From positions 62,001-126,000 of the forward strand of contig NZ_JACNMS010000006.1 of the NCBI RefSeq assembly GCF_020595125.1: DNA of 64,000 bases, given 5' to 3'. The DNA is from Jeotgalibacillus aurantiacus. GTDB lineage: Bacteria > Bacillota > Bacilli > Bacillales > Jeotgalibacillaceae. The notes under the pieces were generated by a model. It did no database searches and was not told where the DNA came from. It saw nothing but the letters and a program-made list of their open reading frames with translations. The stretch's first letter is position 1. Each line of letters opens with the position of its first letter. This document shows, in pieces, positions 1 to 64,000 of the stretch. The position numbers were made by a program, and so were the translations under genes.

Positions 1-432
1 TCGAACATTAAACAGTCCGCCAGCCATCATTCCAGCCACTTTACGCATCAGCTTAATATCCCACTCCAGCCCGTCCTGAAAGGCAAGCAGATCATTGCCG
101 TTAATAAAAACGCTCTCGCCTTCAAGATCCAGCACTGTAATCTTTTTACCCTGGTCTGCAACATAAAGACGACCCTGACCATTGGCCTTCATCAGCTGGG
201 CACCTTCTCCGCTGAGCGCCTTCTTAACAAACCGTCCAAGACCGTGCTCCATCATACCCTCACGCTCGAACTTGATGTTGCCTTCATAAGAAATCATCGA
301 ACCAGCCTTCGCCCAGACCTTGCCATTCAAATTAACCTCTAAAATCCTATCAGTCTCAAGCTCAAAAAAGTCCCGTGAACTCTCCTCCTGCTTTGTTTCC
401 TGCACAAATTCTTTAATGGAGTATTTAGACAT
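1..432 (-). CDS. AIM24 family protein (partial, C-terminus off left edge)
   Basis: The reading frame starts with ATG at 432 (MSKYSIKEFVQ...) behind a strong AGGAGGAATTT site and is still open at base 1, so only the first 144 residues are seen. Visible family features are the beta-rich stretch with GKVWAKAGSMISYEG, then LGRFVKKALSGEG and the later VFINGNDLLAF. These match the AIM24/DUF124 (TIGR00266) family, a beta-sandwich protein whose bacterial role is unclear. It is transcribed away from the resistance genes to its right, so the intergenic region 433-600 carries both promoters. Family assignment is confident; function is not known. Confidence 0.85.
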   Translation of the reverse strand, partial: MSKYSIKEFVQETKQEESSRDFFELETDRILEVNLNGKVWAKAGSMISYEGNIKFEREGMMEHGLGRFVKKALSGEGAQLMKANGQGRLYVADQGKKITVLDLEGESVFINGNDLLAFQDGLEWDIKLMRKVAGMMAGGLFNVR

Positions 433-493
433 GTTAAAATTCCTCCTTTGATTGGATAGTAGTTATACGGATATAGAAGGAGAAAGTTCCATC

Positions 494-536
494 AGTGTAG
501 AGTTGGGGACAGACCCTCAGACTCCAACTCTACACT
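494..536. repeat. GGGACAGACC-core hairpin repeat, copy 1
   Basis: A perfect 13-base inverted repeat, AGTGTAGAGTTGG (494-506) with CCAACTCTACACT (524-536), encloses a loop carrying GGACAGACC. The same arm (GTAGAGTTTGG) and loop (GGGACAG) recur at 2359-2389 and 3332-3377. There is no U run, so it need not be a terminator. It lies between the AIM24 gene and the resistance operon. Confidence 0.8.
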
Positions 537-539
537 CAG

Positions 540-568
540 ATGACAAAGCTCTAAAAATGGGGTATAGT
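540..568 (+). promoter_or_regulatory. Probable sigma-A promoter of the ABC-F leader
   Basis: ATGACA (540-545) resembles a -35 box, and TATAGT (563-568) resembles a -10 box, with a 17-base spacer. The leader peptide start codon at 601 follows about 30 bases later. This is consensus matching only. Confidence 0.5.
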
Positions 569-600
569 AATAGTTAACTTTAGTGATAGGAGGGTTATTA

Positions 601-648
601 ATGATGTATTCAGGTAGGCTACGACAGGATTCTTTGAACAATCAGTAA
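601..648 (+). CDS. 15-residue leader peptide of the ABC-F gene
   Basis: ATG at 601 follows a good TAGGAGGG site and encodes MMYSGRLRQDSLNNQ followed by TAA at 646. It stands 245 bases ahead of the ABC-F start with two terminator hairpins in between. That is the arrangement used by antibiotic-inducible ABC-F genes such as vmlR, where ribosome stalling on a leader ORF prevents premature termination. The coding of a regulatory peptide is inferred from position and the ribosome binding site, not from similarity. Confidence 0.6.
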   Translation: MMYSGRLRQDSLNNQ

Positions 649-681
649 TTTCATATGTTCAAAGGCTCTGTTTTCATAAGC

Positions 682-850
682 AGAGTAAACGGGAGTAGTC
701 TGCACATTTTTAATAATCTTCAACGGATCAGTTTTTACGTGGAGAAGGGCAGCTGTTGTCTGCCTTTCTTTTTGCGTTTAAAGGGAGGCGATTATTTGTC
801 GTACGCCCGTTTACTCTACCCCCGCAAACAGGCTTGTTGCGGGGTTTTTT
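682..850 (+). promoter_or_regulatory. Transcription attenuator leader of the ABC-F gene
   Basis: Two hairpins precede the gene. The first is AAGGGCAG/CTGCCTTT (745-767) followed by TTCTTTTT. The second is CCCCGCAA/TTGCGGGG (820-844) followed directly by six T. In addition AGAGTAAACGGG (682-693) is perfectly complementary over 12 bases to CCCGTTTACTCT (806-817), which abuts the second hairpin. The RNA can therefore fold in alternative ways. Together with the leader peptide at 601 this predicts ribosome-stalling-dependent antitermination. Confidence 0.65.
820..850 (+). terminator. Intrinsic terminator just upstream of the ABC-F gene
   Basis: The stem CCCCGCAA/TTGCGGGG has a nine-base loop (828-836) and is followed by TTTTTT (845-850). 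It sits 43 bases before the ABC-F start codon, so it acts as an attenuator rather than as the end of an upstream gene. Confidence 0.8.
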
Positions 851-892
851 ATGATTACATTCCTTTTAAATTCATCAAAAGGAAGTGTTATC

Positions 893-2362
893 ATGGAACG
901 TCTTGTTCTCGAATTAAATGATATTGAAGTCTCGTATTCAGATAAAACGGTTTTGAATGTGGATCAGTTGCGTATTCATCAGTTTGACCGGATTGGTATT
1001 GTCGGGACTAACGGCAGTGGTAAAAGTACGCTGTTAAAAGTGATCAATGGAGAGATCATGCCGGAAAAAGGAACGATTAATAGACAGATTGAATTCGGCT
1101 ATTTCAAACAAAAGGAAGCTCCTTCTCAAAATCATCAGCCGGATTATAAACTGCTCGGGCAGCTTAATGTTCCAGATCGTTCGACCCATCAGATGAGCGG
1201 GGGTGAGCAGACGAGGCTGAAGCTTGCACAGCTGTTCACGGATTATTATGAAGGATTGCTGATTGATGAACCAACCACTCATTTAGATGCGGCGGGGGTT
1301 GATTTTCTTGTTGAAGAGCTGACTTATTATTACGGTGCGCTCGTGCTCGTCAGTCACGATCGCTATGTACTGGATCGGCTCGTGACAAAAATCTGGGAGG
1401 TTCAGAATGGTCGTGTTAAGGAGTACACGGGGAATTATTCTGACTATCAGATGACAAAAAAGCTTGAGCAATCCCGGCAGCAGGAGCAGCATGAACGGTA
1501 TTTGAAAGAAAAGCAAAGATTGCTTGCAGCTGCTGAGGAGAAGATGAAGAAAGCCAGTAAGATCAATCAGGCAAACGAGTCGATGTCTAAACGGCAGGCC
1601 CGTGCAAAAGCGAATCGGATGTTCATGACCAAGCAAAAAGATACGAGTCAAAAATCTGTTGAAAAGGCAGCGAAAGCATTGGAGAAAAGAGTGGAGCAGC
1701 TTGAACAGGTTAAAGCGGTTCAGGAGGAAAAGGCGGTTCATTTTCCGCAGTCAGAAACCATCCAGCTTCACAACCGATTCCCTATTATGGCAGACAGGGT
1801 AACACTGAAAGCAGGTGATAAACTGCTGCTGGATGAAACGAGCTTTCAATTTCCTTTAGGTAAAACGATCGCCATAAATGGAACAAATGGTTGCGGGAAA
1901 TCAACACTGCTTCACTATATTTTAAAGCGAGGAAATGGATTGACGGTTTCGCCAAAAGCTGTGTTTGGTGTGTACCAGCAGCTTGGTTATCAGCTGGACG
2001 GGAATAAAACCGTGCTTGAACTGATGAAAAGGAACAGTGCGTATGATGAAGCGAAAATACGTGCTGTCTTACACGAAATGAAGTTCACAGGAAATGACCT
2101 CATCAAAAAAGTCGGTGAACTGAGTGGCGGTGAATCCATCAGACTCAAGCTTTGTGAACTGTTTCTTGGTTCCTACAACATCTTGATTCTGGACGAACCA
2201 ACCAACTTCCTGGATCTCAGCAGCATTCAGGCACTCGAAGCCTTCCTGAAATATTACGAAGGCACCGTCCTGCTCGTCAGCCACGACCGCGAATTCATCA
2301 AGAAGACAGCGGATGTGGTCTATGAAATAAAGGAAAAGAAGTTAGTGCAGACAAAAGGGTAG
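893..2362 (+). CDS. ABC-F type ribosomal protection protein (Vga/Msr/VmlR-like)
   Basis: This protein of 489 residues has two ABC ATPase domains on one chain and no membrane segment. Domain 1 has Walker A GTNGSGKST, signature MSGGEQTRLKLA and Walker B LLIDEPTTHLD. Domain 2 has GTNGCGKST, LSGGESIRLKL and ILILDEPTNFLD. A long charged linker (about residues 190-290) lies between them. Known members bind the ribosomal E site and displace macrolides, lincosamides, streptogramins A or pleuromutilins. An upstream in-frame ATG at 851 is possible, but ATG 893 has the AAGGAAG site. The attenuator upstream and the macrolide phosphotransferase downstream support a resistance role. The exact drug range cannot be read from the sequence. 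Confidence 0.85.
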   Translation: MERLVLELNDIEVSYSDKTVLNVDQLRIHQFDRIGIVGTNGSGKSTLLKVINGEIMPEKGTINRQIEFGYFKQKEAPSQNHQPDYKLLGQLNVPDRSTHQMSGGEQTRLKLAQLFTDYYEGLLIDEPTTHLDAAGVDFLVEELTYYYGALVLVSHDRYVLDRLVTKIWEVQNGRVKEYTGNYSDYQMTKKLEQSRQQEQHERYLKEKQRLLAAAEEKMKKASKINQANESMSKRQARAKANRMFMTKQKDTSQKSVEKAAKALEKRVEQLEQVKAVQEEKAVHFPQSETIQLHNRFPIMADRVTLKAGDKLLLDETSFQFPLGKTIAINGTNGCGKSTLLHYILKRGNGLTVSPKAVFGVYQQLGYQLDGNKTVLELMKRNSAYDEAKIRAVLHEMKFTGNDLIKKVGELSGGESIRLKLCELFLGSYNILILDEPTNFLDLSSIQALEAFLKYYEGTVLLVSHDREFIKKTADVVYEIKEKKLVQTKG

Positions 2363-2389
2363 AGTTTAGGGACAGACCCCAAACTCTAC
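2359..2389. repeat. GGGACAGACC-core hairpin repeat, copy 2
   Basis: GTAGAGTTT (2359-2367) pairs with AAACTCTAC (2381-2389) around the loop AGGGACAGACCCC. It overlaps the TAG stop codon of the ABC-F gene and shares arm and loop with the copies at 494 and 3332. Confidence 0.8.
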
Positions 2390-2423
2390 AAACTCTAAGG
2401 TAATAACAAGAGGAGGAGCAAAC

Positions 2424-3320
2424 ATGAATCCAATTGAAGTGATAAATTCAGCGAAAAAAGAAGGACTGGTTATTTCTGAAGAAGGTCTTAAAATCAATGA
2501 GTCGGGTGTGGATTTCAGGGTAGCTTCGGGAGTTGATCAGTCAGGTGAAAAGTGGATTTTGAGAATGCCGCGGCGAAAGGAGTCGATGAGGCATGCAGGG
2601 AAGGAAAAGTTGGGATTGGATACTTTATCAGGATTAGTGAGTTTTCAGGTTCCTAAGTGGTCAATTTTTACAGATCATCTGATTGCATATAAACAGCTTG
2701 ATGGTGTGCCGGCCGCAACAATTGATATGGAAAAGCAGGCTTATGTATGGGAACTCGATGAGCAGAATCCACCGGAGATTTTTTACGAGTCTCTTGGAAG
2801 AGTCATGGCGGACTTACATTCAGCGGATGTACGCATGTTTAAGCAAACCGGGGTGCCAATCATTCAAGCGCAGGATCTGAGAAGTTCCATGAAGATCAGA
2901 ATGGATAAGATAAATGAACAGTTCGAAATCCATCCTTCTTTATGGGAACGCTGGCAAGCATGGCTGTCGAATGAAAAACTTTGGCCAAGCCATACTGGCT
3001 TAAGACACGGCGATCTGCATCCCGGTCATATTTTAATAAATGCGCAGCATGCCGTAACCGGTTTAATTGACTGGACAGAAATGGCTGTTGATGATGTTTC
3101 AATCGACTTCACAGCACACTATCAGATTTTTGGCGAAAAGGGATTGGACAAACTCATTAACGCCTATGACAATGCAGGAGGCATCACCTGGTCAAAGATG
3201 AAGGAGCACATCAAAGAACTTCTCGCAGCCAGCCCGCTGACCGTAGCAGAATACGCAATTGTTTCTGGAATTCCTGAAATGAAAGAAATGGCTGAACAAA
3301 TGCTTAGTCAGGGTGAATAG
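2424..3320 (+). CDS. Macrolide 2'-phosphotransferase family protein (Mph)
   Basis: This 298-residue aminoglycoside/macrolide phosphotransferase-fold protein has the catalytic loop LRHGDLHPGHILIN (about residues 192-205) and the metal-binding segment GLIDWTEM (about 212-219). The N-terminal lobe contains WILRMPRR. Members phosphorylate the 2'-OH of the macrolide desosamine using a nucleoside triphosphate, usually GTP. It lies 61 bases after the ABC-F gene with its own AGGAGGAG site, so the two may act together against macrolides. The HGDLHPGH form and overall length fit the Mph group (for example YcbJ/MphK of Bacillus) better than aminoglycoside kinases. Substrate is inferred. Confidence 0.8.
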   Translation: MNPIEVINSAKKEGLVISEEGLKINESGVDFRVASGVDQSGEKWILRMPRRKESMRHAGKEKLGLDTLSGLVSFQVPKWSIFTDHLIAYKQLDGVPAATIDMEKQAYVWELDEQNPPEIFYESLGRVMADLHSADVRMFKQTGVPIIQAQDLRSSMKIRMDKINEQFEIHPSLWERWQAWLSNEKLWPSHTGLRHGDLHPGHILINAQHAVTGLIDWTEMAVDDVSIDFTAHYQIFGEKGLDKLINAYDNAGGITWSKMKEHIKELLAASPLTVAEYAIVSGIPEMKEMAEQMLSQGE

Positions 3321-3331
3321 AACTGTAGTAA

Positions 3332-3377
3332 AAGGGACAGAACCAAACTCTACCGTAGAGTTTGGGCTCTGTCCCTT
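3332..3377. repeat. GGGACAGACC-core hairpin repeat, copy 3 (terminator-like)
   Basis: AAGGGACAGAACCAAACTC is followed by the near-complement ending GGGCTCTGTCCCTT, meeting at CTACCGTAG, so almost the whole 46 bases can form one hairpin. It carries the same GTAGAGTTTGG and GGGACAG modules as the copies at 494 and 2359, but in a rearranged order. Confidence 0.75.
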
Positions 3378-3450
3378 ATCTCCACCTTTAAATATTCTTA
3401 TTGACGAATATTCTAATAGAGTTATATTTAACATTAAGAAGGTGATGTTG

Positions 3451-3774
3451 ATGTCGGATGCGAAGTATATGAGGGTGTTCCATGCAGTTGCGGATGAGAA
3501 GCGTTTTGAGATGTTGAAGCTTTTGCAGGGAGGGGCCAGGACGGTTGGTGAGATTGCTGATTCTCTTGGCTACCTTCAGCCTCAGACCTCCAAGCATTTG
3601 AAGGTTTTGCATCAGGCGGGACTGGTTCGCGTTCAGGCCGTTGCGAACAAACGGATTTACCATTTAGAGAAGGATGGATTTATCGTTTTGCAGAATTGGC
3701 TGTCGTCGTACATTCAACGGTGGGAGGACCAGCTTGACCGGCTGGATGCATACTTAAAAGAGGAGGAAGAATGA
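3451..3774 (+). CDS. ArsR family helix-turn-helix transcriptional regulator
   Basis: This 107-residue winged-helix repressor contains DEKRFEMLKLLQGG, then the recognition region LGYLQPQTSKHLKVLHQAGLV and the wing KRIYHLEKDG. No metal-binding CxC motif is visible, so it is probably not a metal sensor. ATG 3451 is preferred (GAAGGTGAT site); ATG 3445 and a longer frame from 3313 are also open, but the latter runs through the upstream hairpin. Its stop overlaps the start of the next gene (ATGATGA), so it is translationally coupled to an SRPBCC protein. This ArsR-AHSA1 pairing is common in Bacillales. Confidence 0.85.
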   Translation: MSDAKYMRVFHAVADEKRFEMLKLLQGGARTVGEIADSLGYLQPQTSKHLKVLHQAGLVRVQAVANKRIYHLEKDGFIVLQNWLSSYIQRWEDQLDRLDAYLKEEEE

Positions 3775-4262
3775 TGAACGTTCAAACAGAGGGGACTAAA
3801 TTAATTATCGAAAAAACATTTTCCGTTTCACAGGAAAGACTGTTTCAGGCTTTTTCAAACTCAGATCAGCTGGAGGCGTGGTGGGGTCCAAAGGGTTGGA
3901 AAACAGTGAATAAACGGTTTGAATTTGAAGAGGGTGGCTTCTGGCACTACTGCATGACGTGCGAAGATAAGAACCAGGGGGATTTTTACGGCATGGAGTC
4001 ATGGGGATTGGCAAAATTCAAGGAGATCCAGGCACCTGAACGTTTCTTATATGAAGATATGTTTTCTGATGAAGCAGGCAATGTGAATCCGGATATGCCG
4101 GGGATGGATATCGAAGTGGCGTTTGTACCGGTTGAAGGTGGCACAAAACTTGTAACCACAACATTCTTTGATTCCGTTGAATCCCTTGAGAAGTTGAGCG
4201 AAATGGGAATGGTTGAAGGATTCAGTTCGCAGATGGATCGGTTGGAGGAGTATTTGAAATAG
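3771..4262 (+). CDS. SRPBCC (AHSA1/START-like) domain protein
   Basis: This 163-residue protein contains the AHSA1 hallmark, FSVSQERLFQAFSNSDQLEAWW near the N-terminus, then GGFWHYCM and a C-terminal helix ending EGFSSQMDRLEEYLK. The fold is a helix-grip that binds hydrophobic ligands; no catalytic role is known for most members. It overlaps the ArsR gene by 4 bases, and the regulator probably controls the pair. A second in-frame ATG at 3774 is possible. Confidence 0.85.
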   Translation: MMNVQTEGTKLIIEKTFSVSQERLFQAFSNSDQLEAWWGPKGWKTVNKRFEFEEGGFWHYCMTCEDKNQGDFYGMESWGLAKFKEIQAPERFLYEDMFSDEAGNVNPDMPGMDIEVAFVPVEGGTKLVTTTFFDSVESLEKLSEMGMVEGFSSQMDRLEEYLK

Positions 4263-4288
4263 CAGGAAAATTAATCAATAGATAAACA

Positions 4289-4320
4289 AAAACAGCTCGG
4301 GTCATAAGAGCTGTTTTTTT
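4289..4320 (+). terminator. Intrinsic terminator after the ArsR-SRPBCC operon
   Basis: AACAGCTC (4291-4298) and GAGCTGTT (4308-4315) form a hairpin followed by a run of T. Confidence 0.85.
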
Positions 4321-4350
4321 ATTGAATATAAAGAGTTTTGATCGTAAAGT

Positions 4351-4389
4351 AGTAAAGTATTTATAACTTTATGTAAAAAATACTTTACT
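4351..4389. promoter_or_regulatory. Inverted-repeat operator upstream of the XRE gene
   Basis: AGTAAAGTATTT (4351-4362) and AAATACTTTACT (4378-4389) are perfect 12-base complements separated by 15 bases. Further TTTTACTT half-sites follow up to the start codon at 4433. This is the expected kind of site for autoregulation by the XRE protein that follows. Confidence 0.6.
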
Positions 4390-4432
4390 TTTGGTTTGGA
4401 ATATTTTACTTTTATAGTAAGAGGTGAAAAAA

Positions 4433-4663
4433 ATGGTGAAACACCAAGGGCAATTAAGTAATCAACTGTATGTTCTCAGGGCTCAAAAAAGACTGTCGCA
4501 GAAAGATGTGGCAACGATTGTGGGTGTTAGCCGCCAGACAATCATTTCAATCGAAGCGAATAAGTATAACCCGTCTTTGATTTTAGCGTTTAAGCTGGCG
4601 AATTTATTTGAAGTAGACATTCAGGACATATTCAGTTATTCAGAATTGGAGGAAGAAAAATGA
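4433..4663 (+). CDS. Small XRE family helix-turn-helix regulator
   Basis: This 76-residue single-domain Cro/CI-type protein carries KRLSQKDVATIVGVSRQTIISIEANKYNPS, the helix-turn-helix of the YgzD/YozG-like small regulators, then LANLFEVDIQDIF. Start ATG 4433 lies behind AGAGGTG; GTG 4424 is an alternative. It overlaps the next gene by 4 bases (ATGA), an arrangement typical of small XRE regulators that control a membrane protein gene. The inverted repeat at 4351-4389 is its likely binding site. Confidence 0.85.
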   Translation: MVKHQGQLSNQLYVLRAQKRLSQKDVATIVGVSRQTIISIEANKYNPSLILAFKLANLFEVDIQDIFSYSELEEEK

Positions 4664-4974
4664 GTGAGGTTTCAACGATTTTTAGTCAGATTCAAGAACA
4701 ATATTTAACCCTTCTTGTGTTTGCATCCATCATTCCAACGATGTATGCCATCGTGTTTTCAGGCAGGGAAAAAGATGAACGGGGACAGAAAATCACCAGC
4801 ACGGCTTACCAATTTACATACTTTTTCTGCCTTGCAGGGATCTTAATTTTGTTTGTAGCAAACAGAACAGTGGACCTGACCTTCGAGGACTTCAGGACTG
4901 GTCTGATTACCATTCTTCTGCTGGCGAATTTCTTTTTAGGAGCGACCATCTTTAGATTGAATATGAAATATTAA
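4660..4974 (+). CDS. Small membrane protein paired with the XRE regulator
   Basis: This 104-residue protein has about three hydrophobic segments (TLLVFASIIPTMYAIVF, FTYFFCLAGILILFVA, LITILLLANFFLGATIF). It has a short polar loop GREKDERGQKI after the first. I do not recognise a functional family; it resembles DUF2178-like membrane partners of small XRE regulators. Translation is coupled to the regulator by an ATGA overlap. Confidence 0.7.
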   Translation: MSEVSTIFSQIQEQYLTLLVFASIIPTMYAIVFSGREKDERGQKITSTAYQFTYFFCLAGILILFVANRTVDLTFEDFRTGLITILLLANFFLGATIFRLNMKY

Positions 4975-5108
4975 TATTTCAATAATCGGATTTGCTTTAG
5001 TCTGACACAAGTCCAAAAAGAATCGGTCAGATAGAGCGAGTCCAATCTGCAGATACAATAAAATCATCTTTTATTTATAAGAATTATTTTCAGGGGATGG
5101 GTTTTACA

Positions 5109-5537
5109 ATGAAATTAAAGCTGCTTTCAGTATTATTCACCTGTGTATTATTAAGCGGGTGTACGATTGGAGATCCAGAGAGTTATACTGTTCTTTTATT
5201 TGAAGGGGAAAGTGAAAGCTGGGATGCCACGATTGAATTTGTTGATACAAGTGAAGGAGATCGTCCTGAAGACTACCTCCGATTAAATTATAAAGAAGAA
5301 ACTCCTGAATCTGAGGTTGCGATGCAAATCAAAGATTCAGAAATCGCCGATGAATTTGTCTTAAAACATTCAGGTGATATGACCATCGAATTAAATCAAA
5401 CTAAGCTTTCGAAACTGATTGACCAAAAGAAAAATAAGGATGACTATGTCACAAAACCCATTGAATTGGTGCTGGATTGGAACGGTAGAAGTGAAACCAT
5501 ACAACTGACCTTTTCGACTTCTGTGAAGAGGGATTAG
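5109..5537 (+). CDS. Hypothetical lipoprotein
   Basis: The 142-residue product starts MKLKLLSVLFTCVLLSGC, a signal peptide with lipobox LSGC, so it should be lipidated and anchored outside the membrane. The mature part is acidic and probably beta-rich. ATG 5109 fits the AGGGGATGG site better than ATG 5097. I do not recognise the family. It stands alone between the XRE pair and the Nudix gene. Bases 5538-5701 hold nothing I can identify. Confidence 0.75.
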   Translation: MKLKLLSVLFTCVLLSGCTIGDPESYTVLLFEGESESWDATIEFVDTSEGDRPEDYLRLNYKEETPESEVAMQIKDSEIADEFVLKHSGDMTIELNQTKLSKLIDQKKNKDDYVTKPIELVLDWNGRSETIQLTFSTSVKRD

Positions 5538-5701
5538 ATGAGTGAAAGAGAATTTTGAGTTATTTGCTGAACACCCGTGAGTTTGAGAAGGAAGTGATGA
5601 AAAAACGGATCAATTCCAATATTTTTTACATCTTCTGTAACTTATTTTTCTGAAAAACGTCTACTCCACAACAAAACTAATGATGAATAGAGGTTGAGAG
5701 G

Positions 5702-6115
5702 ATGACGTACACACCACCAAAACATATTGTATCGGCAGCAACCATTGTGTTAAACGAGAGAAATGAATTACTTCTTATCAAAGGACCAAGAAGAGGATGG
5801 GAGATGCCAGGCGGTCAGGTTGAGGAAGGGGAGTCGCTTGAAGCGGCGGCGATCCGGGAGACATTTGAAGAGTCGGGAATCGAAGTGGAGATTACGAAGT
5901 TTTGCGGTGTGTTTCAGAATGTAACGCGCTCTGTTTGTAATACACTATTCTTAGCAAGACCGGTTGGTGGACAGCTGACAACGTCACCGGAAAGTCTGGA
6001 AACTGGGTTTTTTCCTGTTGAAAAGGCGCTGGAAATGGTGGATTATAAAAATTTCAGAAAGCGTATCGAATATTGTCTAGATGAAAGCAAACATCCATTT
6101 TATATTGATTTTTAA
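5702..6115 (+). CDS. NUDIX hydrolase
   Basis: This 137-residue protein carries a complete Nudix box GGQVEEGESLEAAAIRETF continuing EESGI (about residues 38-61). It hydrolyses a nucleoside diphosphate linked to another moiety; the substrate is not evident. The GGW-like EMPGGQVE entry is typical of the MutT/ADP-ribose pyrophosphatase-like small Nudix enzymes. It is a single gene with a GAGAGG site just before ATG. Confidence 0.85.
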   Translation: MTYTPPKHIVSAATIVLNERNELLLIKGPRRGWEMPGGQVEEGESLEAAAIRETFEESGIEVEITKFCGVFQNVTRSVCNTLFLARPVGGQLTTSPESLETGFFPVEKALEMVDYKNFRKRIEYCLDESKHPFYIDF

Positions 6116-6190
6116 ACGTACATATAGAGCCAAATAATCGAATTGGCACACGACATCCTATAAAATGAAACTATGTTTTGAATAAAAAAC

Positions 6191-6215
6191 GAACAGGGGA
6201 ACCGTCCCCCTGTTC
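6191..6215. repeat. GGGGAC-type hairpin repeat
   Basis: GAACAGGGG (6191-6199) pairs with CCCCTGTTC (6207-6215) around AACCGTC. The bottom strand reads GGGGGACGG, the same core as the repeats at 38489 and 40254. T-rich sequence follows, so it may also terminate transcription of the Nudix gene. Confidence 0.7.
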
Positions 6216-6232
6216 TTTCTTTTAGGATAGGA

Positions 6233-7330
6233 GTGTCTGCATTGAAACATCCAGTCATGATTATAGGTGCCGGATTGAGCGGATTGCGCACGGCGTCTTT
6301 GCTTTTAAAGGAAGGGATCGACTGCGTGGTGCTTGAGGCGCGCGATCGCGTTGGGGGAAGGGTGCTTACGGAAGAAGTAGATGGTGACTCTTTTGATCTT
6401 GGGCCGACCTGGTTTTGGCCGAATCATGAATCGATGATCGCCGGGCTTGTAAATGAGCTTGGTTTAAAAACATTTGATCAGCATGCAAAAGGAGCAATGG
6501 TGTTTGAAACTTCTGTTCATGAACCGGTTCAGTATCATGAGCTTCCTGCCCACGCAATAGAGCGTTCCGTTTGTTTCGCTGGTGGTGTGAAGACGTTGAT
6601 ATACGCTGTTTCAGAAACGATTCCACCAGACATCATCGAACTTGGAACACGGGTATCGGAAATCTGTGGTGAAGGGGATGCTGTAAAAGTGAGGGCTCTA
6701 TCCGCTGATGGTGCGGAAAAAGAGTACCGGGCAAGTGCCGTCATTATGGCGATCCCGCCACGTCTTGCTTTAAATCGGATTACCTTCACGCCAGATATCC
6801 CTGCCGACCTGAGGCATCAGTTAAACAGTCAGGCAACATGGATGGGCGGCCAGGCAAAGGTGATCGCTGTCTATGATCGTCCGTTCTGGCGTGAGCACGG
6901 GTTGTCGGGACACGGGGTGAGCTGGGCCGGCCCCATGCAGGAGATTCATGATGCTTCTCCGTATTCAGGTGAGAAAGGTGCAATCTTTGGCTTTTTTGGT
7001 CTGCCCGCACATCAGCGTTATGAGCTTGGGGAAGAGAGACTCCTCACCCTTGTAAAAGAACAGCTTGTGCGTTTATTTGGTGAACATGCAGTAGAGCCAA
7101 GTCATTTACTTTATCAGGACTGGTCACTCGAAAAATATTCCTCAACAGAAAAAGATGTCATTCCTCTGACTGAGTTTCCACCATATGGCCCGCTAAAAGC
7201 AGAGGGTGAATGGGAAAACAAGCTCTTCTTCGCAGGAACGGAAACATCATCAGAATTCGGTGGACATCTGGAAGGTGCGCTGAGATCGGCTGAGCGGGTG
7301 GTGGATGAGGTGAAGATTGTAACAAAATAA
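6233..7330 (+). CDS. Flavin monoamine oxidase family protein
   Basis: This 365-residue FAD enzyme has an N-terminal dinucleotide-binding motif IIGAGLSGLRTASLL, then EARDRVGGRV, and the C-terminal FAD-contact segment FFAGTETSSEFGGHLEGAL typical of amine oxidases. It would oxidise an amine (or a related substrate) with release of peroxide. GTG 6233 and TTG 6242 are both possible starts. At 365 residues it is short for the family (about 430-500), mainly through a compact substrate domain. It is not in an operon. Confidence 0.8.
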   Translation: MSALKHPVMIIGAGLSGLRTASLLLKEGIDCVVLEARDRVGGRVLTEEVDGDSFDLGPTWFWPNHESMIAGLVNELGLKTFDQHAKGAMVFETSVHEPVQYHELPAHAIERSVCFAGGVKTLIYAVSETIPPDIIELGTRVSEICGEGDAVKVRALSADGAEKEYRASAVIMAIPPRLALNRITFTPDIPADLRHQLNSQATWMGGQAKVIAVYDRPFWREHGLSGHGVSWAGPMQEIHDASPYSGEKGAIFGFFGLPAHQRYELGEERLLTLVKEQLVRLFGEHAVEPSHLLYQDWSLEKYSSTEKDVIPLTEFPPYGPLKAEGEWENKLFFAGTETSSEFGGHLEGALRSAERVVDEVKIVTK

Positions 7331-7396
7331 ATGGAATTTTACGTAATGACCTTTTACAGATAAAATAAATATTATAAATATATGAGGAGGTTCACT

Positions 7397-7558
7397 ATGG
7401 CGAAACTTGAGCGAGAGCTTTTAATAAAGTTGGCGAGTATGACTGGTGAAAGAGCAAAAATTGATGCAAAGACATTTGACTCTTATATCGTTTACAGGAA
7501 TAGTAAAGGTAAGATTGTAAGAGAATATCCAGATGGAAAAATTGAGTTGAAGGAATAG
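7397..7558 (+). CDS. Small protein upstream of the zeta-toxin-like kinase (possible antitoxin)
   Basis: The 53-residue product begins MAKLERELLIKLAS and ends with a compact beta motif YRNSKGKIVREYPDGKIEL. The start is ATG 7397 behind GAGGAGG. Only 4 bases separate its stop from the next gene, which carries a zeta-type kinase fold. Position and size suggest the antitoxin or regulator of a toxin-antitoxin pair. It is shorter than classical epsilon antitoxins and not similar to them, so this is inference. Confidence 0.65.
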   Translation: MAKLERELLIKLASMTGERAKIDAKTFDSYIVYRNSKGKIVREYPDGKIELKE

Positions 7559-7562
7559 TGTA

Positions 7563-8141
7563 ATGGGATCAGTTGATTTTAACCCAACCATGATTGTATT
7601 TGCTGGGAATAATGGAAGTGGTAAAAGTACTTTTAGAAGCATAATAACTGAAAAACACGGAATTCTACTAAATATTGATCCAGATGCATTAGCAAGAAAA
7701 TACACTGCTAATCCGGAACTAAAAGCAGGTAGAGACTCCATAAAATTAGTTCAAGAGCAAATAATTAGAAGTCAGGATTTTTCTATCGAAACGACTCTGT
7801 CCGGAAATCTTCCACTTAGGCAAATGGAACAAGCTAAAAAAGCTGGTTATGAAATAATCATGTACTATCTTGGAATTGAAAATATAGAAATTAATATTGA
7901 TCGAATTGCATTGCGTGTAAGAAATGGAGGACATCATATACCTACGGAGGATGTACTAAGAAGGAAAGACAGATCTATAAAGAACCTTTTGAAATGCATT
8001 CATTTGGTAGATAGTATATACCTTGTAGATAATACAGATTTTAATGCTCAAATTATTGCTGAGATAGAAAATGGAGAATTAATTTATTTTAAAGAGAATT
8101 CACCCCAATGGATAATACCTATTTTAAGTGAACTAAAATAA
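7563..8141 (+). CDS. Zeta toxin family / predicted P-loop kinase
   Basis: This 192-residue P-loop protein has Walker A FAGNNGSGKST (about residues 14-24), NIDPD (about 37-41), the SIETTLSG segment (about 77-84) and an arginine-rich RIALRVRNGGHHIP region. These are features of the zeta toxin/COG4185 group. Zeta toxins phosphorylate UDP-N-acetylglucosamine; whether this one does is not shown. It lies 4 bases after a 53-residue gene, giving a two-gene module. The pair looks A+T-richer than its neighbours, consistent with transfer, though I have not computed composition. Confidence 0.75.
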   Translation: MGSVDFNPTMIVFAGNNGSGKSTFRSIITEKHGILLNIDPDALARKYTANPELKAGRDSIKLVQEQIIRSQDFSIETTLSGNLPLRQMEQAKKAGYEIIMYYLGIENIEINIDRIALRVRNGGHHIPTEDVLRRKDRSIKNLLKCIHLVDSIYLVDNTDFNAQIIAEIENGELIYFKENSPQWIIPILSELK

Positions 8142-8273
8142 ACGTTCTTTCATGCCTGAATTAACTTACTACTCCGACAATAATAAACCCTATTGTACTG
8201 TGAGCGCTTACCATCCTACACTTATATGTGAATTGAATCACAAAAATTTACATGGATTTCAGGATGGTGAAGG

Positions 8274-9110
8274 ATGGAAACCTCTACGATAGATAAGTTA
8301 TTGGGCGCGGCGGCGATGAAACGCGATTTACTGAGAGAGCAGCCGAATCATTATATCGTGCGTGCGATGCTTGCGGGTATGTATGTAGGAATGGCGGTTG
8401 TGATGGCATTCCGCCTTGCACAGCCTTTTTATGAAGCTGGATCTCCGGCGACATATTTTATCAATGCGATTTTCTTTGGTGTCGCGTTCTGTCTCATTTT
8501 ATATGGGAAAACAGAGCTGTTTACATCTAATACAATGTACATGGTCGTTGGTGCGATGAAGAAAACGACAAACTGGATGGATACGCTGCGCGTTTGGGGT
8601 GCATGTTATCTTGGAAATCTGGTTGGCATTTTATTTTTCACTGGTCTTATTATCATGACCGGTTTGTTTGCCACAATGGATCCGTCTGAATCGTATCTGA
8701 TTACAGCCGCTGAAAAGAAGATGAATCTTCCTTATTCCGAAATGTTTTTCAGAGCTATTTTAGCAAACTGGCTTGTGTGTCTGGCTGTCTGGATTCCGCT
8801 TCAGGTAAAGGATGATATCGCAAAAATTGCACTGATGATTCTGTTTGTATTTACGTTTTTCATTTCAGGCTATGAGCATAGCATTGCCAACATGGCACTG
8901 TTTTCTATTGCATTAACGGCTCCGCATACAGCGCTTGTCACGATGCAGGCTGCGATTGAAAATGTGGTGATCGTGACGCTTGGGAATATTGTCGGTGGTG
9001 CCTTTTTCGTTGGAGTGCTTTACACGTATCTGAACTCTGCTAAAAAAGAAGCAGCTGTTCAGTCTAAAGTGAAAGCATCTTCAGGCGAGCGTACAGCGCT
9101 GGAGAAATAA
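8274..9110 (+). CDS. Formate/nitrite transporter (FNT) family protein
   Basis: This 278-residue membrane protein has about six transmembrane segments. It carries FNT-type motifs: FFGVAFCLILYGKTELFTSN, LGNLVGI, NWLVCLAVW and a GYEHSIANM loop carrying the conserved central histidine region. FNT pentamers conduct formate, nitrite or hydrosulfide; which one cannot be read here. It is a single gene with its own terminator at 9110. Confidence 0.88.
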   Translation: METSTIDKLLGAAAMKRDLLREQPNHYIVRAMLAGMYVGMAVVMAFRLAQPFYEAGSPATYFINAIFFGVAFCLILYGKTELFTSNTMYMVVGAMKKTTNWMDTLRVWGACYLGNLVGILFFTGLIIMTGLFATMDPSESYLITAAEKKMNLPYSEMFFRAILANWLVCLAVWIPLQVKDDIAKIALMILFVFTFFISGYEHSIANMALFSIALTAPHTALVTMQAAIENVVIVTLGNIVGGAFFVGVLYTYLNSAKKEAAVQSKVKASSGERTALEK

Positions 9111-9137
9111 GAGTGGGGATGCCTCACTCTTTTTTTA
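9110..9137 (+). terminator. Intrinsic terminator of the FNT gene
   Basis: AGAGTGGGG pairs with CCTCACTCT around a three-base loop and is followed by seven T. Confidence 0.85.
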
Positions 9138-9218
9138 TATGGGGAAAAGTGATTTTGTTTGCCGCGGATGCAGGCTGATTGATGTCAGATCGTATGGCGT
9201 CGCGTCAAAAAGTAGCGT

Positions 9219-9530
9219 TACAATTATTTTGTGGAACAGTACAATTTTGAATTGAAACAGTACATTTAGTTTGCGGAACACGACAAATAGAGTGCTTGGA
9301 AGGGTCTGCGATACAATTAATTTTTGAAACGATGAATATATAAAGGGAAACAGTACATAAAAAATCTGGAACAGTACATAAACTTCCGCAAACGATACAA
9401 ATCCAAGCAGTCGCACCCGCTCCCCCGCAAACGATACAAATCCAAGCAGTCGCACCCGCTCCCCCGCAAACGATACAAATCCAGGCAGTCGTATCTGCTC
9501 CTCGCAAACGGTACAAATCCCAGCCAGCAA
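9219..9530. repeat. Array C: 21-base-ruler degenerate repeat (AACRGTACA core)
   Basis: The core TACA (in GAACAGTACA or AAACGATACA) occurs at 9219, 9240, 9261, 9282 (as GACA), 9312, 9333 (degenerate), 9354, 9375 and 9396, then 9435, 9474 and 9512. The steps are 21,21,21,30,21,21,21,21, then 39,39,38. The last three long units are near-identical copies starting CGCAAACGATACAAATCC. All three minus-strand frames stay largely open. One reads as CTVPxxx heptads ending in a stop at 9205. No flanking gene explains it. Apart from this array and the terminator, the 600 bases 9138-9736 hold nothing I recognise. Confidence 0.85.
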
Positions 9531-9736
9531 TCCGCCACTACAATCCCGCATCAAATTCATCCAAAATCCAAAAAAACCTCATCCAGCCTGATTGTTCTCC
9601 TCAAATACGGGTATCGTACCTTAAACCCATCAATATCCACAATGAATTTCAGCACTGTTCCTAGCCATACCCCGCAATTGTTTATATAATTTATTACAAC
9701 AGGCTCAATATCCATATCACGGAAAGGAGCACCCTC

Positions 9737-11356
9737 ATGACTTCTATTATTGAAACAGATGTCCTTATCATTGGTGCCGGCCCCGCTGGTCTGATGGCGG
9801 CCAATGAACTGCAAAAACGAAATGTTGATTTTGTATGTCTTGAAAAAAGACCGGGTCCGACAAAGCTGTCAAAGGCGCTTGGGATTCAGGCAAGAACGTT
9901 AGAACTGCTTGAGTTTCTCGGAATTCATAAACAGTTTCTTAAAGAGGGGTATCCTGGCCCGGGGGCGAAGCTTCATTTAGCTGGAGAGAAGCCATCTTAC
10001 GTTGAGTTATTTCATATCAAAAGCCGTTACCCATATTTATTTATTCTTCCTCAAAACGAGATCGAAGCGCTTTTCATAGAGCATCTGGAGAAATCAGGCG
10101 GTTCGATTCAGATGGAGCATGAAGTTGTTGACATGAGCCAGAGCCGTGACGGCATTCTGGTTACGGTCAGCCATAATGGAAGGCAGAAGCAATATGCTGC
10201 AAAGTATGCACTCGCCTGTGACGGCGCACACAGCAGGGTTCGCGACCTTCTCGGCATTGACTTTGTCGGAGAGGATGAAGGTTACACCTTTTTCACCGCG
10301 GACGTTGAGATCCCCGGCTTAAATGAAATATACATTAACATGCACCTGAATGACCGTGGAGCAGTCGCGGTTTTTCCTTATAAAGACGGAAGCTATCGCG
10401 TTGTGGGAATGGACCGTGCGAAACAGGGTCCCCCTTATAAAAAAGAGCTGAAGCTTGAGGAGCTGCAGGAAAGTCTGGACCGGATTCTTGAAGTTCCTTA
10501 CCGCGTGGAAAAGCCGAGATATTTGTCCTCATTCGGTACTGCTCATCGGCAGGTCCGGCGTTACCGGATTGGCAATGTGTTTTTCCTTGGTGACGCGGCC
10601 CATATTAATAATCCGCTTGGTGGTCAGGGGATGAATCTTGGTCTTGAGGATGCCTCTAACCTTTGCTGGAAGATCGATACGGTTTTGAGAGGTTTGACAG
10701 ATGAGTCATTTTTGGACAGTTATAACGACGAACGCTATCCGATTGCACAGGGCGTCATCCGGGATACGACACGTGAGCTGAAAGCCATTGATTTAAAGGG
10801 TCCGGTTGGTTTGGTACGCAACTGGTCAGGAAAAGCAGCGCTTAGTCAAAGCTGGGTGCAGCCGCGAATTGCGAATTACCTGTCTCACATTCATCATGAA
10901 TACCATAAAGTGAAACGCAATAAACTGATGAAAAACACAGGGTTATCCAGAAAAGCCGTTCAGCCGGGGCAGCGCGTTCCTGATCAGAAGCTGTTTTTTG
11001 AAGGGAAGTCATCTGCGAGGCTGTATCAGTTTATTCACAAACATGGATTTGTCTGCCTGATCTATATTGACTGCTATGATGAAAAGCTCATTCATTACGC
11101 ACATTCACTGTCGAAATTGTTCAGTGAATTTTATCCGGGCCTGATCAAAGTATTTCTCGTTGCCAGAGGAGGAACCGTTCAGATAGAGGAAGACCGGTTA
11201 CCGATCATTTATGATGTGCACCGGAATATTGAACGTAACCTTGGCATGGATAAAGGCAATGCATTACTGATCCGTCCGGATGGTCATGTTGCGTTTCACG
11301 ATCATTCTCAGGATGCACAAAAATCACTCGAGATGCTGGAAACATTTTTAAAATAA
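9737..11356 (+). CDS. FAD-dependent aromatic-type monooxygenase
   Basis: This 539-residue class A flavoprotein monooxygenase has the N-terminal motif LIIGAGPAGLMAANEL, the CDGAHSRVRDLLGI (DG) motif about residues 158-171, and the GDAAHINNPLGGQGMNLGLED (GD) segment about 286-306. The C-terminal about 150 residues form a thioredoxin-like tail, as in phenol hydroxylase/PheA-TfdB-type enzymes. It would hydroxylate a phenolic or polyketide-like compound using NAD(P)H and oxygen; substrate unknown. It is a single gene with its own terminator. Confidence 0.85.
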   Translation: MTSIIETDVLIIGAGPAGLMAANELQKRNVDFVCLEKRPGPTKLSKALGIQARTLELLEFLGIHKQFLKEGYPGPGAKLHLAGEKPSYVELFHIKSRYPYLFILPQNEIEALFIEHLEKSGGSIQMEHEVVDMSQSRDGILVTVSHNGRQKQYAAKYALACDGAHSRVRDLLGIDFVGEDEGYTFFTADVEIPGLNEIYINMHLNDRGAVAVFPYKDGSYRVVGMDRAKQGPPYKKELKLEELQESLDRILEVPYRVEKPRYLSSFGTAHRQVRRYRIGNVFFLGDAAHINNPLGGQGMNLGLEDASNLCWKIDTVLRGLTDESFLDSYNDERYPIAQGVIRDTTRELKAIDLKGPVGLVRNWSGKAALSQSWVQPRIANYLSHIHHEYHKVKRNKLMKNTGLSRKAVQPGQRVPDQKLFFEGKSSARLYQFIHKHGFVCLIYIDCYDEKLIHYAHSLSKLFSEFYPGLIKVFLVARGGTVQIEEDRLPIIYDVHRNIERNLGMDKGNALLIRPDGHVAFHDHSQDAQKSLEMLETFLK

Positions 11357-11387
11357 AAAAACAGGTGATCCGCTCACCTGTTTTTTT
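11357..11387. terminator. Intrinsic terminator (bidirectional)
   Basis: ACAGGTGA (11361-11368) and TCACCTGT (11374-11381) form a hairpin flanked by A and T runs, serving the + gene ending at 11356 and possibly the - gene ending at 11390. Confidence 0.85.
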
Positions 11388-11389
11388 AT

Positions 11390-11716
11390 TCAGGAAAGAT
11401 TCTTCTTAAATCGATCACCGGTATTTGAGTAAACCAGGGTGAAGATGATGGTACTGAAAAGCAGCGCCAGGCCAATGATAAGAAGAGTTTGTTGTTCGAT
11501 CAGCTCACTCAAACCCATCAGGAAAACGCTGAAGCTTATTACGTACAGAACCCTCCCCATAAATTTGCAGATAGCGGTTTCGTCATACTGTGCTTTTTCG
11601 CTTTTAGGCATGGTGTTATACCCTGCAATTAAAAATGCGCCTTTGCCTTTTGATAATACGATTGCCATCGTTAAAAGTGGAATCATTACGATAAAATTAA
11701 CAATTGCCCCTGCCAT
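11390..11716 (-). CDS. DUF3784 family membrane protein
   Basis: This 108-residue protein has three hydrophobic segments (IVNFIVMIPLLTMAIVLSKG, VLYVISFSVFLMGL, LLIIGLALLFSTIIFTLV). The conserved loop GKGAFLIAGYNTMPKSEKAQYDE is the DUF3784 signature. Function is unknown; members are small membrane proteins in Firmicutes. It is transcribed alone, convergent with the monooxygenase, with a GGAGGCAT-type site before ATG. Confidence 0.75.
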   Translation of the reverse strand: MAGAIVNFIVMIPLLTMAIVLSKGKGAFLIAGYNTMPKSEKAQYDETAICKFMGRVLYVISFSVFLMGLSELIEQQTLLIIGLALLFSTIIFTLVYSNTGDRFKKNLS

Positions 11717-11878
11717 TATCTATGCCTCCTGCCTCCATGTTCTCTTATCTTTTTTACGTATGTTCGAAATAGATGGTTTCGAATCATCTCGAAAAAACTG
11801 TCGAATTTTTGCAGGATTATGCCCGCGGTGCGTCGTATTACCTATTTAACAAAATAAAGCTTTGCGAGGAGGTACACG

Positions 11879-12817
11879 ATGAAAGCAGTGATTTGTACCG
11901 CATATGGCCCGCCGGATGTGTTGAAACTTCAGGAGATTGAAAAGCCTGTACCGAAGGAGTTTGACCTTTTAATCAAAGTTCATGCATCAGCTGTTCAGTC
12001 AGGAGATCGTCGCGTTCGTGCGCTTGATGTACCGGCAGCCGGAAAGTTTCCGATGAGGATTGCGCTCGGGTTTAAAGCGCCAAGGAAACCTGTCTTGGGC
12101 GTTGTAGTAGCAGGTGAAGTCGTGGAAACGGGCAGTCGCGTACAGCATTTTAAGGTTGGGGATCGTGTATACGGGCTGACTGGAATGCGATTTGGCGGAT
12201 ATGCGGAATATGCGTGTATTAAGGAGCATAAATGTGTGCAGCTCATGCCTCTGAACGCAAGCTTTACTGAAGCGGCCAGTCTGCCATTTGGCGGAACAAC
12301 GGCTCTGCATTTTTTACGAAGGGTGAAAATTGAACAGGCGAATACGGTGTTGATTTACGGGGCTTCCGGAGCGGTTGGCTCTATGGCAGTTCAGATCGCT
12401 AAATATTATGGTGCCCACGTGACGGGTGTTTGCAGTGGACGTAATGTAGAGCTCGTAAAAAGCCTTGGTGCAGATGCAGTCATTGATTATACAAAAGAGG
12501 GGTATGACAGCGAACTGACGACCTATGATGCTGTGTTTGATGCCTCAGGGAAGATCAATAAGCAGTCAGCCCGACAACACCTTAATGAGCAGGGGTTATT
12601 CAGCACGGTAGCCGGACAGGGTGTAGCAACAGAGTTTAAAGAAGACCTGACCCTGCTGAATCAGATGTTTGAAGCGGGTAACCTGAGAGCGGTCATCGAT
12701 TCAATTTACCCAATGGAGGAAATTGTTGCAGCCCACCGCTATGTCGATGCCGATCAGAAGGCAGGGAATGTCATCGTTTCGGTTGTACATGAGGAAGAAC
12801 AGAAAATACCGGTTTAA
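11879..12817 (+). CDS. NAD(P)-dependent MDR oxidoreductase (zinc-type alcohol dehydrogenase-like)
   Basis: This 312-residue medium-chain dehydrogenase/reductase has an N-terminal GroES-like domain (SAVQSGDRRVRA, GDRVYGLTG) and a Rossmann nucleotide-binding motif YGASGAVGSMAVQIA near residue 160. The catalytic zinc ligands of classical alcohol dehydrogenases are not evident, so it is more like quinone-oxidoreductase-type MDR enzymes. ATG 11879 follows GAGGAGGT. It is a single gene with a terminator at 12825. Confidence 0.82.
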   Translation: MKAVICTAYGPPDVLKLQEIEKPVPKEFDLLIKVHASAVQSGDRRVRALDVPAAGKFPMRIALGFKAPRKPVLGVVVAGEVVETGSRVQHFKVGDRVYGLTGMRFGGYAEYACIKEHKCVQLMPLNASFTEAASLPFGGTTALHFLRRVKIEQANTVLIYGASGAVGSMAVQIAKYYGAHVTGVCSGRNVELVKSLGADAVIDYTKEGYDSELTTYDAVFDASGKINKQSARQHLNEQGLFSTVAGQGVATEFKEDLTLLNQMFEAGNLRAVIDSIYPMEEIVAAHRYVDADQKAGNVIVSVVHEEEQKIPV

Positions 12818-12824
12818 TCAACCT

Positions 12825-12855
12825 GGCTGACTCCAAAAAATGGGGTCAGCTTTTG
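12825..12855 (+). terminator. Intrinsic terminator of the MDR gene
   Basis: GCTGACTCC and GGGGTCAGC form a stem around an A-rich loop, followed by TTTT. Confidence 0.65.
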
Positions 12856-12922
12856 GTTTGAGGCTGTACCATTAAATCCCTGTATTTGGTATAATAGATC
12901 ATAATAAAAGGAGGATGACCAT

Positions 12923-13117
12923 ATGAGTACAAGTAAAGCTAAAAAGAAACGGCTTCATGCCAGACGTAATGGAGCATTTGATGTGGAAATGAAACGTGGT
13001 ACTGCCGGAATCAGCACGCACGTCAGAAAAACGAAAACGAGAAAAGAGAAGCTTGATCAGCTTCAAAAGAAACACAAAAACTCAACATCAGGGTGGAGGG
13101 TTGAAAAAGTTGCCTGA
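12923..13117 (+). CDS. Small basic conserved protein (unknown function)
   Basis: The 64-residue product is rich in lysine and arginine (MSTSKAKKKRLHARRNG...KTKTRKEKLDQLQKKHK) and has no hydrophobic segment. ATG 12923 follows AAAGGAGGATG with good spacing. Its charge suggests binding to nucleic acid or the ribosome, but I recognise no family. It is followed 41 bases later by another short gene. Confidence 0.7.
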   Translation: MSTSKAKKKRLHARRNGAFDVEMKRGTAGISTHVRKTKTRKEKLDQLQKKHKNSTSGWRVEKVA

Positions 13118-13158
13118 TGGAATAAGGAATAAGATGTAATTTTGAGAGGAGGTCTCTG

Positions 13159-13302
13159 ATGAAAATCTGGTTGAAGGCGTTGGTGATGCTCCTGATTGTA
13201 TCCGCTGTCTGTGTTGTCGGTTATTTCCGGTTTGTTTATACGGAGCCGGCTTATACAGAAGAATTGAGCATCCAAATGATAGACATGAATGATTCCAAAT
13301 AA
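13159..13302 (+). CDS. Small single-span membrane protein (unknown)
   Basis: ATG 13159 behind GAGAGGAGGT encodes 47 residues. An N-terminal hydrophobic segment (WLKALVMLLIVSAVCVVGYF) is followed by an acidic tail ending MIDMNDSK. It is too short for family assignment. It is convincing as a gene because of the strong ribosome binding site and the terminator that follows at 13388. Confidence 0.55.
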   Translation: MKIWLKALVMLLIVSAVCVVGYFRFVYTEPAYTEELSIQMIDMNDSK

Positions 13303-13387
13303 AAACGGGCTCCGATTAAGACTGAAATAGCTGAAGATTTTGCACAAGATGATAAAAATCCAATTGAATGTGATAGAGACCATGCTG

Positions 13388-13416
13388 AAACGATCTGAGA
13401 GGGTCGTTTTTATTTT
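13388..13416 (+). terminator. Intrinsic terminator
   Basis: AAACGATC and GGTCGTTT pair (one G-U) around TGAGAG, and a T-rich tail follows. Confidence 0.7.
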
Positions 13417-13482
13417 TTCAGGTTTTAATTGGGATTTTAACGTGATATTGTAAATATAATTACATTGTTGGAGGAGTATGAA

Positions 13483-14223
13483 GTGAATTTTACATTGGAT
13501 ATGGATTTCAGTCTCATTTCATTCATTTTGACGAGTTTTACATGGGTGATAATCGGTTTTGTTATTCGCAAAATATACGTTAATCAGGTCGAGGAAGAGA
13601 GACCAAAAATTCTTAAACTGATCATTATATTCTGGGTTGGGTTATTTTCATTTTCGTTCAATTTTCATGTTTGGGATGAGCTGGTCAAGGTCTCAATTCT
13701 GCCGCTGGGTGTATGGATTGCTTACGCTGTTTTGAATAATCGCAACCGCTGGGAGAATTATCGCAAATATGCCTGGGCTGGATTTTTTAGCAATTTTTTA
13801 TTTCTTGGAGTGTCCGTCATCACGATTCTGTTGTCCAGTCTGCTATATCCTGAGGATCAGCTGAAGACCTATTTATCAGATGTATCTGCCGCAGAGCTGA
13901 TTGTGTCGCATCCAACGGGCGAGGCAGCAACACTTGATCAGGATAAGCTTGAGAGATCTATATCAAACTTTGATCTGGTTTCATCTAATGTGATGGAATG
14001 GTACGAAACATCGGGTGACTGGAATACGAATGAACAAACTGAGCAGGAAGAAAATGAGCGTTTCCCTTATCTACTTGTTAAGACGAAAGGTAAACAAAAT
14101 GAGCATTACCTGATACATATCGAAACAGATGGGAAAGGAATTCTTGTGACAACAAAAGAGCAGCAGTTTTACTTCCACTCTGATGAAGCTGATTTTCTGA
14201 TGAAGGGAGAGGCTGAATCGTGA
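13483..14223 (+). CDS. Hypothetical membrane protein
   Basis: GTG 13483 behind GGAGGAG starts a 246-residue protein. It has about four hydrophobic segments in its first 130 residues (FILTSFTWVIIGFVI, LIIIFWVGLFSF, VSILPLGVWIAYAVL, FLFLGVSVITILLSSLL) and an acidic soluble C-terminal domain. No family is recognised. Its stop overlaps the next start (GTGA), so the two genes form a unit. Confidence 0.7.
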   Translation: MNFTLDMDFSLISFILTSFTWVIIGFVIRKIYVNQVEEERPKILKLIIIFWVGLFSFSFNFHVWDELVKVSILPLGVWIAYAVLNNRNRWENYRKYAWAGFFSNFLFLGVSVITILLSSLLYPEDQLKTYLSDVSAAELIVSHPTGEAATLDQDKLERSISNFDLVSSNVMEWYETSGDWNTNEQTEQEENERFPYLLVKTKGKQNEHYLIHIETDGKGILVTTKEQQFYFHSDEADFLMKGEAES

Positions 14224-14930
14224 GAAAACCGTATCTTTTTGCAGGGATCTTTTCCGTCGTGCTGGCGATTTCAGCGTATTTTGTTTATGAACAGATGGTT
14301 CCAGATGATTTTCTGACAGAAGAGGAGTTGCTTAAGAATTTCTCATTAGTAGAGCAGGATCGCACCATTCAGAATGTAATGAAGGTGGATGATCGAACTT
14401 ATTTCGTTCCTTATACAACCGGAAACCAGTCTTATGGGACCAGCATTTGGGTTTGGACGAATGGGGACTGGCAAAACGTTGGAGATGGAACTACTGAGGG
14501 ACTCAGTTTATTAAAAACTGACTCAGGCGAGGAGTATGTTTATTGGAATGTGCGTCCTGAAAACGGCGTGAATCATTGGAGTTTATCAATGAAATTTGAT
14601 CGGAATTATTTGTTCTATTCTCTAGATGGCATGGAACAGCAGGAAATTTATTATCCGGAAACTGAAATCGTTGAACTTATAGAGGTTGGAGATACGAGTT
14701 ACGGCATAACCATGCTGTCTGACAAATGGAGAACTTTTGCAGATATTTCAAGTGAGCTTGGAGCGGATGCAGGAATCCTTCCCTCAACTCATTCTTTTCT
14801 TTATGAATGGCAGGCATTTGATCAGGATGGAAATATAACAAGTGTAATAGAAGCAAGTGGTGGAAGCTATATGAGTGGTAGTTATGTTACGACATTACCT
14901 CAGGCGTTTGAAGATGAACTTGAGGAGTAA
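14220..14930 (+). CDS. Hypothetical membrane-anchored extracytoplasmic protein
   Basis: GTG 14220 overlaps the previous stop codon. The 236-residue product starts with one hydrophobic segment (PYLFAGIFSVVLAISAYFVY) and is then acidic and aromatic-rich (GTSIWVWTNGDWQNVGDG), suggesting an extracellular beta-rich domain tethered by an uncleaved signal anchor. No family is recognised. It is coupled to the membrane protein before it, which suggests a shared complex. Confidence 0.7.
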   Translation: MRKPYLFAGIFSVVLAISAYFVYEQMVPDDFLTEEELLKNFSLVEQDRTIQNVMKVDDRTYFVPYTTGNQSYGTSIWVWTNGDWQNVGDGTTEGLSLLKTDSGEEYVYWNVRPENGVNHWSLSMKFDRNYLFYSLDGMEQQEIYYPETEIVELIEVGDTSYGITMLSDKWRTFADISSELGADAGILPSTHSFLYEWQAFDQDGNITSVIEASGGSYMSGSYVTTLPQAFEDELEE

Positions 14931-14961
14931 CTGAATAGGGATGAACTTTTTTTCAAAATTA

Positions 14962-14989
14962 AAAGCACCGGGCCCCCACCCGGTGCTTT
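14962..14989. terminator. Bidirectional intrinsic terminator
   Basis: AAAGCACCGGG (14962-14972) and CCCGGTGCTTT (14979-14989) are perfect complements. The element sits between convergent genes ending at 14930 (+) and 14999 (-). Confidence 0.85.
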
Positions 14990-14998
14990 CTCAATCCA

Positions 14999-16297
14999 TT
15001 ATTGCATCATCCACATCTCAAACTCTTCCACACTGTCCAATCCAAGATAATTAATTGGGGTGTCACCGTATGGGTCGGCCATTTCAGGGTCTGCGCCATA
15101 TTCATATAAGAGTGCAGCCATTTCTTTATCATCATAGAAAACAGCCTGCATCAGTGGTGTTGTGCTGATGTCGATTGTGTTAGGATCTGCGCCTTCATTC
15201 AGCAGCATTTCCATCATTTTGAGATCGGAATTATACGCAGTATATAATAACGGCGTAGTACCTTCAGAATCTCCTTCTTCTAAGCTCGCGCCTTCATTAA
15301 TCAAAGTTGAAACAGCCTCACTATCACCTGAATTGACGGCATCGATTAACGGTGTTGTTGCATAATCAAAATTACTGTCTTCAAAAAGTGCGTCCTCAGA
15401 TGCTGCGAGTTCATCCGGGATCAAGGACCCGAACACCACACCAGCAAGCGTGATACTAACCAGAACGGCAATATAGGCGCCTGTTGCTCCACCAACTAAC
15501 AATCCGGCACCCAGCGCAATACGTCCCGGCTTTTGTGTATAGGCATACATTGAATTAGGATTCATAAAACGCTCAACTGAATAAATGCGTTTCGGTAAAT
15601 TCGGATGAGTGGATAAGATCTCACTGATCCAGACCGCTCCGTGGGATTCTGATTCGATCTGTTCAAGGTAAGCATCCTCATTCACTTCACGATACATCAC
15701 TTTTCCCACGCCAAGCAGTGTCAATGCACGTTTCGCTGCGTCCGCATTCTGTGTGTAGTAAGCAGCTTCGCGGTCACATGTGTACTCACATGAACGGCTG
15801 TAGGCCTGTGCGAGAAACGGGATGAACTGGGCAGGCATGGTCAGGATGTTTTTCCATATGTGGTTTCTTTTAATATGAGAAAGCTCGTGTGCAATAATGA
15901 AATCAAGCTCCTCTGAACCATTCTGTCTGGCAAGTTCAAACACTTCTGAATACACCACAATCATGTTGCGACCGAAGAATCGCGTCGCAAAAGCATTGAG
16001 CGCACCTTCACTTTGAACGACAAAGAAATCAGGTGTGTTCTTCAGCCCCATCACCTTTGATAACGCAACAGCCCGTTCATAGACGTCCGGGAACTGACGC
16101 TCGCTGACCCGGACGCCGTTTCCACGGATCGATCCAAGCATGAGTGCGTTCATAAATAAAACAACCATTAAAACCGCAAGTGCGATGCCGATTCCGACAA
16201 TGGAGATGGCAGCTCCGATATACACCATGATGCTAAAGACAATGGCAATAACAAAATAAATGGTTTCTCTTTCTGACTTAATTCCACGTTGATTCAT
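14999..16297 (-). CDS. M48 family zinc metalloprotease with C-terminal ankyrin repeats
   Basis: The first about 200 residues form an HtpX-like M48 domain with two N-terminal membrane segments and the zinc motif IIAHELSHIKRNH; the third ligand is probably in the CEYTCDREA segment. One or two hydrophobic segments follow (IALGAGLLVGGATGAYIAVLV). The last about 110 residues are ankyrin repeats (TPLIDAVNSGD, TPLLYTAYNSD, TPLMQAVFYDDKEM, DTPINYL). ATG 16297 is chosen because AGGAGGAA precedes it; a longer frame begins at 16327. M48 enzymes degrade or process membrane proteins. An ankyrin tail for substrate recognition is unusual for the family, though not unique. Confidence 0.85.
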   Translation of the reverse strand: MNQRGIKSERETIYFVIAIVFSIMVYIGAAISIVGIGIALAVLMVVLFMNALMLGSIRGNGVRVSERQFPDVYERAVALSKVMGLKNTPDFFVVQSEGALNAFATRFFGRNMIVVYSEVFELARQNGSEELDFIIAHELSHIKRNHIWKNILTMPAQFIPFLAQAYSRSCEYTCDREAAYYTQNADAAKRALTLLGVGKVMYREVNEDAYLEQIESESHGAVWISEILSTHPNLPKRIYSVERFMNPNSMYAYTQKPGRIALGAGLLVGGATGAYIAVLVSITLAGVVFGSLIPDELAASEDALFEDSNFDYATTPLIDAVNSGDSEAVSTLINEGASLEEGDSEGTTPLLYTAYNSDLKMMEMLLNEGADPNTIDISTTPLMQAVFYDDKEMAALLYEYGADPEMADPYGDTPINYLGLDSVEEFEMWMMQ

Positions 16298-16383
16298 TTC
16301 TATATTCCTCCTGATATTGTCAACCATTTCTAAATACTAGCTGATTTACAGAAGTAAAACAATATGAATATAGTAAAATTTCA

Positions 16384-16950
16384 TTACTCAAGATACGAAA
16401 ATCCGTAGTTGACAAAGCTGTTAATCATTTTAGCGAGGTCTTCCGGAGACTGGTCCATGTCCTGTTCGATCCAGTCTTTAATGACATGAATGGCACCACT
16501 GATCACAAAAGTACTTAAATATCTTGATTCTTCAGCATTTACTACGTTTTCCTTCATCCAATTATTGATCATATATTGGCGGGTCAGCTCCATCAGCTTT
16601 TTTTCAAAAGTCGGTGAACCGTTGGATTGCAACAAAGTTTGCAGTACAAGCTTGTTCTCAATAATATAATTGAGGATTTTCTGTGTAATCTGAATGGCTT
16701 CCTCTTCCGCCTCATAACTGTAGGTTTGTAGGTACTGGTTCATATCCTCAATGATTTCTTCTTCGATTTTATTGAGCAGATCCAGATGATCCGCATAGTG
16801 CGTATAAAAGGTAGACCGGTTTATATCAGCCATTTCACAGATTTCCTTGACGGTAATAGAGGAGATTGGTTTTGTTGCCAGCAGTGAAATGAGGCTGTCT
16901 TTTAATACTTTCCGTGTATAACGTTTGCGGTGATCGAGCTTTTTTTTCAT
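16384..16950 (-). CDS. TetR/AcrR family transcriptional repressor
   Basis: This 188-residue protein begins MKKKLDHRKRYTRK. Its N-terminal helix-turn-helix, SSITVKEICEMADINRSTFYTHY, is followed by an all-helical ligand domain. ATG 16950 is behind GGGAGGGA. It is divergent from the MMPL exporter operon, and the space between holds the perfect palindrome TCCAACAC-N11-GTGTTGGA. It should therefore repress the exporter until a ligand binds. Confidence 0.85.
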   Translation of the reverse strand: MKKKLDHRKRYTRKVLKDSLISLLATKPISSITVKEICEMADINRSTFYTHYADHLDLLNKIEEEIIEDMNQYLQTYSYEAEEEAIQITQKILNYIIENKLVLQTLLQSNGSPTFEKKLMELTRQYMINNWMKENVVNAEESRYLSTFVISGAIHVIKDWIEQDMDQSPEDLAKMINSFVNYGFSYLE

Positions 16951-16987
16951 TAGAGAGATCCCTCCCGTTGTTAACAATTTGTGAAAT

Positions 16988-17014
16988 TCCAACACTTTTT
17001 TAAAATGTGTTGGA
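16988..17014. promoter_or_regulatory. TetR operator (TCCAACAC-N11-GTGTTGGA)
   Basis: TCCAACAC (16988-16995) and GTGTTGGA (17007-17014) are perfect 8-base complements. A second related site, TCCAACACGGTGTCC, lies at 17050-17064. Both are in the divergent region between the TetR gene and the MMPL operon. Confidence 0.75.
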
Positions 17015-17183
17015 TAACTGACATGCGTTTGCAAACTGTTTGTTGAATATCCAACACGGTGTCCATACAATAGTAGAGTACAGAAATGGGACTTGCAAGA
17101 GAGGATGACGACTTATCGACTGGACTAGCCGGGTCATTAAACATAAAAGAAGTATTGTAATCGTATTTTTCATTTTAGCGCTC

Positions 17184-19166
17184 GTGAGTGTAGCCGCTCA
17201 GTTCGCTGTTTCGGTTAACTACAATATGGCTGACTACTTACCGGATGATGCACCGTCGATTGAAGCGGTGGAGCTGATGGAGCAGGAATTTGATGAGCCT
17301 GTTCCAAATGCCAGGGTTATGATTCAGGATGTGACGGTTACAGAAGCACTTCAGATGAAACAGAATCTTGAAGAAATAGAAGGGATCAGCGCCGTCACCT
17401 GGCTTGACGATGTGATGGATCTCACGGTGCCGCTTGAAATGGCCGATCAGGACATGCTTTCTTCTTATTATCAGGATGGAGCGGCTCTGATTTCGGTCAC
17501 GATTGAAGAAGAGCAGGAAGTCGCAGTGACCAATGAAATCTATGATCTGATTGGAGAAGATGGGACGATCACGGGTGAAGCCGTGACAACGGCTGTTTCG
17601 CAGACGATGGCAGGTGATGAATCCATGTATGCCGCGCTGCTGCTCGTACCGATTATTATCATCATCTTAATTTTATCAACGAACTCATGGGTGGAACCGG
17701 TACTGTTCTTAACGGCCATTGGGGTTTCGATCCTGATTAATCTGGGGTCGAATATCTTTTTGGGAGAAGTGTCGTTTATCACGCAGTCAGTTGCGCCGAT
17801 TTTGCAGCTGGCCGTGTCACTGGATTATGCGATCTTCCTGCTGCACAGCTTCTCAGATTACCGCAAGCAGGTATCCGACCCTACAGAGGCGATGAAGCTT
17901 GCGATGAAGCGATCCTTCCCGGCGATCATTGCCAGTGCCTCTACGACCTTTTTCGGGTTCATGGCACTGACCTTTATGGACTTTGGGATTGGCTCTGATT
18001 TAGGTATTAACCTTGTGAAAGGGATACTGCTAAGCTTTATCAGCGTCATCATCTTCCTGCCGGCGCTTACACTGATGTTTTATAAATGGATTGATAAAAC
18101 GCAGCACCGTCAGTTTATTCCTGACTTTAAAAACGTCGGGTCAAAAGTGATGAAGCTGAGAATTCCGAGTCTGCTTATTGTCATGTTACTGATTGTGCCG
18201 GCCTTTTTGGCGCAGAGTAATACGACATTCATTTATGGAGCGGGTGAATTTCCAGAGGATACACGTGCCGGTCAGGACGTGGTGAAAACAGAGGAAGTGT
18301 TTGGGAAAGAAATGCCGATGGTGCTGCTTGTTCCGGAAGAGGACCGCGGGACAGAAGAAGCGCTTGTGCAGGAGCTTGAAGGGTTGCCGAATGTTGTAAG
18401 CGTGATGTCTTACGTAAATGTCGTGGGTGCTGCCGTTCCGCCTGAGTATCTAGATGAAGCTGTGACTGAACAGTTTTACTCCGGCAATTATGCGCGAATT
18501 ACGATCTTTGCACAAACGGATGCTGAAGGAGAAGCTGCTTTTTCGCTGATCGAACAGGTGAAGGAGACAGCAGACCAGTATTATGATGACACACACCTGC
18601 TGGGTGAAAGTGTTTCGCTGTACGATATACGAGAGATTGTACAGGAAGACAATACTTTCGTTAACATCATGACCGTTGTGACGGTGGGGCTGGTTTTATT
18701 AATCACTTTCCGGTCCTTATCTATACCGGTCGTACTGCTGCTGGCGATTCAGGCGTCCGTCTGGATTAACCTCGCAATCCCGTATTTTACAGATGCGCCG
18801 CTTGTCTACATCGGCTATTTGCTGATCAGTACGATTCAACTGGCTGCAACGGTGGATTACGGCATTCTGTTTACTGAAAACTATTACAAGCTGAGACAGG
18901 AAATGAGCGCGATGCAGGCGATTAAAAAGACGATTGATGAAAAGCTGTTTGCGATTTTTATCTCAGCCTCCATTTTATCAAGTGTCGGTTTTATCCTGTG
19001 GCTGACATCAACGAATCCAGTTGTATCATCGATCGGTCTGTTACTCGGCCGCGGAGCGCTGCTGGCGTTTGTCATGGTCGTGTTCGTCCTGCCGGCGATG
19101 CTTGTTGTTTTTGATAAAATCATAGAAAAAACGTCATGGAAACCAAACTTTTATAAGGGGAAATGA
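17184..19166 (+). CDS. MMPL/RND family transporter (5' end disturbed)
   Basis: At least 660 residues are readable, with two RND halves. Each half has a hydrophobic start, an extracytoplasmic domain and a cluster of about five membrane segments including the VAPILQLAVSLDYAIFLLHSF and ISTIQLAATVDYGILFTENYY type motifs. Family members use the proton gradient to export lipids or drugs. The frame starting with GTG 17184 cuts into the first membrane helix. In-frame codons continue upstream to 17109 (RLIDWTSRVIKHKRS), but the only well-placed ATG, 17105 behind AGAGAGG, is one base out of frame. Either there is a frameshift or a rare start codon. The TetR repressor and downstream secreted protein fit an inducible export system. 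Confidence 0.8.
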   Translation: MSVAAQFAVSVNYNMADYLPDDAPSIEAVELMEQEFDEPVPNARVMIQDVTVTEALQMKQNLEEIEGISAVTWLDDVMDLTVPLEMADQDMLSSYYQDGAALISVTIEEEQEVAVTNEIYDLIGEDGTITGEAVTTAVSQTMAGDESMYAALLLVPIIIIILILSTNSWVEPVLFLTAIGVSILINLGSNIFLGEVSFITQSVAPILQLAVSLDYAIFLLHSFSDYRKQVSDPTEAMKLAMKRSFPAIIASASTTFFGFMALTFMDFGIGSDLGINLVKGILLSFISVIIFLPALTLMFYKWIDKTQHRQFIPDFKNVGSKVMKLRIPSLLIVMLLIVPAFLAQSNTTFIYGAGEFPEDTRAGQDVVKTEEVFGKEMPMVLLVPEEDRGTEEALVQELEGLPNVVSVMSYVNVVGAAVPPEYLDEAVTEQFYSGNYARITIFAQTDAEGEAAFSLIEQVKETADQYYDDTHLLGESVSLYDIREIVQEDNTFVNIMTVVTVGLVLLITFRSLSIPVVLLLAIQASVWINLAIPYFTDAPLVYIGYLLISTIQLAATVDYGILFTENYYKLRQEMSAMQAIKKTIDEKLFAIFISASILSSVGFILWLTSTNPVVSSIGLLLGRGALLAFVMVVFVLPAMLVVFDKIIEKTSWKPNFYKGK

Positions 19167-20986
19167 ACATGAAATTAAAGCGCACAACAGCCACCTTCAC
19201 GGCATTTCTTCTGGCTATGCCAACGATTCTCGTATCTGCTGAATCAGAGGAGCCTGCAGAGGACTCTTCTGCTCAGGGACCGGGTGCTTTTGATAAAAAA
19301 GATGAAGTCATTTATGCGAATCTGGATTCATCAGGCGCGCAACAGGATCTTTACGTCGTCAATAACTTCACGGTTAGCGAGGAAGGCACCATCACGGATT
19401 ACGGATCGTATTCGAGCGTGCAGAACTTAACAGACCTGACTGCTATCGAGCAGGAGGATGACCGGATAGAGTTCACAGCACAGGAGGATGAATTCTATTA
19501 CCAGGGGAACCTTGATAATCAGGCTCTGCCATGGGAATTTGATATCACCTACGAACTGAACGGTGAAGAAATGACTGCTGAAGAGCTTGCCGGGGAAGAA
19601 GGCGAGCTTCAGATTCAGATTGATACCGCTAAAAATGAAGAGGGACAGGAAGTATTCTTTAACAATTACCTGCTTCAGATCACGATGACCTTTGACTCTG
19701 AGCGGTATAAAAACATTCAGGCACCGGATGGCACGATTGCCAATGCAGGTAAGGACAGACAGGTAACCTTTACTGTGCTACCTGAATCCGAGGAATCTTT
19801 TACCGTCAACGCAGACGTAACAGATCTTGAAATGGATTCCATTCAGATCGCAGCTGTACCATCCAATATGGCGATCGAAGCACCGGATACAGAAAACCTG
19901 AAGGAAGAAGTGATGCCGCTTGCGGATGCCACATCAGAGGTCAACCGCGGGGTCGGCGAGCTGAGAGATGGAGTAGCTGAGTTGAACGATGGTGTAGGCA
20001 GTCTTTACAACGGCTCAGCACAGTATCTCGACGGCATTAACCAGCTCCAGGCAAATTCAGGATCCCTCGTTGAAGGCTCTGATTCCATTAAAGGAGCACT
20101 GCAGCAGCTGAGTCAGGCAGTCGGAGCGGGATCCGGTAATATGAATCTCAGCCAGTTTACAGAACTGACAGGCGGCTTACGTCAGATTGCCGGCGGTCTT
20201 GGTGAAGTTCAGGGTGGTTTAACGGAACTCAGCGGCCAGTACAGCCAGGCATATGGCGCGCTGGATCAGGCAGTAGCAGCGATTCCGGAGGCTTTCGTAT
20301 CAGAGGCTGACATACAGGCCCTTTATGAAAGTGGAGCGGATCCGGCAACGGTTGATCAGCTGGTACAGAGCTATCAGGCATCGCTGGCTGTAAAAGAAAC
20401 ATATAATGCAGTCAGCCAGGCATTTGATGCGATTTCACCGGCACTGGAAACGAGTGCAGGGGCACTCACTGATCTTCAAAGCACGCTGAACACAATGGCA
20501 GATCAGCTTGAAACAAGCCTTTCTGCAACCAGCATGGACGAATCCCTGCAACAGCTGCAGGAGGGGCTTCAGACACTGTCTGCGAATTATGATCAGTTTC
20601 ATTCAGGACTGGTTTCATATACCGGCGGCGTTGGAGAGCTTGCGGGCTCATACGGTGAATTGCACAACGGCTTAGCCGGTGTAAATGAGGGAACAGGAGA
20701 GCTTGAAAACGGCGCTGTCCAGCTAAACGACGGCACAGCTGAACTCGCTGATGCCACAAGTGACCTGCCGGATCAGATTGAAGTCGAAATCAATGAACTG
20801 ATCGGAGAGTTTGACAAATCCGATTTCGAGCCGGTTTCATTTGTATCCGAGCAGAATGAAAACGTGGAAACCGTTCAGTTTGTCATTAAGACAGCGGCGA
20901 TTCAGAAGCCGGATGAAGAGCAGACAGAGGATGCGGTTCAGGAAGAGAAAAGCTTCTGGGATCGTTTAGTGGATTTGTTCAGGTGA
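19163..20986 (+). CDS. YhgE/Pip-like secreted coiled-coil protein, partner of the MMPL transporter
   Basis: This 607-residue protein has an N-terminal signal peptide (AFLLAMPTILVSA). About 200 beta-rich residues follow, then a long helical region with glycine-spaced repeats such as GVGELRDGVAELNDGVGSLYNG and, near the end, GVNEGTGELENGAVQLNDG. These repeats are the X-X-x-GxxxLxxG pattern of YhgE/Pip proteins. No C-terminal membrane domain is present, unlike full YhgE. It overlaps the MMPL stop (ATGA), so the two are co-translated; an accessory periplasm-like channel or adaptor role is inferred. Confidence 0.75.
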   Translation: MNMKLKRTTATFTAFLLAMPTILVSAESEEPAEDSSAQGPGAFDKKDEVIYANLDSSGAQQDLYVVNNFTVSEEGTITDYGSYSSVQNLTDLTAIEQEDDRIEFTAQEDEFYYQGNLDNQALPWEFDITYELNGEEMTAEELAGEEGELQIQIDTAKNEEGQEVFFNNYLLQITMTFDSERYKNIQAPDGTIANAGKDRQVTFTVLPESEESFTVNADVTDLEMDSIQIAAVPSNMAIEAPDTENLKEEVMPLADATSEVNRGVGELRDGVAELNDGVGSLYNGSAQYLDGINQLQANSGSLVEGSDSIKGALQQLSQAVGAGSGNMNLSQFTELTGGLRQIAGGLGEVQGGLTELSGQYSQAYGALDQAVAAIPEAFVSEADIQALYESGADPATVDQLVQSYQASLAVKETYNAVSQAFDAISPALETSAGALTDLQSTLNTMADQLETSLSATSMDESLQQLQEGLQTLSANYDQFHSGLVSYTGGVGELAGSYGELHNGLAGVNEGTGELENGAVQLNDGTAELADATSDLPDQIEVEINELIGEFDKSDFEPVSFVSEQNENVETVQFVIKTAAIQKPDEEQTEDAVQEEKSFWDRLVDLFR

Positions 20987-20992
20987 TGATTT

Positions 20993-21026
20993 GACCTTCT
21001 CACAGTATATGTGGGGAGGTTTTTTA
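20993..21026 (+). terminator. Intrinsic terminator of the MMPL operon
   Basis: ACCTTCTCAC and GTGGGGAGGT pair (with G-U pairs) around AGTATAT and are followed by TTTTTT. Confidence 0.8.
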
Positions 21027-21105
21027 GATTTGTGCAGGGGTCACCTCATGAAGGAGGATCACGCGGAAGCGGCTGTGTGGTTTGATTGTGGGGCTGCTCC
21101 GCGGG

Positions 21106-21290
21106 ATTCCATCACTTGAGTGAGAGATTCAATCGTTTCAGAATTTTATTCCATCTTTCTGGGAATTATTTCAGTCTTTTGAGAAATTAATTCCCTCACT
21201 ACCTCAAGCAGCCTCATTTTTTCCATCACAACACCCTGTTAATTCCTTCATTCCTGACCGTCATTCAATCGTTTCAAAATTTAATTCCAT
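21106..21290. repeat. Array B1: 21-base-ruler degenerate repeat (ATTCCATC core)
   Basis: The TTC of the core ATTCMATC lies at 21107, 21128, 21149, 21170, 21191, 21221, 21243, 21264 and 21285. The steps are 21,21,21,21,30,22,21,21. Between cores the sequence is mostly TTTCAGAATTT-like or TTTTGAGAAATT-like. It aligns unit by unit with array B2 at 58112, including the 30-base step. One strand reads IPSFWEL-FQSFEKL-IPSL but is broken by stops. The 430 bases between the genes (20987-21416) otherwise contain only the terminator. Confidence 0.85.
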
Positions 21291-21416
21291 CACTTCCAAT
21301 TCAAGGATCGGGACTTTCATTAGACATCCATCTAACTTGCACACATTGTATGATAAAATATGTAAAAAGAAATTTCAGTATTCTGTTAACAAAGACCAAA
21401 AATGGGGGATAGGGTT

Positions 21417-21959
21417 ATGATTTATGTCATCAGGCACGGCCAGACAGATTTAAATTTGCAACGAAAAATGCAGGGCAGAACAGGGCTTCCGTTAAATGAA
21501 AACGGTATTTCACAAGCACATTCATTGAAGACTGAACTACAGAATGTGAAATTTGATTTCGTATATTCTTCACCACAGGAAAGAGCAGTCCAGACAGCGG
21601 AGATAGTGACAGGGAAACAGGCACTCACAGATGAAAGGTTAAATGTGATTGATGTAGGTGAGGCTGATCAATTACCAGTGAAAGATATACATATGAAAGG
21701 GCCGTTACCCGATCCTGACGTGTATAAAGGGGTAGAAGATCCTGAGTTGTTTGCAAAACGGATTTTCAGCTTCATGCATGAAATCGAGAAGAAACATGGA
21801 AATGATAATGTAAATATCCTATTGTCTGGACATCGTTGCAAAACGGGCTGTATCGGTGCTTATTTTGAAGGAATACCTGAGGATCGAAATGTTTTAAAAT
21901 TTTCTTCAGACACTGGGAAATATCAGGTTTATGAATTTAGTACAACACATGGCCAGTGA
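21417..21959 (+). CDS. Histidine phosphatase family protein
   Basis: This 180-residue protein has the phosphoglycerate-mutase-type motif YVIRHGQTDLN, followed by QGRTGLPLNENG, YSSPQERAVQTAEIV and a second histidine in LLSGHR. These are the catalytic histidines and arginines of the superfamily. ATG 21417 lies behind GGGGGATAGGG. It is probably a small-molecule phosphatase; substrate unknown. It ends 30 bases before a bidirectional terminator. Confidence 0.85.
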   Translation: MIYVIRHGQTDLNLQRKMQGRTGLPLNENGISQAHSLKTELQNVKFDFVYSSPQERAVQTAEIVTGKQALTDERLNVIDVGEADQLPVKDIHMKGPLPDPDVYKGVEDPELFAKRIFSFMHEIEKKHGNDNVNILLSGHRCKTGCIGAYFEGIPEDRNVLKFSSDTGKYQVYEFSTTHGQ

Positions 21960-21990
21960 ACCCTGACAACAGGAATGAATATTTATATTT

Positions 21991-22024
21991 AAAAAAGTTT
22001 CCCAGTTTGCAGGGAAACTTTTTT
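21991..22024. terminator. Bidirectional intrinsic terminator
   Basis: AAAAAAGTTTCCC (21991-22003) and GGGAAACTTTTTT (22012-22024) are perfect complements between convergent genes. Confidence 0.88.
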
Positions 22025-22028
22025 CGCG

Positions 22029-22586
22029 TTAACGATATTCATCGTGTGTCGGAGTAAACAATTCTTCAGACGACTGACGGACAAGAGAAAAGTGTTCAAC
22101 GTTATAGTGTCCATGGAGTGTCGAATTATGATGCGCAATAATCTGTTCACCAGATAAGGCAGCTGAATCTGATGTAGAATGGGCATCTCCCACTAAGGTG
22201 ACATCGAACCCATTAATGGTAGCAGTGCGAACAGCAGTATCAATACAATGCTCCGTTTTGCAGCCGGCAATGACGAGGTGGCCAATTTCCTGCTCCTTCA
22301 AATACTCAAGCAAAGGCGTCCCGTGAAATGAATTCGTTGCATATTTTTCGAATTTCACTGCCCCTTGCGGAATGTTAATGTCCTGATGTACCTCGAACCC
22401 ATCTCCCTCTCCATTGGCTACATCTTTATCACAGATAAAAATAATCTTACTTTCAGCATCAAGCGCCTTTTGAATGACAAAGTTGATATTTTTGATCAAT
22501 AATTCCTTATTTACAATGCCAGCTTCCTGTTCATTTCCTTCAATCAGCTCCTGCTGGGCATCAATGACGATTAAAGCATGTTTCAA
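22029..22586 (-). CDS. Isochorismatase family cysteine hydrolase
   Basis: This protein of 185 residues has the family features ALIVIDAQQELIEG (catalytic Asp), KYATNSFHGTPL (lysine region) and VIAGCKTEHCIDTAVRTA (catalytic Cys with preceding cis-peptide). TTG 22586 is favoured because AAAGGACC precedes it; the frame is open to ATG 22613. Substrates of such proteins include amides such as nicotinamide; here it is unassigned. It is a single gene, divergent from the winged-helix regulator. Confidence 0.82.
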   Translation of the reverse strand: MKHALIVIDAQQELIEGNEQEAGIVNKELLIKNINFVIQKALDAESKIIFICDKDVANGEGDGFEVHQDINIPQGAVKFEKYATNSFHGTPLLEYLKEQEIGHLVIAGCKTEHCIDTAVRTATINGFDVTLVGDAHSTSDSAALSGEQIIAHHNSTLHGHYNVEHFSLVRQSSEELFTPTHDEYR

Positions 22587-22710
22587 TTTGACTGGTCCTT
22601 TCCTGTTCCTCATGCTACTATTCTGTTATCCGGGTGAAATCTCCTTTAATTTCCACGTAATCAAGAATTATCGATATAATAAAAGAAAACTTGTTATAAA
22701 AGGTGATTTT

Positions 22711-23853
22711 ATGTCTCAACTAACCTTTAATCTTGCAGACTATACTGCATCGTATAAAGGCACTCAAGTTCAATTATTAAGAAAAGAATTTTTTCTTTTA
22801 CAGTTTCTTTATGAACGTGCCGACCAGGTATTTTCGAGGTCTCAGCTGCTCGATGCGGTTTGGCCGATGGATGCGCCTACAGACAGAACGGTGGATGATC
22901 ATATTTACCGTGTGAGGAAGAAACTGAAGAAGCTGTCTGATTTTATTGTGATAGAGACCGTAAAAGGTCATGGGTATGTGTTGAAGAAAATTGATGTTGG
23001 AATGGATGACGCAGCCTATCAGGATCCGGAAATAAATAAGATGCTTGAAGGTCTGATTAAGCGATATCATCTATTTGGTCATGGAGAAGCCATGCAAACG
23101 TTTATTGAGGAAAAGCATTTAGGGTTTATGGTTCCGGAAGAATATAAGCCTGTTTTTGCCTTTATGAAGGCTGATATTGACTGGTTCATCAATGATCATG
23201 CCAATATGGATCAAAAACTGTATTACATGATTCATATTTATCACACTCAGACTGGCAATTTTCGTGAAGCCATTCAGTATATTCAGCGTGGACTCGAGAA
23301 AGAGGTGTTTTCTGAAAGATCACATTTTGAAGCTGAGACATTAGGTTTGTTTTATTTATTTGTAATGGATCAAGACCTTAAAAAAGCTGATCGACAGTTT
23401 AAGTCGATGACGTTAAAATACCCTGAACTGCTGAAATCTGATCACGGATTTAACCCTTCCCTTATGAATTTTAAGTTGATTCTATTGCTATGCGGTGGAG
23501 AAACGAGTGAATTTAATCGACTATTTATTGAGATGGAACAGTTTTATCAGAATAATCCTTTGCAAAGGGAGCTTGGCATATTTTATGTGATCACTGGAAT
23601 TCTCCATCTCCAGCGGGGCTCGTTTAAAAAAGGTCGTGAGGATATAGAGCAGGGATATCATGTGGTGAAAAATACAAAGTTTACATCTCATCTCTTTTTT
23701 TACTTTGAAATCACGCTTCTCTTACTAGATAAACTTAAATTGGATGAAGAATTATTTATGCTTTTAAAAGCAAATGCAGACGAAATGAAACGGGAGTATT
23801 TGCCGGATCGAAAGGTAAGTCTGGTAAAACAGCGTCTGAATCTGTTCATTTGA
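22711..23853 (+). CDS. Winged-helix (OmpR/AfsR-type) regulator with helical C-terminal region
   Basis: This 380-residue protein has an N-terminal OmpR/PhoB-type DNA-binding domain (SQLLDAVWPMDAPTDRTVDDH, then RVRKKLKK and VKGHGYVLKK). It has no receiver domain. The remaining about 280 residues look like helical repeats of the TPR type (FREAIQYIQRGLEKEVF, LKKADRQFKSMTLKYPEL), as in AfsR/SARP-like regulators. ATG 22711 lies behind AAAGGTGAT. It precedes an MFS exporter gene in the same direction, which it probably controls. Confidence 0.75.
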   Translation: MSQLTFNLADYTASYKGTQVQLLRKEFFLLQFLYERADQVFSRSQLLDAVWPMDAPTDRTVDDHIYRVRKKLKKLSDFIVIETVKGHGYVLKKIDVGMDDAAYQDPEINKMLEGLIKRYHLFGHGEAMQTFIEEKHLGFMVPEEYKPVFAFMKADIDWFINDHANMDQKLYYMIHIYHTQTGNFREAIQYIQRGLEKEVFSERSHFEAETLGLFYLFVMDQDLKKADRQFKSMTLKYPELLKSDHGFNPSLMNFKLILLLCGGETSEFNRLFIEMEQFYQNNPLQRELGIFYVITGILHLQRGSFKKGREDIEQGYHVVKNTKFTSHLFFYFEITLLLLDKLKLDEELFMLLKANADEMKREYLPDRKVSLVKQRLNLFI

Positions 23854-23915
23854 TCATCCTCTGACATTGAGCCACTAAACTGATGATATTAATCAGGAAG
23901 CAGGGTGATTGTTAT

Positions 23916-25190
23916 ATGTCAGCAGGTAAATTAGATCGTTCTATTTGGGGCAATCGTTTGTTTGTAAAGATGTTTTCGTCTTATTCAATTTCTGTCATGG
24001 GAAATTATTTTGATGCTGTCGCGATTATGATTTTATTTGGATTCGTCTGGCAGGCAGATCCTTTTTTAATCGCTTTAATTCCCGTTGCAATGGCATTGCC
24101 GCAAGCGCTATTAGGTCAGTTCTCAGGAGTGTTTGCCGACCGGACTGACAAGCTGAAAATGATGTTTTTGGCTGATCTTATCAGTGTGGTGTTGACGCTT
24201 ATGCTGGTCTTCGTTTCGGGTCCATGGCTCGCGCTACTCATCATTGCGTGCAGATCAGTGGTGAATTTGATTCATTATCCTGCTCAACAGGGGATGGTAA
24301 AAGAGGTGGTGCCAGAGCATCAGCTTTTCCAGGCTTTTTCTTTAAATGGAATCATGCTGCAGTTTTCTAAAATTGCAGCACCGTTAATTGGAGGAGTGAT
24401 AGCAGGAGCAGTATCACCGCAAATATGTATTTTGATCAACGCAATAATGCTCATTATTTCGTGTTTTGTTTTATTCAGTATGAGAAGAGAATATTCAGTG
24501 TTTGAAAAAGATTCTTATGCTATGGCTCACAATAATAGAGGTGATTTTTGGATTTCATGGCGTGAAGGCTGGCTGATCATTTTTACCAGCCGTCCACTAT
24601 GGGTCAGCTTTATGCTCGCTTTTTTAGGTTTACTTACAATCCAGATGATTGATATTCAATTCACTACATGGTTCAGAGAGCTGTCACCTGATCAACCTGA
24701 ATTAATCGGTTATCTGTTTGCCTCTTCCGGAGCGGGTGCCGTTGTCATGATTGTGCTGTTAAATCGATTTTCAAATCTGCGGGATTACGGTTGGCTCATG
24801 GGTGGAAGTCTTGCCTGCGTTGGAATTGGATTTGGAGGAATTGGATTACTTGAGGCAGGATTCCCTTTATGGCAGCCCATCATTTTCGGTGCTATCATTG
24901 GTCTTGGTGTGGGTTTATACTCGGTGGGATTTCAATATATCATCCATAAGCATACTTCGAAAGAGAATATTGGGAGAGTATCAGGTATTAATCAGACCAT
25001 ATGCAGCTTGTGTGTTGTAGTTGGCCCATTAATCGGTGGGATACTTGTCAGGTTATTCGGTGCAGGTGCGGTTTTTATGTTTGTGGGGTTATTTTGCTTG
25101 CTTATAGGGATGGTTGCTTTTACCCTTAGAAATGTATTATGGAAGGAAACGGTTTCAGCCGCTCAGGTAATCAGCGACGAAATAATATGA
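23916..25190 (+). CDS. MFS transporter (MFS_3, macrolide-efflux-like)
   Basis: This 424-residue protein has about 12 hydrophobic segments. It has the MFS_3-type loop GVFADRTDKLKMMFLADLIS between segments 2 and 3, and AFSLNGIMLQFSKIAAPLIGG in the middle, as in MefA-like and EntS-like exporters. ATG 23916 fits the AGGGTGATTG site; an upstream in-frame ATG at 23883 is less likely. It follows the AfsR-like regulator after 62 bases. Substrate is unknown; drug or siderophore export is an inference from the family. Confidence 0.82.
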   Translation: MSAGKLDRSIWGNRLFVKMFSSYSISVMGNYFDAVAIMILFGFVWQADPFLIALIPVAMALPQALLGQFSGVFADRTDKLKMMFLADLISVVLTLMLVFVSGPWLALLIIACRSVVNLIHYPAQQGMVKEVVPEHQLFQAFSLNGIMLQFSKIAAPLIGGVIAGAVSPQICILINAIMLIISCFVLFSMRREYSVFEKDSYAMAHNNRGDFWISWREGWLIIFTSRPLWVSFMLAFLGLLTIQMIDIQFTTWFRELSPDQPELIGYLFASSGAGAVVMIVLLNRFSNLRDYGWLMGGSLACVGIGFGGIGLLEAGFPLWQPIIFGAIIGLGVGLYSVGFQYIIHKHTSKENIGRVSGINQTICSLCVVVGPLIGGILVRLFGAGAVFMFVGLFCLLIGMVAFTLRNVLWKETVSAAQVISDEII

Positions 25191-25272
25191 ATCTTCCGAA
25201 GTTATCAAGATCCGTTGACATCCTTTTTTAAATCTTTTATCATTCAACAATAAATTAAATACCTGCAAGACC

Positions 25273-25431
25273 TTCTTATGAAGAGAGGTGGAGGGACTGG
25301 CCCTTTGAAGCCTCGGCAGCAGACTTGGATGAGTACTGTGCCAATTCCAGCAGGCATGAGCCTGGGAGATAAGAAAAGTGGTTTGCTTTTGATTAAAAGC
25401 TTCTTCCTTTTCTTATGGGAGAAGCTTTTTT
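25273..25431 (+). promoter_or_regulatory. SAM-I (S-box) riboswitch with terminator
   Basis: The aptamer core AAGAGAGGTGGAGGGACTGG followed by CCCTTTGAAGCCTCGGCAGC (starting 25280) matches the S-box consensus. P1 is TTCTTAT (25273-25279) with ATAAGAA (25369-25375). The terminator is AAAAGCTTCTTCC (25395-25407) with GGGAGAAGCTTTT (25417-25429). The antiterminator is TTTTCTTAT (25408-25416), which perfectly complements ATAAGAAAA (25369-25377). So SAM binding should free the terminator and stop transcription of the downstream transporter. Confidence 0.93.
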
Positions 25432-25493
25432 GTTTGGCCGCAGGTTTGAAGTTTATAGGATTTGTTAAAACAAAAGGTTGGAGGTGCATTCTT

Positions 25494-26807
25494 ATGACGA
25501 ATCAGGAAATACCTCAGAGTAATCCGCTTGCTCTGATTCCGTTTGGCATATTTATTTTATTATTTATTGGTTCAGGTGTAATCACGGGTGATTTTTATTT
25601 AATGCCTGTGCTGGTTGCTTTATTTATTGCGATTTTGGTCGCCTTACTGATGAATCGCAAAACTGATTTTCAGACGAAGGTGATGCAGCTGTCTAAGGGT
25701 GGAGGTCATCCGAATATTATTTTGATGGTCATTATCTTTCTTTTAGCAGGAGCTTTTGCATCCGTTGCTGATGGTGCTGGTGCAGTAGATTCGACGGTCA
25801 ATCTTGGACTGTCCTTTTTACCGCAGAATCTGTTGATCGTCGGATTATTTATTATAGGATGTTTTATCTCTATTTCTATGGGGACTTCTACAGGTACGAT
25901 TGTGGCGCTGGCACCGATCGGACTTGGTGTATCAGAGCAGACAGATATCGGTGTTGCGCTGGCGATGGGTGCGATTGTGAGTGGCGCGATGTTTGGTGAT
26001 AATCTGTCCATTATCTCAGATACGACCATTGCAGCAGTACGCACGCAGGGAACGAAGATGAAGGATAAGTTTAAAGCAAATGTTAAAATCGTTCTTCCGG
26101 CTGCGATCATTACAGCAATCATTTTCGCTGTGATGACAACGGGATCAAGTGCCTCATTGGAGGAATCGAATCCTTATAATCTCCTGCAGGTGCTTCCGTA
26201 TTTAGGCGTACTGATCTTTGCGATTGCAGGAGCAAACGTCATTCTTGTTTTGCTTGGCGGTATTATTTTTGCTGGAATTGTAGGTCTAGGACTTGGTGAA
26301 TTCAGTTTGCTGACCTTGATCGAACTGATTGGAACAGGATTCTCTAATATGTTTGAGCTTGCGATGATTGCGATTTTACTTGGTGGACTGGTGGAACTCA
26401 TCAAACAGAATGGCGGCATTGAATTTCTGCTTCAGTCTGTTACAAAACGAGTCAATTCCAAGCGCGGTGGAGAGGCAGGGATTGCCGGCCTCGTAAGTAC
26501 GGTGAATTTCGCAACAGCGAACAATACGATCTCAATTATTACGGCAGGTCCGCTTGCAAGACAGATCTCAGAACGTTTTGGTATCGACAATAGAAGATCT
26601 GCGAGTCTGCTTGATATTTTCTCAAGCTCTGTGCAGGGGCTGATTCCATACGGTGCACAGCTGCTTGCAGTAGCAGGTGTAGCGGGCATTTCTCCTGTGG
26701 AGATTGTACCGTTCTGTATTTATCCAATGCTGATCGCATTGTCAGGAATCATTGCGATCGCTATTCAATTCCCGAGATTTAAAACACCTGGTGTGGTGGA
26801 GGATTAA
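25494..26807 (+). CDS. NhaC-family transporter under SAM riboswitch control (probable methionine transporter, MetT-like)
   Basis: This 437-residue membrane protein of about 11 segments carries the NhaC-superfamily motifs SMGTSTGTIVALAPI, GAMFGDNLSIISDTTIAA and a C-terminal NFATANNTISIITAGPLA. NhaC proteins are annotated as Na+/H+ antiporters. The S-box upstream indicates methionine-related regulation, and comparative work on S-box regulons proposed that NhaC members of this kind (MetT) carry methionine. That assignment is therefore regulatory inference plus known precedent. ATG 25494 is behind TTGGAGGTG. Confidence 0.85.
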   Translation: MTNQEIPQSNPLALIPFGIFILLFIGSGVITGDFYLMPVLVALFIAILVALLMNRKTDFQTKVMQLSKGGGHPNIILMVIIFLLAGAFASVADGAGAVDSTVNLGLSFLPQNLLIVGLFIIGCFISISMGTSTGTIVALAPIGLGVSEQTDIGVALAMGAIVSGAMFGDNLSIISDTTIAAVRTQGTKMKDKFKANVKIVLPAAIITAIIFAVMTTGSSASLEESNPYNLLQVLPYLGVLIFAIAGANVILVLLGGIIFAGIVGLGLGEFSLLTLIELIGTGFSNMFELAMIAILLGGLVELIKQNGGIEFLLQSVTKRVNSKRGGEAGIAGLVSTVNFATANNTISIITAGPLARQISERFGIDNRRSASLLDIFSSSVQGLIPYGAQLLAVAGVAGISPVEIVPFCIYPMLIALSGIIAIAIQFPRFKTPGVVED

Positions 26808-26811
26808 GGTG

Positions 26812-26842
26812 AAAAGCTTCTCTCTTTGAGGGGAGCTTTTTT
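26812..26842 (+). terminator. Intrinsic terminator of the NhaC-family gene
   Basis: AAAGCTTCTCTC and GAGGGGAGCTTT form a hairpin with a three-base loop followed by a T run. Confidence 0.85.
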
Positions 26843-26873
26843 CTATGGGGAAAATTATTTTTAAAAAAGGTCC

Positions 26874-26899
26874 AACACTTTCCGATGCCGAAACGTTAT
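26874..26899 (+). promoter_or_regulatory. Possible ECF-sigma promoter of the sigma-factor operon
   Basis: AAC (26874) and CGTTATA (from 26894) are separated by 17 bases, the usual AAC-N16/17-CGT layout of ECF sigma promoters. It lies 34 bases ahead of the sigma-factor gene, which would allow autoregulation. The match is short. Confidence 0.4.
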
Positions 26900-26932
26900 A
26901 TACATGAAACCACGAAAAAGTGAGTGAAGCCG

Positions 26933-27397
26933 ATGGAGTCCAGTGAGTTGTATCTGGAATTGGAAACTAATCTGCGCAGGTTTGCCAGGTCAATTGCAAG
27001 ACATGAACAGGAAGCAGATGACCTGATTCAGCAGGCTGTGATCAAATCGCTTGCTCATGAAAGTATGCTTCAGGAACTGCCTGTTTATAAACAGCGTGCC
27101 TGGTTCTTCCGGGTGATGAAAAATCAGCTGGTTGATGAACGGAGAAAAGAGCAGCGGCTGACAGGGTGGGAGGATGACTTTGAGCAAATCAGACTGGATC
27201 AGCGATTTACTCATATTGAGGTCACTGAATTACTTGCCGATCTGTCACAGGAATACAAGGATATTATCTTTAAGCGGTACTGGATTGGATTATCAAGTAA
27301 AGAAATTGGTCAACAGCTGCATCTGCCTGCCGCTACGGTCCGCTACAAATTAAGTCAGGCGTTGAAACAATTAAAAAAGAAATTGGAGGAAGATTAA
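26933..27397 (+). CDS. RNA polymerase sigma-70 family (ECF-type) sigma factor
   Basis: This 154-residue protein has region 2 (ARHEQEADDLIQQAVIKSL, then AWFFRVMKNQLVDERRKE) and region 4 (LADLSQEYKDIIFKRYWIGL, then SSKEIGQQLHLPAATVRYKLSQ). ATG 26933 is used; GTG 26924 is in frame upstream and equally open. No ribosome binding site is strong for either. It is followed one base later by a repeat protein and then a small basic protein. No typical zinc-binding anti-sigma factor (HxxxCxxC) is present, which is unusual for an ECF operon. Confidence 0.8.
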   Translation: MESSELYLELETNLRRFARSIARHEQEADDLIQQAVIKSLAHESMLQELPVYKQRAWFFRVMKNQLVDERRKEQRLTGWEDDFEQIRLDQRFTHIEVTELLADLSQEYKDIIFKRYWIGLSSKEIGQQLHLPAATVRYKLSQALKQLKKKLEED

Positions 27398-27398
27398 C

Positions 27399-28601
27399 AT
27401 GAAAAAGCAGCGAATTGGGAATGTAGGAGTCATCAATTTAACGAAAGCGACGGAGAAAACGGTCTCTGAAATCGAAAGCATTGAAAATGTAGGTTGTATT
27501 ATTTATTCGAGAGAGACGGCTCACTTGTTATCTTCTTTAAAAAGTAAAAACGTTGGGGCAAGCATTGAAATAAATGGAGAGTTTCAAACCCTTACAGGTG
27601 AAACCGTTCTGTCACGGCAATACCTTCAGTCAATTGCGGACCCCGTTCAATTACTTACAGTTGGAAGTGTTATTTTCGATGATGACATTGAAGAAGAAGA
27701 CCTTCAAGGTAAAATCGAAGGACTATATGTTGTTGGCTCGATAGTCTCCCCGGTACATTTGCAGGGAATCATTCAAAGCAAAGTAAAGCATATGACTGGC
27801 ATGTCTGAAACGTATTCAGGTGAAAAGCCAAGAACAATCAATGGGAAACATGAGCTGAATAACGCATACCTCGATTCAATACAGTCTTCTGTTAAGCTGA
27901 CGGTAAATGGAAAGTTGACTCTTGCAAAAGACTTATCTCTTGAACAATTAAAAACAAAGATTGAACACCTCACTGTAAATGGATTGTTGTATTTCCATGA
28001 ATCTCAGGAATCAGCTGTATTCGCTCTTTCACACACGGTTAACGGGGAAACAGTCAAAATCCCGGAAGGTTTTACTTTACTGACTTCATCACAGTCTTAT
28101 TCAGCACGTACGTTGCGCCGCCTCAAAGGAGCAAAGCTCATGACATCAAAACCGATCTATTTCGAAAAAGATGTGACCCGTGAGCAGTTGGAGCAGGCGA
28201 TTGATCAAATCCAGACGACCTCTATTGTGGTTGTAGATGAAAATCTTGAGGATCTGCTCTATGAGAAGACAAATATTGAGGCTGAAATCCTATCATATGA
28301 GGGACAATACGTGCTGATTGAAAACGAAGAACAGTGGGCCACAGAAGAGTATGCAGCCTACGATAAACCGGTCACGCTCATTGTAGCTGGAAAGCTTAGA
28401 TTTGGAGAAGATCTGGATATCTCAGAACTCAAAACGACGATTAAACACATCGACCTTTTGGGCACAATGATAGCAGATACACCCGAGATCAGAGGAGCGG
28501 TTAAAGCGCTTCTCCGATTAAAAGAAGGTAGTGTGGAAGGTGCTGAACAGCCGGCTGATTCTGACTATGATGTTGCGAATTATGGTGAACTCAGCTTGTA
28601 A
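27399..28601 (+). CDS. Repeat protein of the sigma-factor operon (unknown function)
   Basis: The 400-residue product contains repeated blocks with the pattern VxGKLxFxxDLxxxxLKTKIxHLxVxGxI. Examples are VGSVIFDDDIEEEDLQGKIE, VNGKLTLAKDLSLEQLKTKI and VAGKLRFGEDLDISELKTTI. Each block is about 65-70 residues and predicts alternating strands and a helix. It has no signal peptide, membrane segment or anti-sigma zinc motif. Its start is one base after the sigma-factor stop, with a GGAGGAAG site, so they are one unit. It could act as the sigma regulator or as its output; I do not recognise the family. Confidence 0.7.
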   Translation: MKKQRIGNVGVINLTKATEKTVSEIESIENVGCIIYSRETAHLLSSLKSKNVGASIEINGEFQTLTGETVLSRQYLQSIADPVQLLTVGSVIFDDDIEEEDLQGKIEGLYVVGSIVSPVHLQGIIQSKVKHMTGMSETYSGEKPRTINGKHELNNAYLDSIQSSVKLTVNGKLTLAKDLSLEQLKTKIEHLTVNGLLYFHESQESAVFALSHTVNGETVKIPEGFTLLTSSQSYSARTLRRLKGAKLMTSKPIYFEKDVTREQLEQAIDQIQTTSIVVVDENLEDLLYEKTNIEAEILSYEGQYVLIENEEQWATEEYAAYDKPVTLIVAGKLRFGEDLDISELKTTIKHIDLLGTMIADTPEIRGAVKALLRLKEGSVEGAEQPADSDYDVANYGELSL

Positions 28602-28624
28602 ACAGAAGGCAGGTGAACGTAGAG

Positions 28625-28756
28625 ATGTACTATCAGGACAGAAGCCTCATCGAAAGCAAGATGAATGACCGCCGTAAGCAGGTTGAGGAGCAGAGATTGG
28701 CAAAGCGGGTAAGAAAACGTAAGGTCAATAAAGACGAGATGTGGAGTATTTTTTAG
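28625..28756 (+). CDS. Small basic protein at the end of the sigma-factor operon
   Basis: ATG 28625 behind GCAGGTGAAC encodes 43 residues, MYYQDRSLIESKMNDRRKQ continuing with many lysines and arginines and ending MWSIF. It is 23 bases after the repeat protein and before the terminator at 28813. Probably real because of spacing and site; function unknown. Confidence 0.55.
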   Translation: MYYQDRSLIESKMNDRRKQVEEQRLAKRVRKRKVNKDEMWSIF

Positions 28757-28812
28757 CAATTAGCCTGAGCGATTTAGAAGAATCGTTTATTTGTGACAAA
28801 TGAATAAAAAGT

Positions 28813-28858
28813 AAGCTCCCTACCAGACTTCATCGTGATAAAGTCTGGTAGGGAGCTT
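28813..28858. terminator. Strong bidirectional terminator hairpin (18-base perfect stem)
   Basis: AAGCTCCCTACCAGACTT (28813-28830) and AAGTCTGGTAGGGAGCTT (28841-28858) are perfect complements around a ten-base loop. It sits between the sigma-factor operon (+) and the PTS operon (-). Confidence 0.85.
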
Positions 28859-28889
28859 TGCGTTTACGAATAAAATGAGAGGCAAAGGC

Positions 28890-30338
28890 TTAATCCTTAC
28901 TTAATTGATCTAAAAGCTCATCGAGACTCGGATCATTCAGGTAACTTTCAATCGTGATGATTTTCTTATCACCGTGTGCCATTCTTGCGCGATCCGATAA
29001 ATTCTTGTGAACAACAATGATGTCTGATGATTCAGGTACATCCTCAATACGGTAATGCTTGACTTCGATATTGGAAATACCTTTCTTTTGCAGCTTTTTT
29101 CTAAACGTAGTCGCGCCTAATGCACTACTTCCAGCACCTGCATCACAAGCGAACGAGATCTTGCTGATTTCCTGTGTTGTTGAAGCGTCAGCTGAAAAGT
29201 TCATTAACTGTTTTCCTTCAGCCTTCATCGATTTTGATTTAGCGATTGAGCTCGTTAAGTCAGCTTCATCACCTGTGTTTTTATCAAGCTTTAGAATAAC
29301 CGATGTTACTGCAAACGTTACAGCAGCAGCGACTAAGACACCTGAAATGATGCCGAGGAAATTTCCTCTTGGTGTCAGGGCAAGATAAGCGAAAATAGAG
29401 CCAGGGCTAGGTCCTGCTACAAGTCCGGCATCGAAAAAGCTGAAAACAGCAATCCCGGACATACCACCGGCAATCATTCCGATAATTGTAAGTGGTTTCA
29501 TTAATACGTACGGGAAGTACAATTCGTGAATACCGCCAAGGAAGTGGATGACGATCGCACCAGGTGCTGTTCTTCTTGCGACTTTAGTTCCGAAGAGCGT
29601 GAAAGCAAGCAGTAGTCCAAGACCCGGTCCAGGGTTTGAAGCAACTGTAAAGAAGATTGATTTTCCAGCGTCAAGCGTATCCTGCATGCCGAGCGGATAG
29701 TAAATACCCTGATCAATAACGTTATTTAAAAATAATACTTTCGCAGGTTCATTGACTAACGAAAGCAGTGGCAGGAAGCCTGTCTGTACAAGAGCTTGAA
29801 TCGCCGAGGTCATGGCATCATTCACATTTTCAATCACGGGTCCAATGAACAGATAGGATACGATCATCAAACCGAAACCGAGTATACCGATTGAGAAGTT
29901 ATTGACGATCATTTCAAAACCGGCAGGAATTCTGTTTTCGATCAGCTGATCAAATTTCTTAATCACATATCCACCTAAAGGTCCGATGATCATTGCACCA
30001 AGAAACATTGGAATATCAGAGCCGACGATCAATCCAATGGCCCCGATCGCACCCATCACAGCTCCTCTTTGGCCGGCAACCATTCTTCCTCCGGTGTAGG
30101 CAAGAAGCAATGGAAGGAGGTAGGTGATCGCCGGGCCGACGATTTCACCAAGCTGTTCATTAGGAATCCAGCCAGTAGGAATAAACAGCGCGGTCAAAAT
30201 ACCCCATGCAATAAATGCGCCGATGTTAGGGAGTACCATGTTCGTCAGGAATCCCCCGACGGCCTGAATTTTTGCACGGACAGACGGCTTTTTGTCTTCA
30301 GTATGACTGTGCTCCTCAAAGTTCGCCACGTTTGTCAT
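28890..30338 (-). CDS. PTS mannitol-type transporter subunit IICB (MtlA-like)
   Basis: This 482-residue protein has an EIIC membrane domain (KIQAVGGFLTNMVLPNIGAF, later GGIHELYFPYVLMKPLTIIG with the GI-HE signature). A C-terminal EIIB domain carries the phosphorylated cysteine in SFACDAGAGSSALGA. No EIIA domain is attached; EIIA is encoded by the neighbouring gene. It imports and phosphorylates a hexitol. ATG 30338 is chosen; GTG 30347 is in frame. It is the last gene of a five-gene operon. Mannitol is the default substrate, but the operon enzymes suggest it may be another hexitol. Confidence 0.85.
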   Translation of the reverse strand: MTNVANFEEHSHTEDKKPSVRAKIQAVGGFLTNMVLPNIGAFIAWGILTALFIPTGWIPNEQLGEIVGPAITYLLPLLLAYTGGRMVAGQRGAVMGAIGAIGLIVGSDIPMFLGAMIIGPLGGYVIKKFDQLIENRIPAGFEMIVNNFSIGILGFGLMIVSYLFIGPVIENVNDAMTSAIQALVQTGFLPLLSLVNEPAKVLFLNNVIDQGIYYPLGMQDTLDAGKSIFFTVASNPGPGLGLLLAFTLFGTKVARRTAPGAIVIHFLGGIHELYFPYVLMKPLTIIGMIAGGMSGIAVFSFFDAGLVAGPSPGSIFAYLALTPRGNFLGIISGVLVAAAVTFAVTSVILKLDKNTGDEADLTSSIAKSKSMKAEGKQLMNFSADASTTQEISKISFACDAGAGSSALGATTFRKKLQKKGISNIEVKHYRIEDVPESSDIIVVHKNLSDRARMAHGDKKIITIESYLNDPSLDELLDQLSKD

Positions 30339-30361
30339 TTCTTTCACATCCCCTTTATTGT

Positions 30362-30799
30362 TTATTCAAGTGAATTGATCAGACTAATAACCTCTTCTTC
30401 TTTTTTGGTCTGTTTCAACTGCTCCATGACGTCCTCGTCAATCAGCAGTGATGACAGGTCTGAGATCAGCTCCAGGTGACCGTTACTGTCTTCAGCTGCA
30501 AGGACAAACAAAATGTTTACTTCTTTGTCTTCAGGGTAAGTTACGCTATTTTCAACTTTTAAAAACGAGATCCCGGTCTTTAAAACCCCTCCCTCATTTT
30601 GAGCATGTGGCATGGCAATACCAGGCGCAATCACGATATATGAGCCGTTGATCTGTACATTTTTGATCATATCCTGAACATAATCTTCTGTAATAAAGCG
30701 CTTACTTAAGAGGGGTTCAGCTGCAACTTTTATTGATTCCTCCCACGTTGGCAATTCATCCGTAAAATAAATATTTCCTTTTAAAAGATCAGCTAACAT
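30362..30799 (-). CDS. PTS sugar transporter subunit IIA (fructose/ascorbate type)
   Basis: This 145-residue PTS EIIA type-2 domain carries the phosphorylated histidine in GSYIVIAPGIAMPHAQNEGG. The GIAMPHA form is closer to UlaC/SgaA-like EIIA proteins than to MtlF. ATG 30799 follows GAGGAGGAAC. It would pass phosphate from HPr to the EIIB domain of the next gene. It lies 23 bases upstream of the EIICB gene in transcription order. Confidence 0.82.
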   Translation of the reverse strand: MLADLLKGNIYFTDELPTWEESIKVAAEPLLSKRFITEDYVQDMIKNVQINGSYIVIAPGIAMPHAQNEGGVLKTGISFLKVENSVTYPEDKEVNILFVLAAEDSNGHLELISDLSSLLIDEDVMEQLKQTKKEEEVISLINSLE

Positions 30800-30825
30800 T
30801 CTCAAGTTCCTCCTCTAATTCATGA

Positions 30826-31989
30826 CTAAACAGATAATCTTTTTTTCTTTAAAGTCTTGTACGTATTGCTTATTTCTTCAATCAGTTCAATGTTTTTAAC
30901 ACCACTGATTTCTTCAACAGCCTTGTTAATTCCATTGGCAGAAATGAATTCCTGAAGTTTTTCTGACTCTTCATCCTCCGGAACATCAAATAGAAAACCG
31001 GCAGCAATCGCTTCTGTCAGGTATTTAACACGTATCCCTGAATCATGTAATGACAACGTTGGCGTAAGCATTCTTTCATTATTTCCAAGCTTACGGATAG
31101 GGGATCTACCTACTCTTTTCACATCATCATTCACCTGGGGATTTTTAAAGCGGCTCAAAATTTTATCAATAAAATCATTCAGTTCCGCAGGGTTTGCATC
31201 AAATTTCATCTCAATATAACGGGCTGCTTCCTGCATTGATCCTTTAACCAGGATTGCGATCTCAGCATCTTCAAGCGTTTCCCTGATGGTGCGGTATCCA
31301 GCTAAATGTCCAAGGTAAGCGGTAGCGGCATGTCCCATATTGACGATACAAAGCTTCCGTTCAATATAAGGCAGCAAATCATTTGTATAGGTAACGCCCT
31401 GAAGAAGGGGCAGGTTATCTTCAATTCTTTCAGATTGATCAATAACCCATTCGTAAAATGGCTCTACCATAGGAATATCCCCATTATCGCCTGGTCTTGA
31501 CAGCGCCAATCGATCAACCGCAGTATTTGGAAAAGAAGCCATTTCGTCAATGGCATCGGCCTCATCCTGAGTGAAGAGTTTATAAACCTCCGCTTTCAGG
31601 GTTGAACTTGCATGAATGGCATTTTCATTCGCCATAATATTGATTTCCCTGGGATTTGATTTAACTCGTTTTTTCAATCCCTCAGCGAGAATCACTGCGA
31701 CCTTCGAAAGATTTTGTACACCTACAGATGTCGTAATGATATCAGCATGAACAATGCCCTCTATCACCTCATTTTGTTGGGTGATACTGTTTAAAGCTGT
31801 AACAGAGGAGATCGTTTCCATACGAAGCTCTTCACTTAGAATTTCAATCTCATAACGGTTGTGTTGATTAATGTCGTCAATCATCTGCTGGTTAACATCC
31901 ACAAAGCAAACGTCATAGCCATTCTTACTCAGCACATAACCGATAAATCCTTTTCCGATATTCCCTGCTCCGAAGTGTAATGCGCGCAT
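30826..31989 (-). CDS. mtlD: Mannitol-1-phosphate 5-dehydrogenase (MtlD)
   Basis: This 387-residue polyol dehydrogenase begins with the MtlD N-terminal MRALHFGAGNIGKGFIGYVL (nucleotide-binding GxGNIGxG). It contains NVGMGHA-like CIVNMGHAATAYLG and the catalytic lysine-containing AARYIEMKFD region. It oxidises a hexitol 1-phosphate to a ketose 6-phosphate with NAD+. ATG 31989 has better spacing to GGGAGAC than ATG 31995. Operon position between the sugar isomerase and EIIA supports PTS hexitol use. Confidence 0.88.
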   Translation of the reverse strand: MRALHFGAGNIGKGFIGYVLSKNGYDVCFVDVNQQMIDDINQHNRYEIEILSEELRMETISSVTALNSITQQNEVIEGIVHADIITTSVGVQNLSKVAVILAEGLKKRVKSNPREINIMANENAIHASSTLKAEVYKLFTQDEADAIDEMASFPNTAVDRLALSRPGDNGDIPMVEPFYEWVIDQSERIEDNLPLLQGVTYTNDLLPYIERKLCIVNMGHAATAYLGHLAGYRTIRETLEDAEIAILVKGSMQEAARYIEMKFDANPAELNDFIDKILSRFKNPQVNDDVKRVGRSPIRKLGNNERMLTPTLSLHDSGIRVKYLTEAIAAGFLFDVPEDEESEKLQEFISANGINKAVEEISGVKNIELIEEISNTYKTLKKKRLSV

Positions 31990-32019
31990 CTTCATGTCTC
32001 CCTTGTAAAAGATTTTCAC

Positions 32020-32580
32020 TCACTCGAGGTTAGCGTGGAACTCCCAAAGATTTTTCATGTTAATTTGCTGTTCCTTAATCATGATCAAGGCTAATGTATC
32101 TCCGAGAAGCAGCAGACTTTGTTCAAACAGACTCGTCATTGGCTGAACGGATGGGATTTCATTAGGTTTGTTTAACTTCGTAGTCACTGGGATCCGAACA
32201 AAGACGTCAGCAAATTCTCTCATAGAGCTTTCAGGGTTTGCGCCAATGTGGGCAACTCTTGCATTGTGCTGCTTGGCTTTTTTAGCAATGATGAGCGGGA
32301 AGGCTGTTTCTCCGCTGCCTGAACCAACAATCAGCAAATCCTTTTCCGTAATAGCAGGTTCAGTAATCTGGCCTACGATATACGTGTTAACTCCGAGATG
32401 TGCAAGTCTTTTCGCTACTGACTTAAGTGATAGCAGCACTCTTCCGACGCCAACAAAAAATACTTTATCAGCCTTGCTGATTTCATTGAGCAGCAGTGTC
32501 ACTTCTTCCTTATTAATACTTTGTAATGTAGTCGTAAGCTCTTTCGTGATCTCATCAACTGATTCAAGGTATTGGTTCAT
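32020..32580 (-). CDS. 6-phospho-3-hexuloisomerase family protein (HxlB-like SIS domain)
   Basis: This 186-residue SIS-domain protein carries KADKVFFVGVGRVLLSLKSV, LIVGSGSGETAFPL and a C-terminal FEQSLLLLGDTLALIMI. These match the 6-phospho-3-hexuloisomerase (PHI) family, which interconverts hex-3-ulose 6-phosphate and fructose 6-phosphate. The usual partner, hexulose-phosphate synthase, is absent; instead an epimerase gene abuts it (adjacent at 32580/32581). That argues for a sugar catabolic role rather than formaldehyde fixation. Confidence 0.82.
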   Translation of the reverse strand: MNQYLESVDEITKELTTTLQSINKEEVTLLLNEISKADKVFFVGVGRVLLSLKSVAKRLAHLGVNTYIVGQITEPAITEKDLLIVGSGSGETAFPLIIAKKAKQHNARVAHIGANPESSMREFADVFVRIPVTTKLNKPNEIPSVQPMTSLFEQSLLLLGDTLALIMIKEQQINMKNLWEFHANLE

Positions 32581-33285
32581 TTATTTAACCTCCTCGTATA
32601 AACCTTTCATAATTTGCTCGTCCATCAGCTTTTTATTTTCCTCAAGGCTCTGGTTCGCAGCAAAAAGACTTGTGCTTCCGGCGACAAGAATATCTGCACC
32701 AGCTTTCACTAATTCAGGAATGGTTTCAAAAGAAACTCTTCCATCTACTTCAATGCGTGTATTTAATCCTTTCGCATCAATCAGTTGACGCAGATCCTGA
32801 ACTTTTTGTGCAGCATACGAAACTTGTTTTTCGTTCTTATCAGTAGCGAAGCCCGGGTTGATCAGCATGAGTAAAACGGTGTCACATAAAGGCAGGATGT
32901 ACTCAAGCTCTGACAACGGTGTGGCAGGATTTAGTGCAATTCCCGCTTTCAGTCCGCTTTTTTTAACCAGCTGCAGGTGTCTGTCTATGTGATTGCTTGT
33001 TTCTAAGTGGAACGTAATCTGGTGAGCTCCAAGCTGAATCATTTCCTGAATAAAATACTCATTTTCTTTTGCCATAATGTGCACATCGAATTTCATGCTT
33101 GTGCGTGTTTTTAATTGTTTGATTGTATCTATTCCAAGAGGCATGCTTGGGCTGAAGTATCCGTCAATGACATCGACATGTAAAAGATCAAGTCCTAAAT
33201 CCTGAATTTCATTTACGCTGCTCTCTAAATTGCAAAGGTCCGCACACATAATGGACGGCGCAATATCGATTTTTCTTTTATGCAC
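32581..33285 (-). CDS. Ribulose-phosphate/allulose-6-phosphate 3-epimerase family protein
   Basis: This 234-residue TIM-barrel protein has the family motifs APSIMCADLCNLES, LHVDVIDGYFSPSMPLG (metal ligands), KFDVHIMA, LINPGFA, IEVDGRVSFETIP and a C-terminal phosphate-binding AGADILVAGSTSLF. The divergence from housekeeping Rpe and the operon (PTS, PHI, MtlD) suggest a catabolic hexulose-6-phosphate 3-epimerase such as AlsE. It is first in the operon; the promoter region with a cre-like site lies just upstream. Confidence 0.82.
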   Translation of the reverse strand: MHKRKIDIAPSIMCADLCNLESSVNEIQDLGLDLLHVDVIDGYFSPSMPLGIDTIKQLKTRTSMKFDVHIMAKENEYFIQEMIQLGAHQITFHLETSNHIDRHLQLVKKSGLKAGIALNPATPLSELEYILPLCDTVLLMLINPGFATDKNEKQVSYAAQKVQDLRQLIDAKGLNTRIEVDGRVSFETIPELVKAGADILVAGSTSLFAANQSLEENKKLMDEQIMKGLYEEVK

Positions 33286-33304
33286 GTTAGTGCCTCCTTA
33301 TAAG

Positions 33305-33366
33305 TGTTTTTGCTTGTTTTTAATTATTATAAGCGCTTTCAATTAATATGTAAAGCCTGTTTTTGC
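33305..33366. promoter_or_regulatory. Control region: cre-like site and TGTTTTTGC direct repeats
   Basis: On the minus strand TGAAAGCGCTTATA (33328-33341) is a good match to the CcpA cre consensus, suggesting catabolite repression of the PTS operon. TGTTTTTGC occurs twice, at 33305-33313 and 33358-33366, flanking the cre site. These are candidate binding sites for the divergent DeoR-family regulator. Confidence 0.6.
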
Positions 33367-33461
33367 GTTTTTTAGCACGTTTTGTGCATGTTTGTTGCTG
33401 TTAAATGCATGAAATGTGGTAAAATAAGAATGATATTTCATGAACAAAGGGGTTAACAAAC

Positions 33462-34211
33462 ATGCTTAAAGAAGAACGCCAGCAAAATATTCTGCAGATA
33501 CTAAATGAAGAACATAAAATTATCGCAAGTGACATGAGCCGGAGATTATCCGTTTCAGAAGATACGATTCGCAGGGATTTAAAAGAGCTTGATAAAAAGG
33601 GGTTAATTAAGAGAGTTCATAGTGGTGCGCTCAGGATAGGGCCACCTGTGGTTGATTTCACTACACGTCAGCATATTTCCAGTGACATCAAAACGAGACT
33701 GGCCAAAAAAGCGATGGACTTCATTAATGATGACATGGTGATCCTGATTGACGGAGGGACAACAAACTTACAATTTGTTAAACAAATTCCTCTATCATTA
33801 AAAGCCACGGTTATCACCAATAGTCCACCAATCGCGATGGCGCTTGGAGAACATCAGGATGTCGAAGTCATCATGGTGGGCGGAACGTTATTCAAACAAT
33901 CCATGGTCAATTTAGGTATAGATACTGTTGAAGCTTTGGATTCAATGAGAGCTGACCTTTATGTTATGGGTGTATACAACATCGATCCCCATATTGGGAT
34001 AAGCGTACCGAGCATTTCCGAAGCACTTGTTAAAAGAAAAATGGCCAATATCTCAACTGAAATACTCGCGATGGTGACATCAGATAAATTAGACACTGTT
34101 TCCAATCATATTATTTGTCCGACAAGCGAGTTAACCTACTTGGTTACAGAGAACGTCAACGCGAATGTGAAAAAGCTGTACAATAATCAGGAGATTGTCG
34201 TGGTGGAATAA
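33462..34211 (+). CDS. DeoR/GlpR family sugar-operon regulator
   Basis: This 249-residue protein begins with the DeoR helix-turn-helix (MLKEERQQNILQILNEEHKI, then SEDTIRRDLKELDKKGLIKRVHSG). The sugar-phosphate sensing domain has DGGTTNLQFVKQIP and VMVGGTLF-type motifs. It is divergent from the PTS operon and surely regulates it; DeoR proteins release DNA on binding a sugar phosphate. It lies behind a CAAAGGGGTT site and ends before a terminator at 34246. Confidence 0.88.
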   Translation: MLKEERQQNILQILNEEHKIIASDMSRRLSVSEDTIRRDLKELDKKGLIKRVHSGALRIGPPVVDFTTRQHISSDIKTRLAKKAMDFINDDMVILIDGGTTNLQFVKQIPLSLKATVITNSPPIAMALGEHQDVEVIMVGGTLFKQSMVNLGIDTVEALDSMRADLYVMGVYNIDPHIGISVPSISEALVKRKMANISTEILAMVTSDKLDTVSNHIICPTSELTYLVTENVNANVKKLYNNQEIVVVE

Positions 34212-34245
34212 TCTGCTGATGAGATGAAGTGTTTTTAAAATAATG

Positions 34246-34275
34246 AACCGCTTCTTTGATGGGGCGGTTTTTTTA
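34246..34275 (+). terminator. Intrinsic terminator of the DeoR gene
   Basis: AACCGC and GCGGTT pair around a 12-base loop, followed by a T run. Confidence 0.75.
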
Positions 34276-34360
34276 GTGTGATGATCAGAGGCGATTTCAG
34301 TTTATCGTGGTAAAATATAGTTATAGAGTACAAGGTCACAAAAAGAAGGAGTGCATTATT

Positions 34361-34735
34361 ATGGAATTTAAACCGCCGAATGTACCGGATCCTTCCGTTA
34401 TAAAGCCGATTGAACAGCGGTTGGCTGAAGAAAATTATGCGAGTGCTTTTTACACAAAAATTGTTGATATGATCAAAGAGTTTGAGAAAGGGCTGGATCG
34501 AGATCATGAAGTGGGAGCGAGGCTAGTGAACTATGGTCAGTCTGTTCAGTTTCATATTCAGGATCTCGGCTATTATAATCCGAGCCTGATTCGGTTTATG
34601 GGGACACTGGATAACGGATCGCGTATTGAATTGATCCAGCACGTGAATCAGATCAGCTTCATCTTAATGGCGCTGCCGAAGCTGAAGGAGGACGAACCGC
34701 CTAAGCGGATCGGCTATAAGCTGGCTGAGGAGTAA
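34361..34735 (+). CDS. DUF6173-like protein
   Basis: This 124-residue soluble protein has ASAFYTKIVDMIKEFEKGLD, HEVGARLVNYGQSVQFHIQD and YYNPSLIRFMGTLDNGSRIE, then IQHVNQISFILMAL. The pattern fits the DUF6173 family of small Firmicutes proteins of unknown function. ATG 34361 follows AAGAAGGAGTG; a longer frame from 34307 lacks a site. Array A1 begins 5 bases after its stop codon. Confidence 0.65.
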   Translation: MEFKPPNVPDPSVIKPIEQRLAEENYASAFYTKIVDMIKEFEKGLDRDHEVGARLVNYGQSVQFHIQDLGYYNPSLIRFMGTLDNGSRIELIQHVNQISFILMALPKLKEDEPPKRIGYKLAEE

Positions 34736-34740
34736 GGGGG

Positions 34741-34860
34741 TTCGCAAGATTTGAGGTGAGGTTCAGAGAATTTGTGCTGGGTTTTGCAGAATGTTGCGCC
34801 TGGTTCGCAAAATATCGGCGGCGGTTCGCAGGATTTCATGCGTGTTTCGTAGAATTGTGA
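34741..34860. repeat. Array A1: 21-base-ruler degenerate repeat (GTTCGCAAGAT core)
   Basis: Core positions (CGCA or its variants in GGTTCGCARRAT) are 34743, 34764, 34785, 34806, 34827 and 34848, so all five steps are exactly 21. It is the reverse complement of the array at 56343. On the minus strand ATG 34863 opens a 49-residue frame (stop at 34714) that reads as heptads SCEPPPI, FCEPGAT, FCKTQHK, FSEPHLK, SCEPPYS. No clear ribosome binding site precedes that ATG. The array lies between the DUF6173 stop and the terminator at 34901. Confidence 0.88.
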
Positions 34861-34900
34861 CATTTGGCATAGCCCGCTTCATGTCCAGAATAGCCTTCCG

Positions 34901-34934
34901 AAAAGCCATTTCACAAACCGAAATGGCTTTTTAA
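34901..34934. terminator. Intrinsic terminator downstream of array A1
   Basis: AAAAGCCATTTC (34901-34912) and GAAATGGCTTTTT (34920-34932) form a hairpin. If it terminates the DUF6173 transcript, array A1 is part of that 3' untranslated RNA. Confidence 0.8.
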
Positions 34935-34953
34935 AATTTTTTATTTTTACCTG

Positions 34954-34984
34954 TTGACCTTCACGTTGCGTCAAGCCTTATGCT
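34954..34984 (+). promoter_or_regulatory. MerR-type promoter (19-base spacer with dyad)
   Basis: TTGACC (34954-34959) and TATGCT (34979-34984) are separated by 19 bases. The spacer contains the dyad CTTCACGTTGCGTCAAG. A long spacer with a central dyad is the hallmark of promoters activated by MerR proteins, so the gene at 35006 is probably autoregulated. Confidence 0.8.
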
Positions 34985-35005
34985 GAGATTGTCAGGAGGG
35001 ATCAT

Positions 35006-35764
35006 ATGGAATATACCGTTAATCAGCTGGCGAAGTTATCGGGAGTCAGCGGCCGGACTCTGCGATATTATGATGAAATTGGGCTGTTAAAGCCGGCCAG
35101 GGTCAGCTCGTCCGGTTACCGCATTTACGGGCAGAGAGAAGTGGATCTGCTGCAGCAGATCTTATTTTACCGGGAGCTTGAGGTGAGTCTGGAGGAGATC
35201 ATCCGGATTATTTATCATCCGGAATTTGATCAGGTTTCGGCTTTGCAGCAGCATTATCAGCGCCTGCTTGAAAAACAGTCCCGTCTTGAACAAGTCATTT
35301 CAACCGTGAAAAAGACGATTGAAAGTAAAGAAGGAGGCATTCCGATGTCAGATCGTGAAAAATTTGAAGGGTTTAAAGAAAAACTCATTCAGGATAATGA
35401 AGCGAAATATGGAAAAGAAGTGCGTGAGAAGTACGGGGATCAGGTGGTAGATGACAGCAATGCAAAGATGATGGGGCTGTCTGAGGCTGACTATAAGGAA
35501 ATGCAGGAGGTTGAACAAACCTTTTTTGAACAGCTAAAGCTCGGGTTTGAGACGGGTGACCCTGCGTCAGAGGAAGCGCAAAAAGCCGTTGAGCTTCACA
35601 AAAAATGGCTCAGCTTCACCTGGCCACAGTATTCAAAGGAAGCACACGCTGGACTTGGGGATATGTATGTCAGTGATGAGCGATTCACCGCTTATTATGA
35701 TCAACACATTCCAGGCGGTACAGAGTTTTTACGAAATGCGATTCATGTGTATGCAGGAAAATGA
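35006..35764 (+). CDS. MerR family regulator with TipAS drug-binding domain (Mta-like)
   Basis: The first about 75 residues are a MerR DNA-binding domain (NQLAKLSGVSGRTLRYYDEI, YRIYGQREVDLLQQI). A coiled linker is followed by a C-terminal TipAS domain (about residues 115-252: EVEQTFFEQLKLGFETGD, LHKKWLSFTWPQYSKEAHAG, FTAYYDQHIPGG). Mta and TipAL of this type sense drugs and activate export genes. ATG 35006 lies behind GTCAGGAGGGAT. No exporter is directly next to it. Confidence 0.88.
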   Translation: MEYTVNQLAKLSGVSGRTLRYYDEIGLLKPARVSSSGYRIYGQREVDLLQQILFYRELEVSLEEIIRIIYHPEFDQVSALQQHYQRLLEKQSRLEQVISTVKKTIESKEGGIPMSDREKFEGFKEKLIQDNEAKYGKEVREKYGDQVVDDSNAKMMGLSEADYKEMQEVEQTFFEQLKLGFETGDPASEEAQKAVELHKKWLSFTWPQYSKEAHAGLGDMYVSDERFTAYYDQHIPGGTEFLRNAIHVYAGK

Positions 35765-35774
35765 ATGGAAAAAG

Positions 35775-35806
35775 ACGAACCCTTTTAAGATGGGGTTCGT
35801 TTTTTT
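35775..35806 (+). terminator. Intrinsic terminator of the MerR gene
   Basis: ACGAACCC (35775-35782) and GGGTTCGT (35793-35800) form the stem, followed by TTTTTT. Confidence 0.85.
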
Positions 35807-35854
35807 GTTTAAAAGTGACGGGATCTTCACTCATGGTGGATAAGGAGGAACAAA

Positions 35855-36247
35855 ATGAATCAATCATTCAGGAATTTTCTCGATACATATCTTAACATTT
35901 GGAGAACATGTTCTTTAGGTGAATTAAAAACAATTATCTCAATAGATTATCAGGCAAGGGAAATTAATGAGGGGAAGATAGTGGATTTTGGATATGAGGA
36001 ATCAATAGAAGGATGGAAGCAGGGTTTTGACTTTGTTCTGAACAATGATGCGAAATGGATTATAAACGAAAAATCGTTGCTCCCTTTAAAAGACGATGAA
36101 ACGTTAGTCATAATAACCGCTACGATGGAGATAGACGGAAGTTTGCTGGACAGATCTCATTTATTTTTTCAGACATTTAAAAGAAATAGCATTGATGAAT
36201 GGAAGTTAGTCAGGAGTTATATAGAAGCAGGGGTTACGCGTTTATAA
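35855..36247 (+). CDS. Hypothetical protein, possible NTF2-like fold
   Basis: The 130-residue product begins with an amphipathic helix FLDTYLNIWRTCSLGELKTI and continues with alternating strands (WIINEKSLLPLKDDETLVII, LVRSYIEAGVTRL). This length and order resemble SnoaL/NTF2-like small proteins, but no catalytic signature is visible. ATG 35855 follows a strong AAGGAGGAACAA site. It is a single gene; family placement is tentative. Confidence 0.65.
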   Translation: MNQSFRNFLDTYLNIWRTCSLGELKTIISIDYQAREINEGKIVDFGYEESIEGWKQGFDFVLNNDAKWIINEKSLLPLKDDETLVIITATMEIDGSLLDRSHLFFQTFKRNSIDEWKLVRSYIEAGVTRL

Positions 36248-36350
36248 AATAAAACCTTTATAGAGTTTTGTGTACCCTGTTCACACATAGCAATAACGGA
36301 CAGGTTTTCTTTTCCCGGATGAATTAAGATGAAATCAGGGAGTGATGAAT

Positions 36351-37211
36351 GTGAATTGGATCCAGTCTTTACAGGCATCTATTGATTATATCGAGGATCA
36401 TCTTTTAGAGGAGCTGTCGACAGAGAGGATTGCACAGCAGGCCAATGTTTCGCCGTTTCATTTTCAGAGAATGTTTACCCTGCTGACGAATATGCCTGTC
36501 GGGGAGTATATTCGAAAAAGAAGGCTGACGCTCGCTGCGCACGAGATTGTCAGGGATCAAATTAAAATCATTGATGCTGCTTATAAGTTTGGTTATGACA
36601 CTCCTGAAGCATTTTCGAAAGCATTTAAAAAACAGCATGGTCTTTCACCGAGAGAAGCAAAAAGTGGCAGTGGAAAGCTGAAATACTATAACCGCCTGGT
36701 GATCCAGGTGACATTGGAAGGGGAAAAGGCGATGAATGTTGAGATGATTGAAAAAGGGGCTATCAGACTGACAGGGGTGAAGCGGGAGGTATCGATGGAA
36801 AACGGAGAAAATACAAGAGAGATCCCGAAGCTCTGGCAGGAAGTGAATCAGGATGGAACGACAGCCGAGCTTGCGGCTATGAATGATGGTGAAATCAAAG
36901 GGGTGCTCGGTGTATGTGTGGATAAAAGCAGTGAAAGGCCTTATTTATTGGATTACTGGGTTGCCGCCTCGCATAATGGAGAAGGAAATGAGCGATTTGA
37001 AAAGCTTGAGATCCCTCCATCCAAGTGGGCTGTCTTCGGAGTGAATGGTGCGATGCCGCATGCTATTCAGGGAATGTGGAAACGAATTTATTCAGAGTGG
37101 TTTCCTGTCAGTGGCTATAAACATGCTGGAACGCCGGATCTTGAGGTTTATCCGGATGGAGATCCGATGAGTGAGGATTATTATTGCGAGATTTGGATTC
37201 CCGTTAAATAA
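36351..37211 (+). CDS. AraC family regulator with GyrI-like effector domain
   Basis: The N-terminal about 105 residues contain two AraC helix-turn-helix motifs (STERIAQQANVSPFHFQRMF, AAYKFGYDTPEAFSKAFKK). The C-terminal about 160 residues form a GyrI/Rob-type ligand domain (GVCVDKSSERPYLLDYWVAA, ending YYCEIWIPVK). Such proteins sense small hydrophobic compounds and activate stress or export genes. GTG 36351 has the best spacing to AGGGAG; GTG 36342 and ATG 36345 are in frame. Confidence 0.85.
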   Translation: MNWIQSLQASIDYIEDHLLEELSTERIAQQANVSPFHFQRMFTLLTNMPVGEYIRKRRLTLAAHEIVRDQIKIIDAAYKFGYDTPEAFSKAFKKQHGLSPREAKSGSGKLKYYNRLVIQVTLEGEKAMNVEMIEKGAIRLTGVKREVSMENGENTREIPKLWQEVNQDGTTAELAAMNDGEIKGVLGVCVDKSSERPYLLDYWVAASHNGEGNERFEKLEIPPSKWAVFGVNGAMPHAIQGMWKRIYSEWFPVSGYKHAGTPDLEVYPDGDPMSEDYYCEIWIPVK

Positions 37212-37220
37212 TGGATTGGA

Positions 37221-37250
37221 AAGGCGGAGCGCATATGTGTGCTCCGCCTT
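37221..37250 (+). terminator. Hairpin after the AraC gene (terminator-like)
   Basis: AAGGCGGAGC (37221-37230) and GCTCCGCCTT (37241-37250) are perfect complements; the T run that follows is weak. Confidence 0.6.
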
Positions 37251-37341
37251 ATGCTGTTTTGAAAGCTCCACCTATTATTATCTGAAAAATCTTACAAAAT
37301 CATTTAAAATAGTAGTAGATTTCAGAACAGGGGGAGTGCAG

Positions 37342-38484
37342 ATGGGAAAGATGATTCGGGCAGCTGTTGTGGGCACTGGTTTTTCGGCGATGGCACATTT
37401 GGAAACGCTTAAGCGGTTGCCTGGGGTTGAAGCGGCAGGGATTGTGTCACGCTCTTTGGAGAAAGCCAGAGAAATTGCTGCTGAGTACCGGCTTGCTTTT
37501 GCTTATGACTCGATTGACGAACTGTTACATAATCCTGAGATTGATGTAGTACATAACTGTACGCCAAATGTATTGCATTATGAACTGAATAAGAAGATTT
37601 TGCTGGCAGGTAAACATGTGCTTTCAGAAAAACCGCTGGCGTTAAATAGTGAGGAGTCAGAAGAGCTGCTAGAATTGGCTCGATCAAAAAATCTGGTGCA
37701 TGGTGTGTGCTTTAACTACAGGCATTATCCGATGATCGAGGAAGCCAGAGTAAAGGTTTCGTCACATTCATATGGAAACCCCCATTTGATAGGAGGAGGC
37801 TATCTTCAGGACTGGTGCTTATACGATACAGATTACAGCTGGAGAATGGATTCGGACCTGAATGGGCGGTCGAGAGCGGTTGCGGATATCGGATCGCACT
37901 GGTGTGACACAGTGCAACACATACTTGGTCAGCGGATCTTGCGTGTATGTGCAGACTTGTCCATCGTTCATCCAGTGAGAAAGAAACCGCTTGAAGGAGA
38001 CTCTTCCACTTTTTCAAACGAAGAAGCGGGACGGTATGAAGAGGTTGAAATTGGCTCAGAGGATGCTGGAAATGTACTCGTGCAGTTTGAAGATGGATCA
38101 AAAGGGATGTTCAGCGTTTCGCAGGTGACAGCCGGAAAGAAAAATCACCTTCACTTTACCATTTCGCTTTCAGACGGAACGCTTGAATGGGATCAGGAAA
38201 GCCCTAATCAGCTGTGGATCGGGAAGCGCAGTGAGGCTAATCAGCTTTTAATGAAGGATCCAGGCCTGCTGACAGACAGTGCCCGGACTTACGCTCACTA
38301 TCCAGGCGGTCATCAGGAAGGCTGGCCGGACTGTCTGAAAAACCTCATGCTGTCATTTTATGAGTCAGTAAGGAACCAGGGAGCAAGAAGTCATTTTGCG
38401 ACCTTTGAGGATGGTCATTACAATATGAGGATTGTGGATGCGATTTTGAGGAGTCATGAGGAGGAGAGGTGGATTGAGGTGTGA
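37342..38484 (+). CDS. Gfo/Idh/MocA family oxidoreductase
   Basis: The 380-residue protein has an N-terminal Rossmann motif AAVVGTGFSAMAHLETLKRL, then HNCTPNVLHYELNKKIL, the conserved SEKPLAL motif and a C-terminal alpha/beta domain with DIGSHWCDTVQHI. It would oxidise a sugar, inositol or related substrate with NAD(P). ATG 37342 follows GGGGGAGTG. It is a single gene; substrate unknown. Confidence 0.86.
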   Translation: MGKMIRAAVVGTGFSAMAHLETLKRLPGVEAAGIVSRSLEKAREIAAEYRLAFAYDSIDELLHNPEIDVVHNCTPNVLHYELNKKILLAGKHVLSEKPLALNSEESEELLELARSKNLVHGVCFNYRHYPMIEEARVKVSSHSYGNPHLIGGGYLQDWCLYDTDYSWRMDSDLNGRSRAVADIGSHWCDTVQHILGQRILRVCADLSIVHPVRKKPLEGDSSTFSNEEAGRYEEVEIGSEDAGNVLVQFEDGSKGMFSVSQVTAGKKNHLHFTISLSDGTLEWDQESPNQLWIGKRSEANQLLMKDPGLLTDSARTYAHYPGGHQEGWPDCLKNLMLSFYESVRNQGARSHFATFEDGHYNMRIVDAILRSHEEERWIEV

Positions 38485-38488
38485 TCAG

Positions 38489-38540
38489 GGGGACGGAGCG
38501 GTTGTTCCTTTTTTGAAAAAAGAACACCCGCTCCGTCCCC
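38489..38540. repeat. GGGGACGGAGCGG hairpin repeat
   Basis: GGGGACGGAGCGG (38489-38501) pairs with CCGCTCCGTCCCC (38528-38540); an inner GTTC/GAAC and T6/A6 stem extends it. It begins 4 bases after a stop codon. The outer arms match the repeat at 40254. Confidence 0.85.
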
Positions 38541-38597
38541 GTTTTGAATCTTTAGCCAGTCTTCATCCGTAACATAATCACTACGGAAAGGGCGGGA

Positions 38598-39410
38598 ATG
38601 CAAATGGAGTCACAGCAGGAGCTTTTAGCAGGATTGAAAGAGATTGAAAAGTGGGAGAAGGAGCAGAAGGGTGGCTGGATTTGGGATAAGCTGATCCGCC
38701 TTCCTTTTAAGCTGCTGGATAAGTTTACGCCGAAGTTTATTCAGAATAAAATTGGTGAGCTGCTGGATGAGCTGGGCAGTTTTATCCAGACGGGTGGACG
38801 GTATTTGTTCAGTGAAAAAGCGGTGTTCCGGTTTCTTGAGAAGACGTCCGGCTGGGAAGTGACGCAGCTTTCTGATTTTGATCATGTGCCGATTGAAGTC
38901 ATGAAAGAGGCATCTTTGAAGCTTGGTGGGCGAAGAAAGCAGACGGCAACGGTTCAAGGGGCAAGTACAGGAGTCGGTGGTGTGTTCACACTGGCGATTG
39001 ATATTCCAGCGATTCTTGCGATGTCACTGACCACCCTTCAGGAAATTGCCATGCTTCACGGCTATGATCCGAAGGATAAAAAAGAAAGAGTGTTTATTTT
39101 AAAATGTCTTCAGTTTTCACTCGCTGATGTGGTGGGAAAGGAAGCGATTTTAAAGGAGCTGTCCCAGTTTGATTCTGAAGCGAAATCAAGGGATATGGCT
39201 TCGCAGCTGCAGGGTTGGAGAGAGGTGACCCTTACCTTTACAGAACAGTTCGGCTTTAAAAAGCTGCTGCAGATGGTGCCTGTTGCCGGCATTCTTTTTG
39301 GTGCGATTTCCAACCGGTTTTTAATCGGGGATCTGGCTGAGGCAGGTACGATGCTGTATCAGAAGAGAAGAATTCTTGAACGGTTAAAGAAAAAAGAGCA
39401 ATTGACTTAA
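38598..39410 (+). CDS. EcsC family protein
   Basis: This 270-residue protein has the EcsC-domain features KLLDKFTPKFIQNKIGELLD, GVFTLAIDIPAILAMSLTTL (a hydrophobic segment), EIAMLHGYDPKDKKERVFIL and KKLLQMVPVAGILFGAISN. EcsC domains are found in membrane-associated proteins of unknown biochemical role. ATG 38598 or 38604 can serve as start. It is a single gene. Confidence 0.85.
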   Translation: MQMESQQELLAGLKEIEKWEKEQKGGWIWDKLIRLPFKLLDKFTPKFIQNKIGELLDELGSFIQTGGRYLFSEKAVFRFLEKTSGWEVTQLSDFDHVPIEVMKEASLKLGGRRKQTATVQGASTGVGGVFTLAIDIPAILAMSLTTLQEIAMLHGYDPKDKKERVFILKCLQFSLADVVGKEAILKELSQFDSEAKSRDMASQLQGWREVTLTFTEQFGFKKLLQMVPVAGILFGAISNRFLIGDLAEAGTMLYQKRRILERLKKKEQLT

Positions 39411-39419
39411 AAAAATCTT

Positions 39420-39983
39420 ATGATATCCGGGAATTATTACAAAGTCCAGGTATTTTACGTAAAGAATGATATGGGGGAATGGAAGGTGTTTAGAAAATGT
39501 TACGAGCAGGAGCATTTGCCTGATTTATCTAAAAAGAAAATACGAACGGCTGTAAGAGCCATTATTTTTAAAGGAAATCAGATTCTCGTGGAGCTGTCAA
39601 ATGGTCATGACGTTAAGCTGCCTGGCGGTGGGGTAGAGACTGGAGAGACGCATAAACAGGCGCTTATCCGTGAAATCAAAGAAGAAACAGGCTTTACGTG
39701 CACGCATGTCGGTGAAAAAGTTGGAGAAGTCATTGAGCATCACCGGGATCTTTTTGAAGAAGATACGTTGTTTGAAATGATCTCTCACTATTATATTTGT
39801 GAGATTGATGCTTCTTATCAGTCCTCTTTAAAGCTAGATCAATATGAAGAAGAACTGGATTTTACGCCTGTTTGGATGACATTGAAGGAAGCGATCGCGT
39901 TAAATAAAACTGCTGATGAGAACGGGACAGGTAACGGCTGGATCAGACGTGAGAATGATGTTTTTGAATGTCTGGAGGTGTAG
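39420..39983 (+). CDS. NUDIX hydrolase
   Basis: The product contains a full Nudix box GGGVETGETHKQALIREI continuing KEETGFT (about residues 69-93 of the longest frame). It is preceded by TAVRAIIFKGNQILVELSN. The N-terminal about 40 residues before this strand are unusual, and ATG 39420 has no ribosome binding site; a later start near 39471-39486 is possible. It follows the EcsC gene by 9 bases and precedes a small membrane protein gene by 6 bases, so the three may form an operon. Substrate unknown. Confidence 0.8.
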   Translation: MISGNYYKVQVFYVKNDMGEWKVFRKCYEQEHLPDLSKKKIRTAVRAIIFKGNQILVELSNGHDVKLPGGGVETGETHKQALIREIKEETGFTCTHVGEKVGEVIEHHRDLFEEDTLFEMISHYYICEIDASYQSSLKLDQYEEELDFTPVWMTLKEAIALNKTADENGTGNGWIRRENDVFECLEV

Positions 39984-39989
39984 CTTAAA

Positions 39990-40247
39990 TTGAAGATTAT
40001 CACGCAATCGCTCATTATTTCCTTTGTCATTCATGTCGTCTATTTTCTCGGAACTGTAGGAATCGGGTATATCAAAACAATGAATTATGTTCCTGATGTT
40101 GAACATTACCGGGGCAACATCGAAATATATGAAAATGAAGTTGCTTTTGGAGTGGCTAGGTCACCTTTTTTATTTTTGTTTACTTTCATTGGGGTGGCGG
40201 TGATTTGTGGAATAGCCAACACCTCTTTTCGGAAATTTGTTAAATAA
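39990..40247 (+). CDS. Small two-span membrane protein (unknown)
   Basis: TTG 39990 is preceded by CTGGAGGTG, which overlaps the end of the Nudix gene. The 85-residue product has two hydrophobic segments (LIISFVIHVVYFLGTVGIGY and FLFLFTFIGVAVICGIA) with an acidic external loop. No family is recognised. Confidence 0.6.
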   Translation: MKIITQSLIISFVIHVVYFLGTVGIGYIKTMNYVPDVEHYRGNIEIYENEVAFGVARSPFLFLFTFIGVAVICGIANTSFRKFVK

Positions 40248-40253
40248 TAGAGT

Positions 40254-40293
40254 GGGGACGGAGATGGTTGAATGTAACACTCGCTCCGTCCCC
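40254..40293. repeat. GGGGACGGAG hairpin repeat
   Basis: GGGGACGGAG (40254-40263) pairs with CTCCGTCCCC (40284-40293); it starts 7 bases after a stop codon. Its arms equal the outer arms of the repeat at 38489. Confidence 0.82.
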
Positions 40294-40396
40294 GTGTTAC
40301 ATAATTACCATTCTATTTCGAAAATGACATTTACCGTTCAACTTATGTAAAATTTCTGTTACGCTTGTTGCAGTGTTAAAGAAGGGAATTTTATAT

Positions 40397-41725
40397 ATGT
40401 TTTATAAATTGATTGTAACTGCGGGACTCGCACTGCTATTAGCGAGCTGTATGCCGGAAAGTCAGGCAGCAGAACCATTTAATCCAAAAGATCATCATAA
40501 TCGTTTAATTCCGTTCTCTGCTTTGGAGAAGCAGGGAGTACCAAAGAATTTATTATATCCAATTGAAGAATATACAGATGAAACGACGGCTGAAGTGCCG
40601 GCTAAAGTTGTGTTTAATGATTTAGAGAGCTATGTTTCTGTTCCATTTTATATGGGAGGAACGGTTGAATTGACGACTACTTATAAAGGTGTCGGTGAAG
40701 GCAGTGAGGGAGTCAGTTTTGCGATTGATGTCACGGAGCATGAGAGTGGCCGCACATCTACCTTTTATCTTGATCGACAAAAATATAAGGAATTCTATGA
40801 AGAACTGAAAAAAAAGCGTGCTGACGTTTATCTGACGGGGTATTTTCCACCGGAGCGAAGGACTGGAGACGTCTCAGCAACGGGATTTATCACTGATCTG
40901 AAAGTATTGAAGTATACAAAAGACAGAGATTTTGAACCGTCAGAGGAATTACAGATGTTTATGGATGAGAAGGGAGCATCTACTTCTGCCAGGGATGTGA
41001 AGTATGATCCTTTTGCGTATGATGGACGTTATTTTGCGCTCGAAGGACAGGGGCAATTGCTGCAGCACCTGGATGGATCGGAAGCTGATCATTTAATGAA
41101 AACGCATTTTAAGATGAGAGTATCCTCGTGGAGCTCGGATTATACTGATCATTGGACATTATATTTTGACCGTGAAAAGTTTGCGGATCTTTATAAGGAT
41201 GCGCTAGACGGATTTGTCCGGATGAAGGCGATTGGACTGTATGAAGATGACATCACGTCAAGATACGACCTACAAAAAGCGATCGTCAGGGATGTTGAAT
41301 ACGACGTGGTAAAGCCTGCATTCACGCCTGTTTCAGAGCAAGGCACTGACTTTATGAAGCAGCACAACATCACACTTGAAGGAAAAGATATTTTTTATGA
41401 AGTGTTCAACCATTTAGATAAGCCGTTTTTTGTAGAAGGTTCAGCCGAATTGGTTGATGTTTTCCCGGGAAATGAAAAGCTGAATGGGCTTGAGGGACAA
41501 TATGTGCCAATCCGGCTTAAATATGACCCATTTGTTAACCAGTATGTCGATTTGATCTACCAGGTAGAGCACTGGACACTATTGCTGGATCGTGAAAAGC
41601 ACAGTGAATTAATTCAGCGTCTGCAGAAGAACCCGACAAACATCAGAACGATTAACGTGATTCCTTCAGAACTTTACACAGAGGGAGATCGTCCGGTTGG
41701 TGTTGTGCAGGAGGTAGAGTGGTAA
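40397..41725 (+). CDS. Hypothetical lipoprotein with three internal repeats
   Basis: This 442-residue protein begins with a signal peptide and lipobox (LIVTAGLALLLASC). Three similar domains of about 120-140 residues follow. Each ends in a near-identical strand: STFYLDRQKYKEFYEELKKK, WTLYFDREKFADLYKDAL and WTLLLDREKHSELIQRLQKN. The repeats predict beta-rich extracellular domains. I do not recognise the family. ATG 40397 follows GAAGGGAATT. Confidence 0.72.
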   Translation: MFYKLIVTAGLALLLASCMPESQAAEPFNPKDHHNRLIPFSALEKQGVPKNLLYPIEEYTDETTAEVPAKVVFNDLESYVSVPFYMGGTVELTTTYKGVGEGSEGVSFAIDVTEHESGRTSTFYLDRQKYKEFYEELKKKRADVYLTGYFPPERRTGDVSATGFITDLKVLKYTKDRDFEPSEELQMFMDEKGASTSARDVKYDPFAYDGRYFALEGQGQLLQHLDGSEADHLMKTHFKMRVSSWSSDYTDHWTLYFDREKFADLYKDALDGFVRMKAIGLYEDDITSRYDLQKAIVRDVEYDVVKPAFTPVSEQGTDFMKQHNITLEGKDIFYEVFNHLDKPFFVEGSAELVDVFPGNEKLNGLEGQYVPIRLKYDPFVNQYVDLIYQVEHWTLLLDREKHSELIQRLQKNPTNIRTINVIPSELYTEGDRPVGVVQEVEW

Positions 41726-41826
41726 TGCAAACAGTGTGACAGAATTCCTGAGATATAGTGGTAAAGATGAACCACGATGATCCAGGATTCTGCCACGGTT
41801 TATTTGTTATGCACTTGTAGTGGTCA

Positions 41827-42462
41827 TTAAGACTTAACGCCGATTAACGGATACTCATGTACATGTTGTCTGTCTGTTACTTCTTTAAGCATGAAATCCG
41901 CTACATCCGCACGATTAATCATTGGTTTTGAAAAAACAAAATAACCGGTTTGGTAGCTGCCTGTTTTAGGGCCATCCAGCAGTCTTGGAGCCCTGACGAT
42001 CGTCCAGTCTAGTCCGGATTGCATGATGATATTTTTCTGTTCCACCGAGTCGAGCCAGAGCTTTTTAGCAAACGTTCTCAACCCTTTTTGAATGATTCTG
42101 CTGAAAAGTTTTTGCTGCACATCCTTTTCACTGCTGACACCGGCTCCTGTCAGGCTAACCAGTCTGGTGACACCGTACTGATTCATACTTGAAATAATGT
42201 GTTGTGTTGCTGTTGTGAGAAGGTGCTCAGGGCTATTTTTCACATGACCAAGAGTGCTGAGTACTGCATCTGTTCCTTCAATTGTTTTTCTAATATCCTC
42301 CGGTTTCGTAACATCTCCCTGGAACACAGTTAAGTTCCTATGGGTTATGTTCAACTTGCCTGGGGTTCTAACAAGTGCTTTTACTTCATGACCTTCTTGT
42401 AGGGCTTGTTCAATCAGGGGAATCCCCGTGCGTCCTGAACCGCCAAATATAGCGATTTTCAT
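41827..42462 (-). CDS. NAD(P)-binding SDR family protein (YwnB/NmrA-like)
   Basis: This 211-residue protein has the atypical SDR motif MKIAIFGGSGRTGIPLIEQA, then ALVRTPGKL, VFQGDVTKPEDI and AVLSTLGHV. It looks like a flavin-reductase/NmrA-like redox or sensor protein. It is translated 3 bases after the MarR stop codon, and the pair forms an operon controlled through the palindrome at 42923. Typical MarR-reductase pairs respond to electrophiles or oxidants. Confidence 0.82.
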   Translation of the reverse strand: MKIAIFGGSGRTGIPLIEQALQEGHEVKALVRTPGKLNITHRNLTVFQGDVTKPEDIRKTIEGTDAVLSTLGHVKNSPEHLLTTATQHIISSMNQYGVTRLVSLTGAGVSSEKDVQQKLFSRIIQKGLRTFAKKLWLDSVEQKNIIMQSGLDWTIVRAPRLLDGPKTGSYQTGYFVFSKPMINRADVADFMLKEVTDRQHVHEYPLIGVKS

Positions 42463-42464
42463 TG

Positions 42465-42908
42465 TTATTCCTCCTTTTGTTTTGCAGTGTAATGGTCAAT
42501 TTTTGTTGCGATTTTATTTAAGGACTGAATGGTTTCGCGAATTTCTTGTTCACTGAAATCATTTAAAATCTCCTGGTACAGCTCTACGTGTTCTTTCTTT
42601 TTATTCTCAACAAGCTGTTTACCTTGATCCGTTAAGGTTGCAATGACAATTCGGCGGTCTTTTTTACTTCTCACACGTTCAATCAAACCGAGCTGTTCCA
42701 GTTTATCTGCTATACCTGTTGCTGCACCGGAAGTGACGCCAAAATGGTCTGATATTTCGCTTGTTTTAATTTCGCCCTGATGATAGAGCATAAATAGAAA
42801 TACCATTAATCCGTGATTGACAGCTCCGTTATCTCTTGGCTTCATAATGGCAATACTCATTTCGCTTGTTTTCTGTAATGACGTCAGTAATTCTTCAAAT
42901 AAATTCAT
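42465..42908 (-). CDS. MarR family transcriptional regulator
   Basis: This 147-residue winged-helix protein carries GEIKTSEISDHFGVTSGAAT, GIADKLEQLGLIERVRSKKD and RRIVIATLTDQGKQLVENKK. No conserved redox cysteine is evident. It precedes an NmrA-like gene and is itself preceded by a perfect 14-base inverted repeat, its probable operator, which would cause autorepression. Confidence 0.87.
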   Translation of the reverse strand: MNLFEELLTSLQKTSEMSIAIMKPRDNGAVNHGLMVFLFMLYHQGEIKTSEISDHFGVTSGAATGIADKLEQLGLIERVRSKKDRRIVIATLTDQGKQLVENKKKEHVELYQEILNDFSEQEIRETIQSLNKIATKIDHYTAKQKEE

Positions 42909-42922
42909 AAGAACCTCCTTTC

Positions 42923-42953
42923 ATAAATATCTTAGTTGCTAAGATATTTATGA
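42923..42953. promoter_or_regulatory. MarR operator (perfect 14-base inverted repeat)
   Basis: CATAAATATCTTAG (42923-42936) and CTAAGATATTTATG (42940-42953) are perfect complements around TTG. It lies 15 bases upstream of the MarR start codon and covers the likely promoter. Confidence 0.85.
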
Positions 42954-43031
42954 GTTAAATATATTATAGAGTGAAATAAATATCAATTAGATCAACTCAC
43001 ATGGGAAAAATCCCGTAGGTGCAAATTAAAA

Positions 43032-43069
43032 AAGCAGACATTTAGCTTTTTTTGCTAAATGCCTGCCTT
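43032..43069 (-). terminator. Intrinsic terminator of the GST-GNAT operon
   Basis: AAGCAGACATTTAGC and GCTAAATGCCTGCCTT form a long stem with one mismatch. On the minus strand the hairpin is followed by TTTTTT. Confidence 0.75.
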
Positions 43070-43076
43070 CATTTGA

Positions 43077-43577
43077 TTAAAGTTTTTTTCTGAATGCTTT
43101 CACAATAATCCCGTCATTAGCGGGTTCAAAATCATAATCCGGCATTCTCTCAAAGCCGTATTTTGAATAAAGAGCGATGGCACTTTTCATAAACTCACCG
43201 GTGTGGAGGCCGATGTAGTCATAGCCTTTTGCTTTTGTGCGTTTAATGCATTCATCAATAAGAGCAGAGGCTACACCTTTTCCACGTGCTTCCGGGCTGA
43301 CGGCAAGGACGCGGATTTCAGGATAGTCGAGCTCATCCACATACCCTTCGTAAGCATCCGTTTTTGCAGGGAATAAGGCGACACTTCCTAATATAACGCC
43401 ATTTATTTCAGCAACGATCAGATCAACGCCTTCCTGTTGATCGGCATCTGAGGAAATGGCTTTTTTTAACGCTGACCAATGCTCTTCTGGAATAGTTGAA
43501 CTGTGTTCTTCATAAGCCTTAACCCGCTGGTTCCTGATGAATGATAATTCTTCTTTACGTGCGTTCCGTATGATCAT
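43077..43577 (-). CDS. GNAT family N-acetyltransferase
   Basis: This 166-residue protein has the acetyl-CoA binding motif RVLAVSPEARGKGVASALID (about residues 87-111 region) and a C-terminal YSKYGFERMPDYDF. The acceptor substrate is unknown. Its start lies 3 bases from the stop of the glutathione-transferase-like gene upstream, with GGGGAGC as its site, so both are in one operon. Confidence 0.85.
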   Translation of the reverse strand: MIIRNARKEELSFIRNQRVKAYEEHSSTIPEEHWSALKKAISSDADQQEGVDLIVAEINGVILGSVALFPAKTDAYEGYVDELDYPEIRVLAVSPEARGKGVASALIDECIKRTKAKGYDYIGLHTGEFMKSAIALYSKYGFERMPDYDFEPANDGIIVKAFRKKL

Positions 43578-43580
43578 CGC

Positions 43581-44570
43581 TTATTGCTCCCCGAAACGCA
43601 GAAATTTGTCTTTGCGGCTACTCAGGCTTTCACGATCGTGCGGTTCATTCCAGACAGAAAGATCAGGTCCTTTAGGCAAAATACGCTCATCTGTCTGATC
43701 AGGATTAATCGTAATAGAAAGATGATAATGCTCCTTGATCGCATCAAATTCTGTCGTATCGCCAAAGCCTTCTGTCTGATAAAGATCGCGTGCATAGCCC
43801 CACAGATTCGGGAACTCGCGGAGCAGGTTCCGGTTCGTGTTAAAGCCGTTATAATAAGCGGCATCAAAGCGCGCCAGTGTCGTATAAAGTCTGACATCTG
43901 AATCTGTAATGAAGTCACCGTGGAGAAAGCGATTCGTTTTCAGATGTTCTTCAAGCTGATCCAGCCGGGCGAAAAGTGTATCAAATGCTGCTTCGTATGC
44001 CTCCTGTGACTGGGCAAACCCACATTTATAAACGCCGTTGTTCACCTCGTGGAAAATGATTTCGTTCAGCTCGTCAATCTGGGAACGAAGGGCTTCTGGG
44101 TAAAGATCGGGTGCATCCTCTTTGTGAAATGGACGCCATGCCGTTTCAAAATAATTGGTCAGTTTAAAGTAATCATTGTTCACAGCTTTTCCAGTTGTGG
44201 TATCGACCATCACAGGCACAGTCGGACGCCCTGTATAATCAGGATCTGCTTTTAGATATACGTCACTTACATACTGAATTCCAAGTTCCGGGTCCTGATC
44301 GTTTTCATCAAGCGTAAATGCCCAGTCAACACGACCGATTTTCGGACGAAGAGGACTTGCTTTGCCAAGGGTGATCGCATCTTCAAGACCCAGCACCTTT
44401 CTTACAATGACTGCACGGTGCGCCCATGGACAGGCGGCAGACCAGAGTAAACGGTAGCGGCCAGCTTCAACAGGGAGCTCGCCGTCGTTCGATCCAAATG
44501 GTGTAACAAAACGGTTCGTCTGGCGTTTAAATGAACCGTCTTTACTGATTTCAACCGGTTTTTTTGACAT
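43581..44570 (-). CDS. Glutathionyl-hydroquinone reductase-type GST (Xi class)
   Basis: This 329-residue protein has the catalytic cysteine in LLWSAACPWAHRAVIVRKVL. It also carries the PTVPVMVDTTTGKAVNNDYF region and a helical C-terminal domain with RLYTTLARFDAAYYNGF. This is the Xi-class (YqjG-type) pattern. Such enzymes reduce glutathionylated or similar thiol-conjugated hydroquinones; Bacillales use bacillithiol, so the thiol used here is uncertain. It heads an operon with a GNAT gene. Confidence 0.86.
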   Translation of the reverse strand: MSKKPVEISKDGSFKRQTNRFVTPFGSNDGELPVEAGRYRLLWSAACPWAHRAVIVRKVLGLEDAITLGKASPLRPKIGRVDWAFTLDENDQDPELGIQYVSDVYLKADPDYTGRPTVPVMVDTTTGKAVNNDYFKLTNYFETAWRPFHKEDAPDLYPEALRSQIDELNEIIFHEVNNGVYKCGFAQSQEAYEAAFDTLFARLDQLEEHLKTNRFLHGDFITDSDVRLYTTLARFDAAYYNGFNTNRNLLREFPNLWGYARDLYQTEGFGDTTEFDAIKEHYHLSITINPDQTDERILPKGPDLSVWNEPHDRESLSSRKDKFLRFGEQ

Positions 44571-44725
44571 GATATTCCCTCACTTATCTGAAAGTTATCA
44601 ATACTCTGTTTCGGTTATCTCATTTCCGAGTAAAACAATCAAGAATAACAGCTCGATGATTATGTTTTGATTTCATGATGAATCTCTTTTAGACTGATGG
44701 GGAGCCAAATATTGGAGGGAACAGC

Positions 44726-45793
44726 ATGAAATCAATTTATAGCGAGATCCTGCAATTTCGTGGAACACATTATGATTTTGGTCGTTTCCAGGGAGAGAAG
44801 CTGAAGGATTCCTGGACTGTCAAAAATCGTGAAAAACAGTGGAGAGTCAGAAAGCCGAGATTTACGGTTGAAATAGAGGAAGCGAGACAGGCGATTGTCA
44901 GATTTGCACCTGGTTAATGGGAGGAATTGAATGGACTCCGGGATGCACTTGACTGGCCGATGGAAAGAATTCTGATGGAGTTCGGCGGTTATCGCGTGGA
45001 TTATAAGCGGTCAGGGTGCTCATTTTTAACGGGTGAAGGTTATTTAATCAGAAATTATGATTATATGCCGAAAACGTATGAAGGACGGTACAGTTTTTTT
45101 CAGCCGACCGACACCGGTTATGCGATCGCAGGACCTACCCAGCGTATTACGGGACGAATGGATGGGATGAATGAACATGGGCTTTCAATGGGATATAACT
45201 TTATGCACCGTAAGAAACCGGGTGATGGGTTTATCTGCTGTGCGATTGGCAGATTGATTTTGGAGTCCTGCGCAACCGTTGAGGAAGTAGTTGATATGCT
45301 GAAGGAAATTCCGCACAGACATTCGTTCAGCTATACGGTTTTTGATAAGAGCAACCAGTCGATTGTAGTGGAGACGTCACCGCGTGGGGTTGCCGTCAGA
45401 GAAGCGGATGTGTGCACAAATCACTTTGAAATCATGACAAAAGAAAACCGTCATCATCTCGTTGACTCCATGAAGCGGATGGAGGCGATGAACAGCCAGA
45501 GGGATCAGATCAAAACCGCCTATGATGCGTTTCGTCTGATGAATGACAAGGATAAAGGCGTCTTTTCTGAGCTCTATGATCAGTGGGCCGGAACAATTCA
45601 CACAGCAGGTTATTTGCCTCATGAAATGAAAACATGGTTTGCACTCGGCGGCAATCAGGAGCCTGTTGAATTCGATTTCGCCCGGTGGCTTCAGGGAGAG
45701 GACTTCAGGCTGGATCAGATTCACGGGAAAGTGAATACGGACCTGCCATTTGTTCATATGGAAGACGGAGCTTATTGGAGTGCGGGTAAATAA
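44726..45793 (+). pseudogene. C45-family (acyltransferase-like) peptidase interrupted by an in-frame TAA
   Basis: The frame begins at ATG 44726 behind ATTGGAGGGA (MKSIYSEILQFRGTHYDFGR). It is stopped by TAA at 44915-44917 after RFAPG. The same frame then continues as WEELNGLRDALDWPMERILM and on to 45793 with the expected C45 nucleophile region RSGCSFLTGEGYLIRNYDYM and NEHGLSMGYNF. One base change separates it from an intact gene of about 355 residues. C45 proteins are Ntn hydrolases that cleave or transfer acyl groups. A downstream restart at TTG 44927 would keep the catalytic cysteine, but its spacing to GGGAGGAA is poor. Confidence 0.8.
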
Positions 45794-45838
45794 AATTGGA
45801 CTTCTCAAGGAGGAGTGCATTTAGATGGCTCTGATCAT

Positions 45839-46003
45839 GTCGATAGCACGACTATTTCTGTCGATCGGCAGCCGATTTATGTTGATAGACTGTTTTGGCT
45901 GGGTCAATCGGTCGCTAGCCAAGTCATTATCGTGGAAAGACCGCTGATTAATGTCGTTAGCACGGCAAGTTATGTTGAAAGTATCAGAGAATCTGTTAAT
46001 AGC
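45839..46003. repeat. Array D: 21-base-ruler degenerate repeat (TGTCGATAG core)
   Basis: The G of GTYGAT/GTCGMT is at 45839, 45860, 45881, 45911, 45932, 45953, 45974 and 45995. The steps are 21,21,30,21,21,21,21. A plus-strand frame is open from 45794, with GTG 45815, to TGA at 46004. It reads as heptads HVDSTTI, SVDRQPI, the 10-residue unit YVDRLFWLGQ, then SVASQVI, IVERPLI, NVVSTAS, YVESIRE and SVNS. A strong unused ribosome binding site AAGGAGG (45807-45813) precedes the array. It also precedes ATG 45825 in another frame, which encodes 40 residues. Confidence 0.85.
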
Positions 46004-46052
46004 TGATTATGGCTCCTGAGCTCTTGATCTAATTTACTAAAAAATGTACTTC

Positions 46053-46628
46053 TCACTTGGGAAGTCCATTTTTAAATACACGGAAAAAGTCGTGATAGTT
46101 TTCAAGATGGAAGTCTGCCAGTTTGCTGTCATTTTGAAACAGACATGTTGCAATGCCGAGCTTTTTTGCCGGAATGATATCCAGTTCACGGTCTCCGATT
46201 GCCAAGTCAATATGATGTCTTTCGTGAAGGTACTGATAAGAAGCGGGATCCGGTTTGCGCGGAAAGCCATGGTCGATCGTAACGATTTCTGTAAAGTAGT
46301 CCATAAAACCATGATGTTGAAGAACCTCAAACGCACCCTTCTTATCTTTGTGTGTCATAATGACGTTTTTATCAGCAGATTTCAAGACAGCTTCCACACC
46401 CTCAAAAGGCAGCATCTCATCCGGAGAAATCTGTTTTACTAAGTCATCGTACATATTGCATTGTTCTTCAGAAAGGTCAAAAAAGTTTAAAGCGTGGGAA
46501 GCTGAAATTTTTAATTGAGCATAGGCTTCGTCCTGAGATGCCTTACCATTCAGTACGTGATGTAATTGTTTAGCGTAAGCAGGGTATGTATCAAACAGGG
46601 TTCCGTCAAAATCCCATAAAATGTTCAT
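46053..46628 (-). CDS. HAD family hydrolase (phosphoglycolate-phosphatase-like)
   Basis: This 191-residue HAD subfamily IA protein has motif I LWDFDGTLFDTYPAYAKQ, motif II VIMTHKDKKG, and motifs III/IV GFPRKPDPASYQYLHERHH and LAIGDRELDI. It would be a small phosphatase or phosphomutase. ATG 46628 follows GGAGGCT. It is convergent with array D. Confidence 0.85.
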   Translation of the reverse strand: MNILWDFDGTLFDTYPAYAKQLHHVLNGKASQDEAYAQLKISASHALNFFDLSEEQCNMYDDLVKQISPDEMLPFEGVEAVLKSADKNVIMTHKDKKGAFEVLQHHGFMDYFTEIVTIDHGFPRKPDPASYQYLHERHHIDLAIGDRELDIIPAKKLGIATCLFQNDSKLADFHLENYHDFFRVFKNGLPK

Positions 46629-46766
46629 GTTCAGCCTCCAGTATAAATGTAAAATAGTGGACACAAATTAAGGTCTATTTTATCTGTTTTATCCATAGAA
46701 AATAAAGTATGATTTTCTTCTTTACATCTTATCATCAATTCACTGAATTTAAAGGAGATTAAATAA

Positions 46767-47591
46767 ATGAGTGTGTGGGAGCTGTTTGTTGCATTTTTGC
46801 TCGGTTTAGTGGAAGGGTTAACTGAATTTGCTCCGGTTTCTTCAACGGGGCATATGATTGTTGTCGATGACCTATGGTTGAAATCCTCAGAGTTTCTGGG
46901 AAGTCCAGTCGCCAATACCTTTAAAGTCGTCATTCAACTGGGGTCGATTTTAGCAGTTGTTGTGATCTTCAAGCAGCGGTTTATTGATCTGTTGGGATTG
47001 AATAAAGAGACGAGGGGAGAGACTGGAAAGCTTCGTCTGACGCATGTCATTGTAGGGCTGTTCCCGGCTGGTGTGCTTGGTCTTTTGTTTGAAGATTATA
47101 TTGATGAAAATCTGTTTTCGCTTGAAACGGTGCTGATCGGACTTGTTGTTGGGGCCTTCTTGATGATTGCTGCGGATCTTTTCAGCGGCAAAAAAGCGAA
47201 GGTTGAAACGGTTGATAAAATTACATATAAGCAGGCGCTGTCGATCGGATTGATTCAATGTTTATCACTTTGGCCTGGGTTTTCAAGGTCCGGCTCTACG
47301 ATTTCAGGAGGCGTTCTGCTTGGGCTGAGCCACCGGGCGGCTGCTGACTTCACGTTTATTATGGCAGTGCCTATTATGATGGGGGCCAGCGGTATTTCGC
47401 TGCTTAGTAAATGGGAGTACTTTACGCTGGATATGCTGCCGTTTTTTGCGGTTGGTTTTGTGAGTGCATTTGTGTTTGCGCTTGTGTCGATTAAATTTTT
47501 CCTGAAGCTGATTAACCGGATCCGCTTGATTCCGTTTGCGATTTACCGGATTGTGTTGGCCTTTGTGATTTATTTGCTTTATTTTACTTGA
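46767..47591 (+). CDS. uppP: Undecaprenyl-diphosphatase (UppP/BacA)
   Basis: This 274-residue integral membrane enzyme has both UppP motifs: GLVEGLTEFAPVSSTGHMIV (about residues 14-33) and LWPGFSRSGSTISGGVLLGL (about 168-187). It dephosphorylates undecaprenyl pyrophosphate for cell-wall carrier recycling and can contribute to bacitracin tolerance. ATG 46767 follows AAAGGAGAT. It is a single gene, followed by the 47606 palindromic repeat. Confidence 0.95.
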   Translation: MSVWELFVAFLLGLVEGLTEFAPVSSTGHMIVVDDLWLKSSEFLGSPVANTFKVVIQLGSILAVVVIFKQRFIDLLGLNKETRGETGKLRLTHVIVGLFPAGVLGLLFEDYIDENLFSLETVLIGLVVGAFLMIAADLFSGKKAKVETVDKITYKQALSIGLIQCLSLWPGFSRSGSTISGGVLLGLSHRAAADFTFIMAVPIMMGASGISLLSKWEYFTLDMLPFFAVGFVSAFVFALVSIKFFLKLINRIRLIPFAIYRIVLAFVIYLLYFT

Positions 47592-47605
47592 TGGAATAAA
47601 AAACC

Positions 47606-47716
47606 GCGCCGGAACCATCCTACGCTTTCCGTGGCCGGGCGGTGAACCCCTTGCGCTTCGCACAATGGTTTCACCTGTCCCTTTCCGCCACAGGAGTCTG
47701 CGGATGGTCCCGGCGC
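47606..47716. repeat. 111-base GC-rich imperfect palindrome (dispersed-repeat type)
   Basis: GCGCCGGAACCATCC (47606-47620) pairs with GGATGGTCCCGGCGC (47702-47716). Inner segments GGTGAAACC-like and CGCTTTCCG/CTTTCCGCCA extend the symmetry. It contains the TACGCTTTCCGTGG ... CAGGAGTCTGCGGATGG wording of GC-rich intergenic repeats seen in many Bacillaceae. It is visibly richer in G+C than its surroundings. Confidence 0.75.
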
Positions 47717-47781
47717 TATGACTATCCTATTTCATTAAAGACGGAATGATCAGATACAGTTCTGAAAATGTAAAAACATTA

Positions 47782-47808
47782 AAAACCTCAGCTGCCGGCT
47801 GAGGTTTT
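47782..47808. terminator. Intrinsic terminator (bidirectional form)
   Basis: AAAACCTCAGC (47782-47792) and GCTGAGGTTTT (47798-47808) are perfect complements just before the end of the minus-strand pair. Confidence 0.85.
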
Positions 47809-47809
47809 A

Positions 47810-48163
47810 TTATTTATTCAGTTCACCATTCGTCCTGCCAATAAAAGCAGGCGCACTTTTAATGAAAAAGCTGATTAACCAGAACAATAAATACAGATAA
47901 CCAAGGGTAATTAAGATGGCTGTTACTGAGCCTTCCTGAATCTGAGTGAATAAAAATCTGTATTCGGTTTGTGTTAATGCCCTTGAAGGAGAAGCACTGA
48001 AAAAGAACCCGACGACAGGCAATAACACAAGAACAATCATCGTGAAGACTGCCAGCTTGATCCTTTGTCGTTTAAATAAGCTAAAGACAGCGGTACCAAG
48101 GGTTACGAGAAAAAAAGAATAGTGAGCAATCCAGAACCATTCAGGCATTGTTTCCCAGTACAT
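47810..48163 (-). CDS. Hypothetical three-span membrane protein
   Basis: ATG 48163 behind GAGGGGTGATT starts a 117-residue protein with three hydrophobic segments (FWIAHYSFFLVTLGTAVFSLF, LAVFTMIVLVLLPVVGFFF, AILITLGYLYLLFWLISFF). It follows the neighbouring membrane protein gene with 4 bases between, so the two are probably co-expressed. No family is recognised. Confidence 0.7.
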   Translation of the reverse strand: MYWETMPEWFWIAHYSFFLVTLGTAVFSLFKRQRIKLAVFTMIVLVLLPVVGFFFSASPSRALTQTEYRFLFTQIQEGSVTAILITLGYLYLLFWLISFFIKSAPAFIGRTNGELNK

Positions 48164-48167
48164 CCAA

Positions 48168-48590
48168 TCACCCCTCAACAATTAGTTGTTTTTTCAGCCT
48201 CCGGTTAGCCATAAATATATACACGATCATCACCGCAGTCAGAAGCGTACCGAACATCAGCACGATCATGGCTCCTAATCCAACCCACCCCACAGTAACG
48301 GAAAGAATCAGGTTATGAAGGAAAAGGGAAGTAACAAAAGTTAAGGCAGCCACATGGTATGGAGGTTTCATTCTGTTCCACAGGATCATAAGCAATGCGA
48401 TAGAGAAGAGTGAGATTCCTGCATACAGGCTGATTTCTTCTGCTGAAAACGCGAAATATGATTGATCACCATCTGAACCTGCTTCTGTGTCTGCTGCCTC
48501 CACAAAGATAAAACCAACAAAAATCAACCCGATAAAAAGCGCAGTACCGTATATGATCCAGCTTGTCTGAATAAGTTTGGAACGTTCCAT
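48168..48590 (-). CDS. Hypothetical four-span membrane protein
   Basis: The 140-residue product has four hydrophobic segments (SWIIYGTALFIGLIFVGFIF, ISLYAGISLFSIALLMILW, VAALTFVTSLFLHNLILSV, GLGAMIVLMFGTLLTAVMIV) and a basic tail RRLKKQLIVEG. It is first of a two-gene unit with the gene at 47810. No family is recognised. Confidence 0.7.
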   Translation of the reverse strand: MERSKLIQTSWIIYGTALFIGLIFVGFIFVEAADTEAGSDGDQSYFAFSAEEISLYAGISLFSIALLMILWNRMKPPYHVAALTFVTSLFLHNLILSVTVGWVGLGAMIVLMFGTLLTAVMIVYIFMANRRLKKQLIVEG

Positions 48591-48721
48591 CAGACGTCCT
48601 CCTTTCAGATGGTAATTTCAGTATATCAAAGTCAGCTGTGAGAAGTTAGAATATTTCCATTAAATCAGAAACTTCTTCCATTTTAATCCGTATCATTACT
48701 ACACTGATGACGGAGGAGATT

Positions 48722-49672
48722 ATGTTGAAAACAAATATGGACAAAAAACAGATTGAGCTCAGAAAAAGAGTTGATGAAAAAGGCAAGCTTGAAAAGCGTT
48801 TCCTGACGGTTGAAAAGCAGGTCAGGGAGCATGAGGAGAAAAAAACAGAGCTTGAAAAAAGCCTGACTAAGGAGCAGCTTGATCTGCATAAAATGGATCG
48901 CTTTTCTTTAGTGAACGTCGTGCGTAAGTGGAGTGGTACTCACGAAGAGCTTCGTGAAAAAGAGTATGATGAAGCGGCTAAGGCTGAATTAAAGCTGAAT
49001 GAGCATGAGCAGATGCTGGAAGATTTAAAAAGTGATCTGGCCGGGATTGAAGAAAAACTCAGATTATATGAATCAGCAGAATCTGATTGGGAAGCATTTT
49101 TAAAAGAAAAAGAGCGATGGATTAAGCTGAATGATTTTGCAGAAGCGAGGGAAATTGATCTGCATTTAAATCAATATGCAGACCTTGGTGCGCTTCTTGA
49201 TGAGATTGAAGAAGCGATCCAGGCGGGTCATGCTGCGGAATCATCATTGGATTTTGCGTTGAGCAAACTGAATTCTGCCCATGGTATGTCTACGTGGGAT
49301 ACATTTCTTGGCGGTGGAATGATTGTCACTGCCATGAAGCATAATGATCTGGATCAATCGAAAAATGCCCTTCATCAGGCTCAGCTGAACCTTCGTCGCT
49401 TTGAGGCTGAGTTAACAGATGTTAAAGACGCATCGATTGAATCTTTGGACGTGGAAAGAGGATCGTTTATTACATTTGCAGACTATTTTCTCGATGATAT
49501 TTTCTCAGAATGGACGATTCATAACCGGATTAATGAGTCAATCAGTAAAGTGAAGGATACAAAAGCTAAAATCACCAGAGCCATTGGTAATCTCCAAAAG
49601 CAGCGTGATCAGATTCGACATCAGCAAGAGCTTGTCTGGGACGAATACCAGGAAGTAATAGAACAGGCCTGA
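48722..49672 (+). CDS. Coiled-coil protein of unknown function
   Basis: ATG 48722 behind GACGGAGGAG starts a 316-residue cytoplasmic protein. Residues 1-60 (ELRKRVDEKGKLEKRFLTVE and on), about 75-120 and the C-terminal 70 are coiled coil. The middle contains a glycine-rich segment STWDTFLGGGMIVTAMKHND that might touch a membrane. I do not recognise a function. It is followed 62 bases later by the V4R-STAS gene in the same direction. Confidence 0.7.
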   Translation: MLKTNMDKKQIELRKRVDEKGKLEKRFLTVEKQVREHEEKKTELEKSLTKEQLDLHKMDRFSLVNVVRKWSGTHEELREKEYDEAAKAELKLNEHEQMLEDLKSDLAGIEEKLRLYESAESDWEAFLKEKERWIKLNDFAEAREIDLHLNQYADLGALLDEIEEAIQAGHAAESSLDFALSKLNSAHGMSTWDTFLGGGMIVTAMKHNDLDQSKNALHQAQLNLRRFEAELTDVKDASIESLDVERGSFITFADYFLDDIFSEWTIHNRINESISKVKDTKAKITRAIGNLQKQRDQIRHQQELVWDEYQEVIEQA

Positions 49673-49734
49673 TCATCTTTATTTTACAAAAATAGATCTT
49701 TTCATCTGGTTTTTTGTTATGTTAGGAGGGAAAT

Positions 49735-50781
49735 GTGAATTTAAGTCACAATGAAAAGGTGAATAACATGACAGGGTACGATTCGGAGCTGGATGTAAAA
49801 GGAAATAAGTTTGGTTGGGATATGCAAAAAGGAATCTTCCATTTTGAAGGTCAGGAAGGGATCGTTTTCTGGGTTCGCAATGCGATGAAGGAGTTTTTCG
49901 ATACTATCGAAGAAATTTCCGGCCAGGAAGCGTCCCATCTGGTTTTTGAGGTAGCTGGTTTTCGTCAGGGAACCGTAGTGGGAGATTATTTTGATGGACT
50001 CACTGCTACAGAGGCGGCTCATAAAATTACGGATACATATGCTGCAGTAGGCTGGGGATTGGCGAAGGTTGTGGACCTTAATGAAGAGAAGAAGACTTTT
50101 TCCATCCATATTAAAAATAGCTGGGAATACAGGATTAATCATTCGCAGGGAAAGCGCTCGACAGGCCCTTTTCTTGCTGCGCACTATGCAGGTGTGTTTT
50201 CAAGGCTGCTGGATGAAAATATCTGGTTTGAGATTAAAGAGGATCAGTTACACGGTCATGATCACATGGTTGTTAATTATTTTCCTTCCGGCACAACGGT
50301 AGGGAAGAACATTCACCAGTTATCAAGAGCGAAGGAATCAGCCAGAATACACGAATTGGAGCAAATGGTTGAAGAAAAAACCCGAGACTTAAGAGAAGTA
50401 ATTAAACAGATCTCATCTCCTGTCATTCCGGTTTTGGATGGTATTGTCGTCGTCCCTTTATTAGGGAGGTACGATGAAGAAAGGTCTGAGGAATTGGTTT
50501 ACAGCACGTTAAATAAACTTCCGAAATATAAAGCTGATTATTTGATTCTTGATTTGACAGGTCTTGATGGAAGTGTAGATCAGCTCACCACAAGTCTGCT
50601 CGAAAAAATAGGCTCAGCTGCAGATTTAATCGGCTCTAAAACCATTCTTGTAGGACTGTCCGCCAGTCTTGCAGTTGAAATTACGCAAGCCGGAGTGAAT
50701 CTTACCCGATTTGACTGTTTCCAAACTTTACAGCACGGGATTCATTACGCGATTGGTCAAATGGGAAAGCAGATTATATAA
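49735..50781 (+). CDS. V4R/heme-type sensor plus STAS domain protein (RsbR-like)
   Basis: The N-terminal about 200 residues resemble a V4R-type small-molecule sensor (FDTIEEISGQEASHLVFEVA, GVFSRLLDENIWFEIKEDQL, MVVNYFPSG). A linker coiled coil (about 205-225, LEQMVEEKTRDLREVIKQIS) leads to a C-terminal STAS domain (VIPVLDGIVVVPLLGRYDEE, LILDLTGLDGSVDQLTTSLL). Helix-STAS architecture with the linker KQISSPVIPVL is that of RsbR paralogues, which build stressosomes controlling sigma-B. GTG 49735 lies behind TTAGGAGGG. No RsbS or RsbT neighbour is present. Confidence 0.78.
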   Translation: MNLSHNEKVNNMTGYDSELDVKGNKFGWDMQKGIFHFEGQEGIVFWVRNAMKEFFDTIEEISGQEASHLVFEVAGFRQGTVVGDYFDGLTATEAAHKITDTYAAVGWGLAKVVDLNEEKKTFSIHIKNSWEYRINHSQGKRSTGPFLAAHYAGVFSRLLDENIWFEIKEDQLHGHDHMVVNYFPSGTTVGKNIHQLSRAKESARIHELEQMVEEKTRDLREVIKQISSPVIPVLDGIVVVPLLGRYDEERSEELVYSTLNKLPKYKADYLILDLTGLDGSVDQLTTSLLEKIGSAADLIGSKTILVGLSASLAVEITQAGVNLTRFDCFQTLQHGIHYAIGQMGKQII

Positions 50782-50795
50782 TGTTTGTATGTGTA

Positions 50796-50827
50796 AAAAT
50801 CCGTCGAGTTGCATTGACGGATTTTTT
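50796..50827 (+). terminator. Intrinsic terminator of the STAS gene
   Basis: AAAATCCGTC (50796-50805) and GACGGATTTT (50816-50825) form the stem, with T following. Confidence 0.85.
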
Positions 50828-50867
50828 AGCTATTTGGCCAAGATTCTTATGAAGGAAGTGTTTTTAA

Positions 50868-51965
50868 ATGAATTGGGTCTCGATAGGGGCTGTGTTGCTC
50901 GTTGCATTTATCGCGTTTGGTGTTATATTTCTGATGATGAAAACACGTGGACTGTCACCAAAAGCACTTGTTGATTTTATTAAGAACAATAAGGAGTTCA
51001 CAGCTATAAAGATAGTAAGAAATCATGAAACGGTCGTCTCGTATCAGGAGGAAAAGATGCTGCCTCTTGCCAGCACAGCAAAGATGATCATTGCTGTTGC
51101 CTATGCAAAGCAGGCGGCCTCCGGTGAAATTGATCCGACTGAAAGGATTTCACTGTCAACGCTCAACTCCTTTTTTATCCGCAAAACAGACGGAGGGGCA
51201 CATGAAGCATGGCTGTCAGAAATCCACAACCAGGACCCTGTGACGCTGGCTCAGGTTGCAGAAGGGATGATGCATTACAGTTCGAATGCGAATACGGATT
51301 ATCTTTTACATCGTTTAGGATTGGAGCGGGTGAATGCCATTCCTGCTGAAATGGGGATTACAGACCATGAAGATATTTATCCATTTGTTCCAGCGCTTGC
51401 GATTCCCTACGTACTGATGGAGGAACAAAATATTACGCTGACAGGTGCCATTGCAAAGGTCCGCGATATGTCGATGGATGAATATCGTTCGAAAGCTGTT
51501 GAGGTTATGAATCAGTGGCTGGAAAAGCCTTTGCCAAAAGATAAAAAGCTTGAGCTGGTCAAAAGCCTGATTATGGATGTTCAGAAAATCTGGTCTGATC
51601 GCCTGCCGCGGTCAAATGCAAAAAGCTATGCCGATTTTATGAAAAAGCTCAATGACAAAACATTTTTCAGTCAGGGGATTCATGAGCATCTGGATCCATT
51701 GCTTGAGCCGCTGATGAGCAGTCCGGAGAATCGGAAATGGCTGAAGCATGCCGGCAAAAAAGGTGGATCGACAGCCATGGTGCTGACATTCTCCATGTAT
51801 GCAACCGATTTAGATGGAAACCGGACAGAAGCGTCGTTTTTTACTGATCAGCTGATGCTGCTTGATCAGGTGAGACTCTCAAAATCTCTCAATGAATTTC
51901 AAAAAGCGATTTTAAAGGATGAACATTTCCGGCGCTACTGTCAGGATGCATTCAGGCAGGATTAA
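50868..51965 (+). CDS. Membrane-anchored serine hydrolase with class A beta-lactamase fold
   Basis: The 365-residue protein starts with a membrane anchor (VSIGAVLLVAFIAFGVIFLM) and then has class A beta-lactamase/penicillin-binding motifs. These are SxxK in LPLASTAKMIIAVAYA, SxN in MMHYSSNANTDYLLHR and the KTG-like box in HAGKKGGSTAMVLTFSMY. The KKGGS form and long insert (about 200-275) differ from true beta-lactamases, so peptidase or esterase activity is as likely. Its 3' end overlaps the convergent ComB gene by 4 bases. Confidence 0.8.
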   Translation: MNWVSIGAVLLVAFIAFGVIFLMMKTRGLSPKALVDFIKNNKEFTAIKIVRNHETVVSYQEEKMLPLASTAKMIIAVAYAKQAASGEIDPTERISLSTLNSFFIRKTDGGAHEAWLSEIHNQDPVTLAQVAEGMMHYSSNANTDYLLHRLGLERVNAIPAEMGITDHEDIYPFVPALAIPYVLMEEQNITLTGAIAKVRDMSMDEYRSKAVEVMNQWLEKPLPKDKKLELVKSLIMDVQKIWSDRLPRSNAKSYADFMKKLNDKTFFSQGIHEHLDPLLEPLMSSPENRKWLKHAGKKGGSTAMVLTFSMYATDLDGNRTEASFFTDQLMLLDQVRLSKSLNEFQKAILKDEHFRRYCQDAFRQD

Positions 51966-52708
51966 TACTTTATAAAATGATCCTTATTCAATATAGGCAC
52001 AACATTGTCTTTGTTCAGTTGACTGCAGAAGTGCACGTCCGCCTCAAAGCCGCGCTCACGCAGTTCCCGGCCACTCCCGCAATCGTAAATCAGATAACTT
52101 AGCTGGTCTTTAGATTGTTCGAAAGCCAATTTACATAGAGTGGCTTCAGGAGAGATGCATCCAGTGAGTTCGGACAAGATTGCACCGGCACCAAGGTAAT
52201 CCTCAATCGAAGGACGTAATGAATCCTCGTGCTCCATTGGCTCATTCCACTGTTCGCCACAGGGTACGAGGGTGATGTCTTTTCCTGATTTCAATTGGAG
52301 CTCATTGGCGGCTTTTGCAACGGCTGAAGCATTTCTGAGTGATCCGATCAGCAGTGCCGCAACGTCTGAAGCGAGCCATGTGCAGTAAGCTCCGTTTAAA
52401 GAGGAGAGGACAAATCGCTTATTAGCGTGTTCGCTGCCAAATGTAACAGGAGAGAGGGTAGGCAGTCCGCGTTTAGCTGCCTCAGCTCTTCCTAAAATGT
52501 ACTCTGCGTCTTTTTCTTTTGCGTAAAGCCTGCCGTCCTCTGATGGAGGAAAGGGGAAAATCGTTGCCTGTACATTCATGGCAGCTGTGACGGTGGATGA
52601 AAAACTTAATACATCAACAATAATGATGATATCGCCTCTTTCAGCCGCTTCACGTGCTCCCCGCCTTCCCCACTCTAATTTGATTTCGTATCCGTGCTGA
52701 TCGAACAT
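51962..52708 (-). CDS. 2-phosphosulfolactate phosphatase family protein (ComB)
   Basis: The 248-residue protein carries IIIIVDVLSFSSTVTAAM (catalytic Asp region), LSPVTF, FVLSSLNGAYCTWLASDVAA and LVPCGEQW-like motifs with an acidic EDYLGAGAILSELTG. These are the ComB features. ComB hydrolyses 2-phosphosulfolactate to sulfolactate; in Bacillus this fits sulfolactate production in spores. ATG 52708 follows TGGAGGCAT, and the first 34 bases overlap the Nudix gene upstream. Confidence 0.82.
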   Translation of the reverse strand: MFDQHGYEIKLEWGRRGAREAAERGDIIIIVDVLSFSSTVTAAMNVQATIFPFPPSEDGRLYAKEKDAEYILGRAEAAKRGLPTLSPVTFGSEHANKRFVLSSLNGAYCTWLASDVAALLIGSLRNASAVAKAANELQLKSGKDITLVPCGEQWNEPMEHEDSLRPSIEDYLGAGAILSELTGCISPEATLCKLAFEQSKDQLSYLIYDCGSGRELRERGFEADVHFCSQLNKDNVVPILNKDHFIKY

Positions 52709-53100
52709 ATGGATGCCTCCAGTTGATATAGTTTTTGCGCTACTTCTTCCGGTAACAGATTGTATTGAGGTAATTCACTGATCTTCAACCAGACTGGCTC
52801 ATAGGAACCCCGATTATGCTGCTTGAATTCTTCCCCCTTCCCTGAACCAAAAACACCGCTGATCATACGTGCAAGGTAAAAATACTGTTTTCCATTGTAG
52901 GCAATAGTAGTAAAAAGCTCCCCAATTTCCACTTCGACCCCAAGCTCTTCAAAAGCTTCCCGCTTTGCTGCTTCCTGAGGCGTTTCGTGTGGTTCAATTC
53001 CACCTCCGGGAAAAACATAATAGGTCTGACCTGCCCGAACCCGTTTAATTAATGCTACCTTGTTTTGATGAATCAACATAACAGAGCCACGGTTTCTCAT
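52675..53100 (-). CDS. NUDIX hydrolase
   Basis: The 141-residue protein has a Nudix box GGGIEPHETPQEAAKREAF continuing EELGVEV (about residues 31-55), following the entry YYVFPGGG. Substrate unknown. Its 3' end overlaps the ComB start by 34 bases, so the two are translationally coupled, though no functional link is obvious. The start is ATG 53100 behind GAAAGGACTG. Confidence 0.85.
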   Translation of the reverse strand: MRNRGSVMLIHQNKVALIKRVRAGQTYYVFPGGGIEPHETPQEAAKREAFEELGVEVEIGELFTTIAYNGKQYFYLARMISGVFGSGKGEEFKQHNRGSYEPVWLKISELPQYNLLPEEVAQKLYQLEASICSISTDTKSN

Positions 53101-53254
53101 ATAATCAGTCCTTTCAAAATATTTCGTGTATCCAGTATGAATGGTTGATACAATATATTTACAAGAGAGGTCATTAGTGGATCATCATATCAAACTTCCA
53201 TCTGGAAATGTACATTTATTTCCGGGGAAATAATAGAAAAGTAGAGGGTGTTTT

Positions 53255-53968
53255 ATGATGGATAGGTTAGATCCAATTCAGGCGGCAGGAGAATTTGTTA
53301 ATCAGTATTTTCCTCATTGTAATGCGGCTGTGTTAGCAGGAAGCGTTTCGAGAGGGGAATCGACTTCAACGTCTGATCTTGATATTGTGGTGTTTGATCC
53401 GAAAATCAAACAGTCCTACCGGGAATCTTTAATTGAATATGATTGGCCAATTGAAGTGTTCGTACATAACTTAACCTCCTATTCTTTCTTTTTTAAGGAC
53501 GACTGTAAACATGGAAAACCTTCCATGCCGCATATGGTTGCTCATGGCATCGTTTTAAAGGGAAGTGATGAGCTGGATCAGATCAGACAGGAAGCGGATA
53601 TGATTCTAAAGAAGGGTCCTGCACCGTGGAGTGACTCGACTATCAAACTTAAAAGATATATGATCACTGATCTGCTGGATGATCTGATGGGTTCAAATGA
53701 TCGAGGGGAAGATATTATGATCTCAGCTGAGCTTTCGATCCTCTTACAGGAATTTATGCTGAGAGTGAACAACAGATGGATAGGGTCTTCTAAATGGATG
53801 ATTCGTGAACTTAAGCGTTTCGATCCTGATTATGCAGAGACATTCACTGAAGCATTCGATCAGTTGTATACGAATGGGCATAAAGCCGGAGTAAAGAGGC
53901 TTGTGGAAGAAAGTCTCCAGCTTCACGGAGGATTATTGTTTGAAGGTTTTTCGATAGGGAAAAGTTGA
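53255..53968 (+). CDS. Nucleotidyltransferase-fold protein
   Basis: The 237-residue protein has the polymerase-beta nucleotidyltransferase signature AAVLAGSVSRGESTSTSDLD (about residues 24-43), with GSxxRG and the metal-binding SDLD, then the third acid in PIEVFVHN. A helical C-terminal domain follows. It could be an aminoglycoside/lincosamide-type nucleotidyltransferase or of the kinase-like DUF4037 type; I cannot choose. ATG 53255 follows AGAGGGTG. It is a single gene. Confidence 0.8.
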   Translation: MMDRLDPIQAAGEFVNQYFPHCNAAVLAGSVSRGESTSTSDLDIVVFDPKIKQSYRESLIEYDWPIEVFVHNLTSYSFFFKDDCKHGKPSMPHMVAHGIVLKGSDELDQIRQEADMILKKGPAPWSDSTIKLKRYMITDLLDDLMGSNDRGEDIMISAELSILLQEFMLRVNNRWIGSSKWMIRELKRFDPDYAETFTEAFDQLYTNGHKAGVKRLVEESLQLHGGLLFEGFSIGKS

Positions 53969-54031
53969 ATCGTTTGAAATGATCCGATCTGTTTGCGTTT
54001 ATATTGAGGCAACACAGCTTTCAAAATAGTA

Positions 54032-54075
54032 AAAGAGCCTGAACAACGCACAAAAGCTTGTTGTTCAGGCTCTTT
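54032..54075. terminator. Bidirectional intrinsic terminator
   Basis: AAAGAGCCTGAACAAC (54032-54047) and GTTGTTCAGGCTCTTT (54060-54075) are perfect 16-base complements between convergent genes. Confidence 0.88.
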
Positions 54076-54084
54076 ATTCGGCTA

Positions 54085-54603
54085 TTAGCGCTGATATTCC
54101 ACTTCTCTTACCTGATAAAGTGGAGGGGGGATCAGCCAGCCTTTTTCTTTGCTGTTTCGCAGGTTTTTCGCTGCAAATGCTACTTTTTGTGTGTGGAACT
54201 GTTCGAACAACAGTCCGATGTCCTCACGTACACACTGGGTGATCATTTGGCTGGCAGCCGTAATGCCGGCTCCTGTGCTCATTGTGAGAGATGCAGCAAT
54301 TTCAGGGTCCTGAAAACGTGCGCCAGCCGGAATCTGATCGAGGTTCGCCTTTGCCCGGGCAGGCGGTGCAGGAGGAACCTGAATCTGGTTCTCAATAAGC
54401 AGCTCCTCAAGCTGGCGGCTTTCCCGTTCGCCTAATTTGATCGCTTCCTCCAGAAGTTCCTGAAGATCCCGGTCTCCTGCGTGATTACGCATGGTTTGAT
54501 AAGCAGCGACATTGCCGTTTGCCGTCAATAACGCAGTCCAGACGCCATAAACTTCCCCGTAGTGCATTGGTTCATCCTTTGGTGATCCGCTCAAAATTCC
54601 CAT
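54085..54603 (-). CDS. DUF3231 family protein (ferritin-like/spore-coat-like)
   Basis: The 172-residue helical protein carries DEPMHYGEVYGVWTALLTAN, a proline-rich VPPAPPARAKANLDQIP, and GAGITAASQMITQCVREDIG. These fit the DUF3231 family, related to CotF/ferritin-like four-helix proteins of Bacillales. ATG 54603 follows AGGGGGATC. Function is unknown. Confidence 0.78.
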   Translation of the reverse strand: MGILSGSPKDEPMHYGEVYGVWTALLTANGNVAAYQTMRNHAGDRDLQELLEEAIKLGERESRQLEELLIENQIQVPPAPPARAKANLDQIPAGARFQDPEIAASLTMSTGAGITAASQMITQCVREDIGLLFEQFHTQKVAFAAKNLRNSKEKGWLIPPPLYQVREVEYQR

Positions 54604-54670
54604 TAATGATCCCCCTAAAACAATATTGACTTTGTGAAGTCAGTCAGTATTATGTGCAGGCCGTTCTGAT

Positions 54671-56212
54671 TTACTCTGTTTGATCAATGGTAATGCTTTC
54701 TAAGGACATAAAAGCAGGTCCTTCAATGACTTCTCCAGTATAAGAAAATCTTGAACCGTGACATGGACAGTCCCATGTGCGCTCCCCATCGTTCCAGTTA
54801 CACTCACATCCCATGTGCGTACAAGTCGGATCCACGGCATGAAAGTGCCCTTGAGGATCCTTGTACACGCCGGTTTTCTGTCCGTTTACCTGAACAATAG
54901 CCCCTTCGTCATGTTCTAGCTCATCAATTGTTTTATCTGCCGGTTCCAGCTTTCCTTTAATTAATTCACCCGCAACTTCAATGTTTGAAGTGAAAGCGTG
55001 TTTGATAGACGGGTCTGCCTTGAATCTCGAAGGTGTAAACAGGTCTGTATAAGGGTTATCCTTTTCCTCAATCAAGTCCGACAGTAATAGCGCAGCTGCG
55101 GTTCCGTTTGTCATTCCCCATTTACGGTAGCCTGTGGCAACGAAAATGTTTGGAGAGCTTTGATTGATTGGACCGATATATGGAACCTTGTCGAGCGTCA
55201 CAAGATCCTGTGCAGACCATCTGTTGACATACCTTTTAATGCCGAAAGCTTCGTCAGCATAAGCTTCAAGTGCCAGGTAGCTTGAGAGTGTATTGGATTC
55301 ACGGCCGGTAACATGGCCTTCACCACCAATGAGTAGGATCGATGACTCTTGACCTGCAGCCTGGCGGATAGACCTGACGGGATTGCCTGCAGAAATGTAC
55401 ATGCCACCTTCGAATTCATTTTGAGGCTCAATCGCAATCAGATAGGACCGTTGTGGCTGAAGACGCGCGAAATAAGCACCTTTTTTATCAATAAAAGGGA
55501 AGTGGGATCCCACAACAAGCTTTTGACACGTGATCTTCCTTCCGGTTGCCGTCACAACCTTCATCTGACTTCCTTCCTCGACGCTGACGGCAGGAGAGTG
55601 TTCGAATACCTGTCCACCCATTTGAACAAACTCTTCTAACAGGGCCTGTAAATATTTGATCGGATGAAATTGAGCCTGCTGCTTCATCGTTAAAACCGTT
55701 TTGGCGGTGGCATCAAAAGAGAGGCCGCTGACAGTTTCAAACGGAATATCCAGTTTCTCATAGGCTTTCTGCTCCGCTTCGACCTGTCTTTGCTCATCAT
55801 CACTTGTCGCAAAAACAGAAGCACCCTGAAATGAAAAATCATATTTTTCCGATTGACTACTGCAGTAAGTACTGATGAAATTTAATGCCTGATTAGAGGC
55901 TTCATAAAACTGACGTGCGCCTTCTAATCCAATATGTGAAATCAGCTCATCATAAATGAGTCCATGCTGAGCGGTGACTTTAGCAGTTGTATAACCGGTA
56001 GTGCCACTGAATAATTCACGTGCTTCAAGAATAACTACTTTATGTCCTTTTTTGGCAAGTAAATAACCTGTAGTAATACCGGTCAATCCACCTCCTGCAA
56101 TGACAATCTCAGTTTCCATATCTTCCTGTACAGGTTGAAATGATCCTGCCTGATTTTCTTCCTCCAGCCAGTAGGAAGAGGAATATGCTGGTCGTTTCTC
56201 CATATTATCCAT
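54671..56212 (-). CDS. FAD-dependent oxidoreductase with C-terminal Rieske domain (YhfW-like)
   Basis: The 513-residue protein has an N-terminal DAO-type FAD domain (IVIAGGGLTGITTGYLLAKK, GTTGYTTAKVTAQHG). A C-terminal Rieske [2Fe-2S] centre of about 90 residues carries CTHMGC and CPCHGS. This fusion is the YhfW type. It probably oxidises a small molecule and passes electrons through the cluster; the substrate is not known. GTG 56215, ATG 56212 and ATG 56203 are all possible starts; GAAAGGTGATGG precedes them. It is divergent from array A2 and the AtoE gene. Confidence 0.88.
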   Translation of the reverse strand: MDNMEKRPAYSSSYWLEEENQAGSFQPVQEDMETEIVIAGGGLTGITTGYLLAKKGHKVVILEARELFSGTTGYTTAKVTAQHGLIYDELISHIGLEGARQFYEASNQALNFISTYCSSQSEKYDFSFQGASVFATSDDEQRQVEAEQKAYEKLDIPFETVSGLSFDATAKTVLTMKQQAQFHPIKYLQALLEEFVQMGGQVFEHSPAVSVEEGSQMKVVTATGRKITCQKLVVGSHFPFIDKKGAYFARLQPQRSYLIAIEPQNEFEGGMYISAGNPVRSIRQAAGQESSILLIGGEGHVTGRESNTLSSYLALEAYADEAFGIKRYVNRWSAQDLVTLDKVPYIGPINQSSPNIFVATGYRKWGMTNGTAAALLLSDLIEEKDNPYTDLFTPSRFKADPSIKHAFTSNIEVAGELIKGKLEPADKTIDELEHDEGAIVQVNGQKTGVYKDPQGHFHAVDPTCTHMGCECNWNDGERTWDCPCHGSRFSYTGEVIEGPAFMSLESITIDQTE

Positions 56213-56313
56213 CACCTTTCAATTCCTTAATCTGCCTTTCAGTATGACCCTTCAGAAAGAGAAATATTCGCAGAGGGAGTTTCAGGAAATGTAACACGCT
56301 AAATTAATCGGAG

Positions 56314-56480
56314 ACGAGAAATGAGTAAATGGTCACGATTCTGCGAACCAGTAATAAAATCTTGCGAAACAGGTCTCATATCCTGCGAACGCGGACCACT
56401 ATCTTGTGAAAGACGTAATCTATTTTACGAACCTTACACAAAATCCAGCGAACCTCTGCTCCTTCATCCGCAAAACATTA
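56314..56480. repeat. Array A2: 21-base-ruler degenerate repeat (ATCTTGCGAAC core)
   Basis: The GCGA of the core lies at 56343, 56364, 56385, 56406, 56427 and 56448, all exactly 21 apart, then 56470 (22). A weak earlier copy is at 56314. It is the opposite orientation of array A1. ATG 56321, behind CGGAG with 7-base spacing, opens a 58-residue frame (stop 56495) with heptads FCEPVIK, SCETGLI, SCERGPL, SCERRNL, FYEPYTK and SSEPLLL. The 427 bases between the divergent genes hold only this array and, presumably, two promoters. Confidence 0.88.
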
Positions 56481-56639
56481 AAAGCAATCCCCATTAAACA
56501 AGGGAGCAGCTTTCTTAGATTGATCTATATAGAAGCTGATTTCAAACTTTTCCTTAAAAATGAAAGGGTTTTCATATAGAGTGTCGAATAGTGTCAGCTG
56601 TGGAGAAATTGAAAACTGAACAAAGGGGAGAAAATCAGC

Positions 56640-57956
56640 ATGAAAAGAGTGATTCGTTTTTCCAATTCATTAATGGAGCGTTGGCTGCCGGATCCATTTC
56701 TATTTGTCGTGATCCTGACACTTGTTGTGTTTGCGCTCGGGATCGGATTAACCGGTTCAACACCTGTAGAAATGGTTGCCTTCTGGGGAGAAGGCTTTTG
56801 GGCACTTTTAGCATTTTCCATGCAGATGGTTCTGGTTCTCGTAACCGGATTTGTATTAGCAAGCAGTCCGATTTTTAAAAAGGGGCTTGGTTCCCTGGCA
56901 TCAGTGGCAAAATCACCAGGCAGTGCAATCATCTGGGTAACGCTTATTTCACTTGCTGCCAGCTGGATTAACTGGGGATTTGGACTTGTCATTGGCGCGC
57001 TTTTCGCCAAAGAACTGGCGAAAAGAGTGCAGGGGGTTGATTACCGCCTTTTGATAGCCAGTGCTTATTCAGGCTTCCTGATTTGGCACGCAGGTTTTTC
57101 AGGTTCTACTCCGTTATCCATTGCAACAGAGGGGCATCCGTTAGTTGATACGATTGGGATTATTCCAACGAGTGAAACGATTTTTGCAGGTTACAACCTG
57201 ATAATTATTCTTGCACTCATCGTGATTTTGCCACTGCTTAACCGTCTGATGATGCCGGCAAAAGAAGATACTGTCACCGTTGACCCTGCTGTATTGGAAG
57301 AGGATGAGGTTGCTGTGTCGATCGCTGAACCACTAACACCTGCAGAAAAGCTTGAAAACAGCTGGATTTTATCAATGGTCATCGGTGTACTTGGGATCGC
57401 TTTTCTGGCTTATTATTTCGTTCAGAACGGATTCGCGCTGAATCTTGATTTGGTTAATTTCCTGTTTCTGTTCCTAGGGATTTTATTCCACGGCACACCG
57501 CGCCGCTATTTAAATGCCGTGCAAAATGCGGTAAAAGGAGCAGGAGGCATCATTATTCAGTTCCCTTTTTACGCTGGGATCATGGGGATGATGACAGCAT
57601 CAGGGCTGACCTTAATGATGTCTGATATGTTTGTCAGCATTTCAACAGATGTAACTTTCCCACTGTTTGCTTTCTTAAGCGCAGGCATTGTGAACTTCTT
57701 CGTTCCATCAGGCGGAGGCCAGTGGGCTGTACAGGGACCGATCATGATGGACGCCGCAATTGCTCTCGATGCGAGTACAGCGAAAGTGGCGATGGCAGTC
57801 GCATGGGGAGATGCCTGGACAAACATGATTCAGCCATTCTGGGCACTGCCGGCTCTGGCCATTGCAGGACTGAAAGCCAAGGATATCATGGGCTTTTGTT
57901 TAATCGTTCTGTTTGTAAGCGGGATCGTGATTGGGCTTGGATTAGTGCTCATTTAA
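56640..57956 (+). CDS. Short-chain fatty acid transporter (AtoE family)
   Basis: The 438-residue protein of about 11-12 membrane segments has the AtoE/TIGR00366 features: RFSNSLMERWLPDPFLFVVI, AASWINWGFGLVIGALFAKE, AYSGFLIWHAGFSGSTPLSI and a C-terminal FFVPSGGGQWAVQGPIMMDA and GDAWTNMIQPFWALPAL. It takes up short-chain fatty acids such as butyrate or acetoacetate. ATG 56640 lies behind AAAGGGGAG. No fatty-acid CoA-transferase genes are next to it. Confidence 0.9.
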   Translation: MKRVIRFSNSLMERWLPDPFLFVVILTLVVFALGIGLTGSTPVEMVAFWGEGFWALLAFSMQMVLVLVTGFVLASSPIFKKGLGSLASVAKSPGSAIIWVTLISLAASWINWGFGLVIGALFAKELAKRVQGVDYRLLIASAYSGFLIWHAGFSGSTPLSIATEGHPLVDTIGIIPTSETIFAGYNLIIILALIVILPLLNRLMMPAKEDTVTVDPAVLEEDEVAVSIAEPLTPAEKLENSWILSMVIGVLGIAFLAYYFVQNGFALNLDLVNFLFLFLGILFHGTPRRYLNAVQNAVKGAGGIIIQFPFYAGIMGMMTASGLTLMMSDMFVSISTDVTFPLFAFLSAGIVNFFVPSGGGQWAVQGPIMMDAAIALDASTAKVAMAVAWGDAWTNMIQPFWALPALAIAGLKAKDIMGFCLIVLFVSGIVIGLGLVLI

Positions 57957-57963
57957 TTAAATA

Positions 57964-57998
57964 GGACCGGAATACGCTTTGTGCGTTTCCGGTTTTTT
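57964..57998 (+). terminator. Intrinsic terminator of the AtoE-type gene
   Basis: ACCGGAA(T)ACGC and GCGTTTCCGGT form a hairpin followed by TTTTT. Confidence 0.82.
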
Positions 57999-58111
57999 GT
58001 TTTGTTGGAGATTGTTTGACGCGGAGTAGGGCTTGATGGTGAAGGCGGTTGTTTTTCGCGGCAAATAGGGGGTTGGGTGACGGGGGCTGGCTGAGTGGCT
58101 CCCTGGAGGAT

Positions 58112-58335
58112 TTCTTCATTCGGGTGAGTTATTCAGGCTTTTGAAAAATTAATTCCCTCTTTCTGGGGTTTGATTCGTGCTTTTGAAAAAATAATTCCAT
58201 CACTGCGGCTCCCGGTCTCCACTTTTCCTTCACTGCCTTCACTGATTCAATCATTCCCGCACACTGATTCCTTTGTTTCAAAATTTATTTCCATCAAAAC
58301 CACAACCCTCATTCAAGCAAGCCAGGTTTCCTTCA
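58112..58335. repeat. Array B2: 21-base-ruler degenerate repeat (ATTCCATC core)
   Basis: TTC core positions are 58112, 58132, 58153, 58174, 58195, 58225, 58246, 58268, 58289, 58312 and 58332. The steps are 20,21,21,21,30,21,22,21,23,20. The central segment aligns with array B1: both show, in order, an IPSFW unit, a FEK unit, an IPSL unit with a three-codon insertion, and an IQSF unit. The 58170-58418 plus frame is open but has only a TTG start and no site. Of the 505 bases 57957-58461, 58000-58111 hold nothing I can identify. Confidence 0.85.
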
Positions 58336-58461
58336 AAACCATATCTCCTAATCAACCTATCCCCAACCCTCGCTTCTTGTGTCTTTACACAAGTAAAGCT
58401 AAAATAATAAGTGAATAATTGAGCATACCAACAATACGAATACATATTAAAAGGAGATGGC

Positions 58462-59016
58462 ATGATGACTAAAAGAGCATTGATTAATGTTGACTATACG
58501 ATTGATTTTGTAGCAGACAATGGTGCGCTGACCTGCGGGAAGCCGGGACAGGAGATTGAAGATAAGATTGTCAGCCTGACGAGAGAGTTTCATGAGCGTC
58601 AGGATCTTGTTGTTTTTGCAATCGATCTGCACGATGAAAATGACCCTCACCACCCGGAGACAAAGCTTTTTCCGCCACATAATATCCGTGGCACAAAGGG
58701 CAGGGATCTGTATGGGTCACTGCAGTCATTGTATGATATGATTCAAGATGATGAAAATGTGATATATATAGATAAAACGCGTTACAGTGCTTTCGCCGGT
58801 ACAAATTTGGAACAGCTGCTGAGAGAGCGTGGAATTACGGAGCTTCATCTCGTTGGGGTATGCACCGATATTTGTGTGTTGCATACGGCGGTTGACGCTT
58901 ATAATAAAGGCTTTCACGTAACGGTTCATAAACAAGCGGTTGCCAGTTTTAATCAGGCTGGTCATGAATGGGCACTTGAACATTTTGCTTCATCGATTGG
59001 GGCGACAGTACAGTAA
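58462..59016 (+). CDS. pncA: Nicotinamidase (isochorismatase family)
   Basis: The 184-residue cysteine hydrolase has the catalytic Asp in ALINVDYTIDFVADNGALTC, metal-binding AIDLHDENDPHHPET, the lysine KTRYSAF and the nucleophile in LVGVCTDICVLHTAVDAYN. It converts nicotinamide to nicotinate. ATG 58462 or 58465 is behind AAAAGGAGAT. It heads an operon with nicotinate phosphoribosyltransferase (20 bases on) and NAD synthetase: salvage of nicotinamide to NAD. Confidence 0.9.
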   Translation: MMTKRALINVDYTIDFVADNGALTCGKPGQEIEDKIVSLTREFHERQDLVVFAIDLHDENDPHHPETKLFPPHNIRGTKGRDLYGSLQSLYDMIQDDENVIYIDKTRYSAFAGTNLEQLLRERGITELHLVGVCTDICVLHTAVDAYNKGFHVTVHKQAVASFNQAGHEWALEHFASSIGATVQ

Positions 59017-59036
59017 GGCATAAGGAGCTAATGGAT

Positions 59037-60509
59037 ATGAGGGATTCGTACACGGATGACAGTCTGATGCTGCACACTGATCTGTATCAGATTAATATGG
59101 CAAAAACGTATTGGGAGGACGGGATGCATGAGCGGCAGGCAGTGTTTGAGCTGTTTTTCCGTACATTACCGTTTGGAAACGGATATGGTGTTTTTGCCGG
59201 TCTTGAACGTGCACTGGATTATTTAAAGGATTTCCGGTTCAGTGAGACTGACCTCCAGTATTTGAAGGAAGAGGTCGGTTACGAAGAAGACTTTGTTGCG
59301 TTTCTTCGCGAAATCCGTTTTACCGGAACGGTTCGGTCTATGAAAGAAGGGGAGCTCGTTTTTGGCAATGAGCCGATTATGCGGGTGGAAGCGCCGTTGA
59401 TTGAGGCGCAGCTTGTCGAGACAGCGCTTTTGAATATCGTGAACTACCAGACGCTGATCGCCACCAAAGCATCGCGGATTAAACAGGTAGTCGGGAATGA
59501 AACCCTGATGGAGTTTGGGACGCGCCGGGCACACGAGCTTGATGCTGCAGTGTGGGGGACGCGTGCTGCCTATATCGGCGGCTTTGCTGCGACGAGTAAT
59601 GTCCGTGCAGGTAAGATGTTCGGTCTTCCGGTAGCCGGTACGCATTCCCACGCCATGATTCAGGCATATAGAGATGAATATACGGCTTTTAAAAAATACG
59701 CGGAGACGCATAGCGACTGTGTGTTTTTAGTTGATACTTACAATACGCTGAAGTCAGGTGTACCTGCCGCCATTGCAGTGGCAAAGGAGATGGGGGATGC
59801 GATTAACTTTGTCGGTGTCCGTCTCGACAGCGGGGATATTGCGTATTTATCAAAAGAAACGAGGAAAATGCTTGATGCAGCTGGCTTTGAAGACGCTAAA
59901 ATCATTGCCTCCAACGACCTTGATGAGTACACGATTTTAAACCTGAAGGCGCAGGGGGCAGTGGTTGATATCTGGGGCATCGGTACAAAGCTGATCACAG
60001 CATACGATCAGCCGGCTTTAGGCGCAGTGTACAAGCTGGTGTCGATTGAAAATGAGTCCGGTGATATGGTCGACACGATTAAAATCTCAAGTAACGCTGA
60101 AAAAGTAACGACCCCGGGGCTTAAACGGGTGTACCGTATCATAAACCGGGTAAACAATAAGTCAGAGGGCGATTATATTACCCTTGAAGGTGAAAATCCT
60201 CAGGAAGAGGACCACCTGAAAATGTTCCATCCGGTTCATACATTTGTGACGAAGTTTGTCACGAATTTTGAAGCGAAGGATCTCCATCATACCGTCATTA
60301 AAAATGGTGAGGTTTGTTATGACAATCCTTCCCCGGAAAACATTAAGCACTATTTACAGGAGAATCTCGATTTACTGTGGGATGAGTATAAGCGTTCAAT
60401 GAATCCGGAAGAATATCCGGTCGATCTCAGTCAGAAGTGCTGGGATAATAAGATGCGCAACATTCAGGAGGTCAAGCAGGCCGTTAAAAATGCGCACATC
60501 AATCAATAA
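59037..60509 (+). CDS. pncB: Nicotinate phosphoribosyltransferase
   Basis: The 490-residue enzyme has [20 protein letters not shown] near the N-terminus, [33 protein letters not shown] with the phosphoryl-accepting histidine, and [13 protein letters not shown]. It makes nicotinate mononucleotide from nicotinate and PRPP with ATP. ATG 59037 is better spaced from AAGGAG than ATG 59031. It is the second gene of pncA-pncB-nadE. Confidence 0.93.
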
Positions 60510-60522
60510 TGAGGTGATTTTT

Positions 60523-61350
60523 TTGTCAGCACTGCAACAAAAGGTTGTCGCAGAAATGGGTGTTAAACCTGCGATCGATCCAAAAGAGGAAATTCGTAAG
60601 AGTATTGATTTTTTAAAGGAATATGCACACAAGCACACATTTATCCGCTCGTTTGTCCTTGGTATTTCAGGCGGTCAGGATTCTACCTTGACTGGAAAGC
60701 TGACACAAATGGCAGTTGACGAGCTGAATGAAGAAGCAGGAGAGGAAAAGTATTCTTTCATTCCTGTCCGTTTACCATATGGCACGCAGGGAGATGAATC
60801 GGATTGTCAGGATGCACTCCGTTTTATTAACCCGAAAGAAACGATGGTCGTGAACATTAAGCCGGCTGTTGATCAGAGTGTCGAATCGCTGAAACAGGCT
60901 GGCGTTGACATCAGCGATTTTGCCAAGGGAAATGAAAAAGCACGTGAAAGAATGAAGGTTCAGTACTCCATTGCTGCCATGAGAAATGGTGTAGTGGTTG
61001 GAACGGACCATCCGGCAGAAGCAGTTACCGGCTTTTACACGAAGCACGGTGACGGCGGAGCTGACATTCTGCCATTGTTCCGTCTGAATAAACGTCAGGG
61101 TAAGCAGCTGTTAAAAGAGCTTGGCTGTCCTGAACATCTTTACCTGAAAAAACCGACAGCGGACCTCGAGGAAGACCGTCCACAGCTTGCAGACGAGGAA
61201 GCGCTCGGTGTGACCTATGATCAGATCGACGATTATCTGGAGGGTAAAGAAGTATCACCCGAAGCCAAGGAAAAGATTGAACAGCACTACTTAAAAACAC
61301 AGCATAAACGTCATATGGCGATCACCATTTTTGATGATTTCTGGAAATAG
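60523..61350 (+). CDS. nadE: NH3-dependent NAD+ synthetase
   Basis: The 275-residue enzyme has the ATP-pyrophosphatase P-loop [52 protein letters not shown] and a C-terminal [14 protein letters not shown]. It amidates nicotinate adenine dinucleotide to NAD using ammonia; no glutaminase domain is attached. TTG 60523 is chosen because TGAGGTGAT precedes it with good spacing and the length matches the family. Confidence 0.94.
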
Positions 61351-61416
61351 CGGTTAATTCGGGTCAGGCTGGTCTATAATGGGACTATCCCTTTTTCACC
61401 GCTTCCTGTATTCAGA

Positions 61417-61458
61417 AACCGGATTGAGAAAGGGAAACCGACTCAATCCGGTTTTTTT
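61417..61458 (+). terminator. Intrinsic terminator of the pncA-pncB-nadE operon
   Basis: CCGGATTGAG and CTCAATCCGG are perfect complements around an A-rich loop, followed by seven T. Bases 61459-61644 must contain the promoter of the next operon, but I can name no clear box. Confidence 0.85.
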
Positions 61459-61644
61459 CTGTTTGAAAACGTACCGGGTAGACAGTTACTGTTGTAACAC
61501 TATGTTTTTTCTTATATTCTAAATAGAGTGTATATTTCAAAAAACAGGACTTTTTGCCAACAGGTGAAAGTGTTGCTGCAACTGATACATTTTTTACACA
61601 AGTTTAATAGAAATAGATCGAGTTGAAAATGGGAGGGAACCAGT

Positions 61645-62589
61645 ATGTACCATGAAAAATTAGAAACGATTCTTCATAACATTGAAAAGGTCATGATTGG
61701 AAAAAGAACGGTTGCTGAATTAAGCATTGTGTCGCTTCTGGCGCAGGGGCATATTCTTCTTGAAGATGTTCCGGGTGTCGGAAAAACGATGATGGTTCGT
61801 GCGCTTGCAAAGTCAGTTGGTGCAAAGTTTACCCGCATTCAGTTTACTCCGGATTTACTTCCTTCAGATGTAATTGGTGTATCCATTTATAATCCTAAAG
61901 AGCTTACTTTCCAGTTCCGTCCGGGTCCAATTATGGGAAATATTATTCTGGCGGATGAAATTAACCGTACTTCACCGAAAACACAATCCTCACTGCTTGA
62001 AGGAATGGAAGAGGGCAGTGTGACAGTGGATGGTGTGACGCACAGGCTGGCGAGACCGTTTTTCGTTATGGCGACTCAGAACCCGATTGAGTATGAAGGA
62101 ACCTACCCACTGCCGGAAGCTCAGCTTGACCGTTTCCTCCTCAAAATGAAAATGGGTTATCCAAATGCAAAAGAAGAGCTGGAGGTATTAAATCGAATCC
62201 AGCATTCACCGCCAATTGAAGATCTTGAGCCGGTGATCACGCTTGAGGAGCTTCAGGCTCTCCAGAAAGAAGTAAAAAATATTGTCGTAGATGATAAGAT
62301 TAAACAATACATTGTGGATCTTGCAGGCAGTACACGGGAGCACCCGAACGTGTATTTAGGGGTAAGTCCACGTGGATCCATCGCTTTAATGAAGGCAGCT
62401 CAGGCATATGCGATGCTTCATGGCCGTGATTACGTGATTCCGGATGATATTCAGTTCCTGATCCCATACATTTTCTCACACAGAATGATTTTGAAATCAG
62501 AAGCGAAATATGACGGAATTGAACCGGAGGATGTTATTGAACGGATTGTAGCTAGAACAAGAGTACCTGTTCAGAGAGTGGCGAAATAA
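61645..62589 (+). CDS. MoxR family AAA+ ATPase
   Basis: The 314-residue ATPase has Walker A EDVPGVGKTMMVRAL, Walker B IILADEINRTSPKTQSSLLE, the sensor FVMATQNPIEYEGTYPLPEA and the YLGVSPRGSIALMKAAQAYA lid segment. MoxR proteins act as chaperones that load or assemble partner complexes with VWA/DUF58 proteins. It heads a MoxR-DUF58-transglutaminase operon; the B. subtilis counterpart is the yeaC-yeaD-yebA cluster. ATG 61645 follows TGGGAGGGAA. Confidence 0.92.
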   Translation: MYHEKLETILHNIEKVMIGKRTVAELSIVSLLAQGHILLEDVPGVGKTMMVRALAKSVGAKFTRIQFTPDLLPSDVIGVSIYNPKELTFQFRPGPIMGNIILADEINRTSPKTQSSLLEGMEEGSVTVDGVTHRLARPFFVMATQNPIEYEGTYPLPEAQLDRFLLKMKMGYPNAKEELEVLNRIQHSPPIEDLEPVITLEELQALQKEVKNIVVDDKIKQYIVDLAGSTREHPNVYLGVSPRGSIALMKAAQAYAMLHGRDYVIPDDIQFLIPYIFSHRMILKSEAKYDGIEPEDVIERIVARTRVPVQRVAK

Positions 62590-63806
62590 TGAAAGCGATT
62601 TGGACATTTCTGCAGGAATTTGGGAAGGTGCTGCTGCTTCTCGTTTTGCTGGCAGGAACATTTTCGTATGCCATGTTTCAGGGTGGATTTGTCAGCTGGT
62701 TTTTGTTTTACAGCTTCCTTCCATTCGGTCTTTATTCGCTTACTCTGATGCTGTATCCGCTCGGTGACTTTAAAGTTGTCAGAAGGATCAAATCCAAGGA
62801 ATTAAAGGCTGGATCTTATGTGACGGTTCAGATTCAACTGACCCGCAAAGTACCCGTTCCTTTGTTTTATATGATTGTTCAGGAGCATGTATCGACCGAT
62901 GTTTTTTCTACGCAGGAAATCGGCCAGGTGAAGAAAATGGTTAATCCATGGTTCAGAAGAAAGCTGATTTTGGAATACGATATCCCGGATCTTCCACGTG
63001 GGGAGCATACATTCAGAAGTGTCGAGCTGAAAACGGGAGACTTTCTCGGCATTATCCAGAAATCAAGACATCTTGAGTGCGAAGAAACCATCCTTGTTTA
63101 TCCTGCTCATATCAATATTAATTACCAGCCGATTCAGGCCAGGTTTGATCAGGGTGTCTCCTCATCCAATGTGAAGTTCCAGCAGGATACTACGATGGCA
63201 ACCGGAGTCAGAGATTATCAGACAGGGGATCGTGTATCCTGGATTCACTGGAAGTCTTTTGCGCGGACAAATGATCTGAAGACGAAAGAATTTGAAGAGC
63301 GTAAGTCTCATGACGTATCGGTTGTGCTCGACAGGACGCCAACTCCCGCTTTTGAAGATATGGTCGTGCTGACCTCATCGATTGCCCGGGGAGTTATGAA
63401 AAAAGGAGCACAGGTCGGTTACTTTTCACAAGGAAGTACTGTTCAGCAGGCTCCTGTCAGAAGTGGGGAAGCCCATCAGAAGCAGGTGAACTATTATCTT
63501 GCCAAGGTGCAGGGGGATCATACTGGTTCATTTGCAGATGTGCTGAAAGAAAACGCGACTTCGTTAATTCGTGCCTCAGCCCTTATGATTGTGACCTCGA
63601 GACTATCGAGAGAAATGGTTGATCAGGTGAGTGCCATTTCTAAAAATGGACAGGCTGCCGTGATTTTTCTTGTGCGGCATCCGGCTGTGACGCTGAACGC
63701 TGATGATCAACAGCTGAAAGGACTCGCAGCTTCAAAAGGTATCATTGTTAAAGAACTGAATAAGCGTCAGTTTTCATCTGTGTTCAAGGAGGTGAAGCAT
63801 GCATGA
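62589..63806 (+). CDS. DUF58 domain-containing protein (YeaD-like)
   Basis: The 405-residue protein has two N-terminal membrane segments (about residues 13-55), a beta-rich domain, and the DUF58 hallmark GVRDYQTGDRVSWIHWKSFA (about 203-222) leading into a von-Willebrand-like fold. Its ATG overlaps the last base of the MoxR stop, so the two are tightly coupled. The biochemical role is unknown; the family functions with MoxR and transglutaminase partners at the membrane. Confidence 0.9.
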   Translation: MKAIWTFLQEFGKVLLLLVLLAGTFSYAMFQGGFVSWFLFYSFLPFGLYSLTLMLYPLGDFKVVRRIKSKELKAGSYVTVQIQLTRKVPVPLFYMIVQEHVSTDVFSTQEIGQVKKMVNPWFRRKLILEYDIPDLPRGEHTFRSVELKTGDFLGIIQKSRHLECEETILVYPAHININYQPIQARFDQGVSSSNVKFQQDTTMATGVRDYQTGDRVSWIHWKSFARTNDLKTKEFEERKSHDVSVVLDRTPTPAFEDMVVLTSSIARGVMKKGAQVGYFSQGSTVQQAPVRSGEAHQKQVNYYLAKVQGDHTGSFADVLKENATSLIRASALMIVTSRLSREMVDQVSAISKNGQAAVIFLVRHPAVTLNADDQQLKGLAASKGIIVKELNKRQFSSVFKEVKHA

Positions 63807-64000
63807 GAACCGACTTTGGATGGAATACGGTTACGCTGTTGATTTTATACGTACTCAGCTTCTTCCTGTTATGGGAGTGGCTGCGTCCGATTGACCAGAT
63901 TACGGATACAGATAACCTGTCTTTCTTTATTATTTTTGCCGGTCTTTCGCTGCTGCTTTACTTCTTTGAGGTTGATTGGCGAATTTCAGGCTTAATCAAG
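63803..64000 (+). CDS. Transglutaminase-like membrane protein (YebA-like), N-terminal fragment
   Basis: ATG 63803 overlaps the DUF58 stop and follows AAGGAGGTG. The 66 residues visible (MRTDFGWNTVTLLILYVLSF and on) contain two hydrophobic segments and run off the right edge. The third gene in MoxR-DUF58 operons is normally a multi-span protein with an external transglutaminase domain, so identity is inferred from order. The catalytic part is outside the window. Confidence 0.75.
   Translation, partial: MRTDFGWNTVTLLILYVLSFFLLWEWLRPIDQITDTDNLSFFIIFAGLSLLLYFFEVDWRISGLIK

Follow-up and report, generated by a model that had tools for sequence, protein, structure and literature searches.

The intergenic DNA between a formate/nitrite transporter gene and an FAD-binding hydroxylase-like gene of Jeotgalibacillus aurantiacus contains a short tandem repeat, array C, which raises the question of whether it is an ordinary minisatellite or repeat-coding gene in the course of growing, or an element with a fixed plan of its own. 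The window analysed here is the whole 64,000-nucleotide stretch in which it lies (positions 62001–126000 of contig C6 of the 3.5 Mb genome G000; positions are those of the window unless a contig is given). The cores of the repeat follow one another in 21-base steps with a single 30-base step, up to a core at 9391, beyond which three more follow at 9430, 9469 and 9507, after steps of 39, 39 and 38 bases. The features of array C and the other copies in the window are as follows.

9157–9209, no strand assigned: companion inverted repeat TTTGCCGCGGA ... CGCGTCAAA, a second dispersed element adjoining array C.
9205–9516, minus strand: open frame of 103 amino acids, treated as non-coding (null Pfam search; no codon-position pattern).
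9214–9297, plus strand: left half, four 21 bp units with the class A core AACRRTACAAT (cores at 9214, 9235, 9256 and 9277; leave-one-out score).
9298–9306, plus strand: 9 bp insert GGAAGGGTC, the source of the 30-base step (198-column matrix plan).
9307–9411, plus strand: right half, five 21 bp units (cores at 9307, 9328, 9349, 9370 and 9391).
9391–9506, plus strand: the last unit together with 18 bases of flank, locally duplicated in tandem in lengths of 39, 39 and 38 bp, with a decayed copy from 9507.
21098–21293, minus strand: element copy with the class B core AGTGAAGGAAT (model R2, 116.8 bits, this copy being in the R2 training set).
58105–58296, minus strand: element copy of class B (model R2, 116.8 bits, this copy likewise being in the R2 training set).

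The repeat is not a product of chance, and the segment from 9214 to 9411 is one copy of a dispersed intergenic element composed of 4 x 21 bp, a 9 bp insert and 5 x 21 bp. Scored with a matrix trained without array C and without its ortholog, this segment reaches 138.8 bits, versus −81.6 bits for the next best plus-strand score in the window and a maximum of −88.6 bits among 1,000 Markov shuffles of its 198 bases; model R1, whose training set included array C, matches 9215–9407 at 123.7 bits. With models R1 and R2 the whole window contains this one class A array and the two minus-strand class B arrays. Tandem Repeats Finder reports a 21 bp array at 9219–9280 and a 39 bp array at 9386–9524 (3.6 copies, 91% matches). 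The latter reflects the segment at 9391–9506, which is a local slippage or duplication product atop the element and the sole local duplication in array C; its first two units are identical, and 8 differences are counted for the third, the shift from its missing base included. A preliminary description of the locus had reported 21-base units and one 30-base step in the left part, which the core positions bear out, and three near-identical 39-base units, of which two are indeed identical 39 bp units and the third is already down to 38 bp, with only a decayed copy beyond it.

Array C belongs to a large family. A blastn search of its own genome returns 13 places, and the loci, when cut at the core, display the same plan and the same 30-base step. 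An ungapped matrix of 198 columns (4 x 21 + 9 + 5 x 21) was iterated on examined stretches of G000 and of its sister species, G004, many of which were picked for their blastn matches and are thus not a random sample; it yields 67 matches, 66 of them at 84–193 bits and one at 26 bits (G004:C12:4664, left out of later counts except in the ortholog conservation figures), and on reversed sequence it never rises above −35.7 bits. The arrays form two core classes with one shared plan, AACRRTACAAT in class A and AGTGAAGGAAT in class B, and class models were trained on 42 copies of A and 24 of B. With at most the best 150 candidates scored per genome, the window's genome has at least 28 near-full-length class A copies (78 bits or more) and at least 38 of class B (83 bits or more); among the matches listed, a single weak partial one falls on contig C2, whose length is 658,776 bases or more. 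G000 contig C3 has two tandem copies of an entire class A array, at 94709 and 94955 (246 bp period), versus one copy listed in G004 (C47:100715). We also note that an insertion sequence with two frames, which by eye looks IS3-like, recurs inside or against arrays at four places in two species, one in G000 (L029, contig C1 at ~692 kb) and three in G007 (L164, L160/L263 and L260, at 166, 298 and 2955 kb), and it may target the arrays.

The sister species G004 has an ortholog of array C that is shorter by exactly one 21 bp unit and by exactly 77 bp, corresponding to a 39 bp and a 38 bp unit, and the locus is otherwise alignable through both flanks. Whole-unit change therefore does happen at this locus, and the change in number of the 39-base units that the preliminary description had set as a test is seen, and it could represent either gain or loss. 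The transporter gene preceding array C is present in seven of the 11 other genomes of the genus, once as a fragment; in the ~700 bases downstream of it G004 has the array, and the other six species, among them the one with the transporter fragment, have different genes. Because these six downstream regions run into different genes, they represent absence but not a clean empty site, and the lack of class A beside the transporter gene there indicates that arrays also appear, spread or vanish. In G007 an array (C1, 912313–912492) lies ~1.3 kb before the ortholog of this transporter gene.

As a family the arrays hold their places between G000 and G004, and 24 orthologous arrays were paired by order and orientation, one pair including the degraded 26-bit match. 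Their cores have 126 substitutions in 2332 positions (5.4%) and their spacers 300 in 2317 (12.9%), so that core bases change at less than half the spacer rate; the 120 bp flanks, coding ends included, have 13–15%. Along the unit the mean rate is 0.02–0.09 at bases 1–11 and 0.12–0.18 at bases 15–21, with no three-base rhythm in the substitutions of these 24 pairs. Only 10 gap openings fall inside the arrays, versus 124 outside (2 x 120 bases of flank), a figure that is somewhat favourable because the arrays were found with a gapless matrix. Such a contrast of core and spacer is what would be expected of a protein-binding array.

These comparisons bear directly on the first reading of array C, as an ordinary minisatellite or a repeat-coding gene, which we consider extremely unlikely. 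Its right end does vary by whole units between species, and near-identical units in variable number, the mark of a minisatellite, are found at 9391–9506; over 9214–9390 there is one unit fewer in G004, yet the units are not near-identical, and the fixed nine-unit plan recurs at dozens of loci. The proposal that array C captures an array in growth fits the right end (9391–9506) but not the left part, which is the canonical element, found in dozens of places with the same 30-base step. Nor are the left units a ladder of ageing copies, since core sequence and spacing are conserved between species, and the supposed gradient of divergence from old units near 9219 to new ones dissolves into position-specific parts of a 4|9|5 element with two core classes.

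A coding role can be weighed in the same way. One minus-strand frame of array C is open, a called frame of 100–150 amino acids overlaps 14 of the 66 arrays, and the peptides quoted in the preliminary description agree with the 103-residue open frame. The three open minus-strand frames claimed for 9205–9560 are refuted, with stops numbering 0, 6 and 2; one frame has no stop at all and another none within the array itself, an openness that comes easily with a 21-base period. The commonest stop-free frame runs through 23 of 66 arrays, counted on unmasked arrays. Against coding, neither of the two minus-strand open frames of array C has a Pfam match at E<=0.01, the substitutions are without a three-base pattern, and in relatives steps of 19, 20 and 22 bases break the frame; the coding reading was rejected on these grounds. 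Whatever their function, intergenic repeats of this kind are not to be read as minisatellites or small genes.

Beyond the two sister species, the class B model has weak matches, many of them full length, in G006–G009 and G011, at most 58 bits. Forty-two arrays of five other species were chained with an independent 9-base matrix that allowed steps of 17–32 and favoured 20–22, and 37 of them have four units followed, after a step of 29/30 or 19, by five more (33 precisely so, the other four with an additional odd step at one end). The steps in all 42 are of 21 (198), 20 (74), 22 (9), 29/30 (39), 19 (3), 27 (2) and 32 (1) bases. Three arrays, from G011 and G008, have the 19-base variant, in which the step loses 10–11 bases, or one helical turn. 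Sixteen of the 38 relative arrays tested have a neighbour-gene match in the examined part of G000, and for nine of the 16 a G000 array lies within 1.5 kb of that gene; L160 and L164 match through a transposase gene and so provide no evidence of a shared locus, and the neighbours of L167 and L175 match at 54–57% identity. At G000:C5:111815 both neighbours match for L151 (G007) and L173 (G009), and at G000:C1:589522 they do so for L171 (G009); a class B array is located between matching genes in G000, G007 and G009, and G004 is alignable there. With the class A and B models and R3 (a model built from the relatives), no element was detected in five of the 12 genomes of the genus (G001, G002, G003, G005 and G010), which reflects either true absence or another core. 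Ten weaker G007 matches belong mostly to a second class, GGTGATNGAATT. Two Jeotgalibacillus records, L141 (J. alimentarius YKJ-13, 7450–7585) and L063 (G008, 1502–1660), have an intergenic tandem array with 21 bp units like GAAACACTACARCTGCCAGAC and without the 9 bp insert, at what looks like the corresponding locus.

The dispersal of the family suggests comparison with a fossil non-autonomous mobile repeat (MITE-like) that spread burst by burst, each burst producing one class, and whose copies now merely persist in harmless intergenic places. This would account for copies that are dispersed, intergenic and favour convergent gaps, for class A being strong only in the two sister species (among the matches listed) and absent beside the same transporter gene in six others, and for the one tandemly duplicated array (94709/94955). 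It sits poorly with cores kept twice as well as spacers, with the kept spacing, with one plan for two core classes and with the class B locus common to G000, G004, G007 and G009, and alignments A2 and A3 reveal no terminal inverted repeats by eye. We regard such a fossil as an unlikely explanation, and return to that of a protein-binding array.

Sixty-three of the 66 arrays are placed in gaps, 23 convergent, 32 tandem and 8 divergent, relative to a background of 100, 253 and 103 gaps, respectively. Convergent gaps are enriched (p=0.009 vs gap counts) and divergent gaps depleted (p=0.07 vs gap counts, 0.007 vs gap length), with all of these p-values being optimistic because orthologous copies in G000 and G004 are counted separately. 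On this distribution the arrays are not promoter operators. Their bias towards convergent gaps might also reflect a tolerance of such gaps for insertions. The share of arrays between converging genes (23 of 63, vs 22% of gaps), together with only 8 in divergent gaps, could also point to a transcription-related element at gene ends, with the array serving a protein that blocks or insulates converging transcription. We find this rather improbable: 32 of the 63 arrays lie between tandem genes with no orientation preference (17 vs 15), some neighbouring genes have a hairpin-T terminator of their own (by eye), and it leaves the origin-ward lean described below unexplained.

Alternatively, the arrays might act as RNA, either as a regulatory RNA or as a sponge in which each unit of a transcribed array binds an RNA-binding protein. 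The arrays do lie in gaps adjoining genes, and class B units contain GGA, the motif of CsrA-type proteins. Neither class has any predicted conserved pair, however, the core TGACGCAAT of another genus (see below) lacks GGA, the two-turn spacing and the variant shorter by one turn speak against it, and no Rfam family is present over 7500–11000 apart from one sub-threshold match outside the array. A structured RNA family was rejected for want of covarying pairs and of any Rfam match above threshold, and we judge an RNA role of either kind very unlikely.

The chromosomal distribution can be followed in G007, where a DnaA domain is at base 856 of the 3,516,439-base chromosome. Its 46 matches include 26 strong and 13 weak ones, with two second halves of arrays split by insertion sequences and five matches under 21 bits excluded. 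Of the 26 arrays of 43 bits or more, the quarter closest to the origin contains 16 and the closest half 21 (Rayleigh p=2.4e-4), and the 13 weaker matches have the same origin-ward lean (p=0.04). Co-orientation with the replication fork in G007 (18 of 26, p=0.076) is not significant. In G291, with dnaA at base 1, three of seven pattern places are in the origin-nearest quarter, too few to judge; the lean is significant in G007 alone, and the sequences of G228 and G258 do not start at dnaA.

Taken together, direct repeats two helical turns apart, a phase step that is either retained or altered by a whole turn, the lack of RNA structure and coding rhythm, and constraint on the cores argue for a protein that recognises direct repeats and assembles along one face of the DNA. 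The high copy number and, in one genome, the bias towards the origin hint at a RacA-like part in organising or anchoring the chromosome. The reading that we favour, tentatively and as somewhat short of probable, is that array C is one copy of a chromosome-wide family of protein-docking arrays for a direct-repeat-binding protein that organises or segregates the chromosome; we infer all three of its parts, namely protein binding, its direct-repeat (ParR-like) kind and the role in chromosome organisation. Each element would present nine direct-repeat sites (four, a phase step, and five) two helical turns apart, on which a sequence-specific protein could line up on one DNA face and polymerise or wrap the DNA, as ParR does on parC. 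Bound at dozens of copies, which lean towards the origin in G007, the one closed chromosome with sufficient copies for a test, the protein might serve to anchor the chromosome's origin half, to compact it or to segregate it. A survey of the MerR family for a RacA-like reader has matches in 101 of 101 genomes and is hence uninformative.

Several known systems are similar in some respects. In the account of plasmids pSK41, R1 and pCW3, parC sites are clusters of 10–20 bp direct repeats on which one protein builds a higher-order complex, and repeat sequence and spacing vary between families (PMC9426499). The clustered direct repeats at fixed spacing are shared, here as nine 21 bp units with a core of ~11 bp; parC itself sits beside parM on a plasmid, unlike the dozens of chromosomal copies found here. 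No parM or parR genes are beside array C. The 17 bp ParR-binding repeat of pCW3, AAACATCACAATTTTAC (PMC9426499), resembles the class A unit AAACGATACAATT, a resemblance alone. RacA sites (ram) of Bacillus subtilis are described as many, densest near the origin and anchoring the chromosome (PMC6593407), and numerous origin-dense chromosomal sites are present here also, as shown in G007 only. The STAR elements of Staphylococcus are likewise dispersed intergenic direct repeats, and are described as having no assigned function and as keeping their places within S. aureus and not between species, with loci that expand and contract and a 14 bp GC-rich core, T(G/A/T)TGTTG(G/T)GGCCC(C/A), at least 40 bp apart (PMC3532100). 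They differ from our cores AACRRTACAAT and AGTGAAGGAAT at 21 bp spacing, and the portion of that account available describes neither a nine-site plan nor two-turn spacing for them. The TAACTGA repeats of the Beggiatoaceae are reported as many intergenic direct-repeat sets of 7 bp units, mostly just upstream of start codons and likewise without a named reader (PMC4679880); the arrays here differ in having 21 bp units and in being depleted in divergent gaps.

Similar arrays are found more widely in the order. When eight candidates are scored in each genome, model R3 has matches at E<=1e-5 in 26 of 299 genomes of the order, spread over 14 of 116 genera; the own genus contributes six of the 26. 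Fourteen loci outside the genus were read: 11 are 20–21 bp arrays with cores such as TTGTGACGGGATTA, AATGACGCAAT, TTGACGGGAATA or TTGATAGAATAA, L192 and L212 are long 21 bp tandem runs, and L208 looks like a repeat inside a gene. L192 (G088) and L212 (G218) represent two other families, their runs having cores like AAGTGAWGGAATC, as if they were expanded arrays. In genus g28, exact pairs of TGACGCAAT at a spacing of 20 or 21 number 13, 27, 35 and 22 in four of the six genomes and zero in the other two, and the reversed pattern occurs zero times; the pair pattern is likewise missing from G092, and G081 has one reversed-control match alone. G228 and G291 have three elements with five units, a step of 62–63, and three units. 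When aligned by eye, the cores across families read as TGA-NNN-NAT.

Searches in other records were largely unproductive. Two arrays, one of class A and one from G007, were compared with plasmids and have no match. Viral contigs have 3 and 8 pattern loci, in which R1 finds nothing and R3 has three weak matches at 18–21 bits, a near-identical simple repeat accounting for two. A pattern scan of named genomes returned 73 loci, of which eight were read (L075, L080, L082, L086, L087, L121, L126 and L141): L087 and L126 are G004-type records, L080 has no model match, and rejected were Sporosarcina L075/L121, where the repeat is at the end of an apparent gene, and Nostoc L086 and Flavobacterium L082, which are other tandem repeats by eye. 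A de novo period scan was too noisy for unknown cores and was misled by runs of N. The 1997 B. subtilis genome paper reportedly describes repeats of ~190 bp in about ten copies, of two subfamilies and in the origin half only. No repeat of this type was found in 400 kb of G147, which has a near-identical 16S signature, and no model matches there at E<0.05 (the best R3 match has E 0.077); one 191 bp self-match was read by eye as a coding paralogue pair.

It is possible, although on balance doubtful, that these families are all centromere-like chromosomal arrays, present across the Bacillales with a clade-specific plan (4|5, 5|3 or about five units) and core (TGA-NNN-NAT) and with a reader that co-evolves with them in the manner of incompatibility groups; copies would then switch core together, and some genomes would have two classes. 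No printed description of the element was found in the open-access literature. If the reading holds, a large bacterial order has a level of chromosome organisation that escaped notice because its core differs by clade and ordinary similarity searches fail. Each genome would then supply dozens of existing sites with which to look for the protein, origin-domain architecture could be tested outside Bacillus subtilis, and the arrays would illustrate a joint change of specificity in a DNA-binding protein and dozens of its sites.

The second dispersed element, which adjoins array C at 9157–9209, is an inverted repeat, TTTGmCGCGGA...TTCGCGTCAAA, also found on G000 contig C3 at 119888, 207701, 215965 and 216240. 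The ram site of RacA is a short GC-rich inverted repeat, TGACGCCGGCGTCA, unlike our direct-repeat arrays, and the companion inverted repeat TGACGCG...CGCGTCA beside some arrays presumably resembles ram more than the array does; TGACGC-N0-2-GCGTCA does not occur in the examined stretches of G000 and G004. The arms of the inverted repeat are 37–41 bases apart in 16 of 17 pairs, and 12 of the 17 pairs are within 250 bases of an array start. The half-site TGACGCG/CGCGTCA is located within 130 bases of 21 of the 66 arrays, with orthologs counted separately and an expectation of 0.028 per 260 bases.
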